64,000 bases of DNA from [Clostridium] celerecrescens 18A (GTDB taxonomy: Bacteria > Bacillota > Clostridia > Lachnospirales > Lachnospiraceae): the NCBI RefSeq assembly GCF_002797975.1, contig NZ_PGET01000001.1:1426001-1490000 (forward strand), in the 5' to 3' direction. The notes below the pieces were generated by a model. It was not told the DNA's origin and did no database searches. It was given only the letters and a program-made list of their open reading frames with translations. Shown here one piece after another: positions 1 to 64,000 of this stretch. Both the position numbers and the translations under genes were made by a program. Each line of letters starts with the position of its first letter. Positions within the stretch are counted from its first letter, which is position 1.

Positions 1-27
1 AAATGAGACTAGAGAGGAATTTTAAAT

Positions 28-513
28 ATGAAAACAGAAATAACAGTCGCTTATAATAATATTAGTGAAATTAAAGAATTGTTTTTAGAGTATACTCATA
101 TGTTGGTTGAAAATGACCCTGATTTTGCTGAATATTTAAAAATCCAAAATTACGATTCAGAACTTGATCATTTGTCGGATAAATACGCACGTCCAGATGG
201 TAGATTATATATAGCAAAAGTAGAAGATGAAGCAGTTGGCTGCATTGGTTTAAGAAAAATTGATGATGAGAACTGTGAAATGAAAAGACTATATGTTAAA
301 CCTGCATTCCGAGGACATAAAATTGCTAATAAGCTTGTGGAACTAATTATTAATGATGCGAAAGAAATCGGTTATAAAAGCATTCTGCTGGACACACTTC
401 CCTTTTTAGAGGGAGCGATACGTTTGTATAAAAAACTTGGATTTTTTGAAATTGATTCGTATAATAACAGTCCGATGGATAATTTAGTATATCTGAGATT
501 AGATTTGAATTAA
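28..513 (+). CDS. GNAT family N-acetyltransferase
   Basis: A 161-residue single-domain protein with the GNAT fold. The acetyl-CoA binding part is visible near residues 88-115 (RLYVKPAFRGHKIANKL, the R/Q-x-x-G-x-G/A motif in the form RGHKIA), followed by the usual strand and LYKKLGFFEID near the C-terminus. Such enzymes move an acetyl group from acetyl-CoA to an amine; the substrate cannot be read from sequence. The start has a purine-rich GAGAGG site about 10 bases upstream. The gene is clearly more AT-rich than the opp operon that follows, as is the whole first 1.9 kb. The family call is firm; the function is open. Confidence 0.85.
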   Translation: MKTEITVAYNNISEIKELFLEYTHMLVENDPDFAEYLKIQNYDSELDHLSDKYARPDGRLYIAKVEDEAVGCIGLRKIDDENCEMKRLYVKPAFRGHKIANKLVELIINDAKEIGYKSILLDTLPFLEGAIRLYKKLGFFEIDSYNNSPMDNLVYLRLDLN

Positions 514-552
514 TAAATCATCATCAAAGAAAAACCAGAGAGGAAGGATGTT

Positions 553-810
553 ATGGAATTTTATTTTAAGTCAAAAGGTGCAAAAACCCATCTTTACCGG
601 GAAAGTGGGTTTATCGATGAGGATTTGGGGGAGCTGACGGAAACATTTTCCGGTAAACTGAAGACTAAAAATTTACTGGGTGAAAACTTTGAGTTGGAAG
701 ATATTTCTGGCTTCTTTTCAAAAGGAAACAGGTATTCCATTAAGAGTTCGAAAGGATTAAATGGAATAATTGAGAAAAAGAGCTTCGGTGACAGGTATAT
801 TTTAAAATAA
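553..810 (+). CDS. hypothetical protein, 85 aa
   Basis: A small protein I do not recognise. It has no signal peptide or membrane segment, and is rich in Lys, Gly and Phe with alternating polar and hydrophobic residues, suggesting a small beta-rich fold. GAGAGGAAGG lies just upstream of the ATG, a good ribosome-binding site. It follows the acetyltransferase by 39 bases and is closed by a clear terminator, so the two probably share a transcript. Confidence 0.6.
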   Translation: MEFYFKSKGAKTHLYRESGFIDEDLGELTETFSGKLKTKNLLGENFELEDISGFFSKGNRYSIKSSKGLNGIIEKKSFGDRYILK

Positions 811-838
811 CGATGTTTTTATAGATATGCTGTAGATC

Positions 839-871
839 GGGCATTGGAGAATAATCCAGTGCCCTTTTTAA
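839..871 (+). terminator. rho-independent terminator after the 85-aa gene
   Basis: Ten-base stem (GGGCATTGGA with TCCAGTGCCC, one G-U pair), six-base loop, followed by TTTTTA. Confidence 0.8.
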
Positions 872-1443
872 TACTTTAAATGTAATAATAGAATCAGGCA
901 ATTGAAGGTGTCCGGTACCCGTCTATAAGCAGCAGTCAGGTAAAATTAAAAAAATAGAACATATGTTTGCATTTGTGGCATATCTGTGTTATAATATGCA
1001 TAAGGATTAAATAAAAAAGTATTCCGTTAATACAGCAATAATCTGGACTTGCGTCGCCGATTTAAGTGAAAGCATCAAAAGAAGGCTCTCGATGCATTCA
1101 TTGCAGTATAAATATTGGTTTTCTGCAAACGCTAAAAATCATAATAACCCAAAGTAATTAGTAAGAATATCTGCTGTTTTTGAAATACTTAATTGCACGA
1201 TCTGCTCCAAAGAAACGGTTTTTCTTCATCTTCATGATCAAAGAACTTTTCTACTGAAGCATGCCGCTCGCTAAATTAGCGCCACATGCTGATAATCAGA
1301 TATTTCTTTTAAAATAGTACCCTAAGATAAACTGGCATTTACTGATGCCAAAAAACAGAAAACATATAAATTGGAATATAGTTTTTCATTTTACCAATAG
1401 AAATAAACCGTCATACGAAAGGTCATTTATTTAAGGGAAACAG
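870..1443. other. AT-rich gap without a convincing gene
   Basis: Apart from the LexA-box promoter (956-995) I find no supported gene. An imperfect inverted repeat lies near 1259-1290 (GCATG...CATGC). A short minus-strand reading frame of about 25 codons, rich in Lys, Arg and Phe, lies around 1160-1235. This looks like a decayed locus rather than active coding sequence. Confidence 0.4.
956..995 (+). promoter_or_regulatory. LexA (SOS) box overlapping a sigma-A promoter
   Basis: AGAACATATGTTTG at 956-969 fits the Gram-positive SOS box (GAAC-N4-GTTC) with one mismatch in the last half-site base. It covers a possible -35 element TTTGCA (966-971), followed after 18 bases by a perfect TATAAT (990-995). 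This is the normal architecture of LexA-repressed genes in Firmicutes. No intact gene starts directly downstream; the next good start is 560 bases away. Confidence 0.6.
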
Positions 1444-1554
1444 ATGCCGCATTATCCAATAACAGATAGAGGTTCTTTAGAAAATCACGATGAGGTGGTT
1501 TTAATTTTTAACCATGAAACGAACACTTGTTCTAATGCGAAAGGAGAATCGCGT

Positions 1555-1809
1555 ATGATGATCACAAAAAATAACTTAAATGAAATATTATTTGAAAACC
1601 AGGATGCAAGGCTGTTAATTGAACGGGTGGTTTCCTCTACGCAAGCGACTCTATATTATTACCATGACGATGAGATCACCGTTGAGAAGGCATTGGAGAT
1701 ATATAACCGTGCAATGAGGGCGGAAGAGAAAGATGCCTTCTCCTGCGTAACATTCCTGGATTTTTCCAGGGAAAAAAACAAATTGCAGTATTCTGGAAAT
1801 CCTTGCTAA
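1555..1809 (+). CDS. hypothetical protein, 84 aa
   Basis: The reading frame is open from 1444, but ATG 1555 has an AAAGGAG site eight bases upstream, so I place the start there (84 residues). Upstream residues would come from a start at 1444 with a poorer site. The protein is acidic, has no signal peptide, and contains YYYHDDEITVEKALEIYNRA in its middle. I do not recognise the family. It lies between the orphan LexA promoter and the opp promoter, but 560 bases is a long way for that promoter to serve it. Confidence 0.5.
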   Translation: MMITKNNLNEILFENQDARLLIERVVSSTQATLYYYHDDEITVEKALEIYNRAMRAEEKDAFSCVTFLDFSREKNKLQYSGNPC

Positions 1810-1884
1810 AATGGCATTTTGGATATAGATTAATTTTAATAAATAATTAAAACAATTCAGAATCGGATGAAATAATAAAAAATA

Positions 1885-1913
1885 TTGACATAAATAATAA
1901 AATTATGTATAAT
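1885..1913 (+). promoter_or_regulatory. sigma-A promoter of oppA
   Basis: TTGACA (1885-1890), a 17-base spacer and TATAAT (1908-1913): a full consensus promoter about 75 bases before oppA. Confidence 0.85.
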
Positions 1914-1988
1914 TCAAATAATTTCATAGGCGAAATGCCGATGAATTAAGACGAAACAAGAAAAACAATATCAAAAGGAGAGGGAAAA

Positions 1989-3665
1989 ATGAAAAAAAGA
2001 GTATTAGCTTTAGGCACTGTAGCCTGTCTTGTTATTGGAACCCTGTCAGGTTGTGGCTTTACCGGGTCAACCAGCAGCCCCACCACTGGAGGAGCTTCCC
2101 AAAGTGTGGAATCTAGTGAAGCCGCTTCTGACAAAAAGGAGGCTCCGGCAGCCGGCGATCAGGTGCTTAGCGTATATGCAAATGCTGAGATCAAAACTCT
2201 GGTACAATGGGCGGCTTCTGACAATCAGTCATCAAAGGTGAACAATAATGCATTTGAAGGTCTGCTTCGCCTGGATGAAAATCATGATGCGCAGCCTGCA
2301 CTTGCGGAAAGCTATGATGTTTCCGATGATAAACTTACATACACCTTTCATTTGAGAGACGGCCTGCAATGGAGTGATGGAACTCCTTTGACAGCAAATG
2401 ATTTTGTATTTGCCTGGTTAAAGCAGATGAGTGCGGAAGCCACCAATGGCTACAGCTTCATTATGACTGACTATATTGTTAACGGTGCTGAGTATAACGA
2501 AGGCAAAGCCAGTGCAGAAGATGTGGGAGTAAAGGCCCTTGATGAAAAGACCTTCCAGGTGATTTTAAAAGCACCTACCCCTTATTTCTCCCGGTTAACT
2601 GTTCTTTGCCAGTTCTTCCCGTTAAATGAAGCATACGTCACCTCAAAAGGCGACCAGTATGGTTTAAGCGCAGAGAATATGATTTACTGCGGCCCATATG
2701 TTATTACCAGCTATGATCCGGCGGTAGGGGCTACCTTGAAAAAGAATGATAAGTACTGGGATGCAGCAAATGTGAAGGTTGAAAATGCTCAGGTAAGGGT
2801 AATGAAAGATGCTTCTGCAGCCCTTAATGCTTATCTGGCCGATGAACTGAGCCAGGTGGCTCTTGATTCTGCCAACGTAGCCGCTTATCAGAATAATCCG
2901 GAATTCAGTTCTAAGAGTGAGTTCAGAACCGAGTATCTGCAGTTCTCTTTGAGCAATCCGGTTATGGCAAACAAAAATATCCGCAGAGCTGTTTCCATGG
3001 CCATTGACCGTGAGACCTTAGTGAAGGCAATTCTTGCTGATGGCTCTGCTCCAAGTGCCGGTCTGATTGCGGAAGGCATGTATGGAAACGAAAGCAAAAG
3101 CTTCCGTGATTTAAACGGAAATATTTGTCAATTTGATGCGGAACAGGCTAAGAAATACTGGGAAGAGGGCTGTAAGGAATTGGGACAGACACCAACTCTT
3201 ACTTTGCTGGTAAGAGATGATTCTGTAACAAAGGCGGTTGCAACCTACATACAGAGCGAATTAAATAAGAATTTAGGCATTGATATCGTGATTGATACAA
3301 AGACGGTTCAGGCAAGAAATGAATTAATGGATAACGATAATTACATGTTTGCATCTACCGCATGGGGCGCAGATTATGATGATGCCATGACATACCTTGA
3401 TTTATGGACCAACGGCACTCCATACCGTGGCTCCTATCAAAATGAACAATATAATAAACTGATTAACGACGCAAGAGTTGAAACCGATGACGCCAAGCGT
3501 CTGGATATGCTGCTGCAGGCGGAGAATCTTCTGATCGATGAGGATGTGATTGTTGCACCTTTGTACCATAGAGGTTCTGCAACCCTTACAAAATCCAATG
3601 TGAAAGGACTGGTCAATCATCCTTTCGGGCCAGATGTGGAATTTAAATACGCTTATTTTGAGTAA
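1989..3665 (+). CDS. oppA: oligopeptide ABC transporter, substrate-binding lipoprotein
   Basis: A 558-residue family 5 extracellular solute-binding protein. The N-terminus is a lipoprotein signal (MKKR, hydrophobic stretch, lipobox LSGC at residues 19-22), followed by a Ser/Thr/Gly/Ala-rich linker and then the two-lobed binding fold (motifs such as YTFHLRDGLQWSDGTPLTANDFVFAW near residues 117-142). It captures peptides outside the membrane and hands them to OppBC. AAAGGAG lies nine bases before the ATG. It has its own consensus promoter and a terminator behind it, so it should be made in excess over the membrane parts. Peptide specificity cannot be told; nickel or other small-molecule binders belong to the same family. 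Confidence 0.92.
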   Translation: MKKRVLALGTVACLVIGTLSGCGFTGSTSSPTTGGASQSVESSEAASDKKEAPAAGDQVLSVYANAEIKTLVQWAASDNQSSKVNNNAFEGLLRLDENHDAQPALAESYDVSDDKLTYTFHLRDGLQWSDGTPLTANDFVFAWLKQMSAEATNGYSFIMTDYIVNGAEYNEGKASAEDVGVKALDEKTFQVILKAPTPYFSRLTVLCQFFPLNEAYVTSKGDQYGLSAENMIYCGPYVITSYDPAVGATLKKNDKYWDAANVKVENAQVRVMKDASAALNAYLADELSQVALDSANVAAYQNNPEFSSKSEFRTEYLQFSLSNPVMANKNIRRAVSMAIDRETLVKAILADGSAPSAGLIAEGMYGNESKSFRDLNGNICQFDAEQAKKYWEEGCKELGQTPTLTLLVRDDSVTKAVATYIQSELNKNLGIDIVIDTKTVQARNELMDNDNYMFASTAWGADYDDAMTYLDLWTNGTPYRGSYQNEQYNKLINDARVETDDAKRLDMLLQAENLLIDEDVIVAPLYHRGSATLTKSNVKGLVNHPFGPDVEFKYAYFE

Positions 3666-3714
3666 GATGCAGCGGACAGGGATTTGACCTGACCAACGGA
3701 ATGCGGAAAATGAG

Positions 3715-3763
3715 AAGAGCCGTTCTTCCCTTTTTAGTACTGGAAAAGGGCGGCTCTTTTTAA
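3715..3763 (+). terminator. terminator between oppA and oppB
   Basis: AAGAGCCG pairs with CGGCTCTT, extended by TTCCCTTTTT/GGAAAAGGG, then a T run. It sits inside the operon and is best read as a partial terminator that sets OppA above OppBCDF. Confidence 0.8.
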
Positions 3764-3800
3764 AATCTCATGAGAATATGAATGCAAAGGAGGACACAGC

Positions 3801-4739
3801 ATGATAAAATATATCTGCAAGCGACTGATATATCTGGCGCTGACATTATGGGTCATTGTAACAGCTACTTTTTTTCTGATGAAAAAGCTGCCAGGATCTC
3901 CTTTTGATGCGGAGCGCTTTAATATGATGTCTATTCAGCAGCAGCAGGCCATTTTAGAGCAGTATGGGCTGAATGAGTCCGTGCCCCGGCAATACCTAAA
4001 GTATATGGGAAATATCCTGCATGGAGATTTCGGAACATCCTTTACCTATACTGGACAGAAGGTATCTACCGTAATCGGAGGAAGGATCGGCCCCTCAGCT
4101 TTGATTGGCCTTCAGGCAGTGCTGATCGGTCTGGCTGTTGGCCTGACATTGGGAATTATCGCGGCGTGGAGACATAACAGCGGAATTGACTATTTCACTA
4201 TGATTGTAGCTGTTCTTGGAGTTTCTGTACCTAATTTTGTAGCTGCGGCTCTTTTGCAGTATTATGTGGCCTTAAAATGGGGAATCCTGCCCGTTGGTTT
4301 TTGGACAGACTGGAAATGTTCGGTTCTGCCGTCCATTGCCTTATCATTTTCTGCGACTGCCATGATCGCCCGGTTTATCCGGACTGAGATGCTGGAGGTG
4401 TTGGAGCAGGATTACATTGTCACTGCCAAAGCCAAGGGTCTTAGTCCAATGAAGGTACTCATGCGCCATGCGGTAAGAAATTCGATCATCCCTGTGGTGA
4501 CGATTCTGGGACCCATTGTTGTAAATCTTCTGACAGGCTCCCTTGCTGTTGAGAATATTTATACCATCCCTGGAATTGGCAGCTTATTTGTAGACAGTAT
4601 AAAGGCTAATGACTATTCCACGATCATGGGAATCACGATTTTTTACAGCGCTTTCTATATTTTTGTAGTGCTGATCGTTGATATCGCTTATTCCCTCATC
4701 GATCCCAGGATTCGTCTGGCAGCCGGTAAGGAGGGGTAA
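3801..4739 (+). CDS. oppB: oligopeptide ABC transporter, permease OppB
   Basis: A 312-residue BPD_transp_1 permease. It has an N-terminal transmembrane helix (residues about 9-28), the DppB/OppB N-terminal region, then five further helices. The EAA loop that docks the ATPases is visible near residues 203-215 (DYIVTAKAKGLSP). AAAGGAGG lies seven bases before the ATG. It is followed two bases later by oppC, so the two are translationally close. Together with OppC it forms the membrane channel. Confidence 0.93.
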   Translation: MIKYICKRLIYLALTLWVIVTATFFLMKKLPGSPFDAERFNMMSIQQQQAILEQYGLNESVPRQYLKYMGNILHGDFGTSFTYTGQKVSTVIGGRIGPSALIGLQAVLIGLAVGLTLGIIAAWRHNSGIDYFTMIVAVLGVSVPNFVAAALLQYYVALKWGILPVGFWTDWKCSVLPSIALSFSATAMIARFIRTEMLEVLEQDYIVTAKAKGLSPMKVLMRHAVRNSIIPVVTILGPIVVNLLTGSLAVENIYTIPGIGSLFVDSIKANDYSTIMGITIFYSAFYIFVVLIVDIAYSLIDPRIRLAAGKEG

Positions 4740-4741
4740 GC

Positions 4742-5647
4742 ATGGATGAATTATTTGTAAAGGCATATGTGGATGAATCGGAGAAAGAACATATTGCCCG
4801 ACCCAATTTAACAGCCCTTCAGGATGGCTGGCTTCGTTTGAAAAAAAATAAGGCGGCAGTTGTTTGCCTGTTTACATTGATTGCTATCGGGCTTCTGGCA
4901 ATACTGGCACCTGAGTTTTCAAGATATTCTTATAAAGAAACGAATTATGACATCATTTATCAGATTCCCTCTATGAAACATCTCTTCGGAACGGATCAGT
5001 TCGGCCGTGATCTTTGGGTCAGGACGTGGATGGGAACCCGTATTTCCCTTCTTATTGCCTTTGTGGCAGCTCTTTTGGATTTAACATTGGGAGTGACCTA
5101 TGGAGCGGTTTCCGCATTGGCCGGCGGGAGAGTGGATGCCGTTATGCAGCGTATCATTGAAGTGCTGGTGGGAATCCCCCATCTGATCATCGTCATCCTT
5201 TTGATGATGGTTATGCCGGCAGGTATCTGGACGATTGTAGTAGCTCTTTCCATTACCGGCTGGGTGAATATGGCACGTTTGGTCCGCGGATCCATATTAA
5301 AGCTTAAGAATCAGGAGTTTGTGCTGGCAGCCAGAGTGCTGGGAACCAGTACTGTCGGAATCATATGGAAACATCTGATCCCCAATACGGTAGGAGTCAT
5401 TGTCATCAATGCCATGTTTACCATTCCTTCTGCCATATTTACGGAGGCATTTTTAAGCTTTATCGGCATTGGCATGCAGGAACCAAAAGCATCATTGGGA
5501 GTTTTGATCAACAACGGATACCAGGTGCTTCGCAATTTCCCCCATGTATTGATTTTTCCGGCAATCGTGATCGTCCTGATTATGGTATGCTTCAGCATTC
5601 TTGGAGACGGCTTGCGGGATGCTCTGGATCCAAGGATGAGAAAGTAG
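4742..5647 (+). CDS. oppC: oligopeptide ABC transporter, permease OppC
   Basis: A 301-residue permease, partner of OppB. A cytoplasmic N-terminus (OppC_N type, with LKKNKAAVVCLF at the first helix) is followed by a long loop containing HLFGTDQFGRDLW, the DppC/OppC hallmark, and a BPD_transp_1 domain. The EAA loop is near residues 190-205 (NQEFVLAARVLGTS). The start lies two bases after oppB; oppD follows ten bases after the stop. Confidence 0.93.
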   Translation: MDELFVKAYVDESEKEHIARPNLTALQDGWLRLKKNKAAVVCLFTLIAIGLLAILAPEFSRYSYKETNYDIIYQIPSMKHLFGTDQFGRDLWVRTWMGTRISLLIAFVAALLDLTLGVTYGAVSALAGGRVDAVMQRIIEVLVGIPHLIIVILLMMVMPAGIWTIVVALSITGWVNMARLVRGSILKLKNQEFVLAARVLGTSTVGIIWKHLIPNTVGVIVINAMFTIPSAIFTEAFLSFIGIGMQEPKASLGVLINNGYQVLRNFPHVLIFPAIVIVLIMVCFSILGDGLRDALDPRMRK

Positions 5648-5657
5648 GTGAGACGTC

Positions 5658-6647
5658 ATGAGCAGATTATTGGAAGTTAATCAGTTGCAGGTACATATAA
5701 AGACACAGCATGGAGTAGTCCAGGCGGTGCGGGGGATAAGCTTTTATCTTGATAAGCAGGAGACTTTAGCAATCGTGGGAGAGTCCGGCTCCGGCAAAAC
5801 CATTTCCGTGAAAAGCATTATGGGCCTGCTTCCGAAGAATGGTAAGATCGTGGGAGGCAGTATTCTCCTGGAAGGTAAAGATCTTTCTAAATACAGCGAG
5901 CGGCAGATGCAGACGGTACGGGGATCGGATATTTCCATGATATTTCAGGATCCCATGACCTCTTTAAACCCTACTATGACTATAGGAAAGCAGATTGTGG
6001 AGGTATTAAAAGAGCATCGGAAGGATATGACTAAAGTTCAGATGAAGAACCGGGCTCTTGAGCTGATTTCTCTGGTTGGAATTTCTAACCCAGAGACAAG
6101 GTTTGACCAGTACCCTCACCAGCTTTCCGGTGGTATGAGGCAACGAGTTGTGATCGCAGTGGCATTGTCCTGTGATCCAAAGATATTGATCGCAGATGAA
6201 CCCACTACGGCTTTGGACGTAACCATACAGGCACAGATTCTGGATTTGATGAAGGATTTGCAGAAGAAAATTAAAACCTCTATTATTATTATTACCCATA
6301 ATCTGGGAGTTGTGGCGAATATTGCGGACCGGGTTGCCGTTATGTACGGAGGCCAGCTGGTGGAAAGCGCTGATGTGCGTGAGCTGTTTTACCAGACGGA
6401 ACATCCTTATACGAAGGGACTTTTGGCTTCCATACCAAAGGCTTCCCATAAAGGAGGCGAGCTGACGGCCATTCATGGGACTCCGCCGGATCTGATGGAT
6501 CCGCCAAAAGGCTGCCCATTTGCAGCAAGATGCACAAAAACCATGGAGGTCTGCAGACAGTATCCTCCCCAGGATATGCTTTGCGGCGAGAGCCACCATG
6601 CGCGCTGCTGGCTTCTTGATGAGCGGGCAAAGGCTTTCAGGGAATAG
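5658..6647 (+). CDS. oppD: oligopeptide ABC transporter, ATPase OppD
   Basis: A 329-residue ATPase. Walker A is GESGSGKT (41-48), the signature is LSGGMRQRV, Walker B is ILIADEPTTALD, and the H-loop is IIITHNLGVV. The C-terminal oligopeptide/dipeptide extension carries the cluster CPFAARCTKTMEVC plus a later Cys, which in this subfamily can hold an iron-sulfur cluster. Paired with OppF it powers peptide import. It is spaced 10 and 12 bases from its neighbours. Confidence 0.94.
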   Translation: MSRLLEVNQLQVHIKTQHGVVQAVRGISFYLDKQETLAIVGESGSGKTISVKSIMGLLPKNGKIVGGSILLEGKDLSKYSERQMQTVRGSDISMIFQDPMTSLNPTMTIGKQIVEVLKEHRKDMTKVQMKNRALELISLVGISNPETRFDQYPHQLSGGMRQRVVIAVALSCDPKILIADEPTTALDVTIQAQILDLMKDLQKKIKTSIIIITHNLGVVANIADRVAVMYGGQLVESADVRELFYQTEHPYTKGLLASIPKASHKGGELTAIHGTPPDLMDPPKGCPFAARCTKTMEVCRQYPPQDMLCGESHHARCWLLDERAKAFRE

Positions 6648-6659
6648 GAGGAAATCATA

Positions 6660-7628
6660 ATGTCGGCAGAAAAGAAACCATTATTAGAAGTAAAGCATTT
6701 GAAAAAATATTTCCAGGTGGGGAAAAATCAGATATTGAAAGCAGTGGATGATGTCAGTCTGGATATATATAAGGGAGAAACCCTTGGTCTGGTGGGAGAA
6801 AGCGGCTGCGGGAAATCAACCTTTGGCCGGACTGTAATCCAGCTTTATGAGCCAACGGATGGCCGGGTCGTATATGACGGACAGGAAATTAACGGCAGCT
6901 TGGCGGCGGCGGAGCGCCATAGCTTTACAAGAAAGATGCAGATGATTTTTCAAGATCCTTACGCGTGTCTTAATCCGCGTATGAAGGTCATAGATATTGT
7001 TGCAGAAGGAATTGATGCTCATGGAATCTTGAGCGGAGAGGAACGGAGAATAAAGGTACTTGAGCTTCTGGAAACGGTAGGGCTTTCCGAAGAACATGCA
7101 AACCGCTTTCCTCACGAATTCTCCGGCGGACAGCGTCAGCGGGTGGGGATTGCCCGGGCATTGGCTGTGGATCCGGAGTTTGTGATCTGTGATGAACCCA
7201 TTTCCGCACTGGATGTTTCCATTCAGGCACAGGTGATCAACTTATTGAAAGAGCTGCAGGAGAAGAGGGGGCTTACCTATCTGTTCATCGCTCATGATCT
7301 TTCTATGGTTAAGCACATCAGTGACCGGATCGGCGTTATGTACCTGGGGGCCATGGTGGAACTGACAGACAGTGAGAGCCTGTTTGAGACTCCGCTCCAT
7401 CCCTATACCCAGGCATTGCTTTCCGCAATTCCTATCCCTGATCCTGATGTGGAAAAGAGCCGCAGCCGGATCATGCTGGAGGGAAGCCTGCCAAATCCTG
7501 TTAATTTGAAGGAAGGCTGCCGGTTTGCTTCCCGCTGCCCTTATGCTGAGCAGCTGTGCCGGGAAAAGACACCGGAAATGAAAGAAGTCAGGCCAGGGCA
7601 TTTTGCAGCCTGCCATAAGGCAATGTAG
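6660..7628 (+). CDS. oppF: oligopeptide ABC transporter, ATPase OppF
   Basis: A 322-residue ATPase, second of the pair. Walker A is GESGCGKST (46-54), the signature [15 protein letters not shown], Walker [13 protein letters not shown], and the H-loop [10 protein letters not shown]. The C-terminal extension again has the Cys pattern [21 protein letters not shown] lies before the ATG. It ends the transporter proper; cutC follows after 38 bases without a terminator. Confidence 0.94.
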
Positions 7629-7666
7629 GATGCCGGCAACAAAATATAGATGGTTAGGAGAAAATA

Positions 7667-8434
7667 ATGAAAGACTATATCTTGGAGGTCTGTGTGGATT
7701 CTGTGGAATCCGCTAAAGCAGCGGTACAGGGAGGAGCCGACAGGCTGGAGCTCTGTGCAAATCTGGTGATTGGGGGAACTACCCCTGGCGTTAGTCAGTT
7801 TAATCAGATCCGCAAAGCCTGTGATGTTCCAATCAACGTTCTGATACGGCCCCGGTATGGAGATTTTCTGTATACAGATCATGAATTTCAGATGATCTCA
7901 GAGGATGCGCAGATGTATCGGAATCTTGGTGCGGATGGGATTGTCGTGGGATTTTTAAAACCGGATGGGGATCTTGACATGGAACGGCTGAAAGTGCTCA
8001 GAGAAAAGGCGGGAACGGGAAACATGACCCTGCACAGAGCCTTTGATGTATGCCGGGATCCTTACAGGAGCCTGAAAGAGGCCATAGAGGCAGGGGTGGA
8101 TACCATACTGACCTCCGGACAGCAGAACACCTGCATGGAAGGAAAAATACTTTTAGGGGAGCTGATGGAGCAGGCGGCTGGCCAGATCGACATTTTGGTA
8201 GGCAGCGGAGTCAATGTAGATGCCATTGCCTGCCTGATGGATGAGATAAATGCACGTTGTTTTCATATGTCTGGAAAGACAATCGTGGACAGCGGTATGA
8301 TCTACCGGAAGGAAAATGTAAATATGGGAATACCGGGAATCGGGGAGTATGATATTTTCCGCACAGAAGAGGAACAGATTCGCCGGGCAAAAAGGCTGAT
8401 GGAGGAGAAAGCATGTTTACGGAAGAACGTTTAG
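7667..8434 (+). CDS. cutC: CutC family protein
   Basis: A 255-residue TIM-barrel protein of the CutC family (EVCVDSVESAKAAVQGGADRLELC at the N-terminus, VLIRPRYGDFLY, then HRAFDVCRDP and ILTSGQ). CutC was named for copper tolerance in E. coli, but its biochemical role is not settled. GGAGAA lies before the ATG. It lies in line with oppABCDF and overlaps the DeoR gene by 22 bases, so it is probably co-transcribed and coupled with that regulator. The context argues for a metabolic role more than for copper handling; this is inference. Confidence 0.85.
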   Translation: MKDYILEVCVDSVESAKAAVQGGADRLELCANLVIGGTTPGVSQFNQIRKACDVPINVLIRPRYGDFLYTDHEFQMISEDAQMYRNLGADGIVVGFLKPDGDLDMERLKVLREKAGTGNMTLHRAFDVCRDPYRSLKEAIEAGVDTILTSGQQNTCMEGKILLGELMEQAAGQIDILVGSGVNVDAIACLMDEINARCFHMSGKTIVDSGMIYRKENVNMGIPGIGEYDIFRTEEEQIRRAKRLMEEKACLRKNV

Positions 8435-9174
8435 ACAGGATTTTACAACTCCTTCACGATCAGGGTATGGTGAAAGTAAAGGATTTAAGCGCCCTTTTTC
8501 AAGTGACAGAAGACTGTATACGCAAGGACTTAAAAAACCTGGAGAATGCCGGAAAGTTGAAACGTACCTATGGCGGAGCCTTATTATCCCAGGATTATCC
8601 TCTGAAACGGGATGTGATTGACCGGAGAGATACAAATATTGAAAAAAAGAACTTAATTGCTCAGAAGGCTTTTGAACTGATCAGAAGCAATGAAACCATA
8701 TTTCTGGATATTTCCACCACGAATATCATGGTAGCGGAACGGCTTGCCAAATCCCACAAACGGTTGACCGTGGTGACGAACATGATCGATATTATGCAGA
8801 CACTGGCAGTAAATCCGGATATCACCTCCATTGGAACCGGAGGAATCATGTACCGCACGGTAAACGGCTTTATGGGAGCAGCTGCCATTGAGATCATCAA
8901 ACAGTACAGCTTTGACAGGGCCTTCATCGGGACCTGCGGCCTGGACCTTACGGATAATTCCATTACCACCTTAGGAGTGGAGGACGGTCTGACAAAAAAG
9001 GCGGCCATTGCCAGCAGCAGGCACAAATATCTAGTAATGGAAAAGGATAAGTTCTACTTCAATGATTCCTATAAATTTGCTCATTTTGATGACATAGACG
9101 GAATTATCACGGACTCCATGCCTGATGAGGCCACAGCCAGAAAGCTATACTCTGCAGGAGTTACCATTCAGTAA
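8413..9174 (+). CDS. DeoR/GlpR family transcriptional regulator
   Basis: A 253-residue repressor-type regulator. The N-terminal DeoR helix-turn-helix (residues 1-57) ends in the family hallmark LKRTYGGALL, followed by a DeoRC sugar-phosphate sensing domain (residues about 75-235, with IGTGGIMYRTVNGFMG and FIGTCGLDL). The start codon lies inside cutC. Members usually answer to phosphorylated sugars. Being the last gene of the opp-cutC unit, it probably controls that operon or a distant sugar operon. Confidence 0.88.
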   Translation: MFTEERLDRILQLLHDQGMVKVKDLSALFQVTEDCIRKDLKNLENAGKLKRTYGGALLSQDYPLKRDVIDRRDTNIEKKNLIAQKAFELIRSNETIFLDISTTNIMVAERLAKSHKRLTVVTNMIDIMQTLAVNPDITSIGTGGIMYRTVNGFMGAAAIEIIKQYSFDRAFIGTCGLDLTDNSITTLGVEDGLTKKAAIASSRHKYLVMEKDKFYFNDSYKFAHFDDIDGIITDSMPDEATARKLYSAGVTIQ

Positions 9175-9235
9175 CTTTGACCGGACTGCCCGGGTCAGAA
9201 AATAATTAATTGATTTCGCAAAGGAGAATATAGTC

Positions 9236-11815
9236 ATGTTTTCAGAACATTTGCAGAGATATGCCCAGGAAAAATATGAACTTAGACTTCCCTTTCTTGG
9301 AGGTCTTAAGGAAGAAATCGAAAGGGCAATGGAGCGGTGTACTCCCATAGAACAGGTACTCATGAAATTTTTATATGGGACAATGCCCTTACGGGATGCC
9401 GGGGAGTATGATTTTGACCTGTTTCTTGGATTTGTCAGGCATTCCATCATGGTTTATGAACAAATGGAATGGTGTCAGGAAATTCCGGAAGATATGTTTC
9501 TCCATCATATTTTATATTACAGGATCAATACGGAGAATATCGAAGACTGCCGTAGGTTTTTCTATGACAAATTGATCGACCGGATCAAAGGGCTTTCCGT
9601 AAGGGAGGCGGTGCTGGAAATCAATTACTGGTGTGCGGAGAATGGAACCTATGAGGCTTCAGACAACAGAACCATATCTCCTGTGACTGTGTATAAATCC
9701 GGGAAGGGAAGATGCGGGGAAGAATCTACGTTTGCTGTAACGGCTTTCCGGAGTGTGGGAATTCCTGCCAGACAGGTGTATACCCCCAGATGGGCTCATT
9801 GTGACGACAATCATGCATGGGTTGAAGTGTTTGTGGATGGAAAGTGGCATTTCCTGGGAGCCTGTGAGCCGGAAGAAGTGCTGGATAAGGGGTGGTTTAC
9901 CAATGCTTCCTCCAGGGCATTGCTGGTACACACCAGAACCTTTTCCGATTATTCCGTTGATTCGGTGACAGAATGTCTGGGCAAGGAAGATTTAATGGTT
10001 TATTATAATGGTACTGCAACCTATGCCCTGACCAAATCTTATGAGATCCAGGTGCTTGATGAGGATAATAACCCGGCTGAGAGTGTCCAGGTTTCTTTTG
10101 AGATTCTTAATATGGCCGAATACTGCAGCGTGGTAAACTTATATACAGACAGGAATGGAAAGGTTTCCCTTACCGTTGGTCTTGGAGATGTCCATGTCCG
10201 TGCAATGAAAAAAGGGTTATGCTGCGAGGCGTGGATCTCTCCAGAGGATGAAGATGGAACGGTTCTGGTATTAAAGAAGGAAGAGGAGAAATCCGGATTA
10301 AATGCCTGGGTGGATGTGGACGTGAGAGCTCCAAAGGATTATCCCGTAAATCCGGTGAAGCTTACAAAAGAACAGAAGGAAAGAAACAGAGAACGGATCC
10401 AAGAGGCTAATCAGATGCGGGAAGGCAGGATCGCAGGGTACTTTATGGCGGAAGAGGCTTCCTCATACCCTGATGAAACAGAGATCCTCCGGTTGTCTGC
10501 CGGTAACTTTGACGAGATTTACAAATTTCTTTCCAAGGATCAAAATCCAGACCGTAAGGCCATGCTTAACAGCCTGACTGTAAAAGATTATAAGGATGCA
10601 AGGGCAGAGATTCTGGAGAGCCATCTTACAGGGGCCACCCCATATCGTAAGAAGTGGGTGGAGAAGGGACAACTGGATATTTATGTAAAATACATTCTTT
10701 GTCCAAGAGTTTTGCTGGAAGAAATGACCGATTACAGGGGATTTGTTGAGGAATATTTTAATGAGGACGAAAAGGAAGAATTCCGTAAAAATCCTGAAAT
10801 TATTTGGGAATATGTGAAGCAGCATATCGGTTTTGAATCAAAGCTGGACTACAAGACAATTTGCTCCACACCGGCAGGAAGCCTTAAGCTTTTACAGAGC
10901 AATCCCCTTAGCCAGAAGATATTATTTGTTTCTATCTGCAGGACATTTGGCATTCCGGCCCGGATTAACCCGGTAAATCTGGAAGCTGAAGTTTATGAGA
11001 CAGGAAGATTCGTATCAATAACTGGAGCAGATGAAATCGTAAGAGACAGGACCGAAGAGTCAGGAAAACTGGTGCTCTATGGAGAAACAGATAATCTGTG
11101 GACCTATTACCAGACATGGACCATTGGAAGGCTAAAAGAGGGGCAGTTTGTATCTCTGGATTATACCGGCTTAAAATTTTCCGGCGGCGTTTTAAAAATG
11201 GACTTAGAGCCCGGCATTTACCGTCTGATCACCTCTGTCCGTCTTCCCAGCGGGAACCAGAACGCCAGCGAGTATGTCTTTGAATTGAAAAAGGATGAAG
11301 AAAAGTCTGTGACCATGCGCCTGCGGGCCGGAAGCCTGGATGACATGCTGGTTGATAACATGCTGGATGATTTTGAAGTGACCGTAAAAGGGGATAATGA
11401 GAAAGAAAAGACGGTTCCGGCATCAGTGCTTATGAAAGGAAAGAGCAATATTCTTGCTATCCTGTCTGAGGGTCAGGAACCAACCGAGCACGTTCTTAAT
11501 GAAATGTTTGAACAAAAGGAAGCTTTGGAATCCCTTGATGCCCAGATCATTTTCCTTCTGCAAAGTGAAACGTCATTACAGAACCGGACCATCAGTAAAG
11601 TCCTGGAAGCAATTCCTCAAATAAAGGTGAGTTACATAAGCTTCGATGATACGGTTGAACCACTGGCCAGAAGAATGTATGTGGATCCGGAGAAGCTGCC
11701 TCTTTTAATTGTTACGGACCCTGGCCTTAAGGCGGTCTACGGATGCAGCGGCTACAATGTTGGAAGCGTGAATTTAATAATGAAGCTTTTGGGGTTAAGC
11801 AGGAAAAGGCTTTAA
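9236..11815 (+). CDS. large transglutaminase-like protein
   Basis: An 859-residue protein without signal peptide. The first part holds a transglutaminase core: GRCGEES with Cys160, then GIPARQVYTPRW and DNHAWVEVFVDGKW with His193. The third triad position, usually Asp, reads FLGACEPE here. An Ig/CNA-like beta segment (residues about 265-345) follows. A second transglutaminase-like region lies near 545-590 (ILFVSICRTFGIPARI), but the catalytic Cys region is lost. Another beta domain comes next, and the last 110 residues look like a thioredoxin-like fold without CxxC (LPLLIVTDPGLKAVYGCSGY). AAAGGAG lies before the ATG. It probably acts as a peptidase or amidase; the substrate is unknown. Confidence 0.75.
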   Translation: MFSEHLQRYAQEKYELRLPFLGGLKEEIERAMERCTPIEQVLMKFLYGTMPLRDAGEYDFDLFLGFVRHSIMVYEQMEWCQEIPEDMFLHHILYYRINTENIEDCRRFFYDKLIDRIKGLSVREAVLEINYWCAENGTYEASDNRTISPVTVYKSGKGRCGEESTFAVTAFRSVGIPARQVYTPRWAHCDDNHAWVEVFVDGKWHFLGACEPEEVLDKGWFTNASSRALLVHTRTFSDYSVDSVTECLGKEDLMVYYNGTATYALTKSYEIQVLDEDNNPAESVQVSFEILNMAEYCSVVNLYTDRNGKVSLTVGLGDVHVRAMKKGLCCEAWISPEDEDGTVLVLKKEEEKSGLNAWVDVDVRAPKDYPVNPVKLTKEQKERNRERIQEANQMREGRIAGYFMAEEASSYPDETEILRLSAGNFDEIYKFLSKDQNPDRKAMLNSLTVKDYKDARAEILESHLTGATPYRKKWVEKGQLDIYVKYILCPRVLLEEMTDYRGFVEEYFNEDEKEEFRKNPEIIWEYVKQHIGFESKLDYKTICSTPAGSLKLLQSNPLSQKILFVSICRTFGIPARINPVNLEAEVYETGRFVSITGADEIVRDRTEESGKLVLYGETDNLWTYYQTWTIGRLKEGQFVSLDYTGLKFSGGVLKMDLEPGIYRLITSVRLPSGNQNASEYVFELKKDEEKSVTMRLRAGSLDDMLVDNMLDDFEVTVKGDNEKEKTVPASVLMKGKSNILAILSEGQEPTEHVLNEMFEQKEALESLDAQIIFLLQSETSLQNRTISKVLEAIPQIKVSYISFDDTVEPLARRMYVDPEKLPLLIVTDPGLKAVYGCSGYNVGSVNLIMKLLGLSRKRL

Positions 11816-11871
11816 AAGAACATAAGTGTATAGGAAGAGACGCAGAGAATTGTAAAATAAGAAAAAACATT

Positions 11872-11900
11872 TTGCAAAATATATAAAGATGTTATATACT
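11872..11900 (+). promoter_or_regulatory. sigma-A promoter for the SEC-C gene
   Basis: TTGCAA (11872-11877), a 17-base spacer and TATACT (11895-11900). Confidence 0.7.
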
Positions 11901-11906
11901 GTTTGT

Positions 11907-12042
11907 TGGAGTACTACTGGAAGTCAAATACCTTGCAGCAAGCTGGGGGCCATTTGACTCCGTTGGCAGTTGACAAGGTCAGGCTTTACTGATCTTGGCT
12001 CATTGCCTTCATGAGAATAACAGACAAAAGGATGGTTTGAAC
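11907..12042 (+). promoter_or_regulatory. structured 5' leader of the SEC-C gene
   Basis: About 135 bases of leader follow the promoter. Two hairpins are visible: AGTCAAAT (11922-11929) with ATTTGACT (11952-11959) around a small inner hairpin, and CAAGGTCAG (11974-11982) with CTGATCTTG (11989-11997). No terminator or known riboswitch core is recognised. Confidence 0.5.
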
Positions 12043-12552
12043 ATGGCTATTTTAGAAAATTGGAGAAACTTGGCATACGGCGATGGGCTGGATGATAAAG
12101 GAAAAGAAGAATTATGGACCGAGTATTTCAAAGTAGAAAAGGGAATCTATGAGCATATTCTTTCCAAACCAGAGGAAGCGGTAGAGGGAACGGTAGAGGA
12201 TCTGGCAAAGAGATATGGTACAGATGTCCAGACAATGACCGGATTTTTAGATGGAATCAATGAAAGCTTAAAGGGATATGAGAACCCTATTGAGACCATG
12301 GACGAGCAGACCGTGGTAAAAATAGAGATCGATCCGGAAAAGCTGTATTATAATATGGTAGAGGCTAAAGCAGAATGGCTGTATAATCTTCCTGAGTGGG
12401 ATGCAATACTGTCAGAAGAAAAGAAAAAAGAGCTTTATAAAAAGCAGAAAGCTTCTGGAACCATTGTAAAAGGAGCAAAGGTTGGAAGAAATGATCCATG
12501 TCCATGCGGCAGCGGCAAGAAGTATAAAAAGTGCTGCGGATCCAACCAGTAA
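12043..12552 (+). CDS. SEC-C metal-binding motif protein
   Basis: A 169-residue protein ending in the zinc-binding SEC-C motif [19 protein letters not shown] (CxCx8CC), the same module found at the C-terminus of SecA. The body is acidic and helical. I start it at ATG 12043, preceded by AAAAGG, rather than at TTG 11995, which lies in the stem of the leader hairpin. The function of such stand-alone SEC-C proteins is not established; interaction with ribosomes, as for the SecA tail, is one possibility. A terminator follows. Confidence 0.8.
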
Positions 12553-12588
12553 TCCAATGCTGCCCCGGCAGCAGGATAAAGAGACAGG

Positions 12589-12628
12589 AAGGCAGGTACC
12601 TCTTTATGAGTTACCTGCTTTGTTTTTG
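12589..12628 (+). terminator. terminator after the SEC-C gene
   Basis: GCAGGTA (12592-12598) pairs with TACCTGC (12612-12618), followed by TTTGTTTTT. Confidence 0.7.
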
Positions 12629-12630
12629 GA

Positions 12631-12725
12631 TACCTTAATAATGCCCAAAAGGCATGGGCAAGAAAGAGGAAACACCCTTCGGGTATACCTTAATGCCCAA
12701 GGAGCATGGGCAAGAAAGAGGAAAC
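12631..12725 (+). repeat. two direct repeats, each a hairpin plus RBS-ATG
   Basis: Unit 1 (12631-12673) and unit 2 (12686-12725) share TACCTTA, a palindrome TGCCC...GGGCA whose loop carries AAAAGGC or AAGGAGC, and GCAAGAAAGAGGAAAC. In each copy an ATG (12654, 12706) follows the purine run, opening a frame that begins MGKKEE. The purine tract of unit 2 also serves as ribosome-binding site of the methyltransferase at 12731. A small ACCCTTCGGGT hairpin separates the units. Confidence 0.7.
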
Positions 12726-12730
12726 TGTGA

Positions 12731-13489
12731 ATGGAAGCGTACACTAGCTTTGCAGAGGTCTATGACCGGTTTATGGACAACATTCCATATAAGGACTGGT
12801 GTGAATACGTAACTGGTCTGTTGAATGAATATGGAATCAGGGAAGGCTTGATTCTTGACCTGGGATGCGGTACGGGAAGCCTTACGGAGCTTCTTGCGGA
12901 CCGGGGGTATGATATGATCGGAGTGGACAACTCCGAAGACATGCTGCAGATTGCCATGGAGAAGCGGGAAAAGTCAGGGAAAGACATCCTTTATCTTATG
13001 CAGGATATGAGGGAATTTGAACTCTACGGCACGGTGCGGGCTGTTATAAGCATTTGTGACTGTATAAACTATATTCTGGAATATGAGGATTTGGCGGATG
13101 TTTTCAGGTTGGTAAACAATTATCTGGATCCTGGAGGAATTTTTATATTTGATCTGAACACTATATATAAATATGATACCATTATGGGTGACTCTACCAT
13201 TGCGGAGGACCGGGAGGAATGCAGCTTTATCTGGGATAATTATTATGACAAGAAATCCCGGATCAATGAATATGATCTTTCCCTGTTTATCAGGCAGGAG
13301 GATGACTTATACCGGAAATATACGGAGAATCATTACCAAAGAGCATATTCTCTGGAGGAGGTAAAGATCGCGATAAGAGAGGCCGGCATGGATTTTGTGG
13401 CAGCTTTTGATGCTTTTACCAAAGAACCCGTAAAGGATACCAGTGAAAGAATTTATATCATAGCAAGAGAACGCGGAAAGGAATTATAA
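12731..13489 (+). CDS. class I SAM-dependent methyltransferase
   Basis: A 252-residue Rossmann-fold methyltransferase. Motif I is LILDLGCGTGSLTELLADRG (residues about 39-58), followed by IGVDNSEDML (acidic end of beta 2), VISICDCINYI (motif IV) and FIFDLNT. The substrate is unknown; similar proteins are annotated as general class I or Methyltransf_25 enzymes. The gene is read through the duplicated hairpin/RBS element and is followed one base later by hslO, suggesting one transcript. Confidence 0.87.
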   Translation: MEAYTSFAEVYDRFMDNIPYKDWCEYVTGLLNEYGIREGLILDLGCGTGSLTELLADRGYDMIGVDNSEDMLQIAMEKREKSGKDILYLMQDMREFELYGTVRAVISICDCINYILEYEDLADVFRLVNNYLDPGGIFIFDLNTIYKYDTIMGDSTIAEDREECSFIWDNYYDKKSRINEYDLSLFIRQEDDLYRKYTENHYQRAYSLEEVKIAIREAGMDFVAAFDAFTKEPVKDTSERIYIIARERGKEL

Positions 13490-13490
13490 A

Positions 13491-14366
13491 ATGGCTGATT
13501 ATATTGTCAGAGCTACAGCAGGGGATCATCAGATCCGTGCTTTTGCTGCTACTACCAGGGAACTGGTAGAACAGGCAAGACAAGCTCATAATACAAGCCC
13601 TATCGCTACGGCTGCCTTAGGCAGGCTTTTAACTGCGGGAAGTATGATGGGCATTATGATGAAGGGGGAAGATGATTTACTGACCCTTAAGATCCAGGGA
13701 AGCGGTCCTATGGAGGGCCTTACGGTGACAGCAGATTCAAAAGGAAATGTAAAAGGTTATGTTTACAATCCAGGCGTCATGCTTCCTCCCAATCAGGCAG
13801 GAAAGCTGGATGTAGGCGGTGCAGTAGGAGAGGGAGTATTAAGTGTAATTAAAGATATCGGACTCAAGGAGCCATACGTTGGACAGACCATACTGGTGGG
13901 CGGTGAAATTGCGGAAGATCTAACTTATTACTATGCTTCTTCTGAGCAAACGCCTTCATCGGTGGCACTTGGTGTTTTAATGAATAGGGATAATACCGTA
14001 AAACAGGCCGGCGGCTTTATCATCCAGCTCCTGCCGGGAGCATCTGAGGAGATTATAGGAGGACTGGAGAAAAAGCTGGGAGAGATTACCTCGATCACAG
14101 AGCTTTTGGATCAGGGAAATACACCGGAGATGATTCTTGAGTATATCCTTGGAGAGTTTGGCCTGGAACTGATGGAACAGGTTCCTACCCGTTTTTATTG
14201 CAACTGTGATAAAGCCAGGGTGGAAAAGGCCTTGATCAGCATCGGAAGGAAAGAACTTCAGGAAATGATTGACGAAGGAAAGAGCATTGAAGTGAACTGC
14301 CATTTCTGTAATAAAAATTATGAGTTTACAGTAGAAGACTTAGAAAGTCTGCGCGATAAGACCTAA
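13491..14366 (+). CDS. hslO: Hsp33 redox-regulated chaperone
   Basis: A 291-residue Hsp33. The substrate-binding domain comes first (QARQAHNTSPIATAALGRLL; GSGPMEGLTVTAD), and the C-terminal redox switch binds zinc through two Cys pairs, CNC (FYCNCDKARVE) and CHFC (EVNCHFCNKNY). In the cytoplasm, oxidation of these Cys residues releases zinc and turns the chaperone on. Length and all four Cys match the family. It starts one base after the methyltransferase stop and faces cspA across a shared hairpin. Confidence 0.96.
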   Translation: MADYIVRATAGDHQIRAFAATTRELVEQARQAHNTSPIATAALGRLLTAGSMMGIMMKGEDDLLTLKIQGSGPMEGLTVTADSKGNVKGYVYNPGVMLPPNQAGKLDVGGAVGEGVLSVIKDIGLKEPYVGQTILVGGEIAEDLTYYYASSEQTPSSVALGVLMNRDNTVKQAGGFIIQLLPGASEEIIGGLEKKLGEITSITELLDQGNTPEMILEYILGEFGLELMEQVPTRFYCNCDKARVEKALISIGRKELQEMIDEGKSIEVNCHFCNKNYEFTVEDLESLRDKT

Positions 14367-14377
14367 GACAAGGATAT

Positions 14378-14405
14378 CAAAAAGAGCCATCCACTGGATG
14401 GCTCT
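14378..14405 (-). terminator. terminator of cspA (hairpin shared with hslO)
   Basis: A ten-base stem AGAGCCATCC/GGATGGCTCT with a short loop. The T run (TTTTTGAT) is on the minus strand, so it mainly ends cspA; it may also slow transcripts leaving hslO. Confidence 0.75.
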
Positions 14406-14475
14406 AATCGTAATCATGTGAAACAATATAACTTCTTCCTGTATATTGAAAAAAGGTACACTGATGAGTCAATGA

Positions 14476-14673
14476 TTATAATTTGGTAACGTTTGTAGCT
14501 TGTGGTCCCTTAGCTCCGTCTACAACATCGAACTCTACCGCAGCGCCTTCATCTAAGGATTTGAAGCCGTCCATGCTAAGACCTGAGTAGTGAACAAATA
14601 CATCGTTACCCTGTTCGTCGGAAATAAATCCGTAACCCTTTTGGTTGTTAAACCACTTAACTGTACCTTTCAT
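14476..14673 (-). CDS. cspA: cold-shock protein, CspA family
   Basis: A 65-residue single-domain OB-fold RNA chaperone. RNP1 is KGYGFI (residues 13-18) and RNP2 is VFVHY (25-29). It melts structure in mRNA and acts as an antiterminator. GGAGG lies before the ATG. It has its own promoter and a 55-base leader with a 7-base hairpin. Exact paralog naming (cspA, B or D) cannot be decided. Confidence 0.95.
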
Positions 14674-14708
14674 TATGATACCTCCAAAATGAATAAAAAA
14701 ATTGTACT

Positions 14709-14763
14709 GTTACAGGATATCTGTAACCTCCCTAAGAATAGCATAAAAAGGGAGAGGTGTCAA
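14709..14763 (-). promoter_or_regulatory. cspA promoter and leader hairpin
   Basis: On the minus strand TTGACA (14763-14758), a 17-base spacer and TATTCT (14740-14735). Just inside the transcript GTTACAG and CTGTAAC (14727-14709) form a hairpin, a possible temperature-sensitive element. Confidence 0.75.
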
Positions 14764-14888
14764 ACGTTTTCCGTCTTAAAAATCAATAAATCTTCATTAA
14801 AAAATAAAGGGGAAATAAGTAGTGAAACCGGAGAAAATTGTGGTAAAATGGGAAAAGATTCTTTTGCAAGGGTAAAAAGGTGAATGCA

Positions 14889-15434
14889 ATGAAATTTATG
14901 AATTTGTGGGGTCATTTTTGTACAATCAATATACATAAGATCCGAGTCATGAAAAACTGTTTTCGTGTAGGTCTTATAAAGCAGGGACTGCTTCATGATT
15001 TGTCAAAATACAGTCTGGAAGAGTTTGTTCCAGGCGTTCTTTATTACCAGGGGACCAGAAGCCCCAATGCTGCGGAAAGAGAGGACAAGGGTTTCTCAAA
15101 AGCCTGGCTCCACCATAAAGGCCGCAACAAGCACCATTATGAATACTGGATCGACTTTACCACAGATATGTCGGAGGGTCTGGTAGGTCATAAGATGCCC
15201 CTAAACTATGTCATCGAGATGATGATGGACCGGATTGCGGCATCGAAAACCTATAAGGGCAAGGATTACACCGACGCATCGCCTTGGGAATATTATATAC
15301 ATGCGAAAAACTACATGGTCATTGCCCCTGAGACAAGAAATTTGTTGGAGGAGCTTCTTTTGATGTTAAAAAACCAAGGGGAGCAAAGGACATTTTCTTA
15401 TATCAGACATTTATTGGAAAAAGGAGATTACTAG
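14889..15434 (+). CDS. DUF5662 family protein
   Basis: A 181-residue protein of the DUF5662 family common in Lachnospiraceae and other gut Firmicutes. Recognisable stretches are NLWGHFCTINIHKIRVMK at the start, GLLHDLSKYS, VLYYQGTRSPNAAERE, and WLHHKGRNKHHYEYW. The conserved HD and multiple His residues suggest a metal-dependent helical fold (HD-like), but no activity is known to me. I start it at ATG 14889 behind AAAAAGG; a GTG at 14880 in frame is less likely. Cytosolic, no signal peptide. Confidence 0.8.
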   Translation: MKFMNLWGHFCTINIHKIRVMKNCFRVGLIKQGLLHDLSKYSLEEFVPGVLYYQGTRSPNAAEREDKGFSKAWLHHKGRNKHHYEYWIDFTTDMSEGLVGHKMPLNYVIEMMMDRIAASKTYKGKDYTDASPWEYYIHAKNYMVIAPETRNLLEELLLMLKNQGEQRTFSYIRHLLEKGDY

Positions 15435-15847
15435 CTCCCATCATAAAGGATTTTAGCGAAGAGTTCTTAATATATATCGAACAGGAGATACCAGAATCTC
15501 TTTTGCAAGAGATATTTAAAGAAACTTTATTGGGATAAGAATTATAAACGATAGGTATATAGCGATGATAATTAATTGAATATGCAAGAAATAATAATTC
15601 AGTATGAAACTGATCGATTGTTTTTTATACTGAAAAAGGAGAAGGTTAATTCAAAAAATCGCTATGTCAGCAGGTACATAATGAAGATGATTTATAAGAC
15701 GATATTTAAATGCTAAGGCTTGGTTGTGAATCTTGGGGAAGTCCGGCATAATCCCAAAATCCTACCGATGAATATTCAGTACAGAACGGTAACTATATTT
15801 TTACACGTATCATATATTGTAAATAATAGTATAAGCGGAGATTTAAG
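15435..15847 (+). other. AT-rich gap with possible gene remnants
   Basis: No solid gene. Directly after the DUF5662 stop a frame without its own start reads about 35 codons with plausible coding character (15428-15537; includes FSEEFLIYIEQEIPESLL) and ends in TAA. A second frame (15582-15716, 44 codons, no ribosome-binding site) lies further on. Both may be debris from an insertion or deletion upstream of the beta-propeller gene. Confidence 0.35.
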
Positions 15848-17197
15848 GTGAATTTCGCTGTAAACAAGCACCTGCAGAAGTCATGCATGCAGCAAGCTCC
15901 ATATAAACAGAGGGAGCTAGATCCGGATAGAATAAGTGTACCTGTCGGTTATCAAATAGAAGTATTTGCTCAGGGATTAAATGCACCTATTGGTATGGTA
16001 TTTACAGAAAAGGGTGATATGTTAATTGCTGACTCCGGAATGGCTACAATGAATCCGAAAGTTATGCGTATGAGTAATGGAAATATAGATGTTGTAGCCG
16101 ATGGCTTTAATGTCCCCATAACTGGTATCAATTATAAAAATGGATATATTTATGTATCGCATAAAGGTGTTATAACTGTTCTTAGTCCGGATGGTACAAG
16201 ACAGGATATTATAAGTGGCTTGCCAAGCAACGGTGACTTTAGCAACAACCGTGTCGAATTTGGTATTGATGAGAAAATATATTTTGGACAGGGAACAATA
16301 ACGAATTCTGGTGTAGTAGGACTGGATAATAGCTGGGTTCATGAGCATTCTAATTTACATGATTATCCAGGTTCCTATATATTTCTTAACTACACTAATT
16401 TTGAAACTAAAAATGTATTGATACCAGCCATGGGGACGGCTGTTACCGGAGCTTTTTCCCCTTTTGGAGTTCCGACTATTCAACAATATCAAGTAAAAGA
16501 AGGCAGAACCTTAGCCTCTGGCAGTGTTTTAAGGGCAAATATGGATGGATCTGGTATAGAACAGGTTGCATGGGGGCTTCGTAATCCGTTTTGTATGAAA
16601 TTTGATGCCTTGAAACGACTGATCATATCAAACCAGGGAATGGATGCAAGAGGAAGCAGACCGATTGCCAATGCATTAGATGAATTGCATTTGTTAAATA
16701 TAGGTGCGTGGTATGGCTGGCCAGATTACACAGGAGGAGTTCCTGTGACATTGCCCAGGTTTACTCCGATCAGAGGCAGAAAACCAGAACCATTACTTCA
16801 TACTATTCCATCGGTACCGCCGACACCAATTGCAGTTTTTCCGTCTGGATCCAATATCATGGGATTTGATTTTAACGAATCATCAGATTTTGGACTGATC
16901 GGCGACATTTACATTGCATGCTTTGGTGGAATCCAATACGAAGAGCCTGGCGATATACATTCAGGTGTAGGACATAGGGTATTGAAAGTTAATGTTGTGA
17001 ATGGAGAAATAGCGACATTTGCTATCAACAAATCAGGATTTCCGGAAGAAAGGGGGCTGAGCAGGCCCACTGATGTTGTTTTCGGACCTGATAATTCCAT
17101 GTATATATCGGATATGGCGATCTCTGATTTAGATATGCATAATATTTATTTACCAAACACAGGAGTAATTTGGAGAATAAGAAAAATAAATCTTTAG
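15848..17197 (+). CDS. beta-propeller, PQQ-type sugar dehydrogenase-like protein
   Basis: A 449-residue protein with repeated propeller blades (QGLNAPIGMVFTEKGDMLIADSG; GINYKNGYIYVSHKG; WGLRNPFCMKFDA; RPTDVVFGPDNSMYISDM). The pattern is that of the glucose/sorbosone dehydrogenase-like or NHL-type six-blade propellers. There is no signal peptide or lipobox in the chosen start (GTG 15848, GCGGAG upstream), which is odd for a family mostly exported. PQQ binding is unproven and PQQ synthesis is not expected here. Base composition is more AT-rich than the ruv block, so it may be acquired. Confidence 0.7.
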   Translation: MNFAVNKHLQKSCMQQAPYKQRELDPDRISVPVGYQIEVFAQGLNAPIGMVFTEKGDMLIADSGMATMNPKVMRMSNGNIDVVADGFNVPITGINYKNGYIYVSHKGVITVLSPDGTRQDIISGLPSNGDFSNNRVEFGIDEKIYFGQGTITNSGVVGLDNSWVHEHSNLHDYPGSYIFLNYTNFETKNVLIPAMGTAVTGAFSPFGVPTIQQYQVKEGRTLASGSVLRANMDGSGIEQVAWGLRNPFCMKFDALKRLIISNQGMDARGSRPIANALDELHLLNIGAWYGWPDYTGGVPVTLPRFTPIRGRKPEPLLHTIPSVPPTPIAVFPSGSNIMGFDFNESSDFGLIGDIYIACFGGIQYEEPGDIHSGVGHRVLKVNVVNGEIATFAINKSGFPEERGLSRPTDVVFGPDNSMYISDMAISDLDMHNIYLPNTGVIWRIRKINL

Positions 17198-17204
17198 ATA
17201 TAAT

Positions 17205-17232
17205 TTAAGGGAAGTCATCTGGCTTCCCTTAA
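17205..17232 (+). terminator. possible terminator after the propeller gene
   Basis: A ten-base inverted repeat TTAAGGGAAG/CTTCCCTTAA with an 8-base loop; no strong T run on either strand, so termination is uncertain. Confidence 0.45.
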
Positions 17233-17334
17233 AACATCTAAATATTTAACATTGATTTAACCAAAAGCTTCATATAAAAGACGTTCCATAAAACATTCGG
17301 TAAAGTGCCATAAACCGGGGAAAACGATTTTAAA

Positions 17335-18429
17335 TTAACGGCACAGGGTATCTAACAGGTGACGGACGTAAATGCAAAGCTTTTCACCATCCTCAAAGAA
17401 GTCCGATTCATAGGAAACATAAGTGATTTTATCCTTGAATTCCATTTGCAGGCAGGGTGTCCACAAGGAGGAAAACTGGGGAAGATACCAGCCGGCCCTG
17501 CGTGTGTAGCATGTCTTAGCCGTAGCTTTTATCCGGGCTTCCTTATCCACGTATTCCGCCACGCTTTTGTGAATGGCCTTGTCTTCATAAATCAAATAAT
17601 AATAATTTTTATAATCAGGATAAAAATATTTTAATTCACCCTCATAGAGGTCTATGGTTATGGTCAGGTGTTCTCCTTTTGCATCCATGGAGACCAGGGA
17701 ATTGGATTTGGAAAATCCAACAGGAACGGCAAAGCCATTTGTACAGGTAAGCCGTAAAGAGTGGAACTCCCGGCCGAAGATGTCCTCCTGGCTTAATAAC
17801 TCCTGGTGCTCAAGGAAAAAGCTATGCTCCAAAAAGTCCGGGTAATTCAATATAGGGAGGATCAGTGGCATTCCTTTTAAATCATCTTCATTATGTAATA
17901 TTAAAAGATCAAATAGAAATTTATCATGGGAGATAAGATAATCTTTATAAACTTCGATCAGCTGACCGCCGGAATAAAGATCCTTCCTCTCTACTTTTAA
18001 GAACTCCTCAATGGCTTTTTGCTTCATGGAAGGAAGTCCAAGAAGTCCCCTGTAAGGGCGTATTTTTTTGTAAATATCCAGGCTTTTCACACTGGAAAAA
18101 TTATAAGGCATGCCATGGGCAAGGCAGCGCTTCAAAAGATAGGGAATATCGAAACCATCCCCGTTAAAATGGATGACTGTATTAAAATCTTCTAAGAAAT
18201 TAAAAAAGGTTTCCAGCAGTTCTTTTTCCGAATCCAGGGAGTCAGCGAACCATTGGACCAGGTTCCAACAGCCGTTCCTATAATAAACACATCCGATCAG
18301 ATAAAGGGTAGAATACTCCCCGGAGAAGCCTGTGGTTTCTATATCAAAGAACAGCAGATCCTCTTTCCGGCCGATCCGGTCTAAGGGATATGTCTCATGA
18401 AATGCAATGGTTTTCTGTAAGGTGATCAT
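17335..18429 (-). CDS. YprB-like DEDD-family exonuclease
   Basis: A 364-residue protein with a ribonuclease H-like 3'-5' exonuclease domain (RNase_H_2/YprB type). The acidic motifs are FFDIETTGFSG, HFNGDGFDIPYLL and HNEDDLKGM. In B. subtilis the homolog YprB lies beside the YprA helicase (now MrfA/MrfB, mitomycin repair); no such helicase is adjacent here. The C-terminal 180 residues have no recognised domain. I start at ATG 18429, since the upstream ATG at 18480 lacks a ribosome-binding site and would add residues absent from the family. Confidence 0.8.
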   Translation of the reverse strand: MITLQKTIAFHETYPLDRIGRKEDLLFFDIETTGFSGEYSTLYLIGCVYYRNGCWNLVQWFADSLDSEKELLETFFNFLEDFNTVIHFNGDGFDIPYLLKRCLAHGMPYNFSSVKSLDIYKKIRPYRGLLGLPSMKQKAIEEFLKVERKDLYSGGQLIEVYKDYLISHDKFLFDLLILHNEDDLKGMPLILPILNYPDFLEHSFFLEHQELLSQEDIFGREFHSLRLTCTNGFAVPVGFSKSNSLVSMDAKGEHLTITIDLYEGELKYFYPDYKNYYYLIYEDKAIHKSVAEYVDKEARIKATAKTCYTRRAGWYLPQFSSLWTPCLQMEFKDKITYVSYESDFFEDGEKLCIYVRHLLDTLCR

Positions 18430-18533
18430 GTATGATTCCGCCCTTTCCTTAGTACTGTTCATGTTTTTTGAACAGGGCAAACCCCGATTTGCCGGGTATA
18501 TGGGGATACCCGCAGGGTATTTTCTCTCCCAAT

Positions 18534-18562
18534 ATTATAGCGGAAAGGCGCTGGTCCGTCAA
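18534..18562 (-). promoter_or_regulatory. promoter of the YprB-like gene
   Basis: Minus strand TTGACG (18562-18557), 17-base spacer, TATAAT (18539-18534). The roughly 100-base leader that follows contains two small hairpins (ACCCTGCGGGT; GGCAAA...TTTGCC). Confidence 0.75.
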
Positions 18563-18593
18563 CGAAAAACAGAATATTTGTTCGACCATCCGC

Positions 18594-18622
18594 TTGCATA
18601 AGAACAGGCTGTATGCTATGAT
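18594..18622 (+). promoter_or_regulatory. promoter of ruvA
   Basis: TTGCAT (18594-18599), 17-base spacer, TATGAT (18617-18622). No good LexA box is seen in it. Confidence 0.65.
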
Positions 18623-18669
18623 AAATAATATAGATAAGATTTCCAGCATAACAAAAGGAGACAGAGGTC

Positions 18670-19281
18670 GTGATTTCTTTCGTAAAAGGGCCATTGGTTG
18701 AAATATTTGAAGATACCGTTGTTATAGAGAGCGGGAACGTGGGATATGAGATACATGTTCCCATATCCGTGATTCAAAATATGCCGGGAATTGGCGCAGA
18801 GGCAAAGTTATATACATATTTTCAGGTAAGAGAGGATGCCATGTGCCTCTACGGTTTCTTAAACCGTCAGGATCTGCAGATGTTTAAGCAGCTCATAAGT
18901 GTGAACGGGATTGGCCCCAAGGGAGCCTTGGGAATTCTTTCTGCTCTTGACCCGGATGATTTAAGAAGGGCCATTGTTTCAGGAGACGCCAAAGCCATAT
19001 CCAAAGCGCCGGGGGTTGGAGCAAAGAGTGCTCAGAGGATTATATTGGATTTAAAAGATAAGATTGATATCGCTGGAATTCTCCCTTCCGGGTTTGTGGA
19101 ACAGAGGAATGGGCCTGTTTTATCCGGCGGCGGGGTAGCAGGAGAAGCCATGGAAGCGCTGGCGGCTCTGGGATATTCCGCAGTTGAGGCGGGCAAGGCG
19201 GTTCGTCAGGTGGAAGTGACGGAATCCATGACGGTGGAAGATGTGCTTAAGGCTTCCTTAAAGCATCTGGCATTTATATAA
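18670..19281 (+). CDS. ruvA: Holliday junction DNA helicase subunit RuvA
   Basis: A 203-residue RuvA: an N-terminal OB domain (residues 1-62), two helix-hairpin-helix motifs (ISVNGIGPKGALGIL from about 76; APGVGAKSAQRIIL from about 113) and the C-terminal domain that contacts RuvB (EAMEALAALGYSAVEAGKAV). It grips the four-way junction. The start is GTG 18670 behind AAGGAG. It is followed 20 bases later by ruvB; ruvC is not here. Confidence 0.96.
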   Translation: MISFVKGPLVEIFEDTVVIESGNVGYEIHVPISVIQNMPGIGAEAKLYTYFQVREDAMCLYGFLNRQDLQMFKQLISVNGIGPKGALGILSALDPDDLRRAIVSGDAKAISKAPGVGAKSAQRIILDLKDKIDIAGILPSGFVEQRNGPVLSGGGVAGEAMEALAALGYSAVEAGKAVRQVEVTESMTVEDVLKASLKHLAFI

Positions 19282-19301
19282 AATAACGGGTAAAGGCAGA
19301 G

Positions 19302-20300
19302 ATGGAACGTAGAATTATAACCACAGAGGTAACAGAAGAAGATAAAAGAATAGAACCAAACTTAAGGCCCATGTGTCTTGCTGAGTATATTGGACAGGAA
19401 AAGATACGTACCAATTTAAAAGTATATATTGATGCCGCCAAAGCCAGGGGGGAATCCCTGGATCATGTTTTATTTTACGGGCCTCCCGGCCTGGGAAAAA
19501 CGACTCTTTCAGGGATCATTGCCAATGAAATGGGAGTCAACATGAAGGTCACATCAGGACCTGCAATCGAAAAACCGGGCGAGATGGCCGCCATACTGAA
19601 CAATCTCCAGGAAGGGGATGTGCTGTTTGTGGATGAGATCCACCGATTAAACCGCCAGGTAGAAGAGGTTTTGTATCCAGCCATGGAGGACTATGCCATA
19701 GATATCATGCTGGGAAAGGATTCTTCTGCCAGATCCATAAGACTGGATCTTCCGAAATTCACATTGGTGGGAGCGACTACCAGAGCGGGGCTTTTAACCG
19801 CTCCATTAAGAGACAGGTTCGGTGTGGTGCAGAAGCTGGAATTTTATACGCCGCAGGAGTTAAAGATAATTGTTTGCCGTTCCGCCAGGGTCTTACAGGT
19901 GGAAATTGAGGAAGAAGGGGCGGCAGAGATCGCCAAACGGTCCAGGGGAACTCCAAGACTGGCAAACCGCCTGTTAAAGAGAGTCCGGGATTTCGCCCAG
20001 GTAAAGTACAACGGTATTATCACAAAAGAAGTGGCGGATTTTGCCCTGGACATTCTGGATGTGGATAAGTTTGGCCTGGATTATAATGACAGGGCGATCC
20101 TGACCACAATGATTGAGAAATTTGCCGGTGGTCCGGTAGGACTGGATACCCTGGCAGCTTCTCTGGGAGAGGATGCCGGGACGCTGGAAGATGTTTATGA
20201 ACCGTATCTTCTGATGAACGGCTTTATAAACCGCACCTCCAGAGGGCGTGTTGCCACGGAACGGGCATATGAACATCTTGGAATCTCCTTGGGATCGTAA
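19302..20300 (+). CDS. ruvB: Holliday junction branch-migration ATPase RuvB
   Basis: A 332-residue AAA+ motor. Walker A is GPPGLGKTT (about 60-68), Walker B FVDEIHRL (about 108-115), sensor 1 [11 protein letters not shown], and the arginine-finger region [10 protein letters not shown]. The winged-helix DNA-binding end is at [25 protein letters not shown]. It drives branch migration with RuvA. Full length. Confidence 0.97.
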
Positions 20301-20432
20301 TCTGCCTGAATTTTAGAACTTTCCTATTATTTAGCCGTACTTTTTGGACATAAAGGTATGCAGGCAGGGCTTTTCTATCTGCACAAAATATGTTATAGTA
20401 AAAAGGAGCAAATGAAACAGGGAGAGAACAGC

Positions 20433-20801
20433 ATGGATTCCAAACGCAGTACAGAAGTTTTAATAGATGGCAAGATTTATGCTTTGGGCGGAAGTGAGGA
20501 AGAAAGTTATATCCACCGCCTGGCAAGCTACATCAATGAGATGATTATAACGCTGAAGCATCAGGAAGGGTTCACGAAGCAAAGCGCAGAATATCAAAAT
20601 ATCATGATTCAGTTAAATATGGCGGATGATTACTTCAAGGCCAGAGAACAGACCGCCATGCTGGAGCAGCAGAAGGCGGAGATGGAAAAGGAGATCTATA
20701 GCTTAAAGCATGAACTTGTTGCCACTCAGATGAAGCTTGAGTCGGCAAAGCTTGAACTGGTGGAAACCAGGAAATCTGTGGATTCCGGTAAGAAAGAATA
20801 A
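20433..20801 (+). CDS. zapA: cell division protein ZapA
   Basis: A 122-residue ZapA: the N-terminal globular domain (TEVLIDGKIYALGGSEEESY, with conserved RLASYINE) is followed by a long coiled coil (residues about 65-115, rich in Glu, Lys, Leu). It cross-links FtsZ filaments at the division site. ATG 20433, behind GGGAGA, fits the family start; an in-frame upstream ATG at 20412 lies too close to its AAGGAG. It sits among cell-division and wall genes. Confidence 0.87.
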   Translation: MDSKRSTEVLIDGKIYALGGSEEESYIHRLASYINEMIITLKHQEGFTKQSAEYQNIMIQLNMADDYFKAREQTAMLEQQKAEMEKEIYSLKHELVATQMKLESAKLELVETRKSVDSGKKE

Positions 20802-20875
20802 GTCAGGAGGGGATGTTGGGCGGCAGGGCCGTGACATCCTCTCTTTCATCAATAAAGGGCAATCAGGAGGAACTT

Positions 20876-23059
20876 GTGAAGAAAGCAGTTGAAATTCTTG
20901 CTCCGGCAGGATCATTTGAAAGTATGAAGGCAGCGGTGGCGGCAGGCGCCGATGCAGTCTATATGGGCGGCAGCCGGTTTGGGGCAAGAGCATTTGCGGA
21001 AAATCCCGAGGAGGACAAGCTGCTGGAAGCCATTGATTACGTCCATCTTCATGGGCGAAAGTTATACATGACCGTTAATACGCTGATGAAGGAGCAGGAG
21101 ATAGGGGAGCTTTACGATTATCTTGTTCCGTATTACAGGCAGGGCCTGGATGCAGTCATCGTACAGGATATGGGAACCTTCCGGTTTATCCGGGAGAATT
21201 TTCCGGGACTTCCCATTCATGCAAGTACTCAGATGACCATAACCGGCGCTTATGGGGCCAGGATTTTAAAAGACTTAGGAGCAGACCGGGTTGTTACTGC
21301 CAGGGAATTATCCCTGAAGGAAATTGCAAAGATACGTGATCAGGTGGATGTGGAGATCGAGAGTTTTGTACACGGCGCATTATGCTACTGCTATTCCGGT
21401 CAATGCTTATTCAGCAGCCTCATAGGAGGGAGAAGCGGAAACAGAGGAAGATGTGCCCAAACCTGCCGTCTGCCCTACGAGGTGAAACGGGAAGGCCAGG
21501 CTCTTGGAGGAAAGGATGACCATTATTGCCTCAGCCTCAAGGATTTGAGCACTTTGGATATCATACCGGACATGATTGAAGCCGGAGTCTATTCCATGAA
21601 AATTGAAGGAAGGATGAAGAGTCCAAGGTATACGGCTGGAGTAGTAAACATTTACCGAAAGTACGCGGACCTTTATCTGGCTAAAGGAAGAGAGGGCTAC
21701 CGGGTCGAATCGCAGGATAAAAAAATGCTTCTGGATCTATTTGACCGGGGAGGTCAGACCGACGGATACTACAAGCGCCAAAATGGACGGGATATGGTAG
21801 TTTGGAAAGAAAAGCCTGCTTTTCGTGAAGGCAATCAGGGGTTGTTTGATTATCTTGATAAAAACTTTGTAGAAAAACAGGTAAAGGAGCCGGTGATTGG
21901 AACTGTACTTTTGGAAGAAGGACAGATGGCCTCTTTGCAGTTAAGTGCCTGCGGCCATAATGCCGCCGTCGCAGGGGAGATCGTACAGACTGCCCAAAAT
22001 CAGCCTGTAACAGAGGAAAAGGTAAGGAAGCAGCTGGATAAAACCGGAAATACACCTTTTTATTTTGAAAATCTCGATATTAAGATAACGGGGAATATAT
22101 TCCTACCGGTTCAGACTCTTAATGATCTGCGCAGGCGCGGATTGGAAGCCTTGGAATATGAAATTCTTAAAGATTATAAAGAGAAGAGGCAGGCAGTACC
22201 GGTGAAAGCTGTAAAAGAGGCTGTTTATAGCCAAAAATCTTCTTCAGAAGGCCCCGAACTTACGGTTTCACTGGAGCGGCCGGATTGTTTGGAAGAAGCG
22301 GTGTCCAGCCCTGATGTAAAAAGAATTTATATTGATTCTGCAGAATTTAAGCCGGAACAATGGAAAGCCTCTGTGGAGGCAAGTCACAGGGCCGGCAAGG
22401 AGTGTATGCTTACCATGCCTCATATTTTCAGGATCAGGGCAGAACAGTTCTTTGATAAACATTTAACGGAGTTGAAAGCTGCTGCATTTGACGGATTTCT
22501 GATCCGTTCTCTGGAGGAAACAGGTTATTTAAAAGAGAAGGAAGTCAATGGTACCCTGGTATTTGATTTTGGCATGTATGGAATGAACAATTTTGCCCAG
22601 GAGATGCTAATAGAGCTGGGAGCGGATGAGCTTACCTGGCCGGTAGAATTAAACAGCCGGGATTTGGGAAAACTAAAAGTTCCAGGGGAGCTTTTGGTAT
22701 ATGGCAGGCTGCCAATGATGGTGACCGCCCAATGCCTTCATCAGGGAATGGAACAATGTGACAAAACACCGGTCGTATTGTCATTAAAGGACCGGTTGGG
22801 GAAGGCATTTCCTGTTAAAAACCATTGCACTTTCTGCTATAATTCCATTTATAATTCAGCGGCCGTTTCCCTTCTTGGTTTAGAGGAAGCGGTAAAGGGA
22901 TTATCTCCCTCATTGTTACGGCTTCAGTTCACTACAGAGAACAAAGCACAGACAAAAGCGGTGATACAAAGCTTTTCTGACGGATTCCTTTACGGAAGAG
23001 AAGCAAAATTGCCGTTTGAAGAATTCACAAGGGGTCATTTCAAACGCGGTGTAGAGTAG
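20876..23059 (+). CDS. U32 family peptidase (RlhA-like, with DUF3656)
   Basis: A 727-residue protein starting at GTG 20876, which has CAGGAGG five bases upstream; an in-frame ATG at 20813 is possible but badly spaced. The N-terminal half is the U32 fold (EILAPAGSFESMKAAVAAGADAVYMG) and carries the U32 signature ESFVHGALCYCYSGQCLFSS, with Cys residues for an iron-sulfur cluster (SGNRGRCAQTC). The remainder matches the DUF3656 arrangement of RlhA, which hydroxylates 23S rRNA in E. coli. rRNA or tRNA hydroxylation is therefore more likely than proteolysis. Follows zapA. Confidence 0.87.
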   Translation: MKKAVEILAPAGSFESMKAAVAAGADAVYMGGSRFGARAFAENPEEDKLLEAIDYVHLHGRKLYMTVNTLMKEQEIGELYDYLVPYYRQGLDAVIVQDMGTFRFIRENFPGLPIHASTQMTITGAYGARILKDLGADRVVTARELSLKEIAKIRDQVDVEIESFVHGALCYCYSGQCLFSSLIGGRSGNRGRCAQTCRLPYEVKREGQALGGKDDHYCLSLKDLSTLDIIPDMIEAGVYSMKIEGRMKSPRYTAGVVNIYRKYADLYLAKGREGYRVESQDKKMLLDLFDRGGQTDGYYKRQNGRDMVVWKEKPAFREGNQGLFDYLDKNFVEKQVKEPVIGTVLLEEGQMASLQLSACGHNAAVAGEIVQTAQNQPVTEEKVRKQLDKTGNTPFYFENLDIKITGNIFLPVQTLNDLRRRGLEALEYEILKDYKEKRQAVPVKAVKEAVYSQKSSSEGPELTVSLERPDCLEEAVSSPDVKRIYIDSAEFKPEQWKASVEASHRAGKECMLTMPHIFRIRAEQFFDKHLTELKAAAFDGFLIRSLEETGYLKEKEVNGTLVFDFGMYGMNNFAQEMLIELGADELTWPVELNSRDLGKLKVPGELLVYGRLPMMVTAQCLHQGMEQCDKTPVVLSLKDRLGKAFPVKNHCTFCYNSIYNSAAVSLLGLEEAVKGLSPSLLRLQFTTENKAQTKAVIQSFSDGFLYGREAKLPFEEFTRGHFKRGVE

Positions 23060-23066
23060 GTGACAT

Positions 23067-24392
23067 ATGATTAATCTGATTATTGACGTCTCCAGATATC
23101 TGATGATACTGTTGATTGCATTATACACATATTTGAATTTTCGTTTTTTTTCCTTTCCGGATGAAATCAGGAAAAGGAAGATTTGCAGACGCCAGAATTT
23201 TGCTATGTTTCTCATTCATCTTCTTGCCTATTTGGTCATCTGGCTGGAGACAGAGGATGAAAAGATGCTGGTTTTTTACGTGGCCCAGGTAATCTTCTTT
23301 TTCAGTTACCTTTTCCTGTACCGGCTGATTTACCGCAATGTATCCAGGTTGCTGGTCAATAATATGTGCATGCTTCTTACCATAGGCTTTATTATGCTGA
23401 CCAGGCTTTCTTTTGACCGGGCCATGAAGCAGTTTGTGATCGTTGCTGCCGCGGCTTTGGTGACATTTGCCATCCCCTTTGTCATTGACAGAGTATGGCA
23501 GCTGAGTAAGATTCCATGGATCTATGGAATTGGAGGAATCCTTCTTCTGGGAATTGTATGCCTTGCAGGAACCAGCAGCTACGGCGCCCAGCTATCCCTG
23601 GAGTTCGGAGGTTATTCCTTCCAGCCCACGGAATTTGTAAAGATCATTTATGTCTTTTTTATAGCCACTATGTTTTACCGGTCCACCAGCATGAAGACTG
23701 TTCTTATTGTCACTTCGGCGGCGGCCCTTCATGTGCTCATTCTGGTGGCCTCCAAAGACCTTGGAAGCGCCCTCATTTTCTTTGTGACTTATGTTTTCAT
23801 GCTCTTTGTGGCAACAGGAAAATGGCGGTATCTTCTAGTCGGGGCTGGAGGAGGGACTCTTGCCTCCATGTTGGCCTATCAGCTTTTCGGGCATGTAAGG
23901 ACCAGAGTATCGGCATGGTTAAACCCCTGGGCGGATATTGCAGGGAAGGGGTACCAGATTACCCAGTCTTTGTTTGCCATTGGCACTGGAGGCTGGTTTG
24001 GTATGGGACTATACCGTGGGATGCCAAGAAGGATCCCGGTGGTTGAAAAGGATTTTATATTTTCAGCGATTTCGGAGGAGCTGGGAGGCATCTTTGCCAT
24101 GTGCGTCCTTCTTATCTGTCTGGGATGTTTTTTACAATTCATGATGATTGCCAGCCGGATGCAGGCGGTATTCTATAAGCTGATTGCATTTGGCCTTGGA
24201 ACGATTTATATCATTCAGGTATTTTTAACTGTAGGAGGAGTAACGAAATTTATCCCTTCCACAGGAGTAACGCTTCCTTTAGTCAGTTATGGAGGAAGCT
24301 CCATCCTAAGCACCTTTATCATCTTTGGAATCATCCAGGGACTTTATATACTCAAACGCAATGAAGAGGAAGAAGAAAAATATGAAGGCTAA
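23067..24392 (+). CDS. SEDS family peptidoglycan polymerase (FtsW/RodA/SpoVE)
   Basis: A 441-residue membrane protein with about ten or more helices. SEDS hallmarks: FQPTEFVKIIYVFFIA, LVASKDLGSALIFFVTYVFML (Asp-Leu-Gly), GKGYQITQSLFAIGTGGWFGMG, DFIFSAISEELGG, and PSTGVTLPLVSYGGSSI. It polymerises lipid II into glycan strands, together with the class B PBP whose gene overlaps its 3' end. The long N-terminal part before the core has extra helices. FtsW, RodA or SpoVE cannot be distinguished from sequence alone. Confidence 0.92.
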   Translation: MINLIIDVSRYLMILLIALYTYLNFRFFSFPDEIRKRKICRRQNFAMFLIHLLAYLVIWLETEDEKMLVFYVAQVIFFFSYLFLYRLIYRNVSRLLVNNMCMLLTIGFIMLTRLSFDRAMKQFVIVAAAALVTFAIPFVIDRVWQLSKIPWIYGIGGILLLGIVCLAGTSSYGAQLSLEFGGYSFQPTEFVKIIYVFFIATMFYRSTSMKTVLIVTSAAALHVLILVASKDLGSALIFFVTYVFMLFVATGKWRYLLVGAGGGTLASMLAYQLFGHVRTRVSAWLNPWADIAGKGYQITQSLFAIGTGGWFGMGLYRGMPRRIPVVEKDFIFSAISEELGGIFAMCVLLICLGCFLQFMMIASRMQAVFYKLIAFGLGTIYIIQVFLTVGGVTKFIPSTGVTLPLVSYGGSSILSTFIIFGIIQGLYILKRNEEEEEKYEG

Positions 24393-25809
24393 CCCGAATC
24401 CAAAAGCAAATCACCATATCCTGATACTTACCTATGGGGTCGTACTACTTTTTGTAGGGCTTGCGGTTTATTTTGGTTACTTTTTGCTTGTGAAAAGCGA
24501 CAGTGTGATCAATAATTCCTACAATGCCAGACTTGACAGCTTTGCCGACCGGGTGGTACGCGGAGAAATCTACAGCAATGACGGCAGGATCCTTGCCAGG
24601 ACAGATGTGGACGGAGAGGGAAAGGAAACAAGAGTTTATCCATATGATTCACTGTTTGCCCATGCGCTGGGTTATTCCACCAATGGAAAGACGGGTCTGG
24701 AAGCCCTGGCTAATTTTTATCTACTGACAAGCCATGTAAATCTTGTAGAGCAGGTGGCAAATGAGCTGTCTGGCAAGAAGAATCAGGGGGATAGTGTTGT
24801 CTCTACTCTTGATGTGGATCTTCAGAAGACGGCTTATGATGCCTTAGGCAAGCGAAAAGGGGCAGTGGTAGTGATGGAGCCGGATACCGGCAAGATCCTT
24901 GCCATGGTATCCAAACCGGATTATAACCCTAATACCCTGGCTGCAGACTGGAGTCAGCTGGTGGCGGAAGAGAACACTTCTGGACAGTTATTAAACCGTG
25001 CGACTCAGGGACTATATCCTCCGGGGTCTACCTTTAAGATGGTTACGGCATTGGAATATATAAGGGAAAATCCGTCCAATTATAAGGATTATACCTTTGA
25101 CTGCAAAGGCATTTATAAAAATGGGGATTATACCATCAGGTGTTACCATGAGACAGTTCATGGACATCAAAATCTGGAACAGGCATTTGCAAATTCCTGC
25201 AACGGAGCTTTTTCAAATCTTGGTCTGCTTCTGGACTTAAATGGATTAAAGAATACTGCGGACCAGCTTCTCTTTAATACGGATCTGGCCTTACCCATTG
25301 CAAGCAGCAAAAGCTCTTATACCATGGGAGGCGGTGCTGATACGTGGCAGATCCTTCAGACTGCGATTGGCCAGGGACAGACTCAGATCACGCCCATTCA
25401 TAATGCCATGATTGCTGCGGCCATTGCCAACGGCGGAACTCTTATGAAGCCTTATTTCATTGACCGGGTGGAAAACGTAGGGGGGGATATCATTAAGAAA
25501 TTTATGCCTCAGTCCTATACGAGTCTTATGACTGCCGTGGAAGCTTCTGAATTAACTGAGTTTATGCGGGATGTTGTAACAGAGGGAACAGGCTCTGCCC
25601 TTAGGACCGATGCCTATACAGTAGCCGGAAAGACCGGATCTGCGGAATTTGAAAAAGGTAAGGAAACCCATGCATGGTTTGTAGGATTTGCTCCGGCAGA
25701 GCATCCAAGAGTCGTTATATGTGTAATTGCAGAAGAGGCCGGCTCAGGCGGGCAGGCGGCGGCTCCAATTGCCAGAGCTTTATTTGATATATATTTTTCC
25801 AAACAATAA
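24382..25809 (+). CDS. class B penicillin-binding protein (transpeptidase)
   Basis: A 475-residue monofunctional transpeptidase with an N-terminal signal anchor (ILILTYGVVLLFVGLAVYF), a small dimerisation region (DRVVRGEIYSNDGRILART) and the transpeptidase domain. Active-site motifs: SxxK as STFK with Ser216, SCN at 272, and KTG at 417. The start is uncertain: ATG 24382 has AGAGGA 11 bases upstream, while ATG 24361 adds a basic MKRKKKN; both overlap the SEDS gene. Together the two form a glycan polymerase and cross-linking pair working outside the membrane. Confidence 0.92.
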   Translation: MKANPNPKANHHILILTYGVVLLFVGLAVYFGYFLLVKSDSVINNSYNARLDSFADRVVRGEIYSNDGRILARTDVDGEGKETRVYPYDSLFAHALGYSTNGKTGLEALANFYLLTSHVNLVEQVANELSGKKNQGDSVVSTLDVDLQKTAYDALGKRKGAVVVMEPDTGKILAMVSKPDYNPNTLAADWSQLVAEENTSGQLLNRATQGLYPPGSTFKMVTALEYIRENPSNYKDYTFDCKGIYKNGDYTIRCYHETVHGHQNLEQAFANSCNGAFSNLGLLLDLNGLKNTADQLLFNTDLALPIASSKSSYTMGGGADTWQILQTAIGQGQTQITPIHNAMIAAAIANGGTLMKPYFIDRVENVGGDIIKKFMPQSYTSLMTAVEASELTEFMRDVVTEGTGSALRTDAYTVAGKTGSAEFEKGKETHAWFVGFAPAEHPRVVICVIAEEAGSGGQAAAPIARALFDIYFSKQ

Positions 25810-25842
25810 AAAGAATGCTAGTTGTTTACAATAATTACGCAC

Positions 25843-25943
25843 TTGCATATGAAACCAAAAAGAGGTATACTAGAGCCAGTCTGTGTGACACACCAAAACC
25901 GGGCTTCCCAAGGAAGTTACGGTTTCACTCTGGAGGAATTGCA
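25843..25943 (+). promoter_or_regulatory. promoter and hairpin leader of the Nudix gene
   Basis: TTGCAT (25843-25848), 17-base spacer, TATACT (25866-25871). The leader then folds as AAACCG..CTTCC / GGAAG..CGGTTT (about 25898-25926) just before the TGGAGG site. Confidence 0.65.
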
Positions 25944-26396
25944 ATGATAGAAGCAACGAGTTGTGGCGGTGTGGTTATTTTTCGAGGTAAAATTCTGGTT
26001 TTATATAAGAATTACAAAAATAAGTATGAAGGTTGGGTTTTGCCAAAGGGAACAGTAGAAGCGGGTGAAGAGTATAAGGAGACGGCTCTCCGGGAAGTAA
26101 AGGAAGAGACAGGCGTAAGTGCGTCCATAATCAAATACATTGGTAAGAGCCAGTACTCTTTTAACACGCCTCAAGATATGGTGGAGAAGGATGTGCACTG
26201 GTATCTAATGATGGCCGACAGCTATTACAGTAAACCACAGCGGGAAGAATATTTTATTGATTCAGGATATTACAAGTTCCATGAAGCGTATCATCTTCTG
26301 AAGTTTTCCAATGAAAAACAAATATTGGAAAAGGCCTACAATGAATATCTGGATTTAAAGAAGAGTAATTTGTGGGGCAATAAGAAGTATTTCTGA
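25944..26396 (+). CDS. Nudix hydrolase
   Basis: A 150-residue Nudix protein. The Nudix box GTVEAGEEYKETALREVKEE-TG (GX5EX7REUXEEXG) lies at about residues 36-58 and binds the metal that hydrolyses an X-linked nucleoside diphosphate. The start ATG 25944 has TGGAGG six bases upstream. The later part (VEKDVHWYLMM) resembles the Ap4A or diphosphoinositol branch, but the substrate is not determined. It has its own promoter and a strong terminator. Confidence 0.88.
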   Translation: MIEATSCGGVVIFRGKILVLYKNYKNKYEGWVLPKGTVEAGEEYKETALREVKEETGVSASIIKYIGKSQYSFNTPQDMVEKDVHWYLMMADSYYSKPQREEYFIDSGYYKFHEAYHLLKFSNEKQILEKAYNEYLDLKKSNLWGNKKYF

Positions 26397-26403
26397 AAGG
26401 TCA

Positions 26404-26475
26404 GTCCAGGGATGTGCCTGGACTTTCACTGGAAGAGCCGGAAAAGTTAAACAGTAACTTTTCCGGCTCTTTTCA
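26404..26475 (+). terminator. terminator of the Nudix gene (tandem hairpins)
   Basis: A first hairpin GTCCAGG/CCTGGAC (26404-26423) precedes a long stem AAGAGCCGGAAAAGTTA/TAACTTTTCCGGCTCTT (26433-26472) with trailing Ts. The second also lies at the 3' end of the convergent CheW gene. Confidence 0.85.
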
Positions 26476-26489
26476 CATGGAATCATCTT

Positions 26490-27311
26490 TTAATAAGCAG
26501 CTTCCAGTTCTTTTAATTTGGCTGATAGGGACTTTGTATTCAGCTCAAAGATAAGACCTTCACTTTTAGGACTCTCCATTACCTGATTGATATAAGAACA
26601 GTGGCTTACCATGGGATCCTGATCCCTGCCTGCAATCGCATCAAGCTCTTCAACGGAAACGATCTCGTCAACTACGATTCCCCATCTGATGCCATCCAGT
26701 ATAAGAACCATCTCTTTGTAAATCGTTGAACGGAATAATTCCTTTGTCTGGTCCAAAAGGTGTAGTATGGTCGGCATGGATTCTTCCTTTACCCGTTTTA
26801 AAATTTTAAGGAGGCATTCCTCTCTCTGGCAGTTTTCGCAGTCCTTTTTGCAGCGGTCTGCTTCATCGGCAGCCAGATGAAGCCTTTCATGAGGCTCCTC
26901 TATTTTGCGCAGATGATTGGTGATGGTAAGGTTGTCAGTTTTAAAGCTGTCATACCATATTCCCAAAGCACACTGATGGGGATCTTTTGCCAGGTGGAAG
27001 GAGCCGCCTTCATCAATAAAACGTTCCAGTTCCTTTACCCAATTAATATGGTCCTGTTTTCTGGCATCAATCATATCTTCAAAATCCCTGCACTCATCGG
27101 AAATGGATTTTAGTCCAAAAGTAACCCGTAAGTCGAGCATTTGTATGACTTCGTCCCGGTATTTGAACATTCCGGTCACATTGGCCGGAGCAGCCGGTAT
27201 TGTGCTGTAGTTTGGCAGCTGTACAATGGTTGATATGTATTTACTGTTGATGCAATAGAGGGAACCGGCAATTTTAAATAAAATATACGGACATCTGATC
27301 TCTTTTTCCAT
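26490..27311 (-). CDS. CheW-like protein with inserted CZB zinc-binding domain
   Basis: A 273-residue protein. Residues 1-70 are the first part of a CheW fold (FKIAGSLYCINSKYISTIV; MFKYRDEVIQMLDLRVTFGL). Residues about 85-150 form a chemoreceptor zinc-binding (CZB) module: DHINWVKEL, CALGIWY and HERLH give the His/Cys/His/His metal set. A Cys cluster (CKKDCENCQREEC) follows. Residues about 195-273 return to CheW (EMVLILDGIRWGIVVDEIVSVEEL). CheW couples receptors to CheA; CZB senses zinc or oxidants. No chemotaxis genes are adjacent. It has its own consensus promoter. Confidence 0.85.
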   Translation of the reverse strand: MEKEIRCPYILFKIAGSLYCINSKYISTIVQLPNYSTIPAAPANVTGMFKYRDEVIQMLDLRVTFGLKSISDECRDFEDMIDARKQDHINWVKELERFIDEGGSFHLAKDPHQCALGIWYDSFKTDNLTITNHLRKIEEPHERLHLAADEADRCKKDCENCQREECLLKILKRVKEESMPTILHLLDQTKELFRSTIYKEMVLILDGIRWGIVVDEIVSVEELDAIAGRDQDPMVSHCSYINQVMESPKSEGLIFELNTKSLSAKLKELEAAY

Positions 27312-27352
27312 TTTCTGATAGTACCTTCCCTTTTTTTATTCTTGATATCTGT

Positions 27353-27381
27353 ATTATATAGCCTATTGCTACATAGTTCAA
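27353..27381 (-). promoter_or_regulatory. promoter of the CheW-CZB gene
   Basis: Minus strand TTGAAC (27381-27376), 17-base spacer, TATAAT (27358-27353). Confidence 0.75.
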
Positions 27382-27504
27382 CGTATTTTGAGGAAAATTA
27401 TATTTTAAAACTTAATGATTGGACTATGAATAAATGGAAATTCAGAGTATAATGGAAGGGAATATCTGATCGGGATAGCACATATTTATCAGGGAGGAAG
27501 GATC

Positions 27505-27738
27505 ATGGCAAAAGTAAGCTCTTTAAGCCGCAGCATCAATACGTTTTATGTGGAATGGAGTGCTCTCAATCACTACTTGTCATCCTATGAATGCGAGCGG
27601 AATGGAGTACCATACATCGGTTTTGGGGACCCTCGCGTCCAAAAACTGTGGAAGGGATTATCTGCTCAGGAGCGAAAAGAAGTCATGAAACGCCTGGGCA
27701 CGAAAAATGAAACAGAACTGCAGAATTATTTTACCTGA
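27505..27738 (+). CDS. hypothetical protein, 77 aa
   Basis: A small soluble protein with a Trp/Tyr/Leu-rich middle (WSALNHYLSSYECERNG), GFGDPRVQKLWKGLS and a helical end. I do not recognise the family. GGGAGGAAGG precedes the ATG, and a TATAAT lies at 27448-27453 without a clear -35. It ends 32 bases before the 5' nuclease gene and may share its transcript. Confidence 0.65.
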   Translation: MAKVSSLSRSINTFYVEWSALNHYLSSYECERNGVPYIGFGDPRVQKLWKGLSAQERKEVMKRLGTKNETELQNYFT

Positions 27739-27770
27739 TTTTACTAAGATTTTGAGAAATGGAGAAATAC

Positions 27771-28847
27771 ATGTCTGAAAGAAAATTTGTAGTCGTTGAC
27801 GGTTCTTCTATGCTGTCGACCTGTTATTATGCGGTTTTACCAAGGGAGATCATGTTTGCAAAGTCAGAGGAGGAGAAACAGAAGCACTATGATAGGATCC
27901 TTCATGCAAAGGATGGCACTTATACCAACGCCATTTTCGGTATGCTTAAGATGGTGGTCTCCCTGATGAAAAAGCAGCAGCCGGATCACATAGCCTTTGT
28001 ATTTGACAAAACAAGGGATACATTTCGCAGAGAGCTGTACCCGGATTATAAGGGGACCCGGGGAGTGACGCCGGAGCCGTTAAAAAGCCAGTTCGTCCTG
28101 ATGGAAGAGATCTTAAAAGACGTGGGCTTTCAGGTTCTTTTAAGTGAACAGTATGAAGCTGATGATTATGCCGGAAGCCTGGTTATGAAATTCCGGGAGG
28201 AGATTTCCATGATTCTTCTGACTAAGGACCACGATTATCTCCAGCTGGTAAATGATGAATACAATGTCCGTGCGTGGATGGTTCAGTCACGGCAGGAGAA
28301 AGCGGACGAACTGTACAAAAAATATTATTCTTTTTACAGTGTAAAGAAAGATGAGGTCAACCTTCCTGAAAAGGTTTTTGAATATACCTCTGATACGGTG
28401 CTGAATGAAGAGGGTGTCCGGCCGGAGCAGATCGCTGATTTAAAGGGAATCCAGGGAGATCCTTCTGATAATATCCCTGGAGTAAAGGGGGTCAGCAGTG
28501 CGGCGGCTCCGCTTCTTCGGGAATACGGCACAGTGGAAGAGATATACCGTTCCATTCACGAGGCCGAGCCTGATAAAAAGAGCCTGAAAGCACTCCAGGA
28601 TTTCTGGAAAAATGAATTGGGGATTACCCGTTCTCCTTATAAAGCGATGACAAAGACCAGTGAAGAAGAATTGTGCGGGGAAAAGGCAGCCCTGCTTTCT
28701 AAAACACTGGCAACTATGAAAACGGATATTCCTATTGATATGGAGCTTGAGGATTTTTCTGCAAACGCCTATCAGGAGGAAAAAGTAAAAAAATGGCTTA
28801 AATCCCTTGATATAAAAGAAGCTTCCATATTTGGTACCGGTAAATAA
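27771..28847 (+). CDS. stand-alone 5'-3' exonuclease (FEN/PolI N-domain type)
   Basis: A 358-residue 5' nuclease equivalent to the N-terminal domain of DNA polymerase I, without polymerase. Metal-binding motifs are VVVDGSSML, FVFDKTRDTFRRELYPDYKGTR, EADDYAGSL and LTKDHDYLQL, and the helix-hairpin-helix is GIQGDPSDNIPGVKG. It should remove RNA primers or flaps. It is longer than the minimal domain, with an insertion near residues 30-45 (MFAKSEEEKQKHYDR) and another around 165-185. ATG 27771, behind GGAGAA, is preferred over 27759. Confidence 0.87.
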   Translation: MSERKFVVVDGSSMLSTCYYAVLPREIMFAKSEEEKQKHYDRILHAKDGTYTNAIFGMLKMVVSLMKKQQPDHIAFVFDKTRDTFRRELYPDYKGTRGVTPEPLKSQFVLMEEILKDVGFQVLLSEQYEADDYAGSLVMKFREEISMILLTKDHDYLQLVNDEYNVRAWMVQSRQEKADELYKKYYSFYSVKKDEVNLPEKVFEYTSDTVLNEEGVRPEQIADLKGIQGDPSDNIPGVKGVSSAAAPLLREYGTVEEIYRSIHEAEPDKKSLKALQDFWKNELGITRSPYKAMTKTSEEELCGEKAALLSKTLATMKTDIPIDMELEDFSANAYQEEKVKKWLKSLDIKEASIFGTGK

Positions 28848-28957
28848 TATTTTAAAAAGTATTTTTTCATCTTGCCTGGAGACACTCATACAGAGCGCCT
28901 TGATTTTGAGTCAAATATCAGGCTCTTTACTTAGTAGAAATAAAGGAGAAACAGATT

Positions 28958-30454
28958 ATGAGCAAATCTTATGAGGTTTTGTCCTCTTTATTGGAAAAGA
29001 CTATGGCACTTCAAACTTCCCTCGTTCTATTTGAATGGGATAATGAAACTCTTGCACCGGAAGGTGCCGGTTCCTACACTTCAAGGGTGATCGGTGCGCT
29101 CTCTGAGGAATATTACAGGGTTATGACAGGGGAAGACATGGGGAAAACCATTGCTGACTGCGAGGAAGATAAAAGTCTGTCCGATGTGGAACGGGCCATT
29201 GTCAAGGGAGCGAAGGAGGCCAGAGAAGAACTGGTATGTATTCCGTCAAATGAGTACCGGGAAAATGCCCAGCTCATCGCCGAGGCAGCCCGAATCTGGT
29301 CAAAGGCAAAAAAAGAGGAAGATTTTGATTCCTTTGCGCCGACACTTGAAAAAGTAATCGGATTTAAAAAGAAGTTTGCCTCTTACCGGAAGAAAGAAGG
29401 CCAGAAGCTTTATGATGTCATATTGGATGAGTTTGAAAAAGGATTTAATATGGAGCTTTTGGATGAGTTTTTCAGCCGGCTTAAAGAAGAAATAGTTCCC
29501 CTGTTAAAAGAGATCAAGGAGAATGGAAAAGCCATTGACGATTCTTTTTTATCAGGCGGGTATCCTGAGGAAAAACAAAGAGAAATGGCACACTATCTCG
29601 CTGAATATGTTGGCTTTGACTTTACAAAGGGCGTGCTTGCAGAAAGCGCCCATCCGTTTACGACAAATCTCCATAATCACGATGTGAGAATTACTACCAG
29701 TTATCGGGAGAAGATGGATAACGCCATGTTCTCTGTGATCCATGAAGCCGGTCATGGAATTTATGAACTTGGAATCAGTGACGAGATCACACAGACACCA
29801 GTAGGGCAGGGAACTTCCATGGGAATGCATGAATCCCAGTCCCGGTTTTTTGAGAATATCATCGGCCGCAGCCAGGCTTTCTGGACTCCTCTTTATGGAA
29901 AGCTTCAGGAACTCTATCCTGAACAATTAAAGGAAATCTCCATTGAGCAGTTTATGGATGCAGTTAATAAGGTGGAGCCAAGCTTTATCCGGACCGAGGC
30001 CGACGAACTTACCTATAATCTTCATATCATGATCCGTTATGAAATTGAGAAAATGATCATGGAAGAAGACGTGGACTTAAAGAAGCTTCCGGAAATCTGG
30101 GCAGATAAATATGAAGAATATCTTGGAGTACGCCCGGAAAATCCATCAGAGGGGATCCTGCAGGATATCCACTGGTCTCAGGGGCTGATCGGTTATTTCC
30201 CGTCTTATGCCCTGGGAAATGCTTTTGGAGCGCAGTTATATTATCATATGAGAAAAGAAATGGATTTTGACGAGCTTCTTGTAAGTGGAAAGCTTGATGT
30301 TATTAGAGATTATTTAAGAGAACATATCCACAAGTTTGGTAAGCTGAAAACCAGCCGTGAGATATTAAAAGATACTACTGGAGAAGATTTTACCCCGGAT
30401 TATTTCATTCAGTACCTGAAAGAAAAGTATTACAGCCTGTATGAGCTGTCATAA
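28958..30454 (+). CDS. M32 family metallocarboxypeptidase (Taq type)
   Basis: A 498-residue zinc carboxypeptidase. HEAGH at residues 262-266 binds zinc; further family marks are ITTSYREKMDNAMFSVIHE, MGMHESQSRFFENIIGRS (third zinc ligand) and IRTEADELTYNLHIMIRYE. The whole protein is helical and cytoplasmic; it trims C-terminal residues, usually not proline. AAAGGAG precedes the ATG. Length matches the family. Confidence 0.93.
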   Translation: MSKSYEVLSSLLEKTMALQTSLVLFEWDNETLAPEGAGSYTSRVIGALSEEYYRVMTGEDMGKTIADCEEDKSLSDVERAIVKGAKEAREELVCIPSNEYRENAQLIAEAARIWSKAKKEEDFDSFAPTLEKVIGFKKKFASYRKKEGQKLYDVILDEFEKGFNMELLDEFFSRLKEEIVPLLKEIKENGKAIDDSFLSGGYPEEKQREMAHYLAEYVGFDFTKGVLAESAHPFTTNLHNHDVRITTSYREKMDNAMFSVIHEAGHGIYELGISDEITQTPVGQGTSMGMHESQSRFFENIIGRSQAFWTPLYGKLQELYPEQLKEISIEQFMDAVNKVEPSFIRTEADELTYNLHIMIRYEIEKMIMEEDVDLKKLPEIWADKYEEYLGVRPENPSEGILQDIHWSQGLIGYFPSYALGNAFGAQLYYHMRKEMDFDELLVSGKLDVIRDYLREHIHKFGKLKTSREILKDTTGEDFTPDYFIQYLKEKYYSLYELS

Positions 30455-30533
30455 AGCTCTGGCTGGGATGGCAGGTCCTGCCCTGCTGAAATAAAAAGGG
30501 AACGCATAGTTCGCAGTTGAAAAGAGGATGAAT

Positions 30534-31463
30534 ATGGAAAATATCAAGAAAAGTGCATCAGAACTGATCGGCCATACACCCCTGGTAGAATTCTCCAATT
30601 ATGGAAAAAAGCACCATGTGACGGCTGCCATTCTAGCAAAGCTGGAATATTTTAATCCGGCAGGAAGTGTTAAGGACCGGGCGGCTCTCTATATGATTCA
30701 GGATGCAGAAACGTCCGGCATCTTAAAGCCTGGTGCCACGATCATAGAACCGACTTCCGGCAATACGGGCATCGGTATTGCGAGCATAGCTGCTATGAGA
30801 GGATATAAAGCGATTCTTACCATGCCGGAGACCATGAGCGTGGAACGGCGTAATCTTTTAAAGGCCTATGGCGCGGAAATTGTATTGACAGAAGGATCAA
30901 AGGGGATGTCTGGCGCCATTGCAAAGGCGAAGGAACTGCAAACAGAAATAACCGGTTCCATTATTCTGGGACAGTTTGATAATCCGTCCAATTCCAGGGC
31001 TCATTACGAAACAACCGGCCCGGAAATATGGGAAGATACCGATGGAACGATCGATGTTCTTATCGCTGGTGTGGGAACCGGAGGTACCATTACCGGAGCA
31101 GGAGAATATTTAAAAAGCAAAAATCCTGAGATAAAGGTGATAGCAGTAGAACCTGCCGCCTCGCCGGTTCTTTCCGGCGGAAATCCTGGACCTCATGGAA
31201 TTCAGGGAATCGGAGCCGGATTTATCCCTTTGATCTTAAATACTGATGTTTACGATGAAATCATACCGGTGGAAAATGGAGATGCATACGAGACGGGAAA
31301 GGAAATCGCGCAAACAGAAGGGATTTTAGTGGGAATTTCCTCCTCTGCAGCCGTATGGGCAGCCAGAGAAGTTGCGAAACGTCCGGAATATGCGGGAAAA
31401 AGGATTGTTGTAATTCTTCCCGATACTGGGGACAGATACTTATCCACACCTTTGTTTACCTGA
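30534..31463 (+). CDS. cysK: cysteine synthase (O-acetylserine sulfhydrylase)
   Basis: A 309-residue PLP enzyme. Lys47 in PAGSVKDRAAL holds PLP; TSGNTG at about residues 74-79 binds substrate; GTGGTITGAG binds the PLP phosphate. It makes cysteine from O-acetylserine and sulfide. The start is ATG 30534, six bases after AGAGG; the in-frame ATG at 30528 overlaps that site. No cysE is next to it, so it is a single-gene unit ended by a bidirectional terminator. Confidence 0.94.
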   Translation: MENIKKSASELIGHTPLVEFSNYGKKHHVTAAILAKLEYFNPAGSVKDRAALYMIQDAETSGILKPGATIIEPTSGNTGIGIASIAAMRGYKAILTMPETMSVERRNLLKAYGAEIVLTEGSKGMSGAIAKAKELQTEITGSIILGQFDNPSNSRAHYETTGPEIWEDTDGTIDVLIAGVGTGGTITGAGEYLKSKNPEIKVIAVEPAASPVLSGGNPGPHGIQGIGAGFIPLILNTDVYDEIIPVENGDAYETGKEIAQTEGILVGISSSAAVWAAREVAKRPEYAGKRIVVILPDTGDRYLSTPLFT

Positions 31464-31483
31464 ACAATAAAAATGTAAATATG

Positions 31484-31523
31484 AAAAACCAGGGATGCAT
31501 TTTCTGCAAGCCCTGGTTTTTCA
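31484..31523. terminator. bidirectional terminator between cysK and yihY
   Basis: AAAAACCAGGG (31484-31494) pairs with CCCTGGTTTTT (31511-31521); the A and T tails serve both convergent genes. Confidence 0.85.
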
Positions 31524-32360
31524 TTAAGAGCGCATATGCTCCTTCCAATTTAAAGAATAATAGTAATTGATTTCAGCACCATAAAACAGGATGCAGATAC
31601 AGGCATAAATCCACAGCATTAACAGCACAATGGCTGTAAGGCTTCCGTACATGACCGAGTAATTGCCGAAATTATTAAAATAAATGGAAAACGCAAAAGA
31701 AGAAGCGATCCATCCCAAGGTACAAAATGCTGCTCCGGGCAGTTGGCTTAAAAAATGCTGCTTTTTTTCCGGAACATAAGTATAAAGGACAGCAAAGCAG
31801 ATCGTCAGCATGAAAACGAGCATGGTACGAAATGTAAGAACATACTGGGTGATCTCGGCCAGCAGCGGAAAGTGGTGGTTCATAAAGCTCTGAATGGTAC
31901 CTCCAAGGACCAACAGAACAAGGGTCAGGAGACAGATAATCATAAAAATGATGGTATAGCCGACGCAGATGATCCTGGTCACGATATAGTTTCGCTTTTT
32001 CTCCTGGCCAAATACCCGGTTAAGGCCCCGTTCAATGCTGAGCATCCCCTTGGAAGCAGACCAAATGGCAGCCACTGCGGTAGCGGAAAGGACAGCTACC
32101 GGAGAATTCGTATAAAGGTCATCGATAACAGATACGATTAAGCTGTTCATTTCCAGTGTACTTGGGATGATCGTAATCATAAGCTGGAGCAAATTGGCTT
32201 TCGTAATGGATGGGATGAGCTGTATCAAAGCCAGTAAAAGCATCATAAAGGGAAATGCTGCTATAATGGTGAAGAAGGAGGCCTGGGCTGCATATACAGT
32301 CATTTCATCCCTGCTGTATTTGTCATAGATTTGTTTACAGCGCAATAAGAATCGAATCAT
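31524..32360 (-). CDS. YihY/BrkB family inner-membrane protein
   Basis: A 278-residue membrane protein with about six helices. Family marks are YAAQASFFTIIAAFPFMMLLLALI at the first helix and AIWSASKGMLSIERGLNRVFG. The family was once called ribonuclease BN, which was an error; its actual role is unknown. ATG 32360 has AAAAGGAG six bases upstream, so the seven residues before it in the open frame are not used. Confidence 0.88.
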   Translation of the reverse strand: MIRFLLRCKQIYDKYSRDEMTVYAAQASFFTIIAAFPFMMLLLALIQLIPSITKANLLQLMITIIPSTLEMNSLIVSVIDDLYTNSPVAVLSATAVAAIWSASKGMLSIERGLNRVFGQEKKRNYIVTRIICVGYTIIFMIICLLTLVLLVLGGTIQSFMNHHFPLLAEITQYVLTFRTMLVFMLTICFAVLYTYVPEKKQHFLSQLPGAAFCTLGWIASSFAFSIYFNNFGNYSVMYGSLTAIVLLMLWIYACICILFYGAEINYYYSLNWKEHMRS

Positions 32361-32465
32361 AATATCTCCTTTTCCTGCCATAATTTCTTCGCTAGTATTA
32401 GCATATTATCATGGAACAAAAAAAATATCAAGGCATTCTGCCTGCAGGTGGAAATACGTACATGA

Positions 32466-32494
32466 TTGACAGATCCTGCCATAAATCATAAAAT
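32466..32494 (+). promoter_or_regulatory. promoter of the radical SAM gene
   Basis: TTGACA (32466-32471), 17-base spacer, TAAAAT (32489-32494). Confidence 0.75.
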
Positions 32495-32541
32495 AAAACC
32501 AACGAGTATCAGGCTGGCAGTGAAGAAAGGAACAAAAACGA

Positions 32542-33432
32542 ATGGAGAATATTCCTGCAAAGACCATAGTGACCAGAACAAAAGGCTCTCAGTGGTTCGG
32601 TATTGACTATAATATGAATATCTATAAAGGGTGCTGCCATGGCTGCATTTATTGTGACAGCCGTTCAGACTGTTACCGGATCGATAATTTTGATTCGGTG
32701 CGTGTCAAGGAAGATGCCCTTCGGATCATCCGGGATGATTTAAGGCGTAAGGTGAAAACCGGCATTGTTGGGACAGGAGCTATGAGTGACCCCTACAATC
32801 CTTTTGAACAGGAGCTTGAATTAACGCGGCACGCCCTTGAGCTTATTGATGTATACGGCTTTGGGGCAGCAGTGGCTACAAAAAGTGCCCTTCTTAAGCG
32901 GGACATTGATATTTTAAAAGGAATCATGGAGCATTCCCCTGTCCTGTGTAAGGTAACGGTCACCACCACAGATGACGATCTGGCAAAAAAAATCGAACCA
33001 CATGTATCCAGTCCCTCGGAGCGCCTGGCTTTGGTTGAGGCATTAAGGAAGAACGGAATATTTACGGGAATCTTATTGATGCCGGTTCTTCCGTTTCTGG
33101 AGGATAACGAGGATAATATCCTTTCGATCGTAAAAGCCGCCCATGAAGCCGGAGCCAGCTTCATTTATCCGGCTTTTGGTGTGACTTTACGCAATAATCA
33201 AAGAGAATGGTATTTTGACCGCCTAAAAGAGCTGTTCCCCCAACAGGATTTGGTGTCGGAATATATCAGGCGGTATGGCAACAGTTATCAATGTACAAGC
33301 CCGGGAGCCAGAAAGTTATGGCAGGTATTTTCCCGTGAGTGCGAGCGGAATGGCATATTATACCGGATGAAAGACATCATTCATGGGTATAAAAAGAATT
33401 ACGAAGTGACCCAGTTAAGTCTTTTTGATTAG
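32542..33432 (+). CDS. SPL family radical SAM protein with clamp-binding tail
   Basis: A 296-residue radical SAM protein. The cluster motif is C31-x3-C35-x2-C38 (CCHGCIYC), with GTGAMSDPYNPFEQ downstream as in spore photoproduct lyase-like proteins of the Rv2578c type. The protein ends TQLSLFD; QLSLF at 291-295 is a perfect match to the bacterial sliding-clamp binding motif (QL-S/D-LF). A DNA-related reaction is thus likely, but no product is known. Its stop overlaps the convergent LysR gene by four bases. Confidence 0.85.
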   Translation: MENIPAKTIVTRTKGSQWFGIDYNMNIYKGCCHGCIYCDSRSDCYRIDNFDSVRVKEDALRIIRDDLRRKVKTGIVGTGAMSDPYNPFEQELELTRHALELIDVYGFGAAVATKSALLKRDIDILKGIMEHSPVLCKVTVTTTDDDLAKKIEPHVSSPSERLALVEALRKNGIFTGILLMPVLPFLEDNEDNILSIVKAAHEAGASFIYPAFGVTLRNNQREWYFDRLKELFPQQDLVSEYIRRYGNSYQCTSPGARKLWQVFSRECERNGILYRMKDIIHGYKKNYEVTQLSLFD

Positions 33433-34316
33433 GAAAGGGACATCAGTTCTCCGAAATAGGAAACAAATTCTTTGGCTATGTTTGAAACATAGCCATTTTT
33501 TTTATACACGGCTGCCATTCTGGTAACAGTATCCGCAGAGTCGATCTCCCTGAATACGAGGTCCTTGTGTTCTCCTATTTTGCTGATGGATTCAGGCACC
33601 AGAGCGATTCCAAGTCCGATACTTGCCCATTGGAGACAGGTTCTGGCATCATCATTGCGGCAAAAAACATTGGGCATGATACCGCTGTTTTGGAAGGCCA
33701 GGGAGATGATGGAATCAAACCGGCGGTAATAGATCAAGGGCTTGCCGGAAAGGTCTGTCAGCCTGATTTTATTCTTAGGGACGCCTGAAAAAAAGGACGG
33801 GTTTCCAACCGCTATTAATGGCTCGTCTTTTCCGTACATGCATTCAAAGCCCTCTGCATTAAAAGGTGTCCTGATAATCGCGCATTCCACAATCCCGTTT
33901 TTCATCTTTTCCAGAAGCTCGTAGGTATTTCCTTCTGTGACCTCAAACCGGACCTTTGGATGGGTGCAGCAGTATATCTTTAAAAAATCGCGAAGCAGAT
34001 TGCCGGAAGAAGAGATAGTTCCCAGCTTTAAAATTCCTTTGGAAGCAGTTGGAAAATGATCGAGTTCTTCCACAATGGAGTCCATCATGGACAGGATGTC
34101 TTTGGCTCTGGAATAGAGAAAAGCACCTGCTTCCGTCAGTTCTGTTTTCCTGGAGCCACGTTCAAAAAGCTTTACTCCAAGCTCTTCTTCCAGCAAAAGG
34201 ATCTGCTTACTTAGAGGCGGCTGGGATAACCCCAGCTTTTTTGCTGCTGCTGTAAAGCCTCCGGTTTCTGCAATTGTGGTAAAATAATAAAGCTGCTTTG
34301 AATTAATTGGATTCAT
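33429..34316 (-). CDS. LysR family regulator
   Basis: A 295-residue LysR-type regulator: winged helix at residues 1-60 (YYFTTIAETGGFTAAAKKLG, LSQPPLSKQI, LGVKLFERGSR), then a LysR substrate-binding domain from about 90. It is divergent from the ABC exporter pair and shares a palindromic promoter with it, so it very likely controls both itself and that exporter. The inducer is unknown. Confidence 0.9.
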   Translation of the reverse strand: MNPINSKQLYYFTTIAETGGFTAAAKKLGLSQPPLSKQILLLEEELGVKLFERGSRKTELTEAGAFLYSRAKDILSMMDSIVEELDHFPTASKGILKLGTISSSGNLLRDFLKIYCCTHPKVRFEVTEGNTYELLEKMKNGIVECAIIRTPFNAEGFECMYGKDEPLIAVGNPSFFSGVPKNKIRLTDLSGKPLIYYRRFDSIISLAFQNSGIMPNVFCRNDDARTCLQWASIGLGIALVPESISKIGEHKDLVFREIDSADTVTRMAAVYKKNGYVSNIAKEFVSYFGELMSLS

Positions 34317-34344
34317 TGGGATATCCTCTATTTCATATTATGTA

Positions 34345-34379
34345 TTGTATTATTATACCAAAATGGTATAATGTTACAA
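34345..34379. promoter_or_regulatory. face-to-face overlapping promoters on a perfect palindrome
   Basis: ATTATACCA (34352-34360), AAA, TGGTATAAT (34364-34372) is a perfect 9-base inverted repeat. Each arm carries one -10: plus TATAAT 34367-34372 with TTGTAT at 34345-34350, and minus TATAAT 34357-34352 with TTGTAA at 34379-34374. Both spacers are 16 bases. The two promoters overlap and cannot be occupied together. Confidence 0.75.
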
Positions 34380-34429
34380 GGTATTATTCCAAAAATGTAT
34401 TTAATTTTTATAAGCGGAGGAATATTAGG

Positions 34430-36160
34430 ATGAAAAAGCTCCTGAAATATTTAAAGGACTATAAGGTAGAAAGCATTATGGGGCCGTTATTTAAGCTTCT
34501 GGAAGCCTGCTTTGAATTATTGGTGCCTCTTGTAGTGGCAAAGGTGATTGACGTAGGGATCAAGTCTCAGAATATTCCTTATATACTTAAGATGGGCGGA
34601 TTATTGGTTCTGCTTGGCGTCATAGGCCTTGTCTGTTCTATTACGGCCCAGTATTTTGCGGCAAAAGCAGCGGCCGGCTTCGGAACTTCTCTCCGAAATG
34701 ATTTGTTTGCCCATATCAACAAACTGTCGTACCAGGAAATAGATTCCATTGGAACTGCGACCCTGATTACCCGTATTACCAGCGATGCCAATCAGGTACA
34801 GTCTGGAGTTAATTTATTCCTTCGTCTGTTCCTTCGTTCTCCGTTTGTGGTATGCGGTGCCATGATCATGGCATTTACCATCAATGCCAGGGCAGCTCTG
34901 GTTTTTGCAGTACTTATCCCGGTTCTTTCCATTGTTGTCTTCGGCATTATGCTGATCAGCATCCCATTGTATAAAAAGGTGCAGAAGCAATTGGATCAGG
35001 TGCTCTTGGCTGTCAGGGAGAATCTTGAAGGAGTCCGTGTCATCCGTGCGTTTGACCGCCAAAATGGTGAAATACGCCGGTTTGATGAGGAAAATGGCCT
35101 TTTAGTACGTTTCCAGGTTTTCGTAGGAAAGATTTCAGCCTTAATGAATCCCCTTACCTATGTTTTGATCAACCTGGGGATCATCGTTTTGATCAACACC
35201 GGCGCGAGACAGGTGCAGAGCGGCATCATCACTCAGGGGGCAGTGATTGCTTTAGTAAATTACATGTCCCAGATTTTAGTAGAGCTTGTAAAACTGGCAA
35301 ATCTGATTATCACGATTTCAAAGTCCTTAGCCTGTGCAGGCCGGATTAACGCTGTGTTTGAACAGGAGCCAGCCATTACAGAAGTTTCGAATAAGGGTGT
35401 GGAAGAAAAACAGGATGCTCCCGAAGTAGAATTTGACCATATGACCTTTGCCTATGCAGGGGCCAAGGATGCGGCGTTAAGCGGTTTATCCTTTCAGGTC
35501 ATGAAGGGGGAGACCATTGGAATCATCGGAGGAACAGGTTCCGGTAAGACCACCCTGGTAAATCTGATTCCCCGTTTTTATGAGGTCACAGAAGGATCCG
35601 TAAAGGTAGGAGGAGTTGACGTAAGGCAATATCCTTTGGGACAGTTGAGGGAGCTGGTGGGAATTGTTCCCCAAAAGGCGGTGCTTTTTAAAGGAACCCT
35701 TCGGGAAAATATGAAGTGGGGGAAAAAAGAAGCAACGGACCATGAGATTTATGAGGCTCTTGCCACTGCCCAGGCAAAGGATTTTGTAGAGGAAAAAGGA
35801 GAAGGACTGGAGCTTCTGATCCAGGCGGGAGGAAGGAATCTTTCCGGCGGGCAGCGGCAGAGACTAGCCATTGCAAGGGCATTGGTAAAAGATCCTCAGA
35901 TTCTCATCATGGATGACAGCGCTTCTGCCCTGGATTTTGCTACTGATGCCAGGCTTAGAAAGGCAATTAAAGAAAGTACCGGGAATATGACTGTTTTCCT
36001 GGTATCCCAGAGAGCTTCCAGTATTAAAAACGCGGACAGGATCCTGGTCTTAGATGACGGGCAGATGGCAGGCTGGGGAACTCATGAGGAGCTGTTAACT
36101 TCCTGTCAGGTTTACCGGGAAATATGCTTATCCCAGCTGTCAAAAGAGGAGGTGCAATAA
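34430..36160 (+). CDS. heterodimeric ABC exporter, subunit with degenerate ATP site
   Basis: A 576-residue half-transporter: a six-helix exporter domain (residues 1-320), then the ATPase. Walker A GGTGSGKTT and signature LSGGQRQRL are normal, but after Walker B the catalytic Glu is Asp (LIMDDSASALD) and the switch His is Gln (FLVSQRASS). This is the pattern of the degenerate-site partner in TM287/288-type pairs. ATG 34430 follows GCGGAGG; the open frame reaches further upstream but crosses the promoter. Followed by its partner one base later. Confidence 0.92.
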   Translation: MKKLLKYLKDYKVESIMGPLFKLLEACFELLVPLVVAKVIDVGIKSQNIPYILKMGGLLVLLGVIGLVCSITAQYFAAKAAAGFGTSLRNDLFAHINKLSYQEIDSIGTATLITRITSDANQVQSGVNLFLRLFLRSPFVVCGAMIMAFTINARAALVFAVLIPVLSIVVFGIMLISIPLYKKVQKQLDQVLLAVRENLEGVRVIRAFDRQNGEIRRFDEENGLLVRFQVFVGKISALMNPLTYVLINLGIIVLINTGARQVQSGIITQGAVIALVNYMSQILVELVKLANLIITISKSLACAGRINAVFEQEPAITEVSNKGVEEKQDAPEVEFDHMTFAYAGAKDAALSGLSFQVMKGETIGIIGGTGSGKTTLVNLIPRFYEVTEGSVKVGGVDVRQYPLGQLRELVGIVPQKAVLFKGTLRENMKWGKKEATDHEIYEALATAQAKDFVEEKGEGLELLIQAGGRNLSGGQRQRLAIARALVKDPQILIMDDSASALDFATDARLRKAIKESTGNMTVFLVSQRASSIKNADRILVLDDGQMAGWGTHEELLTSCQVYREICLSQLSKEEVQ

Positions 36161-36161
36161 C

Positions 36162-37907
36162 ATGAACGTAAAAAAATACAGATCCACTGTCAAACGGATT
36201 TTTCGCTGCATTGGCCGTTATAAATGGGGAGTCGCTGCTTCCCTGGCCTGTGCTTTTGTCACAGTTTTATTGACTTTATACGTTCCCATCCTCACTGGCC
36301 GGGCCATTGACTGCATTGTGGGAGCAGGAGCTGTTGATTTTGCCGGCATGTGGACGATTTTAAAACAAATAGGAATCATCATTGCAATAACAGCGGTGGC
36401 CCAGTGGCTTATGAGCCATATCAACAACCTGGTTACCTACCGGGTGGTGAAGGATATCAGAACCCAGGCATTTAATAAGCTGGAGATCCTTCCTTTAAAA
36501 TATATTGATTCCCATTCTCACGGAGATATCATAAACAGGATTATCACAGATATCGATCAGTTTTCCGATGGGCTGCTAATGGGCTTTACCCAGCTGTTCA
36601 CCGGAGTCCTTACCATTTTTGGAACATTGGTTTTTATGTTTTCCATGAATCCGGGCATAACGGTTGTGGTGGTTCTTGTAACTCCTGTTTCACTGTTTGT
36701 TGCCAGCTTTATTGCAAGAAAGACCTTCCGCTTGTTTAAGATGCAGTCTCAGACCAGAGGGGAGCTGACTTCTCTTGTGGAAGAGATGCTGGGGAATCAG
36801 AAGGTGGTGCAGGCCTTTGCCCATGAAGCCGATGCACAGGAAAAATTTGAAGATATTAACGAAGATTTGCGTGTCTGGAGCCTGAAAGCTACATTCTTTT
36901 CTTCCATTACCAATCCAGCGACCCGCTTTGTGAACAGCCTGGTTTATGCCAGTGTTGGAATCGCCGGAGCTTTTGCGGCTGTAAAAGGACTTTTATCCGT
37001 AGGACAGCTTTCCAGTTTTTTAAGCTATGCCAATCAATATACAAAGCCATTTAATGAAATATCTGGTGTGGTTACTGAGCTTCAAAATGCCCTGGCCTCT
37101 GCTGCTCGGGTGTTTGAACTGATTGATGAGGAGCCTCAGGTCCCAGAGGAGCCAGACGCTGCAGTGCTCAGCAATGCAAAGGGAGAGATATCTCTGGAAC
37201 AAGTGTACTTTTCCTATAATCCTGAGATCGCCTTGATTGAGGATATGAATTTAAACGTACGTAAGGGCCAGAGAGTAGCCATCGTAGGCCCTACGGGCTG
37301 CGGAAAGAGTACGGTAATTAATCTCCTCATGCGTTTTTATGATGTGGATTCCGGTTCCATCCGGGTAGATGGGAAAGATATACGCCATATGACCAGACAA
37401 AGCTTAAGAACCAGTTACGGTATGGTGCTGCAGGAGACATGGCTTAAATCAGGGACCATTCGCGAAAATATTGCATATGGAAAGCCGGATGCGGCTGAGG
37501 AAGAAATCATTCTTGCGGCAAAGGAGGCTCATGCCCACAGTTTTATCAGGCGTATGCCGGAAGGATATGATACTGTTATATCGGAAGACGGCGGAAACTT
37601 ATCCCAAGGCCAGAAGCAGCTTTTATGCATTGCCAGAGTTATGTTGTGCCTTCCTCCCATGCTGATTCTTGATGAAGCCACTTCATCTATTGATACCAGA
37701 ACCGAGATAAAAATTCAAAAAGCTTTTGGAAAAATGATGGAAGGGCGTACCAGTTTTATCGTCGCTCACCGTCTTTCTACGATTAAAGAAGCGGATGTGA
37801 TACTGGTAATGAGGGATGGCCATATCATTGAGCAGGGAACTCATGAAAGCCTGCTTTCCCAAAATGGATTTTACGCACAGCTTTATAACAGCCAGTTTGC
37901 TGTGTAG
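36162..37907 (+). CDS. heterodimeric ABC exporter, catalytic subunit
   Basis: A 581-residue half-transporter, partner of the preceding gene. Six helices (residues 1-330), then an ATPase with Walker A GPTGCGKST, Walker B MLILDEATSS with intact Glu, and switch His in FIVAHRLST. Its signature is the altered LSQGQKQ. Combined with the canonical signature of the first subunit this gives one working and one regulatory ATP site, as in TM287/288 or BmrCD. The cargo is unknown; drugs, peptides or lipids are all possible. Confidence 0.93.
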   Translation: MNVKKYRSTVKRIFRCIGRYKWGVAASLACAFVTVLLTLYVPILTGRAIDCIVGAGAVDFAGMWTILKQIGIIIAITAVAQWLMSHINNLVTYRVVKDIRTQAFNKLEILPLKYIDSHSHGDIINRIITDIDQFSDGLLMGFTQLFTGVLTIFGTLVFMFSMNPGITVVVVLVTPVSLFVASFIARKTFRLFKMQSQTRGELTSLVEEMLGNQKVVQAFAHEADAQEKFEDINEDLRVWSLKATFFSSITNPATRFVNSLVYASVGIAGAFAAVKGLLSVGQLSSFLSYANQYTKPFNEISGVVTELQNALASAARVFELIDEEPQVPEEPDAAVLSNAKGEISLEQVYFSYNPEIALIEDMNLNVRKGQRVAIVGPTGCGKSTVINLLMRFYDVDSGSIRVDGKDIRHMTRQSLRTSYGMVLQETWLKSGTIRENIAYGKPDAAEEEIILAAKEAHAHSFIRRMPEGYDTVISEDGGNLSQGQKQLLCIARVMLCLPPMLILDEATSSIDTRTEIKIQKAFGKMMEGRTSFIVAHRLSTIKEADVILVMRDGHIIEQGTHESLLSQNGFYAQLYNSQFAV

Positions 37908-37926
37908 CTTTGATTAGATAATAAAA

Positions 37927-37979
37927 AACAGCGTCAGAAAGATATCTGGGATATACTTTCTGGCGCTGTTCTTTTTTTC
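37927..37979 (+). terminator. terminator after the ABC exporter
   Basis: A 15-base stem (AACAGCGTCAGAAAG with CTTTCTGGCGCTGTT) followed by TTTTTTT. Confidence 0.9.
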
Positions 37980-38045
37980 ACTGTTATGATATACTTTAAA
38001 AAGTTCGATATTAGTTATAATAACTATATAAAAGGCGGTAGGATT

Positions 38046-38141
38046 ATGTTTGAAATCATTATGGAAGCCAGGAGGGCGGTCTGTTTCAGGCCCGTAAGAA
38101 TTCCTTTGCAGTTTACGGATAAGGGGAGGGGGTATGGATAA
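38046..38141 (+). CDS. possible small protein, 31 aa
   Basis: ATG 38046 follows AAAGGCGGTAGG, and TATAAT lies at 38016-38021. The product would be basic (ARRAVCFRPVRIP). No family is recognised, and the rest of this 330-base gap shows nothing else. It may be a fragment. Confidence 0.25.
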   Translation: MFEIIMEARRAVCFRPVRIPLQFTDKGRGYG

Positions 38142-38241
38142 ATTTTGTGATCACATGACGGCGGTTTAAGATATTGATTCTGTAAAAGACAGTGTAAAAA
38201 TCTTGGCCGTATTTTATGGTTTTAAAGAACAGGGGGAAAAA

Positions 38242-38481
38242 ATGAGTTTTTTAGATATTATTTTGTTGGGCGCATTGTTAACAGAGAGTGTGCTTTTAAT
38301 TGCGTTGGCCCATTTTTACAATAAAGAAAAAGAAAAAGTTCAGATTGAGAAAACAAAAAGAGCCGAAGATAAGGAGTATATTGATATTTTTATAGAGCAT
38401 CTGGAAAAACGGGCTGAAACCTATGAAATACTCCTTGAATTTAAAAGAATTTTAGAAGAAGCTTATAAAGATGCGATTTAA
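38242..38481 (+). CDS. small membrane-anchored coiled-coil protein, 79 aa
   Basis: A 79-residue protein: one N-terminal hydrophobic helix (ILLGALLTESVLLIALAHF), then a highly charged helix rich in Lys and Glu, likely a coiled coil facing the cytoplasm. AGGGGGAAAA precedes ATG 38242, which I prefer over TTG 38203. I do not recognise it. Confidence 0.55.
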   Translation: MSFLDIILLGALLTESVLLIALAHFYNKEKEKVQIEKTKRAEDKEYIDIFIEHLEKRAETYEILLEFKRILEEAYKDAI

Positions 38482-38543
38482 GAAAGGAAAACGGACAGAG
38501 GCCGTCTTATTTCCTTCTGATATAAGCCATATCAAAATAATCC

Positions 38544-38572
38544 TTGACATTTTGATCATCCGTTATTACAAT
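38544..38572 (+). promoter_or_regulatory. promoter of the pheST leader
   Basis: TTGACA (38544-38549), 17-base spacer, TACAAT (38567-38572). Confidence 0.8.
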
Positions 38573-38578
38573 GGTACG

Positions 38579-38866
38579 TAACGTTACAATTAAAAACATC
38601 AAATGCAATGAAGGTGTAAGTAAATCCTTAATTTTCTTCCAGAGAGAAAGGGCCATCGGCTGTAAGCCCTTTTAAGTTCAGATAAGAGATTGAATTTCCC
38701 ACCGAAGCAGCATGATTGAAACCAGCGACAGCTTTGGCTGCCGGTCTGGCGGGTAAGTCATGACGTCAATACACGTTACGTATACCGAGTGCCTGTGTCA
38801 TACGCAGGAATCAGGGTGGTACCGCGAATATAGCTTCGTCCCTTTTTGGGGCGGAGCTTTTTTAGT
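38579..38866 (+). ncRNA. T-box leader (tRNA-Phe sensing) of pheST
   Basis: The T-box sequence AGGGTGGTACCGCG lies at 38813-38826, followed by the competing terminator AGCTTCGTCCC/GGGGCGGAGCT and TTTTTT (38832-38863). Upstream, the stem I region contains GATTGAATTTCCC near 38688-38700, whose TTC fits a Phe specifier codon. Uncharged tRNA-Phe would stabilise the antiterminator and allow pheST transcription. Confidence 0.9.
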
Positions 38867-38924
38867 TCATTTCGCTGTTATAGCGGTAAAAGTAAAATTT
38901 GATCATGAAAAGAAGGAGAGCACG

Positions 38925-39944
38925 ATGAAGGACCAATTGGAAAAAATCAAACAGGAAGCGTTAAAGCAGATTGAAGCTTCCGATGCGCTGGAAAAACTAA
39001 ACGACATTAAAGTTGCTTATCTTGGAAAAAAAGGTGAGCTAACCAGTGTATTAAAGAGTATGAAGGATGTTGCTCCGGAAGACAGGCCAAAGGTGGGCCA
39101 GATGGTAAATGACGCCCGGGCCGTGATCGAGGGGAAATTAGAGGATGCCATATCCGCTCTGCAGAAAAAAGCCAGAGAAGAACAGCTGAAAAAAGAAGTA
39201 ATTGATGTAACCCTTCCCGGCAGACGAAATAAGGTAGGCCACACCCATCCAAATACCATTGCTCTGGAAGAGGTTGAGCGAATCTTCGTTGGGATGGGAT
39301 ATGAGGTCATTGAAGGGCCGGAAGTGGAATACGATTCCTATAACTTTGAAAAATTGAATATACCTAAGAATCATCCGGCAAGAGACGAACAGGATACCTT
39401 TTATATCAGTGATAACATCGTATTAAGAAGCCAGACATCACCGGTCCAGGTCAGGACCATGGAAAAAGGCAAGCTGCCGATCCGCATGCTGGCCCCCGGC
39501 CGCGTATTCCGGTCTGATGAGGTGGATGCAACCCATTCCCCTTCCTTCCACCAGATAGAAGGACTTGTAATTGATAAAAATATAACATTTGCAGATTTAA
39601 AGGGGACCCTTGCAGAGTTTGCCAGAGAGCTTTTTGGCCTTGAGACAAAAGTGAAATTCCGTCCGCACCATTTCCCGTTTACAGAACCAAGCGCGGAGAT
39701 GGATGTTACCTGTTTCAAATGCGGCGGAAAAGGCTGCCGTTTCTGCAAAGGCTCCGGTTGGATTGAGATTCTTGGCTGCGGCATGGTTCATCCAAATGTG
39801 CTTACAATGAGCGGAATCGATCCCAATGAATATTCCGGCTTTGCATTTGGAGTTGGATTGGAGCGGATTGCCCTGTTAAAATATGAAATTGATGACATGA
39901 GATTATTATATGAGAACGACATCAGATTCTTAAAACAGTTTTAA
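38925..39944 (+). CDS. pheS: phenylalanyl-tRNA synthetase alpha subunit
   Basis: A 339-residue alpha subunit: N-terminal coiled coil (residues 1-85), then the class II catalytic core with motif 2 region VLRSQTSPVQVRTM and motif 3 GFAFGVGLERIALLKY. A Cys-rich insertion (CFKCGGKGCRFCKGSG) is present as in many bacterial PheS. ATG 38925 follows AAGGAG by six bases; the frame upstream is T-box leader. It charges tRNA-Phe with PheT. Confidence 0.97.
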   Translation: MKDQLEKIKQEALKQIEASDALEKLNDIKVAYLGKKGELTSVLKSMKDVAPEDRPKVGQMVNDARAVIEGKLEDAISALQKKAREEQLKKEVIDVTLPGRRNKVGHTHPNTIALEEVERIFVGMGYEVIEGPEVEYDSYNFEKLNIPKNHPARDEQDTFYISDNIVLRSQTSPVQVRTMEKGKLPIRMLAPGRVFRSDEVDATHSPSFHQIEGLVIDKNITFADLKGTLAEFARELFGLETKVKFRPHHFPFTEPSAEMDVTCFKCGGKGCRFCKGSGWIEILGCGMVHPNVLTMSGIDPNEYSGFAFGVGLERIALLKYEIDDMRLLYENDIRFLKQF

Positions 39945-39962
39945 GGAAAGGAAGATAGATCA

Positions 39963-42383
39963 ATGAATACACCATTATCATGGATTAAGGCATACGTTCC
40001 GGATTTAGACGTAACGGCCCAGGAATATACAGATGCTATGACGCTTACCGGATCAAAGGTTGAGGGCTATGTTTGTCTGGATAAAAACTTAGAGAAAATC
40101 GTTGTTGGACAGATATTATCCATTGAACGTCATCCGGATGCGGATAAACTGATCATCTGCCAGGTCAATGTTGGAGCGGAAACCGTACAGATCGTTACAG
40201 GCGCATCCAATGTAAAGACAGGAGATAAAATTCCTGTGGTATTAGACGGAGGCAAAGTGGCAGGAGGCCACGACGGCGGCGCTCTTCCGGAAGAAGGAAT
40301 CCAGATCAAGAAAGGGAAACTAAGAGGAATCGAATCCTGCGGCATGATGTGCTCCATTGAAGAGCTGGGCTCTTCCAATGAAATGTATCCAGATGCACCG
40401 GAAAGCGGGATTTACATTCTGCCTGAGAATACGGAAATAGGTGCTGATGCCATAGAGGTGCTGGGCCTTCGTGATTCCGTATTTGAATACGAGATCACCT
40501 CAAATCGTGTGGACTGCTACAGTGTAATAGGAATTGCAAGAGAAGCGGCGGCTACCTTCCGTAAGCCCTTTGTACCTCCGGTGGTAACAGCCACAGGAAA
40601 CAGTGAGGATATCCATGACTATTTAAAGATTTCCGTAGAGGATAGCCGTCTTTGTCCCCGCTATTGTGCAAGAATGGTGAAAAATATCAAGCTTGCTCCT
40701 TCCCCGGCCTGGTTGCAGAGACGACTTGCAGCATGCGGAATCCGTCCGATTAATAATATCGTGGATATTACCAATTATGTGATGGAAGAGTATGGTCAGC
40801 CAATGCATGCCTTTGACTATGACCTGCTTGCAAATCATGAAATCGTTGTAAAATGCGCGGGAGAAGGCGATACCTTCCAGACCCTTGACGAACAGGAAAG
40901 AAAGCTTGACAGCACCGTTCTCATGATCAACGACGGAGAAAAGGCTGTAGGAATCGCCGGTATCATGGGCGGAGAGAACTCCAAGATTACCGATGAGGTG
41001 AAGACCATGGTATTTGAAAGCGCCTGCTTTGATGGAACCAATATCCGCCTTTCTTCTAAAAAAGTCGGATTAAGGACCGATGCTTCCGGTAAATTTGAAA
41101 AGGGACTTGATCCTAACAACGCTGAGGAGGCGATTAACCGCGCGTGCCAGCTGATTGAGGAGCTGGGTGCAGGAGAAGTCGTAGGCGGCATGATTGATAT
41201 ATATCCTGAAAAGCGGGAGGGGAAAAGACTTCCCTTTGAGCCAGAAAAGATGAATCGGCTTCTGGGTACTGAGATCGAAGCGGAAACAATGCTTGGATAC
41301 TTTAAAAAGCTGGATTTGGAATACGATGAGACAGCAAATGAAATCCTTATTCCCACCTTCCGTCAGGATTTAGACTGTATGGCGGATCTGGCGGAAGAAG
41401 TTGCCAGATTCTTTGGATATGACAAGATCCCCGTATCCCTGCCCACCGGTGAGGCAACGACCGGCAAACTGTCATACAAATTAAGAGTTGAAGAGGTGGC
41501 TAGGGAAGTGGCGGAATTCTCTGGATTTTCCCAGGGAATGACCTATTCTTTTGAAAGTCCCAGGGTATTTGACCGTCTGCTGATCCCGGAGAACAGTCCG
41601 CTTCGTGTGACCGTAAATATATTAAATCCTTTGGGAGAGGATTTCAGTGTTATGAGGACATCACCTCTTCATGGAATGTTAAACTCCTTATCCACCAACT
41701 ACAACCGCCGCAATAAGAATGTCCGCCTTTATGAGCTGGCCAATATTTATCTTCCAAAGGCGCTTCCATTGACCGAGCTTCCCGATGAAAGAATGCAGTT
41801 TACCCTGGGATTTTACGGCGACGGCGATTTCTTTGATATGAAGGGTGTGATAGAAGAATTCTTTGATAAAACCGGAATGCACAAACGGCCTCATTATGTT
41901 CCAAAGAGTGGTAAAACATTCCTTCATCCAGGAAGACAGGCAGATATCATTTATGATGGGGTAACCATCGGATATCTGGGAGAAGTTCATCCGGAGGTGG
42001 CTGACAACTATAAGATTGGGGACCGGGCCTATGTGGCTGTGATCGATATGCCATCCATGATTCCATTTACAAGCTTTGACAGAAAATACACCGGAATAGC
42101 GAAATATCCGGCTGTTACCAGAGATATCAGCATGGTGGTGCCAAAGGAAATTCTTGTCGGACAGATCGAAGAGATCATCGAACAACGGGGAGGAAAGATA
42201 CTGGAAAGCTATGAGCTTTTCGATATTTATGAAGGAACCCAGATTTTAGCAGGATATAAGTCTGTTGCTTATTCTATCACCTTCCGCGCAGGCGATCACA
42301 CCTTAGAAGAGCAGGAGGTTCTTGCTGTAATGAAAAAGATCCTTAACGGATTACAAGGATTGGGAATTGAACTTCGGGCATAA
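39963..42383 (+). CDS. pheT: phenylalanyl-tRNA synthetase beta subunit
   Basis: An 806-residue beta subunit: N-terminal tRNA-binding OB domain (residues about 40-150, IVVGQILSIERHPDADKL), B3/B4 editing domain (about 210-385, EITSNRVDCYSVIGIAREAA), B5 (about 405-475), the synthetase-like core, and a C-terminal anticodon-binding domain (KYPAVTRDISMVVPKEI). It is the structural and editing partner of PheS. Spacing of 18 bases from pheS. Confidence 0.97.
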   Translation: MNTPLSWIKAYVPDLDVTAQEYTDAMTLTGSKVEGYVCLDKNLEKIVVGQILSIERHPDADKLIICQVNVGAETVQIVTGASNVKTGDKIPVVLDGGKVAGGHDGGALPEEGIQIKKGKLRGIESCGMMCSIEELGSSNEMYPDAPESGIYILPENTEIGADAIEVLGLRDSVFEYEITSNRVDCYSVIGIAREAAATFRKPFVPPVVTATGNSEDIHDYLKISVEDSRLCPRYCARMVKNIKLAPSPAWLQRRLAACGIRPINNIVDITNYVMEEYGQPMHAFDYDLLANHEIVVKCAGEGDTFQTLDEQERKLDSTVLMINDGEKAVGIAGIMGGENSKITDEVKTMVFESACFDGTNIRLSSKKVGLRTDASGKFEKGLDPNNAEEAINRACQLIEELGAGEVVGGMIDIYPEKREGKRLPFEPEKMNRLLGTEIEAETMLGYFKKLDLEYDETANEILIPTFRQDLDCMADLAEEVARFFGYDKIPVSLPTGEATTGKLSYKLRVEEVAREVAEFSGFSQGMTYSFESPRVFDRLLIPENSPLRVTVNILNPLGEDFSVMRTSPLHGMLNSLSTNYNRRNKNVRLYELANIYLPKALPLTELPDERMQFTLGFYGDGDFFDMKGVIEEFFDKTGMHKRPHYVPKSGKTFLHPGRQADIIYDGVTIGYLGEVHPEVADNYKIGDRAYVAVIDMPSMIPFTSFDRKYTGIAKYPAVTRDISMVVPKEILVGQIEEIIEQRGGKILESYELFDIYEGTQILAGYKSVAYSITFRAGDHTLEEQEVLAVMKKILNGLQGLGIELRA

Positions 42384-42417
42384 ACAAATGCCGTTTTACA
42401 AGTATGACATCAAAGAA

Positions 42418-42458
42418 AGATGCCAGGATGAAAGAAAAATCTCCTGGCATCTTTTTTC
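42418..42458 (+). terminator. terminator after pheT
   Basis: AGATGCCAGGA pairs with TCCTGGCATCT, then a T run. Confidence 0.9.
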
Positions 42459-42533
42459 TCTCTGCCTGCATGGACGTGATAAATTCCGTCAATCCTTACG
42501 GTAAGAATGTAAGAAAGGACAGGAGGCAAAAAG

Positions 42534-43733
42534 ATGTTTAACAGCCTTGATATTATAGAAATAACAGGAAGAATTGTCCGGGATTCCTGGGGGTATCCCG
42601 GGGTAGAAGCTGAAGTGATTCTGGAAAACGGTGCTCATGGAAGAGCGACGGTTTCCCTGGGAGACACAGGAAGGGCAGAGAAACAGGCAGAGCTTGTGGG
42701 TGACTGGCTTTCAGAAACAATATTGTTTGAGGATGCATCAGACCAGGGAAGAATCGATCGGATGCTTTCCCAGGCAGCAGTGAACCGGGGAGAAGAGGTT
42801 GGGAACCAGGGTGTTCTGGCTTTATCCATGGCGGCTGCAAGAGCAGCGGGGGCAGGACTTCATCTGCCGCTTTACCGTTATCTGGGCGGAACCTCGGCTC
42901 CTGTGATGCCGGTTCCCATGATGAGTATGATAAGCGGAGGCGGCGGGGAAAAAGGTCTTGATTTTCAAGAGATCATGATTGTTCCTCAGGGAGCAAATTC
43001 CTATTCGGAAGGACTTCGCATGGGAGTGGAGATTTACCAGACATTAAAAAGGCTTTTATCCATAAGCGGCTTTAGCACCTCTACAGGAGATGGCGGCGGC
43101 TTTGAACCTGATATGAAAAATTCAGAAGAAGCATTGCATTATTTAATGGATTCCTTTAAGCTTACCGGATATAAGCCGGGGACAGACGTGCTGGTGGCCA
43201 TCAATGCTGATGCAGACCGTCTGTATGTGAAAGAAGATGGCACTTACTGTTTTTCAAAGGAAAGCAGGAAAGGTGGAATCTCCATAAACAGGGCGCAAAA
43301 GGATATGCTCGCCTATTATCTGAGGCTGGCGGACGGCTTTCCCATCTGTGCGGTCCTAAATGGTCTTTGGAAAGAAGATCTGGAAGGACGAGAACAAATG
43401 ATGAAGCTCTTGGAGCACCGTACGCTTTTGGTATCCGATGATTTTGCTGCGGCTAATGCGACGATCATCCGTATGGAACAGGCGGGGACTGTAACCGGGG
43501 CGTTGGAAATGGTGGAGAAGGCAAGAAAAGCCGGACATAAAGTGATCATTGCCAGCGATGGAAAGGATACGGAAGAGTCATTCCTGGCGGATATGGCAGC
43601 AGCTGTCGGTGCCGATTATGTGAAGAGCGGAGCACCGTGCAGAGGAGAATGCATCTCCAAATACAATGAACTTTTGCGCATTGAAGAATTTTATAGAAAA
43701 TTTGGACGGGCTGTTATGGAATATTCTAACTGA
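42534..43733 (+). CDS. degenerate enolase-like protein
   Basis: A 399-residue enolase homolog, shorter than the usual 425-430. The fold-defining stretches remain: PVMPVPMMSMISGGG, DFQEIMIVPQGA, SDDFAAANATII, TVTGALEMVEKA and SGAPCRGECISKYNELLRIEEFY. Key catalytic positions differ: the loop with the catalytic Ser reads VSLGDTGRAE, the catalytic Lys position before NQIGT reads IRMEQAGT (Arg), the SHRSGET segment reads ASDGKDTEE, and the EDGLxEDDW metal site reads LNGLWKEDL. It is therefore unlikely to interconvert 2-phosphoglycerate and PEP; a pseudoenzyme or altered activity is inferred. Confidence 0.85.
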   Translation: MFNSLDIIEITGRIVRDSWGYPGVEAEVILENGAHGRATVSLGDTGRAEKQAELVGDWLSETILFEDASDQGRIDRMLSQAAVNRGEEVGNQGVLALSMAAARAAGAGLHLPLYRYLGGTSAPVMPVPMMSMISGGGGEKGLDFQEIMIVPQGANSYSEGLRMGVEIYQTLKRLLSISGFSTSTGDGGGFEPDMKNSEEALHYLMDSFKLTGYKPGTDVLVAINADADRLYVKEDGTYCFSKESRKGGISINRAQKDMLAYYLRLADGFPICAVLNGLWKEDLEGREQMMKLLEHRTLLVSDDFAAANATIIRMEQAGTVTGALEMVEKARKAGHKVIIASDGKDTEESFLADMAAAVGADYVKSGAPCRGECISKYNELLRIEEFYRKFGRAVMEYSN

Positions 43734-43770
43734 CCGGCCGAAGGAAAAAAAGTACAGTAGTGCCTGGAGA

Positions 43771-43822
43771 AGCATGAAAAAGGCAGCGTTTTTTACGGCC
43801 GCTGCCTTTTTCATGCTGTTTT
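43771..43822 (+). terminator. terminator after the enolase-like gene
   Basis: A near-perfect 17-base stem (AGCATGAAAAAGGCAGC with GCTGCCTTTTTCATGCT) followed by GTTTTA. Confidence 0.9.
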
Positions 43823-43983
43823 AACCGATAACTGGCTGTATTAAAAATCAGCATAAACTGTATTCCCAATTACCAGCACGCCCCATCTTTTTGCCCCAAG
43901 ATGGTGCGAATGAGATGATTTACGCCATATATAAAAAGTATAATAAAAGACATGATTGCTCCTTTCTGCCTGAAAAAAGGCGT

Positions 43984-44029
43984 AAAAAAATAAAGCGCTG
44001 CCAATCGGCTTTCAGAAAGACAGCGCCTA
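43984..44029 (-). terminator. terminator of the MarR gene
   Basis: Minus strand: AGGCGCTG ... CAGCGCTT stem followed by TATTTTTTT. Confidence 0.8.
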
Positions 44030-44055
44030 TGCTGTTATTAGCAGGATATCGTTGC

Positions 44056-44778
44056 TTATTCTTCGTCAATGTGAGGAGCTTCATTCAGCGGAGACATATG
44101 CCTGCCGCCACCATGTCTGCCAAAGCAATTGGAACCGTGTCCGTTGAACCTTGGATCATTGTGGCCCGGTTCAAAATGTCCGGCGCCGTGCGAGCCTCCC
44201 GGTCTTCTGTCTGGACAGCCATGAAAGCATTCCCTGCGGTCAAAAGGATGTCTGCCCCCACGCATAAACATCATGTCAAACCTTTCATCACCCAGTCTTT
44301 CACGTGCAGAGCGCATCCATTCAAGCCTTTCGTCATCTTCATCATCACCAAGCTGGGCTTCAAGTACCTCAGTGATGCGGTCGAGATACTCACCAAAGAC
44401 CATTTGTTCCTCCTCGTTGAGACAACTGAAGATATCTTCGAAATTCGGGCGGGGCTGCTGCTCATTCTTTCCTTTTTCCGTTAGCTGTACCAACATGACG
44501 CGTCTGTCAGCTTCTGAAGGGGTGCGGGTGATATAACCGCCTTTCTCCAGTTTGTTAAGAAGCTCGTTAAGAGATTGTATCCGGATGCCTAACAGATAAG
44601 ACAGGTCTTTTGTGCTGATTTCAGATTGTATTTTTAGCATCGCCAGAACCCTGCCTTGCCCGCGGGTTGGATCAGCCATGGGTCCATGTTCCGCATGTTT
44701 CTGTAAATGGTGGCGCTGCAAGAGCCATTGCAGCTTTGAAAATTTTTCGTAAAGTTCTGTAAAGTTATCTTCCATCAT
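44056..44778 (-). CDS. MarR family regulator with His/Gly-rich tail
   Basis: A 240-residue protein. Residues about 30-125 are a MarR winged helix (ISTKDLSYLLGIRIQSLNELLNKLEKGGYI; the wing has SEADRRVMLVQLTEKG). After an acidic helix, residues about 165-240 are a low-complexity tail rich in His, Gly, Asp, Pro and Arg (ECFHGCPDRRPGGSHGAGHF), plausibly metal-binding. TAGGAGG precedes the ATG. Three GGTACC boxes overlap its promoter, so it probably represses itself. It is not followed by a transporter, so its other targets lie elsewhere. Confidence 0.87.
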   Translation of the reverse strand: MMEDNFTELYEKFSKLQWLLQRHHLQKHAEHGPMADPTRGQGRVLAMLKIQSEISTKDLSYLLGIRIQSLNELLNKLEKGGYITRTPSEADRRVMLVQLTEKGKNEQQPRPNFEDIFSCLNEEEQMVFGEYLDRITEVLEAQLGDDEDDERLEWMRSARERLGDERFDMMFMRGGRHPFDRRECFHGCPDRRPGGSHGAGHFEPGHNDPRFNGHGSNCFGRHGGGRHMSPLNEAPHIDEE

Positions 44779-44809
44779 ATTATAAACCTCCTAAAATTGA
44801 ATATTCATC

Positions 44810-44874
44810 AGGTACCTTAAATATATTGTAACGGTACCTGATAGAAATGTCAAGAAAAATTTCATAAGGTACCT
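44810..44874 (-). promoter_or_regulatory. MarR promoter with three GGTACC operator boxes
   Basis: Minus strand TTGACA (44853-44848), 17-base spacer, TACAAT (44830-44825). Boxes with an AGGTACCT-like palindrome centre on 44813, 44835 and 44870: one at the start of transcription, one inside the spacer, one upstream of -35. Boxes 1 and 2 form a larger inverted repeat (TCAGGTACC...GGTACCTGA). Confidence 0.8.
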
Positions 44875-45038
44875 GTTTATTTCATATGCCTTAGTTTTTG
44901 TTATTATAAATTCCTTATAAAAGCAAAAGGAAATTAAATTTATAAAAGCGAAAAAGTCTGAATATAGGAACAATGGGATAACATACCTGGCGCGTGATGC
45001 CAAAGATGAAGAATAATGATATAATAAGGAGGGATGCG

Positions 45039-45160
45039 ATGAAAATCATATTATGAAAAGTTTTGCGGGGATAAGAGATAAATGCTTATCAAAGGTGAGT
45101 GAGCGATTAAGACGCTTCTATAATAATAAGGTCAGAAAAACAGGGAGAGCTTCTTTATAA
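45039..45160 (+). CDS. possible 5-codon leader plus 35-aa basic protein
   Basis: AAGGAGG (45026-45032) is followed by ATG 45039 opening the five-codon frame MKIIL. Its TGA overlaps ATG 45053 (ATGA), which opens a 35-residue basic frame ending at 45160 (FAGIRDKCLSKVSERLRRF). The strong site and the coupled overlap suggest real translation, but I recognise no family and coding bias cannot be judged at this length. Confidence 0.35.
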
Positions 45161-45213
45161 AACATCATGTAACAAGGGCACATGATGATTGAATATAAAA
45201 ATATAAAAATATA

Positions 45214-45242
45214 TTGTATTTTCAGAAAAATTATGGTATGAT
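45214..45242 (+). promoter_or_regulatory. promoter of secG
   Basis: TTGTAT (45214-45219), 17-base spacer, TATGAT (45237-45242). Confidence 0.7.
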
Positions 45243-45273
45243 ATCCTTTGTTTGACTATAGGAGGTGGGAAAC

Positions 45274-45507
45274 GTGATCAGGATTATTTTATCAATCATA
45301 TTTGTTATCATATGTGTTGCTTTATCAGCAATAATCCTTTTACAGGAAGGAAAGAGTCAGGGCCTGGGTTCTATCGGCGGTATGGCTGATACCTACTGGG
45401 GCAGAAATAAAGGCCGTTCCATGGAAGGAAAACTGGAGAAATTCACAAAATACGGTGCAGTCCTGTTTTTCATTTTGGCGCTGGTACTGAATCTGAATAT
45501 ACTGTAA
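45274..45507 (+). CDS. secG: protein translocase subunit SecG
   Basis: A 77-residue SecG: two transmembrane helices (IILSIIFVIICVALSAIILL and the C-terminal YGAVLFFILALVLNLNIL) flank the conserved loop QEGKSQGLGSIGG. It assists SecYE and SecA in protein export. The start is GTG 45274, eight bases after AGGAGG; the GTG at 45265 overlaps that site. The order secG-rnr-smpB is the standard one in Firmicutes. Confidence 0.93.
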   Translation: MIRIILSIIFVIICVALSAIILLQEGKSQGLGSIGGMADTYWGRNKGRSMEGKLEKFTKYGAVLFFILALVLNLNIL

Positions 45508-45513
45508 AGATTA

Positions 45514-45551
45514 AACACTCTTGTGATATGGCAACAAGGGTGTTTTTTTCG
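45514..45551 (+). terminator. terminator after secG
   Basis: AACACTCTTGT pairs with ACAAGGGTGTT (one G-U pair), followed by TTTTTT. Confidence 0.85.
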
Positions 45552-45600
45552 CATTATAGGGAAGTTTCGTAATACCTACTGGTAAAGTGCAGATAATATA

Positions 45601-45698
45601 TTATGGCTTATCGGAACTTGTAAAGCAAGTTTCGATATAAGGGCTATTTTTAGCCCTTCCATACGATTATCGGAAGTGCTTCTTGCTTCCGATAAAAA
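45601..45698 (+). promoter_or_regulatory. three consecutive hairpins before rnr
   Basis: Hairpin 1: CTTATCGGAACTTG / CAAGTTTCGATATAAG. Hairpin 2: AGGGCTA / TAGCCCT. Hairpin 3: TTATCGGAAG / CTTCCGATAA. Hairpins 1 and 3 share TTATCGGAA. No known riboswitch is recognised; control of the RNase by its own leader is possible. Confidence 0.5.
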
Positions 45699-45740
45699 AG
45701 AAATGATTAAAAAATAGATAAAAATCAAGAGAGGAAGACA

Positions 45741-47882
45741 ATGACAGAAGAACAGTTAACGCAAAGAAAAGCCATGCTTCTCCAGCTGATAAATGATCCT
45801 GCCTATGCACCTATGAAATTAAAGGAATTAGCCATTCTCTTTGACATTCCAAAGGATCAGAGGGAAGATTTAAAAGAGGTACTGGATACCCTTTTGGCAG
45901 AAGGAAAGATTGGTATATCACAAAAAGGAAAATATGGTAAGCCAGATATCGGCTCCATTGCCGGTGTGTTTTCCGGACACTCTAAGGGTTTTGGGTTTGT
46001 AGCGGTAGAAGGGCTGGATCAGGATATTTTTATTCCGGAAGACAAGACAGGCGGAGCGCTTCACGGTGATACCGTGCTGATTACTGCAGAATCAAAGTCA
46101 GGAAACGGAAAAAGAGCTGAGGGCCATGTGATCAAGGTGCTTGTCCATGCAAATGAGCAGATCATAGGGTTCTATCAGAAAAATAAAAATTTTGGTTTCG
46201 TTATTCCGGACAACCAGAAGATTTCTAAGGATGTGTTCATTCCTCAGGGCAAGGACATGGGAGCCGTGACCGGTCATAAGGTTGTGGTTAGAGTTACAGA
46301 TTTCGGCGGACCGGAACGTAAACCGGAAGGGATGATAACCGAAATAATTGGCCACGTCAATGACCCTGGCACGGATATTCTTTCGATTGTAAGAGCATAT
46401 GGACTTCCGGAGGAATTCCCGGACAGCGTAATGAAGCAGGTGGAAGCAGTACCTGATGCAGTGACCGGAAAAGATATGCAGGGCCGTCTTGATTTGAGAA
46501 ATTTACAGACAGTTACCATTGATGGAGAAGATGCAAAAGATCTTGACGATGCTATTACTATATCTAAAAAAGATCGTGTCTATACTTTAGGCGTTCACAT
46601 CGCTGATGTTACGAATTATGTAACGGAAAACAGCCCTTTGGATGAGGAAGCATTGAGACGGGGAACCAGCGTTTATCTTGTGGACCGGGTAATTCCCATG
46701 CTGCCTCATAAGCTGTCAAATGGGATTTGTTCCCTAAATCAGGGAGAAGACCGGCTGGCCTTAAGCTGCATCATGGACATTGATGAAAACGGTAATGTAA
46801 TGGGACACAGGATAGCAGAAACCATCATAAACGTGGATCGGAGAATGACCTATACGGCAGTCAACGCCATTATCTCTGACCGGGATGAGTCGGTTATGAA
46901 GGAATACGAAGCCTTTGTTTCCATGTTTGATCAGATGAAGGAACTGGCTGATATTCTGCGGGAGAAGAGAAAGAAGAGAGGCTCCATTGATTTTGATTTC
47001 CCGGAAACCAAGGTGATTCTTGATGAACGGGGAAAGCCTTTGGAAATCAAGCCCTACGAGAGAAATGCAGCAACTAAAATCATTGAAGATTTTATGCTGA
47101 TGGCAAATGAGACAGTTGCAGAGGATTATTTCTGGCAGGAGATTCCTTTCCTTTACCGGACCCATGACAACCCGGATCCGGAAAAGATGAAGAGCCTTGC
47201 CACTTTGATTAATAATTTCGGATACTCCATCCGTTTTCATAATGGTGAGGTTTACCCGAAGGAAGTACAGAAGCTGCTTGCCAATGCGGAGGATACGCCA
47301 GAGGAGGCACTGATCAGCCGTCTGGCCCTTCGTTCTATGAAGCAGGCTAAATATACAGTGTCAAATACCGGGCATTTTGGCCTGGCGGCTAAATATTATA
47401 CTCACTTTACTTCTCCAATCAGAAGGTACCCGGACTTACAGATCCACCGAATCATTAAGGAGAATTTAAGGTCAGGCTTAGCTGGAAAAAGGATCAGCCA
47501 TTACGATAAGATTCTTCAGCAGGTAGCCGTCCAGTCTTCTGCCATGGAGCGGAGAGCCGATGAAGCAGAGCGGGAGACCATTAAGCTTAAAAAGTGTGAG
47601 TATATGTCTAAACACATTGGGGAAGAGTTTGACGGAGTGATTTCCGGTGTGACAAACTGGGGGCTTTATGTGGAGCTTTCCAACACCGTGGAAGGCTTGA
47701 TCCATGTGAATCAGCTCCAGGATGATTATTATCACTTTGATGAAGAGCATTATGAGCTGGTAGGTGAAATGACAAGGAAAACCTTTAAACTAGGTCAGCC
47801 TATCAGGGTCATGGTATTGGGTACGGATAAGCTTTTGCGTACCATCGACTTTATTCCGGCGAAGAGTTTTGATGAGGAATAA
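45741..47882 (+). CDS. rnr: ribonuclease R
   Basis: A 713-residue RNase R: N-terminal winged helix (residues 1-70), two cold-shock domains (about 75-230, [26 protein letters not shown]), the RNB catalytic domain (about 250-580, [15 protein letters not shown] carries the metal-binding Asp residues) and a C-terminal S1 domain ([16 protein letters not shown]). It degrades structured RNA 3' to 5' and works with SmpB-tmRNA on stalled messages. SmpB is the next gene. Confidence 0.96.
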
Positions 47883-47896
47883 CAGGAGGAATGAAA

Positions 47897-48364
47897 ATGG
47901 GGAAAGAGAGTTTCAAATTAATTGCCAATAACAAAAAGGCATATCACGATTATTTTATAGATGAAAAATTCGAGGCTGGTATTGAACTTGCCGGAACAGA
48001 AGTAAAATCCATCCGCATGGGCAAATGCAGCATTAAAGAGTCCTTTGTGAGAATCGATAAAGGAGAGGTTTATGTCTGCGGCATGAACATCAGCCCGTAT
48101 GAAAAAGGGAATATCTTTAACAAGGACCCGCTAAGGGTCAGAAAGCTGCTGCTTCACAGGGCTGAGATCGGAAAGCTGGATGCAAAGATTGCTCAAAAGG
48201 GCTATACCCTGGTCCCTCTGCAGGTATATTTTAAAGGCAGCCTGGTGAAAGTGGAGATCGGCCTTGCCAGAGGTAAAAAGCTATACGATAAGAGAGATGA
48301 CATTGCGAAAAAGGATCAGAAAAGAGAACTGGAAAGAGACTTTAAGGTGAGAAATCTTTCATAG
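47897..48364 (+). CDS. smpB: tmRNA-binding protein SmpB
   Basis: A 155-residue SmpB: OB-fold body ([41 protein letters not shown]) and a basic C-terminal tail ([20 protein letters not shown]) that enters the ribosomal mRNA channel. With tmRNA it frees stalled ribosomes. ATG 47897 is spaced correctly from AGGAGG; ATG 47891 is too near. The tmRNA gene itself (ssrA) is not found downstream in this window. Confidence 0.96.
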
Positions 48365-48450
48365 AGTGCCACTTTAAGCCTCCTGAATAATCTGTACAGA
48401 AAGCTGTTTTAATGCTAAAATAACCTTAGAAAATGTTGGAGGGAAAATGG

Positions 48451-50433
48451 ATGGCATTATATGATTACGTAGGGGCGTTAAAGCGGGGCCGAAGGCGATA
48501 TCAGGCTTCTGTGTCAAAGGGAGAATATCCGTATCTGCCGGTCCTGGATCAGATCCTGTCTTATACGGATATTGTTTCAGAAGTGAATTTGGGAATCATG
48601 GATATTCCTCTGGAAAAGGTGGTGGGTACGAAAACGGAGGGACGCACCAGCGCCTTTGCCAGTAATTTCATGCCTCTATTGTCGGAGAAATCGGAATTTG
48701 GGGCGAAATGGGCATATTTATATGACCATCAGATTGAAGAGGGGATCCATGATCCTATTGAAGTCTTTGAATTTATGAACCAGTATTATGTTCAGGAAGG
48801 CAATAAAAGGGTCAGCGTCTTAAAATATGTTGGTGCTTTCAGCATCTCTGCCTCTGTAACCCGCCTGATTCCAAAGAGGACTGATGATTTAGATAACAGG
48901 CTTTACTATGAATTCCTGGATTTTTACCAGGTTTCCTTTAACTGTGATGTCTGGTTTAGTAAAGAAGGGAGCTACGACAAGCTGATAAAGGCAATGAATA
49001 AGAATCCGGGAGAGCCTTGGAGTGAGGATGACAGGATCATCTTCAAATCCGCTTATGACCGTTTTTCCAAAGCATTCCATGCCTTTGGCGGCGATGATTA
49101 CGATATGACGTGTTCGGATGCGTTCCTTGTTTACGTGGAACTGTTCGGATACCGAATCGTGAAAGACCGGATTGAAGGGCAGATAAAAAAGGACTTGGTC
49201 AGAATGAAGGATGAACTGCTCCTGGCCTCCAGAGGCAATAAGATCACTTTGGTTGAACAGCCGGAAGAAATAGAGGAATCATCGGACAATAGCCCCCTTA
49301 AGCTCATTAATTGGCTGCGCCCGTTCCAGTCCATTGAACCGGAGATGCTAAAGATTGCATTTATCCATGCAAAAACAGCAGAAACTTCCAGCTGGGCTTA
49401 TGGGCATGAGCTGGGCAGGATGTATTTAGAGCAGGCTTTTAACGGAGCCGTACAAACGGTTGCATTTTTTAATGCAGATTCTGAGCAGGAGATCGCTAAT
49501 GCCATTGAACTGGCCATTGGGGCCAGGTGCAACGTAATATTTACTACGGCCTCCCAGATGATCAATTTAAGTGTGAAGGCTGCAATCGATCATCCGGAAG
49601 TAAAGGTGTTCAACTGTTCCGTTAATATGTCCTATTCTTCCATCTGTACCTATTATGGAAGAATGTATGAATCGAAATTCCTAATGGGCGCTTTGGCAGC
49701 TTCCATGTCCCAGGCCGAGAAGATCGGATATATTGCTGATTATCCGATCTACGGCACCATTGCTAATATCAATGCCTTTGCCCTGGGAGCCAGAATGATC
49801 AATCCTTATGCCAAGGTGTACTTAGAATGGTCAAGGGTAAAGGACCGTGATGCTCACGCGGAGTTGGAAAAAGAGAAGGTCACCTTTATTTCAGGTGATG
49901 ACATGATAACTCCTCAGACGCCCACCAGAGAATATGGACTTTACCAGAAGAACCCTGATGGAACCCTGAAAAATCTGGCGACTCCTATCTGGCATTGGGG
50001 AAAGTTTTACGAAAGAATTGTTAATATTATATGCCATGGAGATTTCGGCAGGAAGGAAATGAAAGGGAAACAGGCCATCAATTACTGGTGGGGGATGTCG
50101 GCAGATGTGATCGATGTCATTTGCTCTCATAATCTGCCTCACGGAACCAGCCGGTTAATTACACTTTTGAGGAATTCCATACGGGCTGGAAGCTTTCAGC
50201 CTTTTGAAGGAACCATTTATTCTCAGGACGGACAAATCCAGTGCAGGGAAAACGAAAGTCTTACTCCGGAAGATATAACTACCATGAACTGGCTGACAGA
50301 AAATGTCGTAGGACAGATTCCGGAATTTGATGAGCTTACGGAAGAGGCTCGGTCTCTGGTACGTCTCCAGGGACAGACAATATACGAGAACATGGATATG
50401 GAGGAACAGCGTGAAGATCCTGGTACTGTCTGA
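48451..50433 (+). CDS. cytosolic ParB-like/BMP-family fusion protein
   Basis: A 660-residue protein with no signal peptide or lipobox. Residues about 100-150 look like a ParB/sulfiredoxin-type nucleotide-binding motif (QEGNKRVSVLKYVGA, Glu at 116). Residues about 300-590 are a BMP-family (PnrA/Med type) substrate-binding fold (LKIAFIHAKTAETSSWAYGHE, EKIGYIADYPIYGTIANINAFALGA). BMP proteins are normally surface lipoproteins binding nucleosides, so a cytosolic copy suggests a sensor, as with the Med regulator. ATG 48451 follows GGAGGG. The next gene overlaps its end by 23 bases. Confidence 0.75.
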   Translation: MALYDYVGALKRGRRRYQASVSKGEYPYLPVLDQILSYTDIVSEVNLGIMDIPLEKVVGTKTEGRTSAFASNFMPLLSEKSEFGAKWAYLYDHQIEEGIHDPIEVFEFMNQYYVQEGNKRVSVLKYVGAFSISASVTRLIPKRTDDLDNRLYYEFLDFYQVSFNCDVWFSKEGSYDKLIKAMNKNPGEPWSEDDRIIFKSAYDRFSKAFHAFGGDDYDMTCSDAFLVYVELFGYRIVKDRIEGQIKKDLVRMKDELLLASRGNKITLVEQPEEIEESSDNSPLKLINWLRPFQSIEPEMLKIAFIHAKTAETSSWAYGHELGRMYLEQAFNGAVQTVAFFNADSEQEIANAIELAIGARCNVIFTTASQMINLSVKAAIDHPEVKVFNCSVNMSYSSICTYYGRMYESKFLMGALAASMSQAEKIGYIADYPIYGTIANINAFALGARMINPYAKVYLEWSRVKDRDAHAELEKEKVTFISGDDMITPQTPTREYGLYQKNPDGTLKNLATPIWHWGKFYERIVNIICHGDFGRKEMKGKQAINYWWGMSADVIDVICSHNLPHGTSRLITLLRNSIRAGSFQPFEGTIYSQDGQIQCRENESLTPEDITTMNWLTENVVGQIPEFDELTEEARSLVRLQGQTIYENMDMEEQREDPGTV

Positions 50434-51016
50434 CCATGAGTCAAAATCACTTTATGAATACTATTCACCGGAAAAATTGCAGGATATTGATCTAATTATT
50501 TCCTGTGGAGATCTACGAGCGAATTATCTTACGTTTTTTGCAACATTTTCCCATGCCCCGGTCTATTATGTCCGGGGAAACCACGATTGCAGGTATGAGG
50601 AATGCCCACCTGAAGGATGTACCTGCATTGAAGATGATATCATAACCTACAAGGGAATCCGGATTATGGGCCTGGGCGGTTCCATGCAGTATATTCCAGG
50701 CTCACCGAACCAGTATACGGAACGGGGAATGGAGCGGAGAATCAAAAAGATGTGGTGGAAGCTTAAGAAGAACAAAGGTTTTGATATTCTTGTCACCCAT
50801 GCTCCGGCATTTGAACTCAACGACTTACCCGATCTGCCTCACCAGGGATTTACCTGTTTTAAAGCACTGATGGACAAGTATTCTCCCAAATATTTTCTTC
50901 ATGGACATGTCCATGCCAATTATGGTAAGAGTTTTAAGAGGGAAGACCAGTATGGCTGTACAAAGGTCGTAAATGCCTATGAGTATTATATTATAGAGTA
51001 TCCGGGGAATCCGTAA
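50411..51016 (+). CDS. metallophosphoesterase
   Basis: A 201-residue calcineurin-like phosphoesterase. Motifs: CGDLR (metal-bridging Asp), VRGNHD, VTHAP and HGHVHA. The first motif, usually D-x-H, reads SDHES, so Glu replaces the usual His, as I recall from related clostridial proteins with SDEES. It may act on cyclic nucleotides or other phosphodiesters. The start is GTG 50411, inside the preceding gene and behind GGAGGAA, so the two are translationally coupled. Confidence 0.85.
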   Translation: MKILVLSDHESKSLYEYYSPEKLQDIDLIISCGDLRANYLTFFATFSHAPVYYVRGNHDCRYEECPPEGCTCIEDDIITYKGIRIMGLGGSMQYIPGSPNQYTERGMERRIKKMWWKLKKNKGFDILVTHAPAFELNDLPDLPHQGFTCFKALMDKYSPKYFLHGHVHANYGKSFKREDQYGCTKVVNAYEYYIIEYPGNP

Positions 51017-51213
51017 TAAGAGTTAAATGCAAAAGTCATGGAATCAGACATTGATTCCTTATATGGAGCTTTGACGGTCATTGTGGTGCTTGCGGACCGG
51101 GCAGTGTTAACGTATCTGTATGACGGATCTTTGGGTATGGAAATACGGAACACCCCCAGGCCAAGCCAAGGAAAGAACATGCAATTAAATACATAGATTA
51201 GAAGAAACAGAAA
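51017..51213 (+). other. gap with a doubtful 52-codon frame
   Basis: An open frame from ATG 51038 to TAG 51196 (52 residues, contains GALTVIVVLADRAVLTYLYD) has no ribosome-binding site. Its hydrophobic middle could be a helix or chance. Nothing else is seen before the terminator. Confidence 0.3.
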
Positions 51214-51258
51214 AAAGAGGTCTGCGTTGATAAGACGCGGGCCTCTTTGCTTTATTTT
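51214..51258 (+). terminator. terminator before ilvN
   Basis: AAAGAGGTCTGCGT pairs with ACGCGGGCCTCTTT, then TGCTTTATTTTT. It lies upstream of the ilvN promoter, so it closes the phosphoesterase unit rather than acting as an ilv attenuator. Confidence 0.8.
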
Positions 51259-51300
51259 TAGGTATAACCTCAAATTATGATACACATTCCTATTAATTAG

Positions 51301-51329
51301 TTGACAAAAAGATGCTGGATTGTTATCAT
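51301..51329 (+). promoter_or_regulatory. promoter of ilvN
   Basis: TTGACA (51301-51306), 17-base spacer, TATCAT (51324-51329). Confidence 0.75.
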
Positions 51330-51361
51330 TTAAGTTACTATACAAAAAGGCGGGGATATGG

Positions 51362-51862
51362 ATGGAGAGAATCGTATTATCATTGTTGGTTGATAACACC
51401 TCCGGCGTTTTGAGCCGTGTAGCCGGACTGTTCAGCCGCCGTGGCTATAATATTGAAAGCCTTACGGTGGGTGTGACTGCGGATGAGAGATATTCCAGAA
51501 TGACGGTGGTGTCCACAGGCGATCAGGAGATTTTAGACCAAATTGAAAAACAGCTGAGAAAGCTGGAAGATGTCAGGGATATCAAAGAATTAAAGCCAGG
51601 TCATTCTGTTTACAGGGAGCTTATACTGGTCAAGGTGCATGCGAATGCCAGCCAGCGTCAGGCGATTTGTGCCATAGCTGATATTTTCAGAGCCACCATT
51701 GTTGATGTTGGCAAAGATTCCGTAACCGTCATGCTTACAGGAGATCAGTCCAAGCTTGATGCAGTTCTTAACCTGCTTGAAGATTATGAAATATTAGAGC
51801 TTGCCAGAACTGGTCTCACAGGACTTTCCAGAGGCTCTGACGATATTCGGTATCTGCCTTAG
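51362..51862 (+). CDS. ilvN: acetolactate synthase small (regulatory) subunit
   Basis: A 166-residue regulatory subunit with an N-terminal ACT domain (SLLVDNTSGVLSRVAGLFSRRGYNIESL) and the C-terminal ALS_ss_C domain (LVKVHANASQRQAICAIADIF). It gives valine feedback control to the catalytic subunit, whose gene (ilvB) is not adjacent. ATG 51362 lies after AGGCGGGG. ilvC follows after 111 bases that contain a GCC-rich hairpin but no terminator. Also called ilvH in some genomes. Confidence 0.93.
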   Translation: MERIVLSLLVDNTSGVLSRVAGLFSRRGYNIESLTVGVTADERYSRMTVVSTGDQEILDQIEKQLRKLEDVRDIKELKPGHSVYRELILVKVHANASQRQAICAIADIFRATIVDVGKDSVTVMLTGDQSKLDAVLNLLEDYEILELARTGLTGLSRGSDDIRYLP

Positions 51863-51970
51863 GCAGTCAGGATTTGTAAGCTAGAGGTTATTGCCAAAGG
51901 CGGACAGTGAGCCGTCGGCATGGTTCCTTTAACAAAATATATCAAGAGTCAGTATATGAGGAGGAAATAA

Positions 51971-52984
<1,014 letters not shown>

Positions 52985-53017
52985 GTTTTATAGCCGCAGG
53001 CGGCGGCCTGTTAAATA

Positions 53018-53058
53018 AAAGATCCCGGAAAAAGACTTGCTTTTTCCGGGATCTTTAT
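53018..53058. terminator. bidirectional terminator between ilvC and LysR gene
   Basis: AAAGATCCCGGAAAAAG (53018-53034) pairs with CTTTTTCCGGGATCTTT (53040-53056) around a 5-base loop, serving both convergent genes. Confidence 0.85.
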
Positions 53059-53961
53059 TTACTTGAGCAATGAGCCGGCTCCTCTCATGGCATTAAAAAA
53101 GTTCTCCATAGCCGTGGATAATCCATTTGGATTATAAGCAAATCCAACGGTTCTCTTCTTAATCGCCGTCTCCATGGGAATCTGGACCAAATCTCCCCGG
53201 TCCAGTTCATCCTGGACAAATTCCTTGATCACACATCCGATCCCCAGTCCGATTTTGGCAAATTCGATCAGCAGATCCATGGTAGTGACCTCCAAAAGCT
53301 GATTTGGTACAATCTGATTTTCTTTCAGATATTCATCAATATACTTTCTGGTCATGTTGTTCTTATCCAAAAGAAGGATATTTCCTGTCTGAAAGAAATC
53401 CGCCTCCGGTCCTTCTCTTAAATACAGGTTATCCAGATAAGATTTCGTAGCCACGAAAATATCATGGATGTCCATAACCGGCTGAAACAAAAGAGGTCGC
53501 CGGCTGCTGGGCTCTGCAATCAGACCCAGATCAATGCGCTGCTGTTCCAGCATAATGATTGTATGGGAGGTTGACTGGCTTTCAATGGAAATCTTAATAT
53601 GAGGATACTTCTCAATGAATCCCTTTAAATAAGGAAGAAGGATATACTTGCAAAGAGTATTGCTGACACCTATTTTCAAGTGTCCGATATTAAAATCCTT
53701 CACCCGCTTCAGTTCCAGTTCCCCGCGGTTTAATTCTTCAAAAGCTGCTTTTGTATGATTATATAGAAGCTTTCCTTCTTCGGTGAGCTGTACACCTCTT
53801 GAATTCCTTGTAAATAATATCACCTCCAGGCTGTCTTCCAGCTTGCTGATTGATTTACTGATGGCAGGCTGGCTGATATAAAGCTCTTTAGCAGCTTTTG
53901 AGATATTTCCGGCTTTGGCAACTTCATAAAATATCTTATATTGGGAAAGGTTATGATCCAT
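53059..53961 (-). CDS. LysR family regulator, probable leuCD regulator
   Basis: A 300-residue LysR-type regulator: winged helix (SQYKIFYEVAKAGNISKAAK, YISQPAISKSISKLE, VILFTRNSRGVQLTEEG) and the effector-binding domain from about residue 90. ATG 53961 is used; the ATG at 53979 overlaps the GAGAGG site. It is divergent from leuCD with about 175 bases between, and by position probably activates that operon in response to a leucine-pathway intermediate. The effector is not known from sequence. Confidence 0.9.
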   Translation of the reverse strand: MDHNLSQYKIFYEVAKAGNISKAAKELYISQPAISKSISKLEDSLEVILFTRNSRGVQLTEEGKLLYNHTKAAFEELNRGELELKRVKDFNIGHLKIGVSNTLCKYILLPYLKGFIEKYPHIKISIESQSTSHTIIMLEQQRIDLGLIAEPSSRRPLLFQPVMDIHDIFVATKSYLDNLYLREGPEADFFQTGNILLLDKNNMTRKYIDEYLKENQIVPNQLLEVTTMDLLIEFAKIGLGIGCVIKEFVQDELDRGDLVQIPMETAIKKRTVGFAYNPNGLSTAMENFFNAMRGAGSLLK

Positions 53962-54137
53962 GATAAGTCTTCCTCTCATTGAACGATACGTTTTGTACCA
54001 TTTTATAACTAACTATTATATTAAATATTCGTATTATGTATTTCTATTATACCAATAAGTGTGTTAAAATGTAAAGCGAGAAAAAGATGTTACAATTTAA
54101 ACTGTAATAGTGATAAATGAACAGGAGGACGCAGACA
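53962..54137. promoter_or_regulatory. divergent control region of LysR gene and leuCD
   Basis: AT-rich. Minus strand: TATAAT at 54020-54015 with no good -35. Plus strand: extended -10 TGTTAAAAT (54062-54070) with a weak TTCTAT at 54042-54047. Weak -35 elements on both sides fit activator-dependent promoters. I could not settle the LysR binding boxes. Confidence 0.45.
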
Positions 54138-55403
54138 ATGGGAATGACGATGACCCAGAAAATATTGGCAGCCCATGCAGGGCTTTCCGAGGTAAAGGCA
54201 GGCCAGCTGATCGAAGCAGAACTGGATCTGGTATTGGGGAATGATATCACATCTCCGGTTGCCATTAAGGAGATGGAGAAGTTTGATAAAGATACAATTT
54301 TTCATAAAGATAAGATTGCCCTGGTCATGGACCACTTTATTCCAAATAAGGATATTAAATCAGCAGAAAACTGCAAATGCTGCCGTGATTTTGCCGGCAA
54401 ACACGAAATTACCAATTATTTCGATGTAGGTCAGATGGGAATCGAACATGCCCTTCTTCCGGAAAAAGGACTGGTGGTTGCAGGAGATGCAGTCATTGGA
54501 GCGGACTCCCATACATGTACCTATGGAGCACTGGGAGCTTTTTCTACCGGTGTAGGCAGTACGGATATGGCGGCAGGTATGGTAACAGGAAAGGCCTGGT
54601 TCAAGGTGCCGACCGCAATTAAGTTTGAACTGGTGGGGAAACCTTCCAAATGGGTAAGCGGCAAGGATGTTATTTTGCATATCATAGGCATGATCGGTGT
54701 AGACGGTGCTTTATATAAGTCAATGGAATTTTCCGGAGAGGGTATCAGGAATTTAACCATGGATGACCGTTTTACTATTTGCAACATGGCCATTGAGGCT
54801 GGCGGGAAGAACGGTATTTTCCCGGTGGATGATCTTGCAATCCAGTACATAAAGGATCATTCAAAGCGTGATTATAAAATCTATGAGGCGGATGCGGATG
54901 CAGAATATGAGGCAGTTTATACCATTGACTTATCCAAATTAGAGCCAACGGTTTCTTTCCCCCACCTTCCTGAAAATACCAGGACCATCGGCACGTTTGG
55001 TGAAATTAAAGTAGATCAGTCGGTAATCGGCTCCTGTACCAACGGCCGGCTTGATGATATGCGCATAGCAGCCGCTGTCATGAAAGGACATAAAGTGGCA
55101 AAAAATGTACGCTGTATCGTGATTCCGGCTACTCAGGAAATCTATTTGCAGTCTATGAGGGAGGGCCTTTTAGAAATCTTTATTGAAGCCGGAGCTGTAG
55201 TCAGCACACCAACCTGCGGACCGTGCCTTGGCGGCTATATGGGTATTCTGGCGGCAGGAGAGCGCTGCATCTCTACCACCAACCGTAATTTTGTTGGACG
55301 TATGGGTCATGTGGAATCAGAAGTATATTTAGCCAACCCTGCAGTGGCTGCTGCAAGTGCGATTACCGGTCATATATGTGCGCCGGATGAACTGGGATTA
55401 TAG
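54138..55403 (+). CDS. leuC: 3-isopropylmalate dehydratase large subunit
   Basis: A 421-residue aconitase-family enzyme. The 4Fe-4S ligands are in [10 protein letters not shown] and [27 protein letters not shown] is a further substrate-site hallmark. With LeuD it isomerises isopropylmalate in leucine synthesis; the length is of the archaeal/clostridial LeuC2 type. ATG 54138 follows AGGAGG by nine bases. leuD starts 12 bases after the stop. Confidence 0.96.
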
Positions 55404-55415
55404 GAGGTTGTAAAT

Positions 55416-55904
55416 ATGAAGGCATGTGGATCTGTTTTTAAATATGGAGATAATGTGGACACGGATGTTATCATTCCGGCAAGATATTTGAATATTACAG
55501 ATGGGAAAGAGCTGGCTAAGCACTGTATGGAGGATATTGACAAGGAATTTGTTACCAATGTAAAAAATGGAGATATTATTGTCGCAAATAAAAACTTTGG
55601 ATGCGGTTCTTCCAGAGAGCATGCGCCCCTTGTTATCAAATGTGCAGGAATAAGCTGTGTGATTGCCGAAACTTTTGCCAGGATTTTCTACCGGAATGCA
55701 ATTAATATCGGCCTTCCTATTATAGAATGCCCGGAAGCTGCCAGAGCCATTCAGGCAGGAGATGAGGTTATGGTTGATTTTGACAGCGGTATTATCACCA
55801 ATAAAACCACCGGTGAATCCTTTGAGGGGCAGGCATTTCCTCCCTTTATGCAGGGGATCATTTCAGCGGGAGGGTTATTTCCCTATATTAATAAGAAGAG
55901 ATAG
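55416..55904 (+). CDS. leuD: 3-isopropylmalate dehydratase small subunit
   Basis: A 162-residue swivel-domain subunit ([28 protein letters not shown] carries the active-site loop; [17 protein letters not shown]). It completes the LeuCD enzyme. TAGGAGG precedes the ATG. leuA and leuB are absent from this locus. Confidence 0.96.
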
Positions 55905-55924
55905 CTTTTTTCCATGGAAATTAA

Positions 55925-55969
55925 GTCCGTAACTGTCAGGAATTGTATTTGACAGTTACGGACCTTTTT
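55925..55969 (+). terminator. terminator after leuD
   Basis: A 14-base stem GTCCGTAACTGTCA/TGACAGTTACGGAC followed by CTTTTT. Confidence 0.9.
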
Positions 55970-55993
55970 GCTGTGGGAAATGTTTTTCCGGCA

Positions 55994-56022
55994 TTGCCAA
56001 TAAAAGAAATGCATATTATAAT
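55994..56022 (+). promoter_or_regulatory. promoter of ybaK
   Basis: TTGCCA (55994-55999), 17-base spacer, TATAAT (56017-56022). Confidence 0.75.
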
Positions 56023-56049
56023 TAAAAAAAATTCTAGGAGTTGATCTAT

Positions 56050-56523
56050 ATGGTAAAGACAAATGCAATGAGAATGCTTGACAAGGCAAAGGTCGAGTAT
56101 ACCACCAGGGAATATGAAGTAGACGAGCAGGATCTATCCGGCAGCCATGCAGCAGATATGATGGGGGCAGATCATGGAAGCGTATTTAAAACTCTTGTAT
56201 TAAAAGGAGAAAAAATAGGATATCTGGTCTGCTGCATTCCGGTTGATGGGGAACTGGATTTGAAAAAAGTGGCGAAGGCTGCCGGAGATAAGAAGGTAGA
56301 GATGATTCCCATGAAGGATTTGCAGGGAATCACAGGATATATACGCGGAGGCTGTTCTCCCATCGGCATGAAAAAACAATTTCCTACATTTGTCGAAGAA
56401 ACGGCCCGCTCTTATGAGGAAATTGTCGTCAGCGGAGGCTTAAGAGGACAGCAAATCGTCATTGCTCCCCAGGCCCTTGTTGCGTTTATAAAGGGCAGTT
56501 TTGCCCCCCTTACCCATAATTAG
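56050..56523 (+). CDS. ybaK: YbaK family Cys-tRNA(Pro) deacylase
   Basis: A 157-residue YbaK/EbsC-type editing protein (TNAMRMLDKAKVEYTTREY; DHGSVFKTLVLKG; IRGGCSPIGMKKQFPTF). It hydrolyses Cys wrongly attached to tRNA-Pro. The start is ATG 56050, nine bases behind TAGGAG. A single-gene unit with its own promoter. Confidence 0.92.
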   Translation: MVKTNAMRMLDKAKVEYTTREYEVDEQDLSGSHAADMMGADHGSVFKTLVLKGEKIGYLVCCIPVDGELDLKKVAKAAGDKKVEMIPMKDLQGITGYIRGGCSPIGMKKQFPTFVEETARSYEEIVVSGGLRGQQIVIAPQALVAFIKGSFAPLTHN

Positions 56524-56727
56524 TTTACATAATACAAGAAATGCTGTGGACAAGTCATACAGTTGAAGTTGAATAATTAACATAAATGTAACACTATTGT
56601 AAAATATGAGTGCAATAATAGCATAAAAAGCAGGGAAATACCTGGGGTGAAATAGTGTATAATGCACAAATGAAAAAGGGGGATGAAAATTTAGAAATTA
56701 AAATATCACAAAAATGTTAAATGGGCA

Positions 56728-56757
56728 TTGACTTTTTTGGCAGGCTTCTTCTATAAT
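56728..56757 (+). promoter_or_regulatory. promoter of the cell-wall hydrolase gene
   Basis: TTGACT (56728-56733), 18-base spacer, TATAAT (56752-56757). The leader holds a small GGCTG...CAGCC hairpin near 56779-56800. The rest of the 56524-56727 gap shows nothing firm. Confidence 0.65.
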
Positions 56758-56832
56758 TACGGACGTCACCAGGAAACGGCTGTGGAATGTAACCCAGCCC
56801 AGGCAAGTGATATAAGAGAAAGAGGTGTATAT

Positions 56833-57732
56833 ATGCTTACACTACGCTCTATCCTTCAACAGATTTGTCAATTCTTCAGAGGGATGTCCTTTAAGGTCAC
56901 AAAGCGGATGTATCGTTCTTCCGCAGTTTTTATGGCGGGTGCGGCAATTATTACTGTTGTGGCGTTTACCTCAGCAGGATTTGGAAGCGGCGGCAGAAAT
57001 GCTTTAACGGCATTTGCGGAAACGCCGGAGTCAGAAGACTCTCCGGATAAAGAAGAAGTAAAAGATGAAACAGTGAATGAAGAAACCGTTACCCAGGAAA
57101 AAGCCCAGATAAAACTTACGGAAGTCAGAATGCAGGCTCAACAGCTGGCCGGTGATTTCCTGGAAAAAGATGTGATCCTGAAACAGGAACAGGCGGAGGA
57201 GTCCAAGGCAGAGATTGAGCGAATCAATACGAAGATCGCCATGGAAGAAGAGGCTAAACGGCAGGCAGAGGAAGCAGCTAAAAAAGCGGCGGAAGCAAAG
57301 AAAGCGGCAGAAGAGGCAGCAAAGAAGGCAGAGGAAGAAAAGGCTGCTCATTCTACGTCAGTGACTCAGGACGATTATCAGGTCCTGCTGAAGATCGTGC
57401 AGGCGGAAGCCGGTATTTGCGACGACAAGGGTAAGATCCTTGTGGCCAACGTAATTATTAACCGCGTAAAGAGCGGAAAATTTCCCGACACGGTGAAAGG
57501 AGTCGTCTATGAACCCTCCCAGTTTTCACCGGTATCAAACGGCAGTATTAATTCCGTAAAAGTGACAGATGATACGAAACAGTGTGTTGACCGTGCGCTG
57601 TCAGGAGAGGATTATTCCAACGGAGCCCTGTATTTTATGAATCGGGGTGGCTCCAGAAGAGGTGCTATCAGCTGGTTTGATTCCCATCTGACTTATCTAT
57701 TTCAGCATGGCAACCATGAATTTTTTAAATAA
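56833..57732 (+). CDS. SleB/CwlJ-type cell-wall hydrolase
   Basis: A 299-residue exported protein. A signal or anchor helix lies at about residues 34-54 (AVFMAGAAIITVVAFTSAGF), then an acidic linker and an Ala/Lys/Glu coiled coil (about 130-180, EEAAKKAAEAKKAAEEAAKK), then a C-terminal Hydrolase_2 domain (QAEAGICDDKGKILVANVII; DSHLTYLFQHGNHEFFK). In spore formers such enzymes open the spore cortex at germination, but similar vegetative proteins exist. ATG 56833 follows AGAGGTG. A sigma-A-like promoter argues for vegetative use. Confidence 0.87.
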   Translation: MLTLRSILQQICQFFRGMSFKVTKRMYRSSAVFMAGAAIITVVAFTSAGFGSGGRNALTAFAETPESEDSPDKEEVKDETVNEETVTQEKAQIKLTEVRMQAQQLAGDFLEKDVILKQEQAEESKAEIERINTKIAMEEEAKRQAEEAAKKAAEAKKAAEEAAKKAEEEKAAHSTSVTQDDYQVLLKIVQAEAGICDDKGKILVANVIINRVKSGKFPDTVKGVVYEPSQFSPVSNGSINSVKVTDDTKQCVDRALSGEDYSNGALYFMNRGGSRRGAISWFDSHLTYLFQHGNHEFFK

Positions 57733-57737
57733 AAACA

Positions 57738-57767
57738 TTGTAGAATATTCTGCTTTCGGTGTATACT
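57738..57767 (+). promoter_or_regulatory. promoter of the YhcH-family gene
   Basis: TTGTAG (57738-57743), 18-base spacer, TATACT (57762-57767). Confidence 0.55.
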
Positions 57768-57835
57768 ATATGTGCATGCAGGTACCCCTTGAATCTGCGG
57801 CCAAACGATACGATACATAAAAGGAGAATAGGATT

Positions 57836-58300
57836 ATGATTTTTGATTCGGCAAAAAACCTTGATTTTTACAGAAGCCTTGGAGTGGACGGAAGATACGA
57901 AAAGGCAGTTAATTTTCTTAAGAACACTGATTTAGAGAGCCTGGCGCCAGGCAAATATGAGATTGACGGCAAGAATGTTTTTGCGAATGTAACTGAGTAT
58001 ACGACGGTTCCTTGGGAGGAAGCCAAGTACGAAGCTCACCATAATTACACAGATATTCAATATGTGATATCCGGTTCTGAAACCATGACATATGCACGGA
58101 TCGATGAACTGAATGAAAAGGTACCTTATAACGAAGAAAAAGATGTTGTATTTTACGACAATGAAAATCCAGGCTTAAAAGTAGTGGTAAAAGCTGGAGA
58201 ATATATGATTTTCAATCCCTGGGATGGTCACAAGCCAAAAGCAGCTGTAAGTGAACCGGCTTTGATTAAAAAAGTGATTGTTAAGATCAAAGAGAACTAA
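57836..58300 (+). CDS. YhcH/YjgK/YiaL family protein
   Basis: A 154-residue cupin-like protein (DUF386). Metal-type residues appear in EAHHNYTDIQYVISG, and MIFNPWDGHKPKAA closes the fold. Members lie in sialic acid or sugar-acid operons and may act as sugar anomerases or epimerases; here it stands alone. AAAGGAG precedes the ATG. Confidence 0.9.
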   Translation: MIFDSAKNLDFYRSLGVDGRYEKAVNFLKNTDLESLAPGKYEIDGKNVFANVTEYTTVPWEEAKYEAHHNYTDIQYVISGSETMTYARIDELNEKVPYNEEKDVVFYDNENPGLKVVVKAGEYMIFNPWDGHKPKAAVSEPALIKKVIVKIKEN

Positions 58301-58304
58301 TTAA

Positions 58305-58350
58305 AAAACGGGAACCGATCCTTTTTCAAAGGATCAGCTCCCGTTTTCTT
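58305..58350. terminator. bidirectional terminator
   Basis: AAAACGGGA..GATCCTTTT pairs with AAAGGATC..TCCCGTTTT, with T runs toward both convergent genes. Confidence 0.85.
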
Positions 58351-58351
58351 T

Positions 58352-59317
58352 TTATGGATTCCAGTTGTCCGGACCGGACAGGACTGCTTCTTTTGTGAAA
58401 CTTTTACGATCAGTTTCTGTCAGCCGGTGAATCCAGTCCGGCCGTTTTTCCATCTCGGCACCAGGGCCGTAACTGCCATATTCGCCGTAGAAGGTATGTT
58501 TATGGGCAGCTTCCTTGTTCCAGTCATGCCAGCCTTCTTTGCAGATATGATTATCCATAAAGCAGTTTATCAGCACGGTTTTCCCATACTCTCTCCATGG
58601 ACGACCAAGGTAAGCGTTGTCAGAAGGGCAGTTGCCCTCAAAGCGGCAATTTGCCATGACATAGCCATATTCCTGTCCTTTTGGAGTAGAGGCGGCAGTT
58701 ACATAGCTGCTGATCTCAATCCCCGTATATTTGGAAAAGAAGGTGCAGCCTTCAAAATAAGCGGTTGCGCTGCCGAAAATAAAGTCAATGTCCCCTTCTA
58801 AGTAACAGTTTTTATAATAGTGCCGGCCGTTGATCCGGGGAGAATGCTGCTTTGGTCCAATAAAACCATTGGGTTCGATTTCCTTTGGAGGAAGGGGACC
58901 TGTAAAAAGAGTATCCTGGTTTCCTAAGAAACGACAGTTTTCAAAAAACAACCGGTCTCCATCGGCATAAAGGGCCAAAGCCTGTCCGACATCGGTGCCA
59001 ATTCCCGCGCTGTTTTCAAATGTAAGATTCTTAGCGGTAAAATCATGGGTATCGATCAGGCAGGAATAGGTGCGGAAGGTGCCACGCTTCATCCCATCCT
59101 CCATGGTCATGCGGGCATAAAGGCCGTAAGAGAGTATGGTGCTTTCTGCATCTTCCCCGACAAAGGTTACATGAGGAACCGTTACGGCTATCTGCTCTTC
59201 ATAAAAACCCTTGTGTATGTAGAGGACCTGTTCCTCCGTATGATCAGTTGGAAGAGAACGAAGTGCCTCTCCAATGCTTGTAAAATCTCCTGTACCATCT
59301 TTTGAAATATGAATCAT
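58352..59317 (-). CDS. pectinesterase (intracellular type)
   Basis: A 321-residue family CE8 pectinesterase, a right-handed beta helix. Active-site motifs are GNQDTLF (Gln and Asp), GDIDFIFG (Asp) and LGRPWR (Arg). It removes methyl groups from galacturonan. There is no signal peptide, so it should act on short methylated oligogalacturonides already imported into the cell. It has its own promoter; no pectate lyase or uronate genes are adjacent. Confidence 0.92.
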   Translation of the reverse strand: MIHISKDGTGDFTSIGEALRSLPTDHTEEQVLYIHKGFYEEQIAVTVPHVTFVGEDAESTILSYGLYARMTMEDGMKRGTFRTYSCLIDTHDFTAKNLTFENSAGIGTDVGQALALYADGDRLFFENCRFLGNQDTLFTGPLPPKEIEPNGFIGPKQHSPRINGRHYYKNCYLEGDIDFIFGSATAYFEGCTFFSKYTGIEISSYVTAASTPKGQEYGYVMANCRFEGNCPSDNAYLGRPWREYGKTVLINCFMDNHICKEGWHDWNKEAAHKHTFYGEYGSYGPGAEMEKRPDWIHRLTETDRKSFTKEAVLSGPDNWNP

Positions 59318-59366
59318 AATTTTCCCTTCTTTTGCTTATTGTACACAAAATGCATAATATATATTT

Positions 59367-59395
59367 AATATATCCATTTTTTAGGAAAATTGCAA
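59367..59395 (-). promoter_or_regulatory. promoter of the pectinesterase gene
   Basis: Minus strand TTGCAA (59395-59390), 17-base spacer, TATATT (59372-59367). Confidence 0.65.
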
Positions 59396-59404
59396 TGAAA
59401 ATCA

Positions 59405-59433
59405 TTGACTTTTTCTTAACAAAGTGAGATAAT
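59405..59433 (+). promoter_or_regulatory. promoter of pckA
   Basis: TTGACT (59405-59410), 17-base spacer, GATAAT (59428-59433), divergent from and adjacent to the pectinesterase promoter. Confidence 0.75.
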
Positions 59434-59471
59434 AGTAACAAATTTGGATTTTATAAAAGGAGGATTTTTCT

Positions 59472-61163
59472 ATGTCAACAAAAGCATATTATCCAATCAA
59501 TGAAATTGGAAAAGGCCAACCAGGTTTTGCAACTACGCGTTCGATCATTGAAGCTCCGTTTTATGGAAACAACGTAATTAAGGTTAATACACTTAGAGAG
59601 GCATATGAACTGGCTAAGAATTCACCAGGAACCGTGGTGACGGACATGCCTGTGTACAGGGGAGAGGAATTTGGCCTTGATAAAGATGCCAAGGTTCTCT
59701 TATTTAACGATGGTGCGATTACCGGACGTTATGCGACTGCAAGAAGAATCGCAGGAGAACCCGGTGTAAATTGCGGCGCTCTTGACAAAGTTGTTATGGA
59801 CGCAGTTTATGAAACCCGTTGGAAAACAATGTATCATGCAGAGGTTTATGCCGGACTTGATCCTGAATTCATGGTGAAGGTACATCTCCTTATTCCGGAA
59901 GGTGAAGAAAATATTCTGTATAACTGGATGCTGAACTTCCAGTATATGTCTGATGAGTATGCGAAAATGTATAAAGCTTCTAAACCAGTCGGCGACGGAA
60001 AAGAAGCAGATATCTATATCTTCTCTGATCCTCAGTGGAATGGTTCCGACCGTCCTGGAGTAGATCTGTCCTGCTTAAGCGATCCTAAATGTTTATGCTA
60101 CTTTAATACGGACCAGAACTGTGCTGCAATCCTGGGTATGAGATACTTCGGTGAGCACAAAAAAGGTACCCTTACTATGGTATGGGCTCTTGCTAACCGC
60201 AACGGATATGCTTCCTGCCACGGCGGACAGAAAGAATATAACTTGACTGATGGTTCCAAATATGTTGCATCTGTATTTGGTTTATCCGGCTCAGGAAAAT
60301 CCACCATCACTCATGCAAAGCATGGCGGAAAATATGATGTTACCGTTCTCCATGACGATGCTTTCATCATCAATACCGATACCTGCTCATCTGTGGCAAT
60401 AGAGCCTACATACTTTGATAAGACACAGGATTACCCGACCGGCTGTGAAGATAATAAATATCTCTTAACTGCCCAGAACTGTTCCTGTACCTTAGACGAA
60501 TACGGAAAGATCCAGCTGGTAACAGAGGATATCAGAAACGGCAATGGACGTGCCATCAAATCAAAACTGTGGTCTCCCAACCGTGTGGATAAGATCGAAG
60601 CACCGGTTAATGCAATTTTCTGGATCATGAAGGATCCTACCATTCCGCCGGTAGTAAAATTAAAAGGCGCTTCCCTGGCCTCTGTTATGGGTGCAACTCT
60701 TGCAACAAAGAGATCATCAGCAGAAAGACTGGCACCGGGTGCTGATCCCAATGCTCTGGTGGTTGTTCCTTATGCCAATCCATTCAGAACCTATCCTCTG
60801 GCCAATGACTATGAGAAATTTAAAAAACTGGTAGAAGAGAAGAACGTAGATTGCTATATTATCAACACTGGTGATTTCATGGGCAAGAAGGTTCAGCCTA
60901 AGGATACCTTAGGCATCCTGGAAGCCATTGTGGATAAGACCGCCCAGTTCAAACAGTGGGGACCATTCTCTGACATCGAAATCTTTGAGTGGGAAGGATT
61001 TGTTCCGGACCTTCATGATGCCTCTTACGCAGAGCAGTTAAAGGCACGTATGGAAGACCGTGTGAAATTCGTTGCAAATACTGCATCTGTAAAGGAAGGC
61101 TATGATAAGCTTCCGGATGATGCCCTGGCAGCACTTCAGAAAATTGTTGAGGAATTAAAATAA
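59472..61163 (+). CDS. pckA: phosphoenolpyruvate carboxykinase (ATP)
   Basis: A 563-residue ATP-type PEPCK. The P-loop GLSGSGKST lies at about residues 271-279; VLHDDAFIIN supplies the metal-binding Asp; WALANRNGYASCHGGQKEYNL and GRAIKSKLWSPNRVDKIEAP are further family regions. It interconverts oxaloacetate plus ATP and PEP plus CO2; in anaerobes it often runs toward oxaloacetate in fermentation. AAAGGAGG precedes the ATG. It is somewhat longer than the 530-540 residues usual elsewhere. Confidence 0.95.
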   Translation: MSTKAYYPINEIGKGQPGFATTRSIIEAPFYGNNVIKVNTLREAYELAKNSPGTVVTDMPVYRGEEFGLDKDAKVLLFNDGAITGRYATARRIAGEPGVNCGALDKVVMDAVYETRWKTMYHAEVYAGLDPEFMVKVHLLIPEGEENILYNWMLNFQYMSDEYAKMYKASKPVGDGKEADIYIFSDPQWNGSDRPGVDLSCLSDPKCLCYFNTDQNCAAILGMRYFGEHKKGTLTMVWALANRNGYASCHGGQKEYNLTDGSKYVASVFGLSGSGKSTITHAKHGGKYDVTVLHDDAFIINTDTCSSVAIEPTYFDKTQDYPTGCEDNKYLLTAQNCSCTLDEYGKIQLVTEDIRNGNGRAIKSKLWSPNRVDKIEAPVNAIFWIMKDPTIPPVVKLKGASLASVMGATLATKRSSAERLAPGADPNALVVVPYANPFRTYPLANDYEKFKKLVEEKNVDCYIINTGDFMGKKVQPKDTLGILEAIVDKTAQFKQWGPFSDIEIFEWEGFVPDLHDASYAEQLKARMEDRVKFVANTASVKEGYDKLPDDALAALQKIVEELK

Positions 61164-61171
61164 AATTTCAT

Positions 61172-61211
61172 AGAGACGAAAAAGGACTTTCCTTTTTCGT
61201 CTCTGTTTTTG
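61172..61211 (+). terminator. terminator after pckA
   Basis: AGAGACGAAAAAGG pairs with CCTTTTTCGTCTCT, followed by GTTTTT. Confidence 0.9.
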
Positions 61212-61282
61212 CGTGGATACCACGTCAGTTAAGAAAAACCCTCAAAGAGTGTTTTTCTTTATTTCACCATACAGGAGGCACC

Positions 61283-61927
61283 ATGAATAAAGAATATCTG
61301 TTGTTTGATTTAGATGGAACCCTTACGGACCCCAAAGAGGGCATAACGAAGTCTGTCCAGTATAGCCTCCGGCATTTTGGGATTGAGGTGGAGAATTTAG
61401 ATGAGCTTTGCTGCTTTATCGGGCCGCCTTTAAAGGACAGCTTTATGGAGTATTATGGCTTTAGTGAGGAACAGGCAAAAAAGGCCATTGATATTTACCG
61501 GGAATATTTTTCAGAAAAAGGATTGTATGAAAATAAGGCCTATGAAGGCGTGCTGGATGTACTGCAGTCTCTTCTTAAGGCAGGGAAAAAGCTTTATGTG
61601 GCCTCCTCAAAGCCGGAAGTGTTTGTCCGGATGATCCTTAAACATTTTGAGCTGGATTCCTGTTTTTTATTTATGGGAGGTGCCGACATGGATGAAACCA
61701 GGGTAAAAAAAGCAGATGTGATACGTTATGTTTTAAAAGAATGCGGAATTACCGATTTGGACAAGACGGTGATGATCGGAGACAGGAAGCATGATGTTTT
61801 GGGGGCTAAAGAAACCGGAATTGCATCCGTAGGGGTGTTATATGGATATGGAAGCAGACAGGAGCTTACAAAAGCCGGAGCGGATGTTTTGGCAGATACA
61901 ATTTTTGATTTGCAGAATCTGTTATAG
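61283..61927 (+). CDS. HAD-IA family phosphatase (Gph-like)
   Basis: A 214-residue HAD phosphatase. Motif I LFDLDGTLTDP holds the nucleophile Asp, motif II VASSKP, and motif III/IV lies in VMIGDRKHDVLGAKETG. A helical cap (residues about 15-85) marks subclass IA, as in phosphoglycolate or pyrophosphate phosphatases. The exact substrate is not determined. AGGAGG precedes the ATG. Confidence 0.9.
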   Translation: MNKEYLLFDLDGTLTDPKEGITKSVQYSLRHFGIEVENLDELCCFIGPPLKDSFMEYYGFSEEQAKKAIDIYREYFSEKGLYENKAYEGVLDVLQSLLKAGKKLYVASSKPEVFVRMILKHFELDSCFLFMGGADMDETRVKKADVIRYVLKECGITDLDKTVMIGDRKHDVLGAKETGIASVGVLYGYGSRQELTKAGADVLADTIFDLQNLL

Positions 61928-61974
61928 TATGCTATACTAGGTCTCTAACATTTTAAGCAGGAGGAATACAAGAG

Positions 61975-62238
61975 ATGAAAAAGGTGGAGATCGGATTCTG
62001 GGGAGTTGAGTCCATCCTGGAATTTGTCTCAATTGCGGGAGCGTGTAAAGAAAAAATAAATTTGGCCTGCGGAGATAGAACGGTAAACGCAAAATCGTTG
62101 CTTTCTGTGCTGTCTTTGGCCACTGCGGAAGGGTTGGAACTGATCATTCATGAAGACTCCAGCGACTCTCTTTTAAGACTTCTGGAACTGTATGTAGAGC
62201 ACGGAAGACTTCTTGGCAGCAAACATATTGCTGTCTGA
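61975..62238 (+). CDS. HPr-like protein lacking the active-site His
   Basis: An 87-residue protein of the HPr fold: DRTVNAKSLLSVLSLATAEG corresponds to the second half of HPr, including the region of regulatory Ser46 and its following helix. The first half lacks the G-x-HARPA segment: the corresponding stretch reads FWGVESILEFVSIAGACK, with no His to be phosphorylated by enzyme I. It is thus unlikely to carry phosphate to PTS sugars; a regulatory role is inferred. AGGAGGAA precedes the ATG. It lies just upstream of 6S RNA. Confidence 0.75.
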   Translation: MKKVEIGFWGVESILEFVSIAGACKEKINLACGDRTVNAKSLLSVLSLATAEGLELIIHEDSSDSLLRLLELYVEHGRLLGSKHIAV

Positions 62239-62276
62239 TCCAATAGATTAAAATCAAAACTGACAGGAAAAGGAAC

Positions 62277-62305
62277 TTGAAAAACAAAACAAAGTAGTGT
62301 ATACT
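62277..62305 (+). promoter_or_regulatory. promoter of 6S RNA
   Basis: TTGAAA (62277-62282), 17-base spacer, TATACT (62300-62305). Confidence 0.75.
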
Positions 62306-62311
62306 AAGACC

Positions 62312-62516
62312 ATAGAAAACATGGGAATGTAATTCCTGAAATGTGCGACACTCTTACCTTTTTTGAACCTACATTATGACTCATGGGATTCCGATATTTT
62401 CAGGTGGATGTCAAGCCTCCGTTTGCAGTGGAAGGCAGAAACTTGAGTGAGGTTGCCCACCTAGCAAGGCTAGGCGTCAATAAGTAAGAACCGGCATTTT
62501 GGGGTTACCAAAGAAA
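62312..62516 (+). ncRNA. ssrS: 6S RNA (Firmicute type)
   Basis: A non-coding stretch of about 205 bases between a strong promoter and a terminator. It carries segments I associate with Firmicute 6S RNA: GAACCTACATTATGA, GGTGGATGTCAAGCCTCC, GGAAGGCAGAAACTTGAGTG and CTAGCAAGGCTAGGCGTCAA. Outer segments GAAATGTGCG (about 62337) and CGGCATTTT (about 62492) can close the long hairpin. 6S RNA mimics an open promoter and sequesters sigma-A RNA polymerase. The ends are approximate. Confidence 0.8.
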
Positions 62517-62547
62517 AAAGCAGCGAGAAATCGCTGCTTTAATTTTA
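62517..62547 (+). terminator. terminator of 6S RNA
   Basis: AAAGCAGCGA, GAAA tetraloop, TCGCTGCTTT, then AATTTT. Confidence 0.85.
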
Positions 62548-62610
62548 TGTAAAAGTATGGTACAGTATAGGATAGACAATAGTCAATCTTAAAAACTTAG
62601 GAGAATTTTT

Positions 62611-63843
62611 ATGAAAGAGACAAAATTTCGGAATTATTTATGCTGGGGAGTCACAGCACTTTCCGTTATTGCCTTGAGCATAACCTTTGCCTTTTTCCTT
62701 TCCAGATTCCAGGCTGTGAAAGGTACGGTAAAAATAATTGTGGGGATTCTTATGCCTGTCATTTACGGGGCAGTCCTCGCATATCTTTTACTGCCGGTAT
62801 ATAACAAGTCCAGAGACATTACGGTACGCCTGTTTTCTTCCAGATGGAAAAATGGGAATGGGGTGAAGTCCATATCCCGGGCCGCGGCAACTGTGGTCAG
62901 CTTAATTTTTCTGTTTGTGATAGTAGTCGGACTTTTCTGGATGATCATCCCCCAGATCTATACAAGTGTCATGGGACTCCAGGAATCATTGGGCGAGAAT
63001 ATGAACGATCTGGCCCTGTGGCTTCAGAATATGCTTGAGGATAATCCTTCTGTAGAACGGGCGGTCATACCCATATACGACCGGCTGACAGGCCAACTGC
63101 AAAATTGGATGACCTCTGATCTGGTCCCCAACATGTCCATGTTGATCGGCAGCCTTTCCAGCGGACTGCTAAGCGTGGTACTGGTTCTAAAGAATATACT
63201 GATCGGTATAATCGTAATGGTTTATCTCCTGAACATAAAAGGAACGCTTTCTGCTCAGGGCAAAAAAATCATTTACAGTATATTTCCTATTAAAACGGCT
63301 AACCAGGCAATCGATGAAATCCGTTTTGTTCACCGGGTGTTCGGCGGGTTCATAACGGGAAAGATTTTAGATTCCCTGATTATCGGGATTATGTGCTTTT
63401 TTCTTTTGAACGCTATGAATATGCCTTACACACTGTTAGTAAGCGTGATTGTGGGCGTAACCAATGTGATTCCCTTTTTTGGTCCGTTTATCGGAGCTAT
63501 TCCCAGTGCATTTTTAATCCTGCTGGTCAGCCCTATTAAGTGTCTGTATTTCCTGATATTCATTCTTTTGCTCCAGCAGTTTGACGGAAATATCCTGGGT
63601 CCGAAAATATTGGGACAATCCACGGGGCTTCCCAGCTTTTGGGTGCTGTTTTCAATCCTGCTTTTTGGCGGACTGTTTGGTTTTGTGGGAATGATCATTG
63701 CGGTGCCGACCTTTGCAGTGTTTTACAGTGTCGTTTCGAGGCTGGTAAACCGTTCCCTTACGAAAAAGGATCTCTCCCTTAAAACGGTGGACTATTATGA
63801 TCTGGAGCGGATTGATGAAAACAAAAAAACTTATATGAGATAA
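62611..63843 (+). CDS. AI-2E family transporter (YdbI/PerM type)
   Basis: A 410-residue permease with about eight helices. Family marks are ILMPVIYGAVLAYLLLPVYN near the N-terminus, GGFITGKILDSLIIG, and TNVIPFFGPFIGAIPSAFLILL. Members export AI-2 or act as Na+/H+ antiporters; function here is open. TTAGGAG precedes the ATG. The next gene starts nine bases after the stop. Confidence 0.9.
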   Translation: MKETKFRNYLCWGVTALSVIALSITFAFFLSRFQAVKGTVKIIVGILMPVIYGAVLAYLLLPVYNKSRDITVRLFSSRWKNGNGVKSISRAAATVVSLIFLFVIVVGLFWMIIPQIYTSVMGLQESLGENMNDLALWLQNMLEDNPSVERAVIPIYDRLTGQLQNWMTSDLVPNMSMLIGSLSSGLLSVVLVLKNILIGIIVMVYLLNIKGTLSAQGKKIIYSIFPIKTANQAIDEIRFVHRVFGGFITGKILDSLIIGIMCFFLLNAMNMPYTLLVSVIVGVTNVIPFFGPFIGAIPSAFLILLVSPIKCLYFLIFILLLQQFDGNILGPKILGQSTGLPSFWVLFSILLFGGLFGFVGMIIAVPTFAVFYSVVSRLVNRSLTKKDLSLKTVDYYDLERIDENKKTYMR

Positions 63844-63852
63844 GAGGAGCGC

Positions 63853-64000
63853 ATGAATAAAAAGACATTTATCGGATTTATAGTCGGTATTCCTCTTTTG
63901 GTTTTGATTCTCATTATTATTATTCTGGTAAATGAACCGGAACCGGAGGGAATATCAAGGGGGGTAGCATATAAGTCAGCTGCACTTCTTCTTACCGATA
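63853..64000 (+). CDS. membrane-anchored protein, 5' end only
   Basis: ATG 63853 follows GAGGAG. The visible 49 residues are one N-terminal helix (FIGFIVGIPLLVLILIIIIL) then NEPEPEGISRGVAYKSAALL, so the main domain lies outside the membrane. It runs off the window; the family cannot be named from this part. Probably co-transcribed with the permease. Confidence 0.7.
   Translation, partial: MNKKTFIGFIVGIPLLVLILIIIILVNEPEPEGISRGVAYKSAALLLTD

Follow-up and report, generated by a model that had tools for sequence, protein, structure and literature searches.

A cytosolic ParB-like/BMP fusion protein paired with a phosphoesterase lacking the motif-I histidine in Lachnospiraceae

The ParB-CTPase fold superfamily, which includes ParB, Noc, sulfiredoxin, SerK and SbnI, has recently been recognised as a class of NTP switches. 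Proteins that join the ParB fold to another domain are already known as a class; the BMP fusion paired with a phosphoesterase that is described here is a new variant. In the main-text parts and term matches of a survey of ParB-fold proteins (PMC12704722), no fusion to a BMP domain or a 4Fe-4S-type tail with a phosphoesterase pairing occurs, and neither the fusion nor its phosphoesterase pair was found described in the literature searched, most subscription journals lying outside its scope. Among BMP/PnrA solute-binding proteins, AtzT holds guanine by Ser97, the Phe98 backbone, Glu165, Asn218 and Asn220, between Tyr45 and Trp194 (sections of PMC6834077). The metal-dependent phosphodiesterase YmdB has an Fe site formed by Asp8, Glu39, Asn40, Asn67, His150, His175 and His177 (sections of PMC10406935).

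The window, the whole 64,000-nucleotide stretch of DNA that was analysed, is chromosome from an organism close to Lacrimispora (Lachnospiraceae), and the closest relative of protein A among the best 80 of 251 is 95% identical and comes from L. celerecrescens. We propose that two overlapping genes in it, A and B, encode one intracellular regulatory module comprising an NTP switch, a sensor and a partner phosphoesterase, a reading to which we give a little under an even chance. The features of the locus are as follows.

48393..48421, + strand: weak promoter-like site, 9/12 matches, TG ahead of the second hexamer
48451..50433, + strand: gene A, ParB-like/BMP fusion protein, 660 aa
48580..48873, + strand: ParB/sulfiredoxin-fold domain, about residues 44-141 (predicted model and structural comparison)
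48799..48810, + strand: G-N-K-R (GxxR, Box II P motif), residues 117-120 (alignment; motif role from parts of PMC12704722)
48874..49239, + strand: helical extension, residues 142-263
49240..49350, + strand: linker, residues 264-300 (pLDDT under 50 in the model)
49324..50322, + strand: BMP domain, residues 292-624 (sequence alignment)
50411..51016, + strand: gene B, metallophosphoesterase, 201 aa, GTG start within gene A
50411..50433, + strand: overlap of genes A and B, 23 nt
50429..50443, + strand: motif I of protein B, S-D-H-E-S, with Asp8 kept and Glu for the canonical His at residue 10
51214..51248, + strand: terminator-like stem, 15 pairs, downstream of gene B

The 23-nt overlap bears out the original prediction that gene B starts inside gene A. 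The promoter-like site ahead of gene A is rated weak because the region is poorer in such sites than its shuffles (four against a mean of 8.0). A strong promoter-like site (11/12, TG ahead of the second hexamer) lies at 51301-51329, just upstream of the 51320-51862 gene and beside ilvC.

The ParB-like fold that had been suspected in protein A is found in the predicted structure, where structural comparison places a ParB/sulfiredoxin fold at about residues 44-141. G117 and R120 are invariant in all 38 rows of the ParB-like alignment (A1), rows in which some genomes appear with duplicate loci and which take in eight standalone proteins chosen for similarity to the window rather than for their neighbourhood. 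Ahead of its BMP domain, protein A has no Pfam match. The Pfam family PF02195 (ParB_N) gives no match at E<=1 in the window protein and reaches E values of 0.016 and 0.013, short of the cut-off, in two standalone relatives; no Pfam HTH matches protein A, the helical residues 142-263 give weak structural matches and none that is clear, and parA is absent among the window neighbours of gene A. Residues 1-263 as a whole are confidently modelled as folded and non-membrane. Judged by its fold and the conserved GxxR, the ParB/sulfiredoxin-fold domain may act as an NTP-binding switch. The main rival to a regulatory module is a kinase/phosphatase pair, in which the ParB-like domain would phosphorylate a small metabolite, the phosphoesterase would remove the phosphate and the C-terminal domain would tune the cycle, by analogy with SerK and SbnI, which phosphorylate serine. 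Glu30, in the loop before the helix, is a catalytic residue of SerK; the loop expected to hold its counterpart, residues 57-75 as placed from aligned ranges without superposition of that counterpart, contains no conserved acidic residue in the alignment, and we consider the kinase/phosphatase pair unlikely.

The C-terminal part of protein A is a complete BMP domain, as had been predicted: residues 292-624 align to residues 17-354 of the 355-residue 6pi5 chain (AtzT), and the alignment to the Brucella protein 3s99 is likewise full-length. The claim that this domain is cytosolic also stands, in that the open reading frame has no hydrophobic segment (maximum 19-residue hydropathy 1.14) and its product neither signal peptide nor lipobox. 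It might still be the usual BMP solute-binding protein of a transporter, with an export signal that escaped notice, and the Collinsella relative WP_320677882.1 is indeed annotated 'BMP family ABC transporter substrate-binding protein'. However, the seven other proteins among the genome's eight Bmp matches are lipoproteins with hydrophobic signal and lipobox and have beside them a frame in which a P loop of the ABC-ATPase type was read by eye, whereas protein A lacks any hydrophobic segment and its first 263 residues are modelled as a folded, non-membrane part; in addition, the named window neighbours of gene A include no ABC transporter genes. An exported transporter subunit was rejected on the missing segment and signal, and the transporter reading as a whole is barely credible. 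The annotation of the Collinsella relative would thus hide a likely intracellular regulator.

The ligand envisaged in the original prediction, a nucleoside or nucleotide, fared less well. AtzT residues were mapped by hand from alignments onto the fusions and compared with non-fused BMP relatives (26 proteins from 32 loci, 19 of the 26 with a lipobox by a simple pattern). The non-fused proteins have Ser (25/26), Phe (24/26) and Glu (24/26) at the positions of Ser97, Phe98 and Glu165, whereas the fusions mostly have Ala at the first (67/92; Ser in 10/92), Pro, Ser or Thr at the second (78/92) and Gly at the third (89/92); the stacking aromatic is Trp (Trp315) in all 92. The window protein has Ala367 for Ser97 and Gly435 for Glu165. 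Trp194, Asn218 and Asn220 were left out of this comparison, not being conserved in the non-fused relatives either, as were Thr139 and Asn169, which are Lys and Asn in the fusions and Arg and Gly in the non-fused proteins. Because the Ser97 and Glu165 contacts are mostly replaced while a pattern of their own is conserved, the residues indicate that the fusion pocket has its own conserved make-up and does not belong to the known type of purine site; a purine or nucleoside ligand inherited from AtzT-like proteins was rejected on these replacements.

Protein B has the calcineurin-like phosphoesterase fold, with motifs II-V (GD, GNHD, H, GHxH) in all 131 aligned rows; here too some genomes appear with duplicate loci, and the alignment (A2) takes in the phosphoesterases neighbouring the eight standalone ParB-like proteins. 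The changed first metal motif noticed in the window proved to be clade-wide: in place of D-x-H, the Asp is kept in 131/131 rows and the His occurs in 0/131, being replaced throughout by Glu, Lys, Val, Ile or Arg. A Cetobacterium phosphoesterase outside these rows has GNHI in place of GNHD. The universal loss of the motif-I His would suit a pseudo-enzyme or scaffold, one whose task is to bind metal or a phosphorylated ligand and to give the ParB-like protein a structural partner. Yet nine positions (Asp8, Asp34, Asn57, His58, Asp59, His130, His164, His166 and His168) are invariant in the 131 rows, needless for a dead enzyme, and the Fe site listed for YmdB likewise has no His after the motif-I Asp (sections of PMC10406935); a scaffold role is, to our minds, distinctly improbable.

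The pairing of the two genes was likewise borne out, a phosphoesterase gene lying immediately downstream of the fusion gene in 80/80 loci among the best 80 of 251 relatives. The genes overlap in 41/81 rows, own genome included, with gene B starts taken from the alignment, where the aligned first codon is other than ATG, GTG or TTG in 10/81 rows. Neighbourhood genes came from a greedy ORF picker, which found gene B in 74/79 loci, L026 having dropped out; in L160 and L192 it missed gene B, and both were recovered separately. Fusion matches under 1e-70 occur in 126/298 Lachnospiraceae genomes (counted from listed rows, some partial), about two fifths of those searched in this major gut family. 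Phosphoesterase matches under 1e-50 occur in 47 genomes of a 120-genome set, with 65 genomes (20 of them named) giving no match, and all 45 of the 47 that were also in the fusion search have the fusion. Among the exceptions, one genome (G092) has fusion and phosphoesterase on separate contigs, and another (G052) has a phosphoesterase fragment near a contig end and no ParB-like match. G004 carries pieces of a further fusion and phosphoesterase on contig C25, separate from the contig with its long pair. Chance or artefact as the source of the pairing was rejected, as it recurs across loci and genomes. The original prediction was to be given up if protein A had no ParB fold, if the pairing was not conserved or if an export signal came to light; each was examined, and fold and pairing were found while the signal was not.

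The neighbours of the pair in the window are rnr, smpB, ilvN and ilvC, and smpB is immediately upstream, so the predicted adjacency to rnr-smpB is real in this genome and could suggest a role in RNA decay or ribosome rescue. As a general link it does not hold: within five genes upstream of the pair, smpB is present in 17/79 loci and rnr in 13/79 (some loci end early), all among nearer relatives. A functional link was rejected on the local nature of this neighbourhood, and such a role is very improbable.

A phylum-wide set of 398 genomes gave phosphoesterase profile matches in 26 and ParB-like profile matches in 27, with both in 25 (Fisher p 3e-36, kinship ignored) that span 14 families by their labels; one genome (G298) has the phosphoesterase only and two (G556, G607) the ParB-like protein only. 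The genes are adjacent in 21 of the 25, as five BMP fusions, 14 pairs with the phosphoesterase first and two with the ParB-like gene first, and the other four genomes encode a ParB-like protein of 125-169 aa elsewhere. Thirteen of the 14 phosphoesterase-first pairs have 4 to 10 Cys in the last 95 residues of the ParB-like protein, the tail of the fourteenth (L162) not being readable. Of three such tails searched with Pfam, L116 and L117 reach the Fer4 cut-off and L112 (4 Cys) does not; in the remaining Cys-rich proteins the tail is probably of the same 4Fe-4S type, going by its cysteines. In a forward test, five further genomes with small ParB-like proteins all had the phosphoesterase (5/5), on other contigs, and two same-family controls, out of 52 genomes without the ParB-like domain, both lacked it. 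The pairing predates the BMP fusion. What changes is the C-terminal domain (cysteine-rich 4Fe-4S-type, none, BMP or other); ParB-like domain and phosphoesterase persist in the same genomes. In trees of both proteins (28 chosen rows) the 15 fusion-type rows form one clade, with values of 98/99 and 100/100, as expected if the BMP domain was captured once.

Some neighbourhoods in this set deserve mention. In two genomes of one genus (f13) the gene directly ahead of the phosphoesterase encodes an adenine deaminase (E about 3e-65 to Adenine_deam_C; L160:5618-7546(-), L161:2939-4822(+)), a hint at purine metabolism. In family f19, three genomes have a SIR2-family gene downstream of the phosphoesterase/ParB pair (L116:3310-4029(-), L166:6791-7474(+), L167:6973-7815(+)).

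Protein B also matches PADLOC model PDC-S10 over residues 1-189 (E 3.7e-19; the model has no curated cut-off), and the ParB part gives a weak match to PD-Lambda-5_A (0.0023). Both would agree with phage defence or self-protection, in which the ParB-like protein would sense invasion and the phosphoesterase would break down a signal or nucleic acid. Against this stand the strong fusion matches in so many Lachnospiraceae genomes, the window neighbours named above, the confinement of the fusion to one clade and the missing PADLOC cut-off, and we hold defence to be quite improbable. PDC-S10, a term not found in the papers covered, may describe the wider phosphoesterase family rather than a defence gene.

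Actinomycetota and Fusobacteriota were sampled via plasmid records, of which six of 16 matching ones were examined. A ParB-like gene lies beside the phosphoesterase in four of the six. Collinsella aerofaciens (Actinomycetota) and Subdoligranulum (Bacillota) both have the fusion and the phosphoesterase side by side. In the Collinsella 'plasmid 6' record (NZ_OY725717.1), which looks chromosomal, the genes tuf, rplA, rplK and nusG lie near the pair. A fecal scaffold (MT836456.1, L192:1630-4248(+)) carries an entire pair with a 641-aa ParB-like protein; it was deposited as 'UNVERIFIED: Bacteriophage sp.' and is possibly bacterial DNA. In Cetobacterium (Fusobacteriota) the phosphoesterase is followed by a 562-aa ParB-like protein (L190:4606-6294(+)), whose C-terminal roughly 300 residues have no Pfam match above a cut-off and are a possible fourth kind of C-terminal domain. 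In Tsukamurella (Actinomycetota) the phosphoesterase is followed by a protein of 288 aa that carries the annotation 'chromosome partitioning protein ParB'. The Tsukamurella pair is flanked by sugar ABC transport genes of the ugpC type on one side and by an alpha-amylase-family gene on the other, and the Cetobacterium pair lies downstream of glycogen phosphorylase; a carbohydrate link is possible. The Paenibacillus and Brevibacillus plasmid phosphoesterases (L194:2501-3097(+), L195:2501-3100(+)), at 25-28% identity and with a D-L-Q motif I that lacks the His, have no ParB-like gene within the 5.6 kb examined, which lowers our confidence in the two-gene module.

Since the C-terminal domain is the part that varies, and the ParB-like domain and phosphoesterase remain associated, we favour a division into switch, sensor and output. 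In the regulatory module proposed for A and B, the ParB-like domain would act as an NTP-dependent switch, and the BMP domain, a captured solute-binding-protein fold now in the cytosol, would sense a small molecule. Protein B would be the dedicated partner, its activity predicted from sequence, and A, depending on its ligand and NTP state, would control through direct contact how active B is or whether it can reach its substrate. In the cysteine-rich relatives the sensor input might be redox or iron state. More broadly, we tentatively suggest a new signalling architecture across Bacillota_A, Actinomycetota and Fusobacteriota, in which the NTP switch is a ParB fold, its sensor an exchangeable cartridge (4Fe-4S-type, captured BMP or others) and its phosphoesterase a dedicated one without the motif-I His, and the sensor input might decide the cleavage of a nucleotide-like signal or phospho-metabolite. 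The natural exchange of the C-terminal domain makes ligand, switch and output testable separately. The ParB-CTPase fold is extended to a branch that PF02195 misses in the window protein, and this branch is assigned a conserved enzyme partner.

Compared with known systems, protein B matches the profile of the PADLOC candidate PDC-S10 with no sign here of a defence role. It is about 20% identical to the calcineurin-like MPPED2/aq_1956/TT1561 group, from which the clade-wide loss of the motif-I His sets it apart. YmdB, which protein B resembles in that loss by its listed residues, is not known to have a ParB-like partner. Protein A has the full-length domain and stacking aromatic of the BMP/PnrA proteins AtzT and 3s99 but, unlike them, is cytosolic and fused, has no ABC partner in the window and has changed purine contacts. 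Finally, although it lacks a Pfam ParB match, a recognised HTH and a neighbouring parA, protein A has in common with the ParB-CTPase superfamily, as set out in parts of PMC12704722, both the fold and the Box II GxxR.
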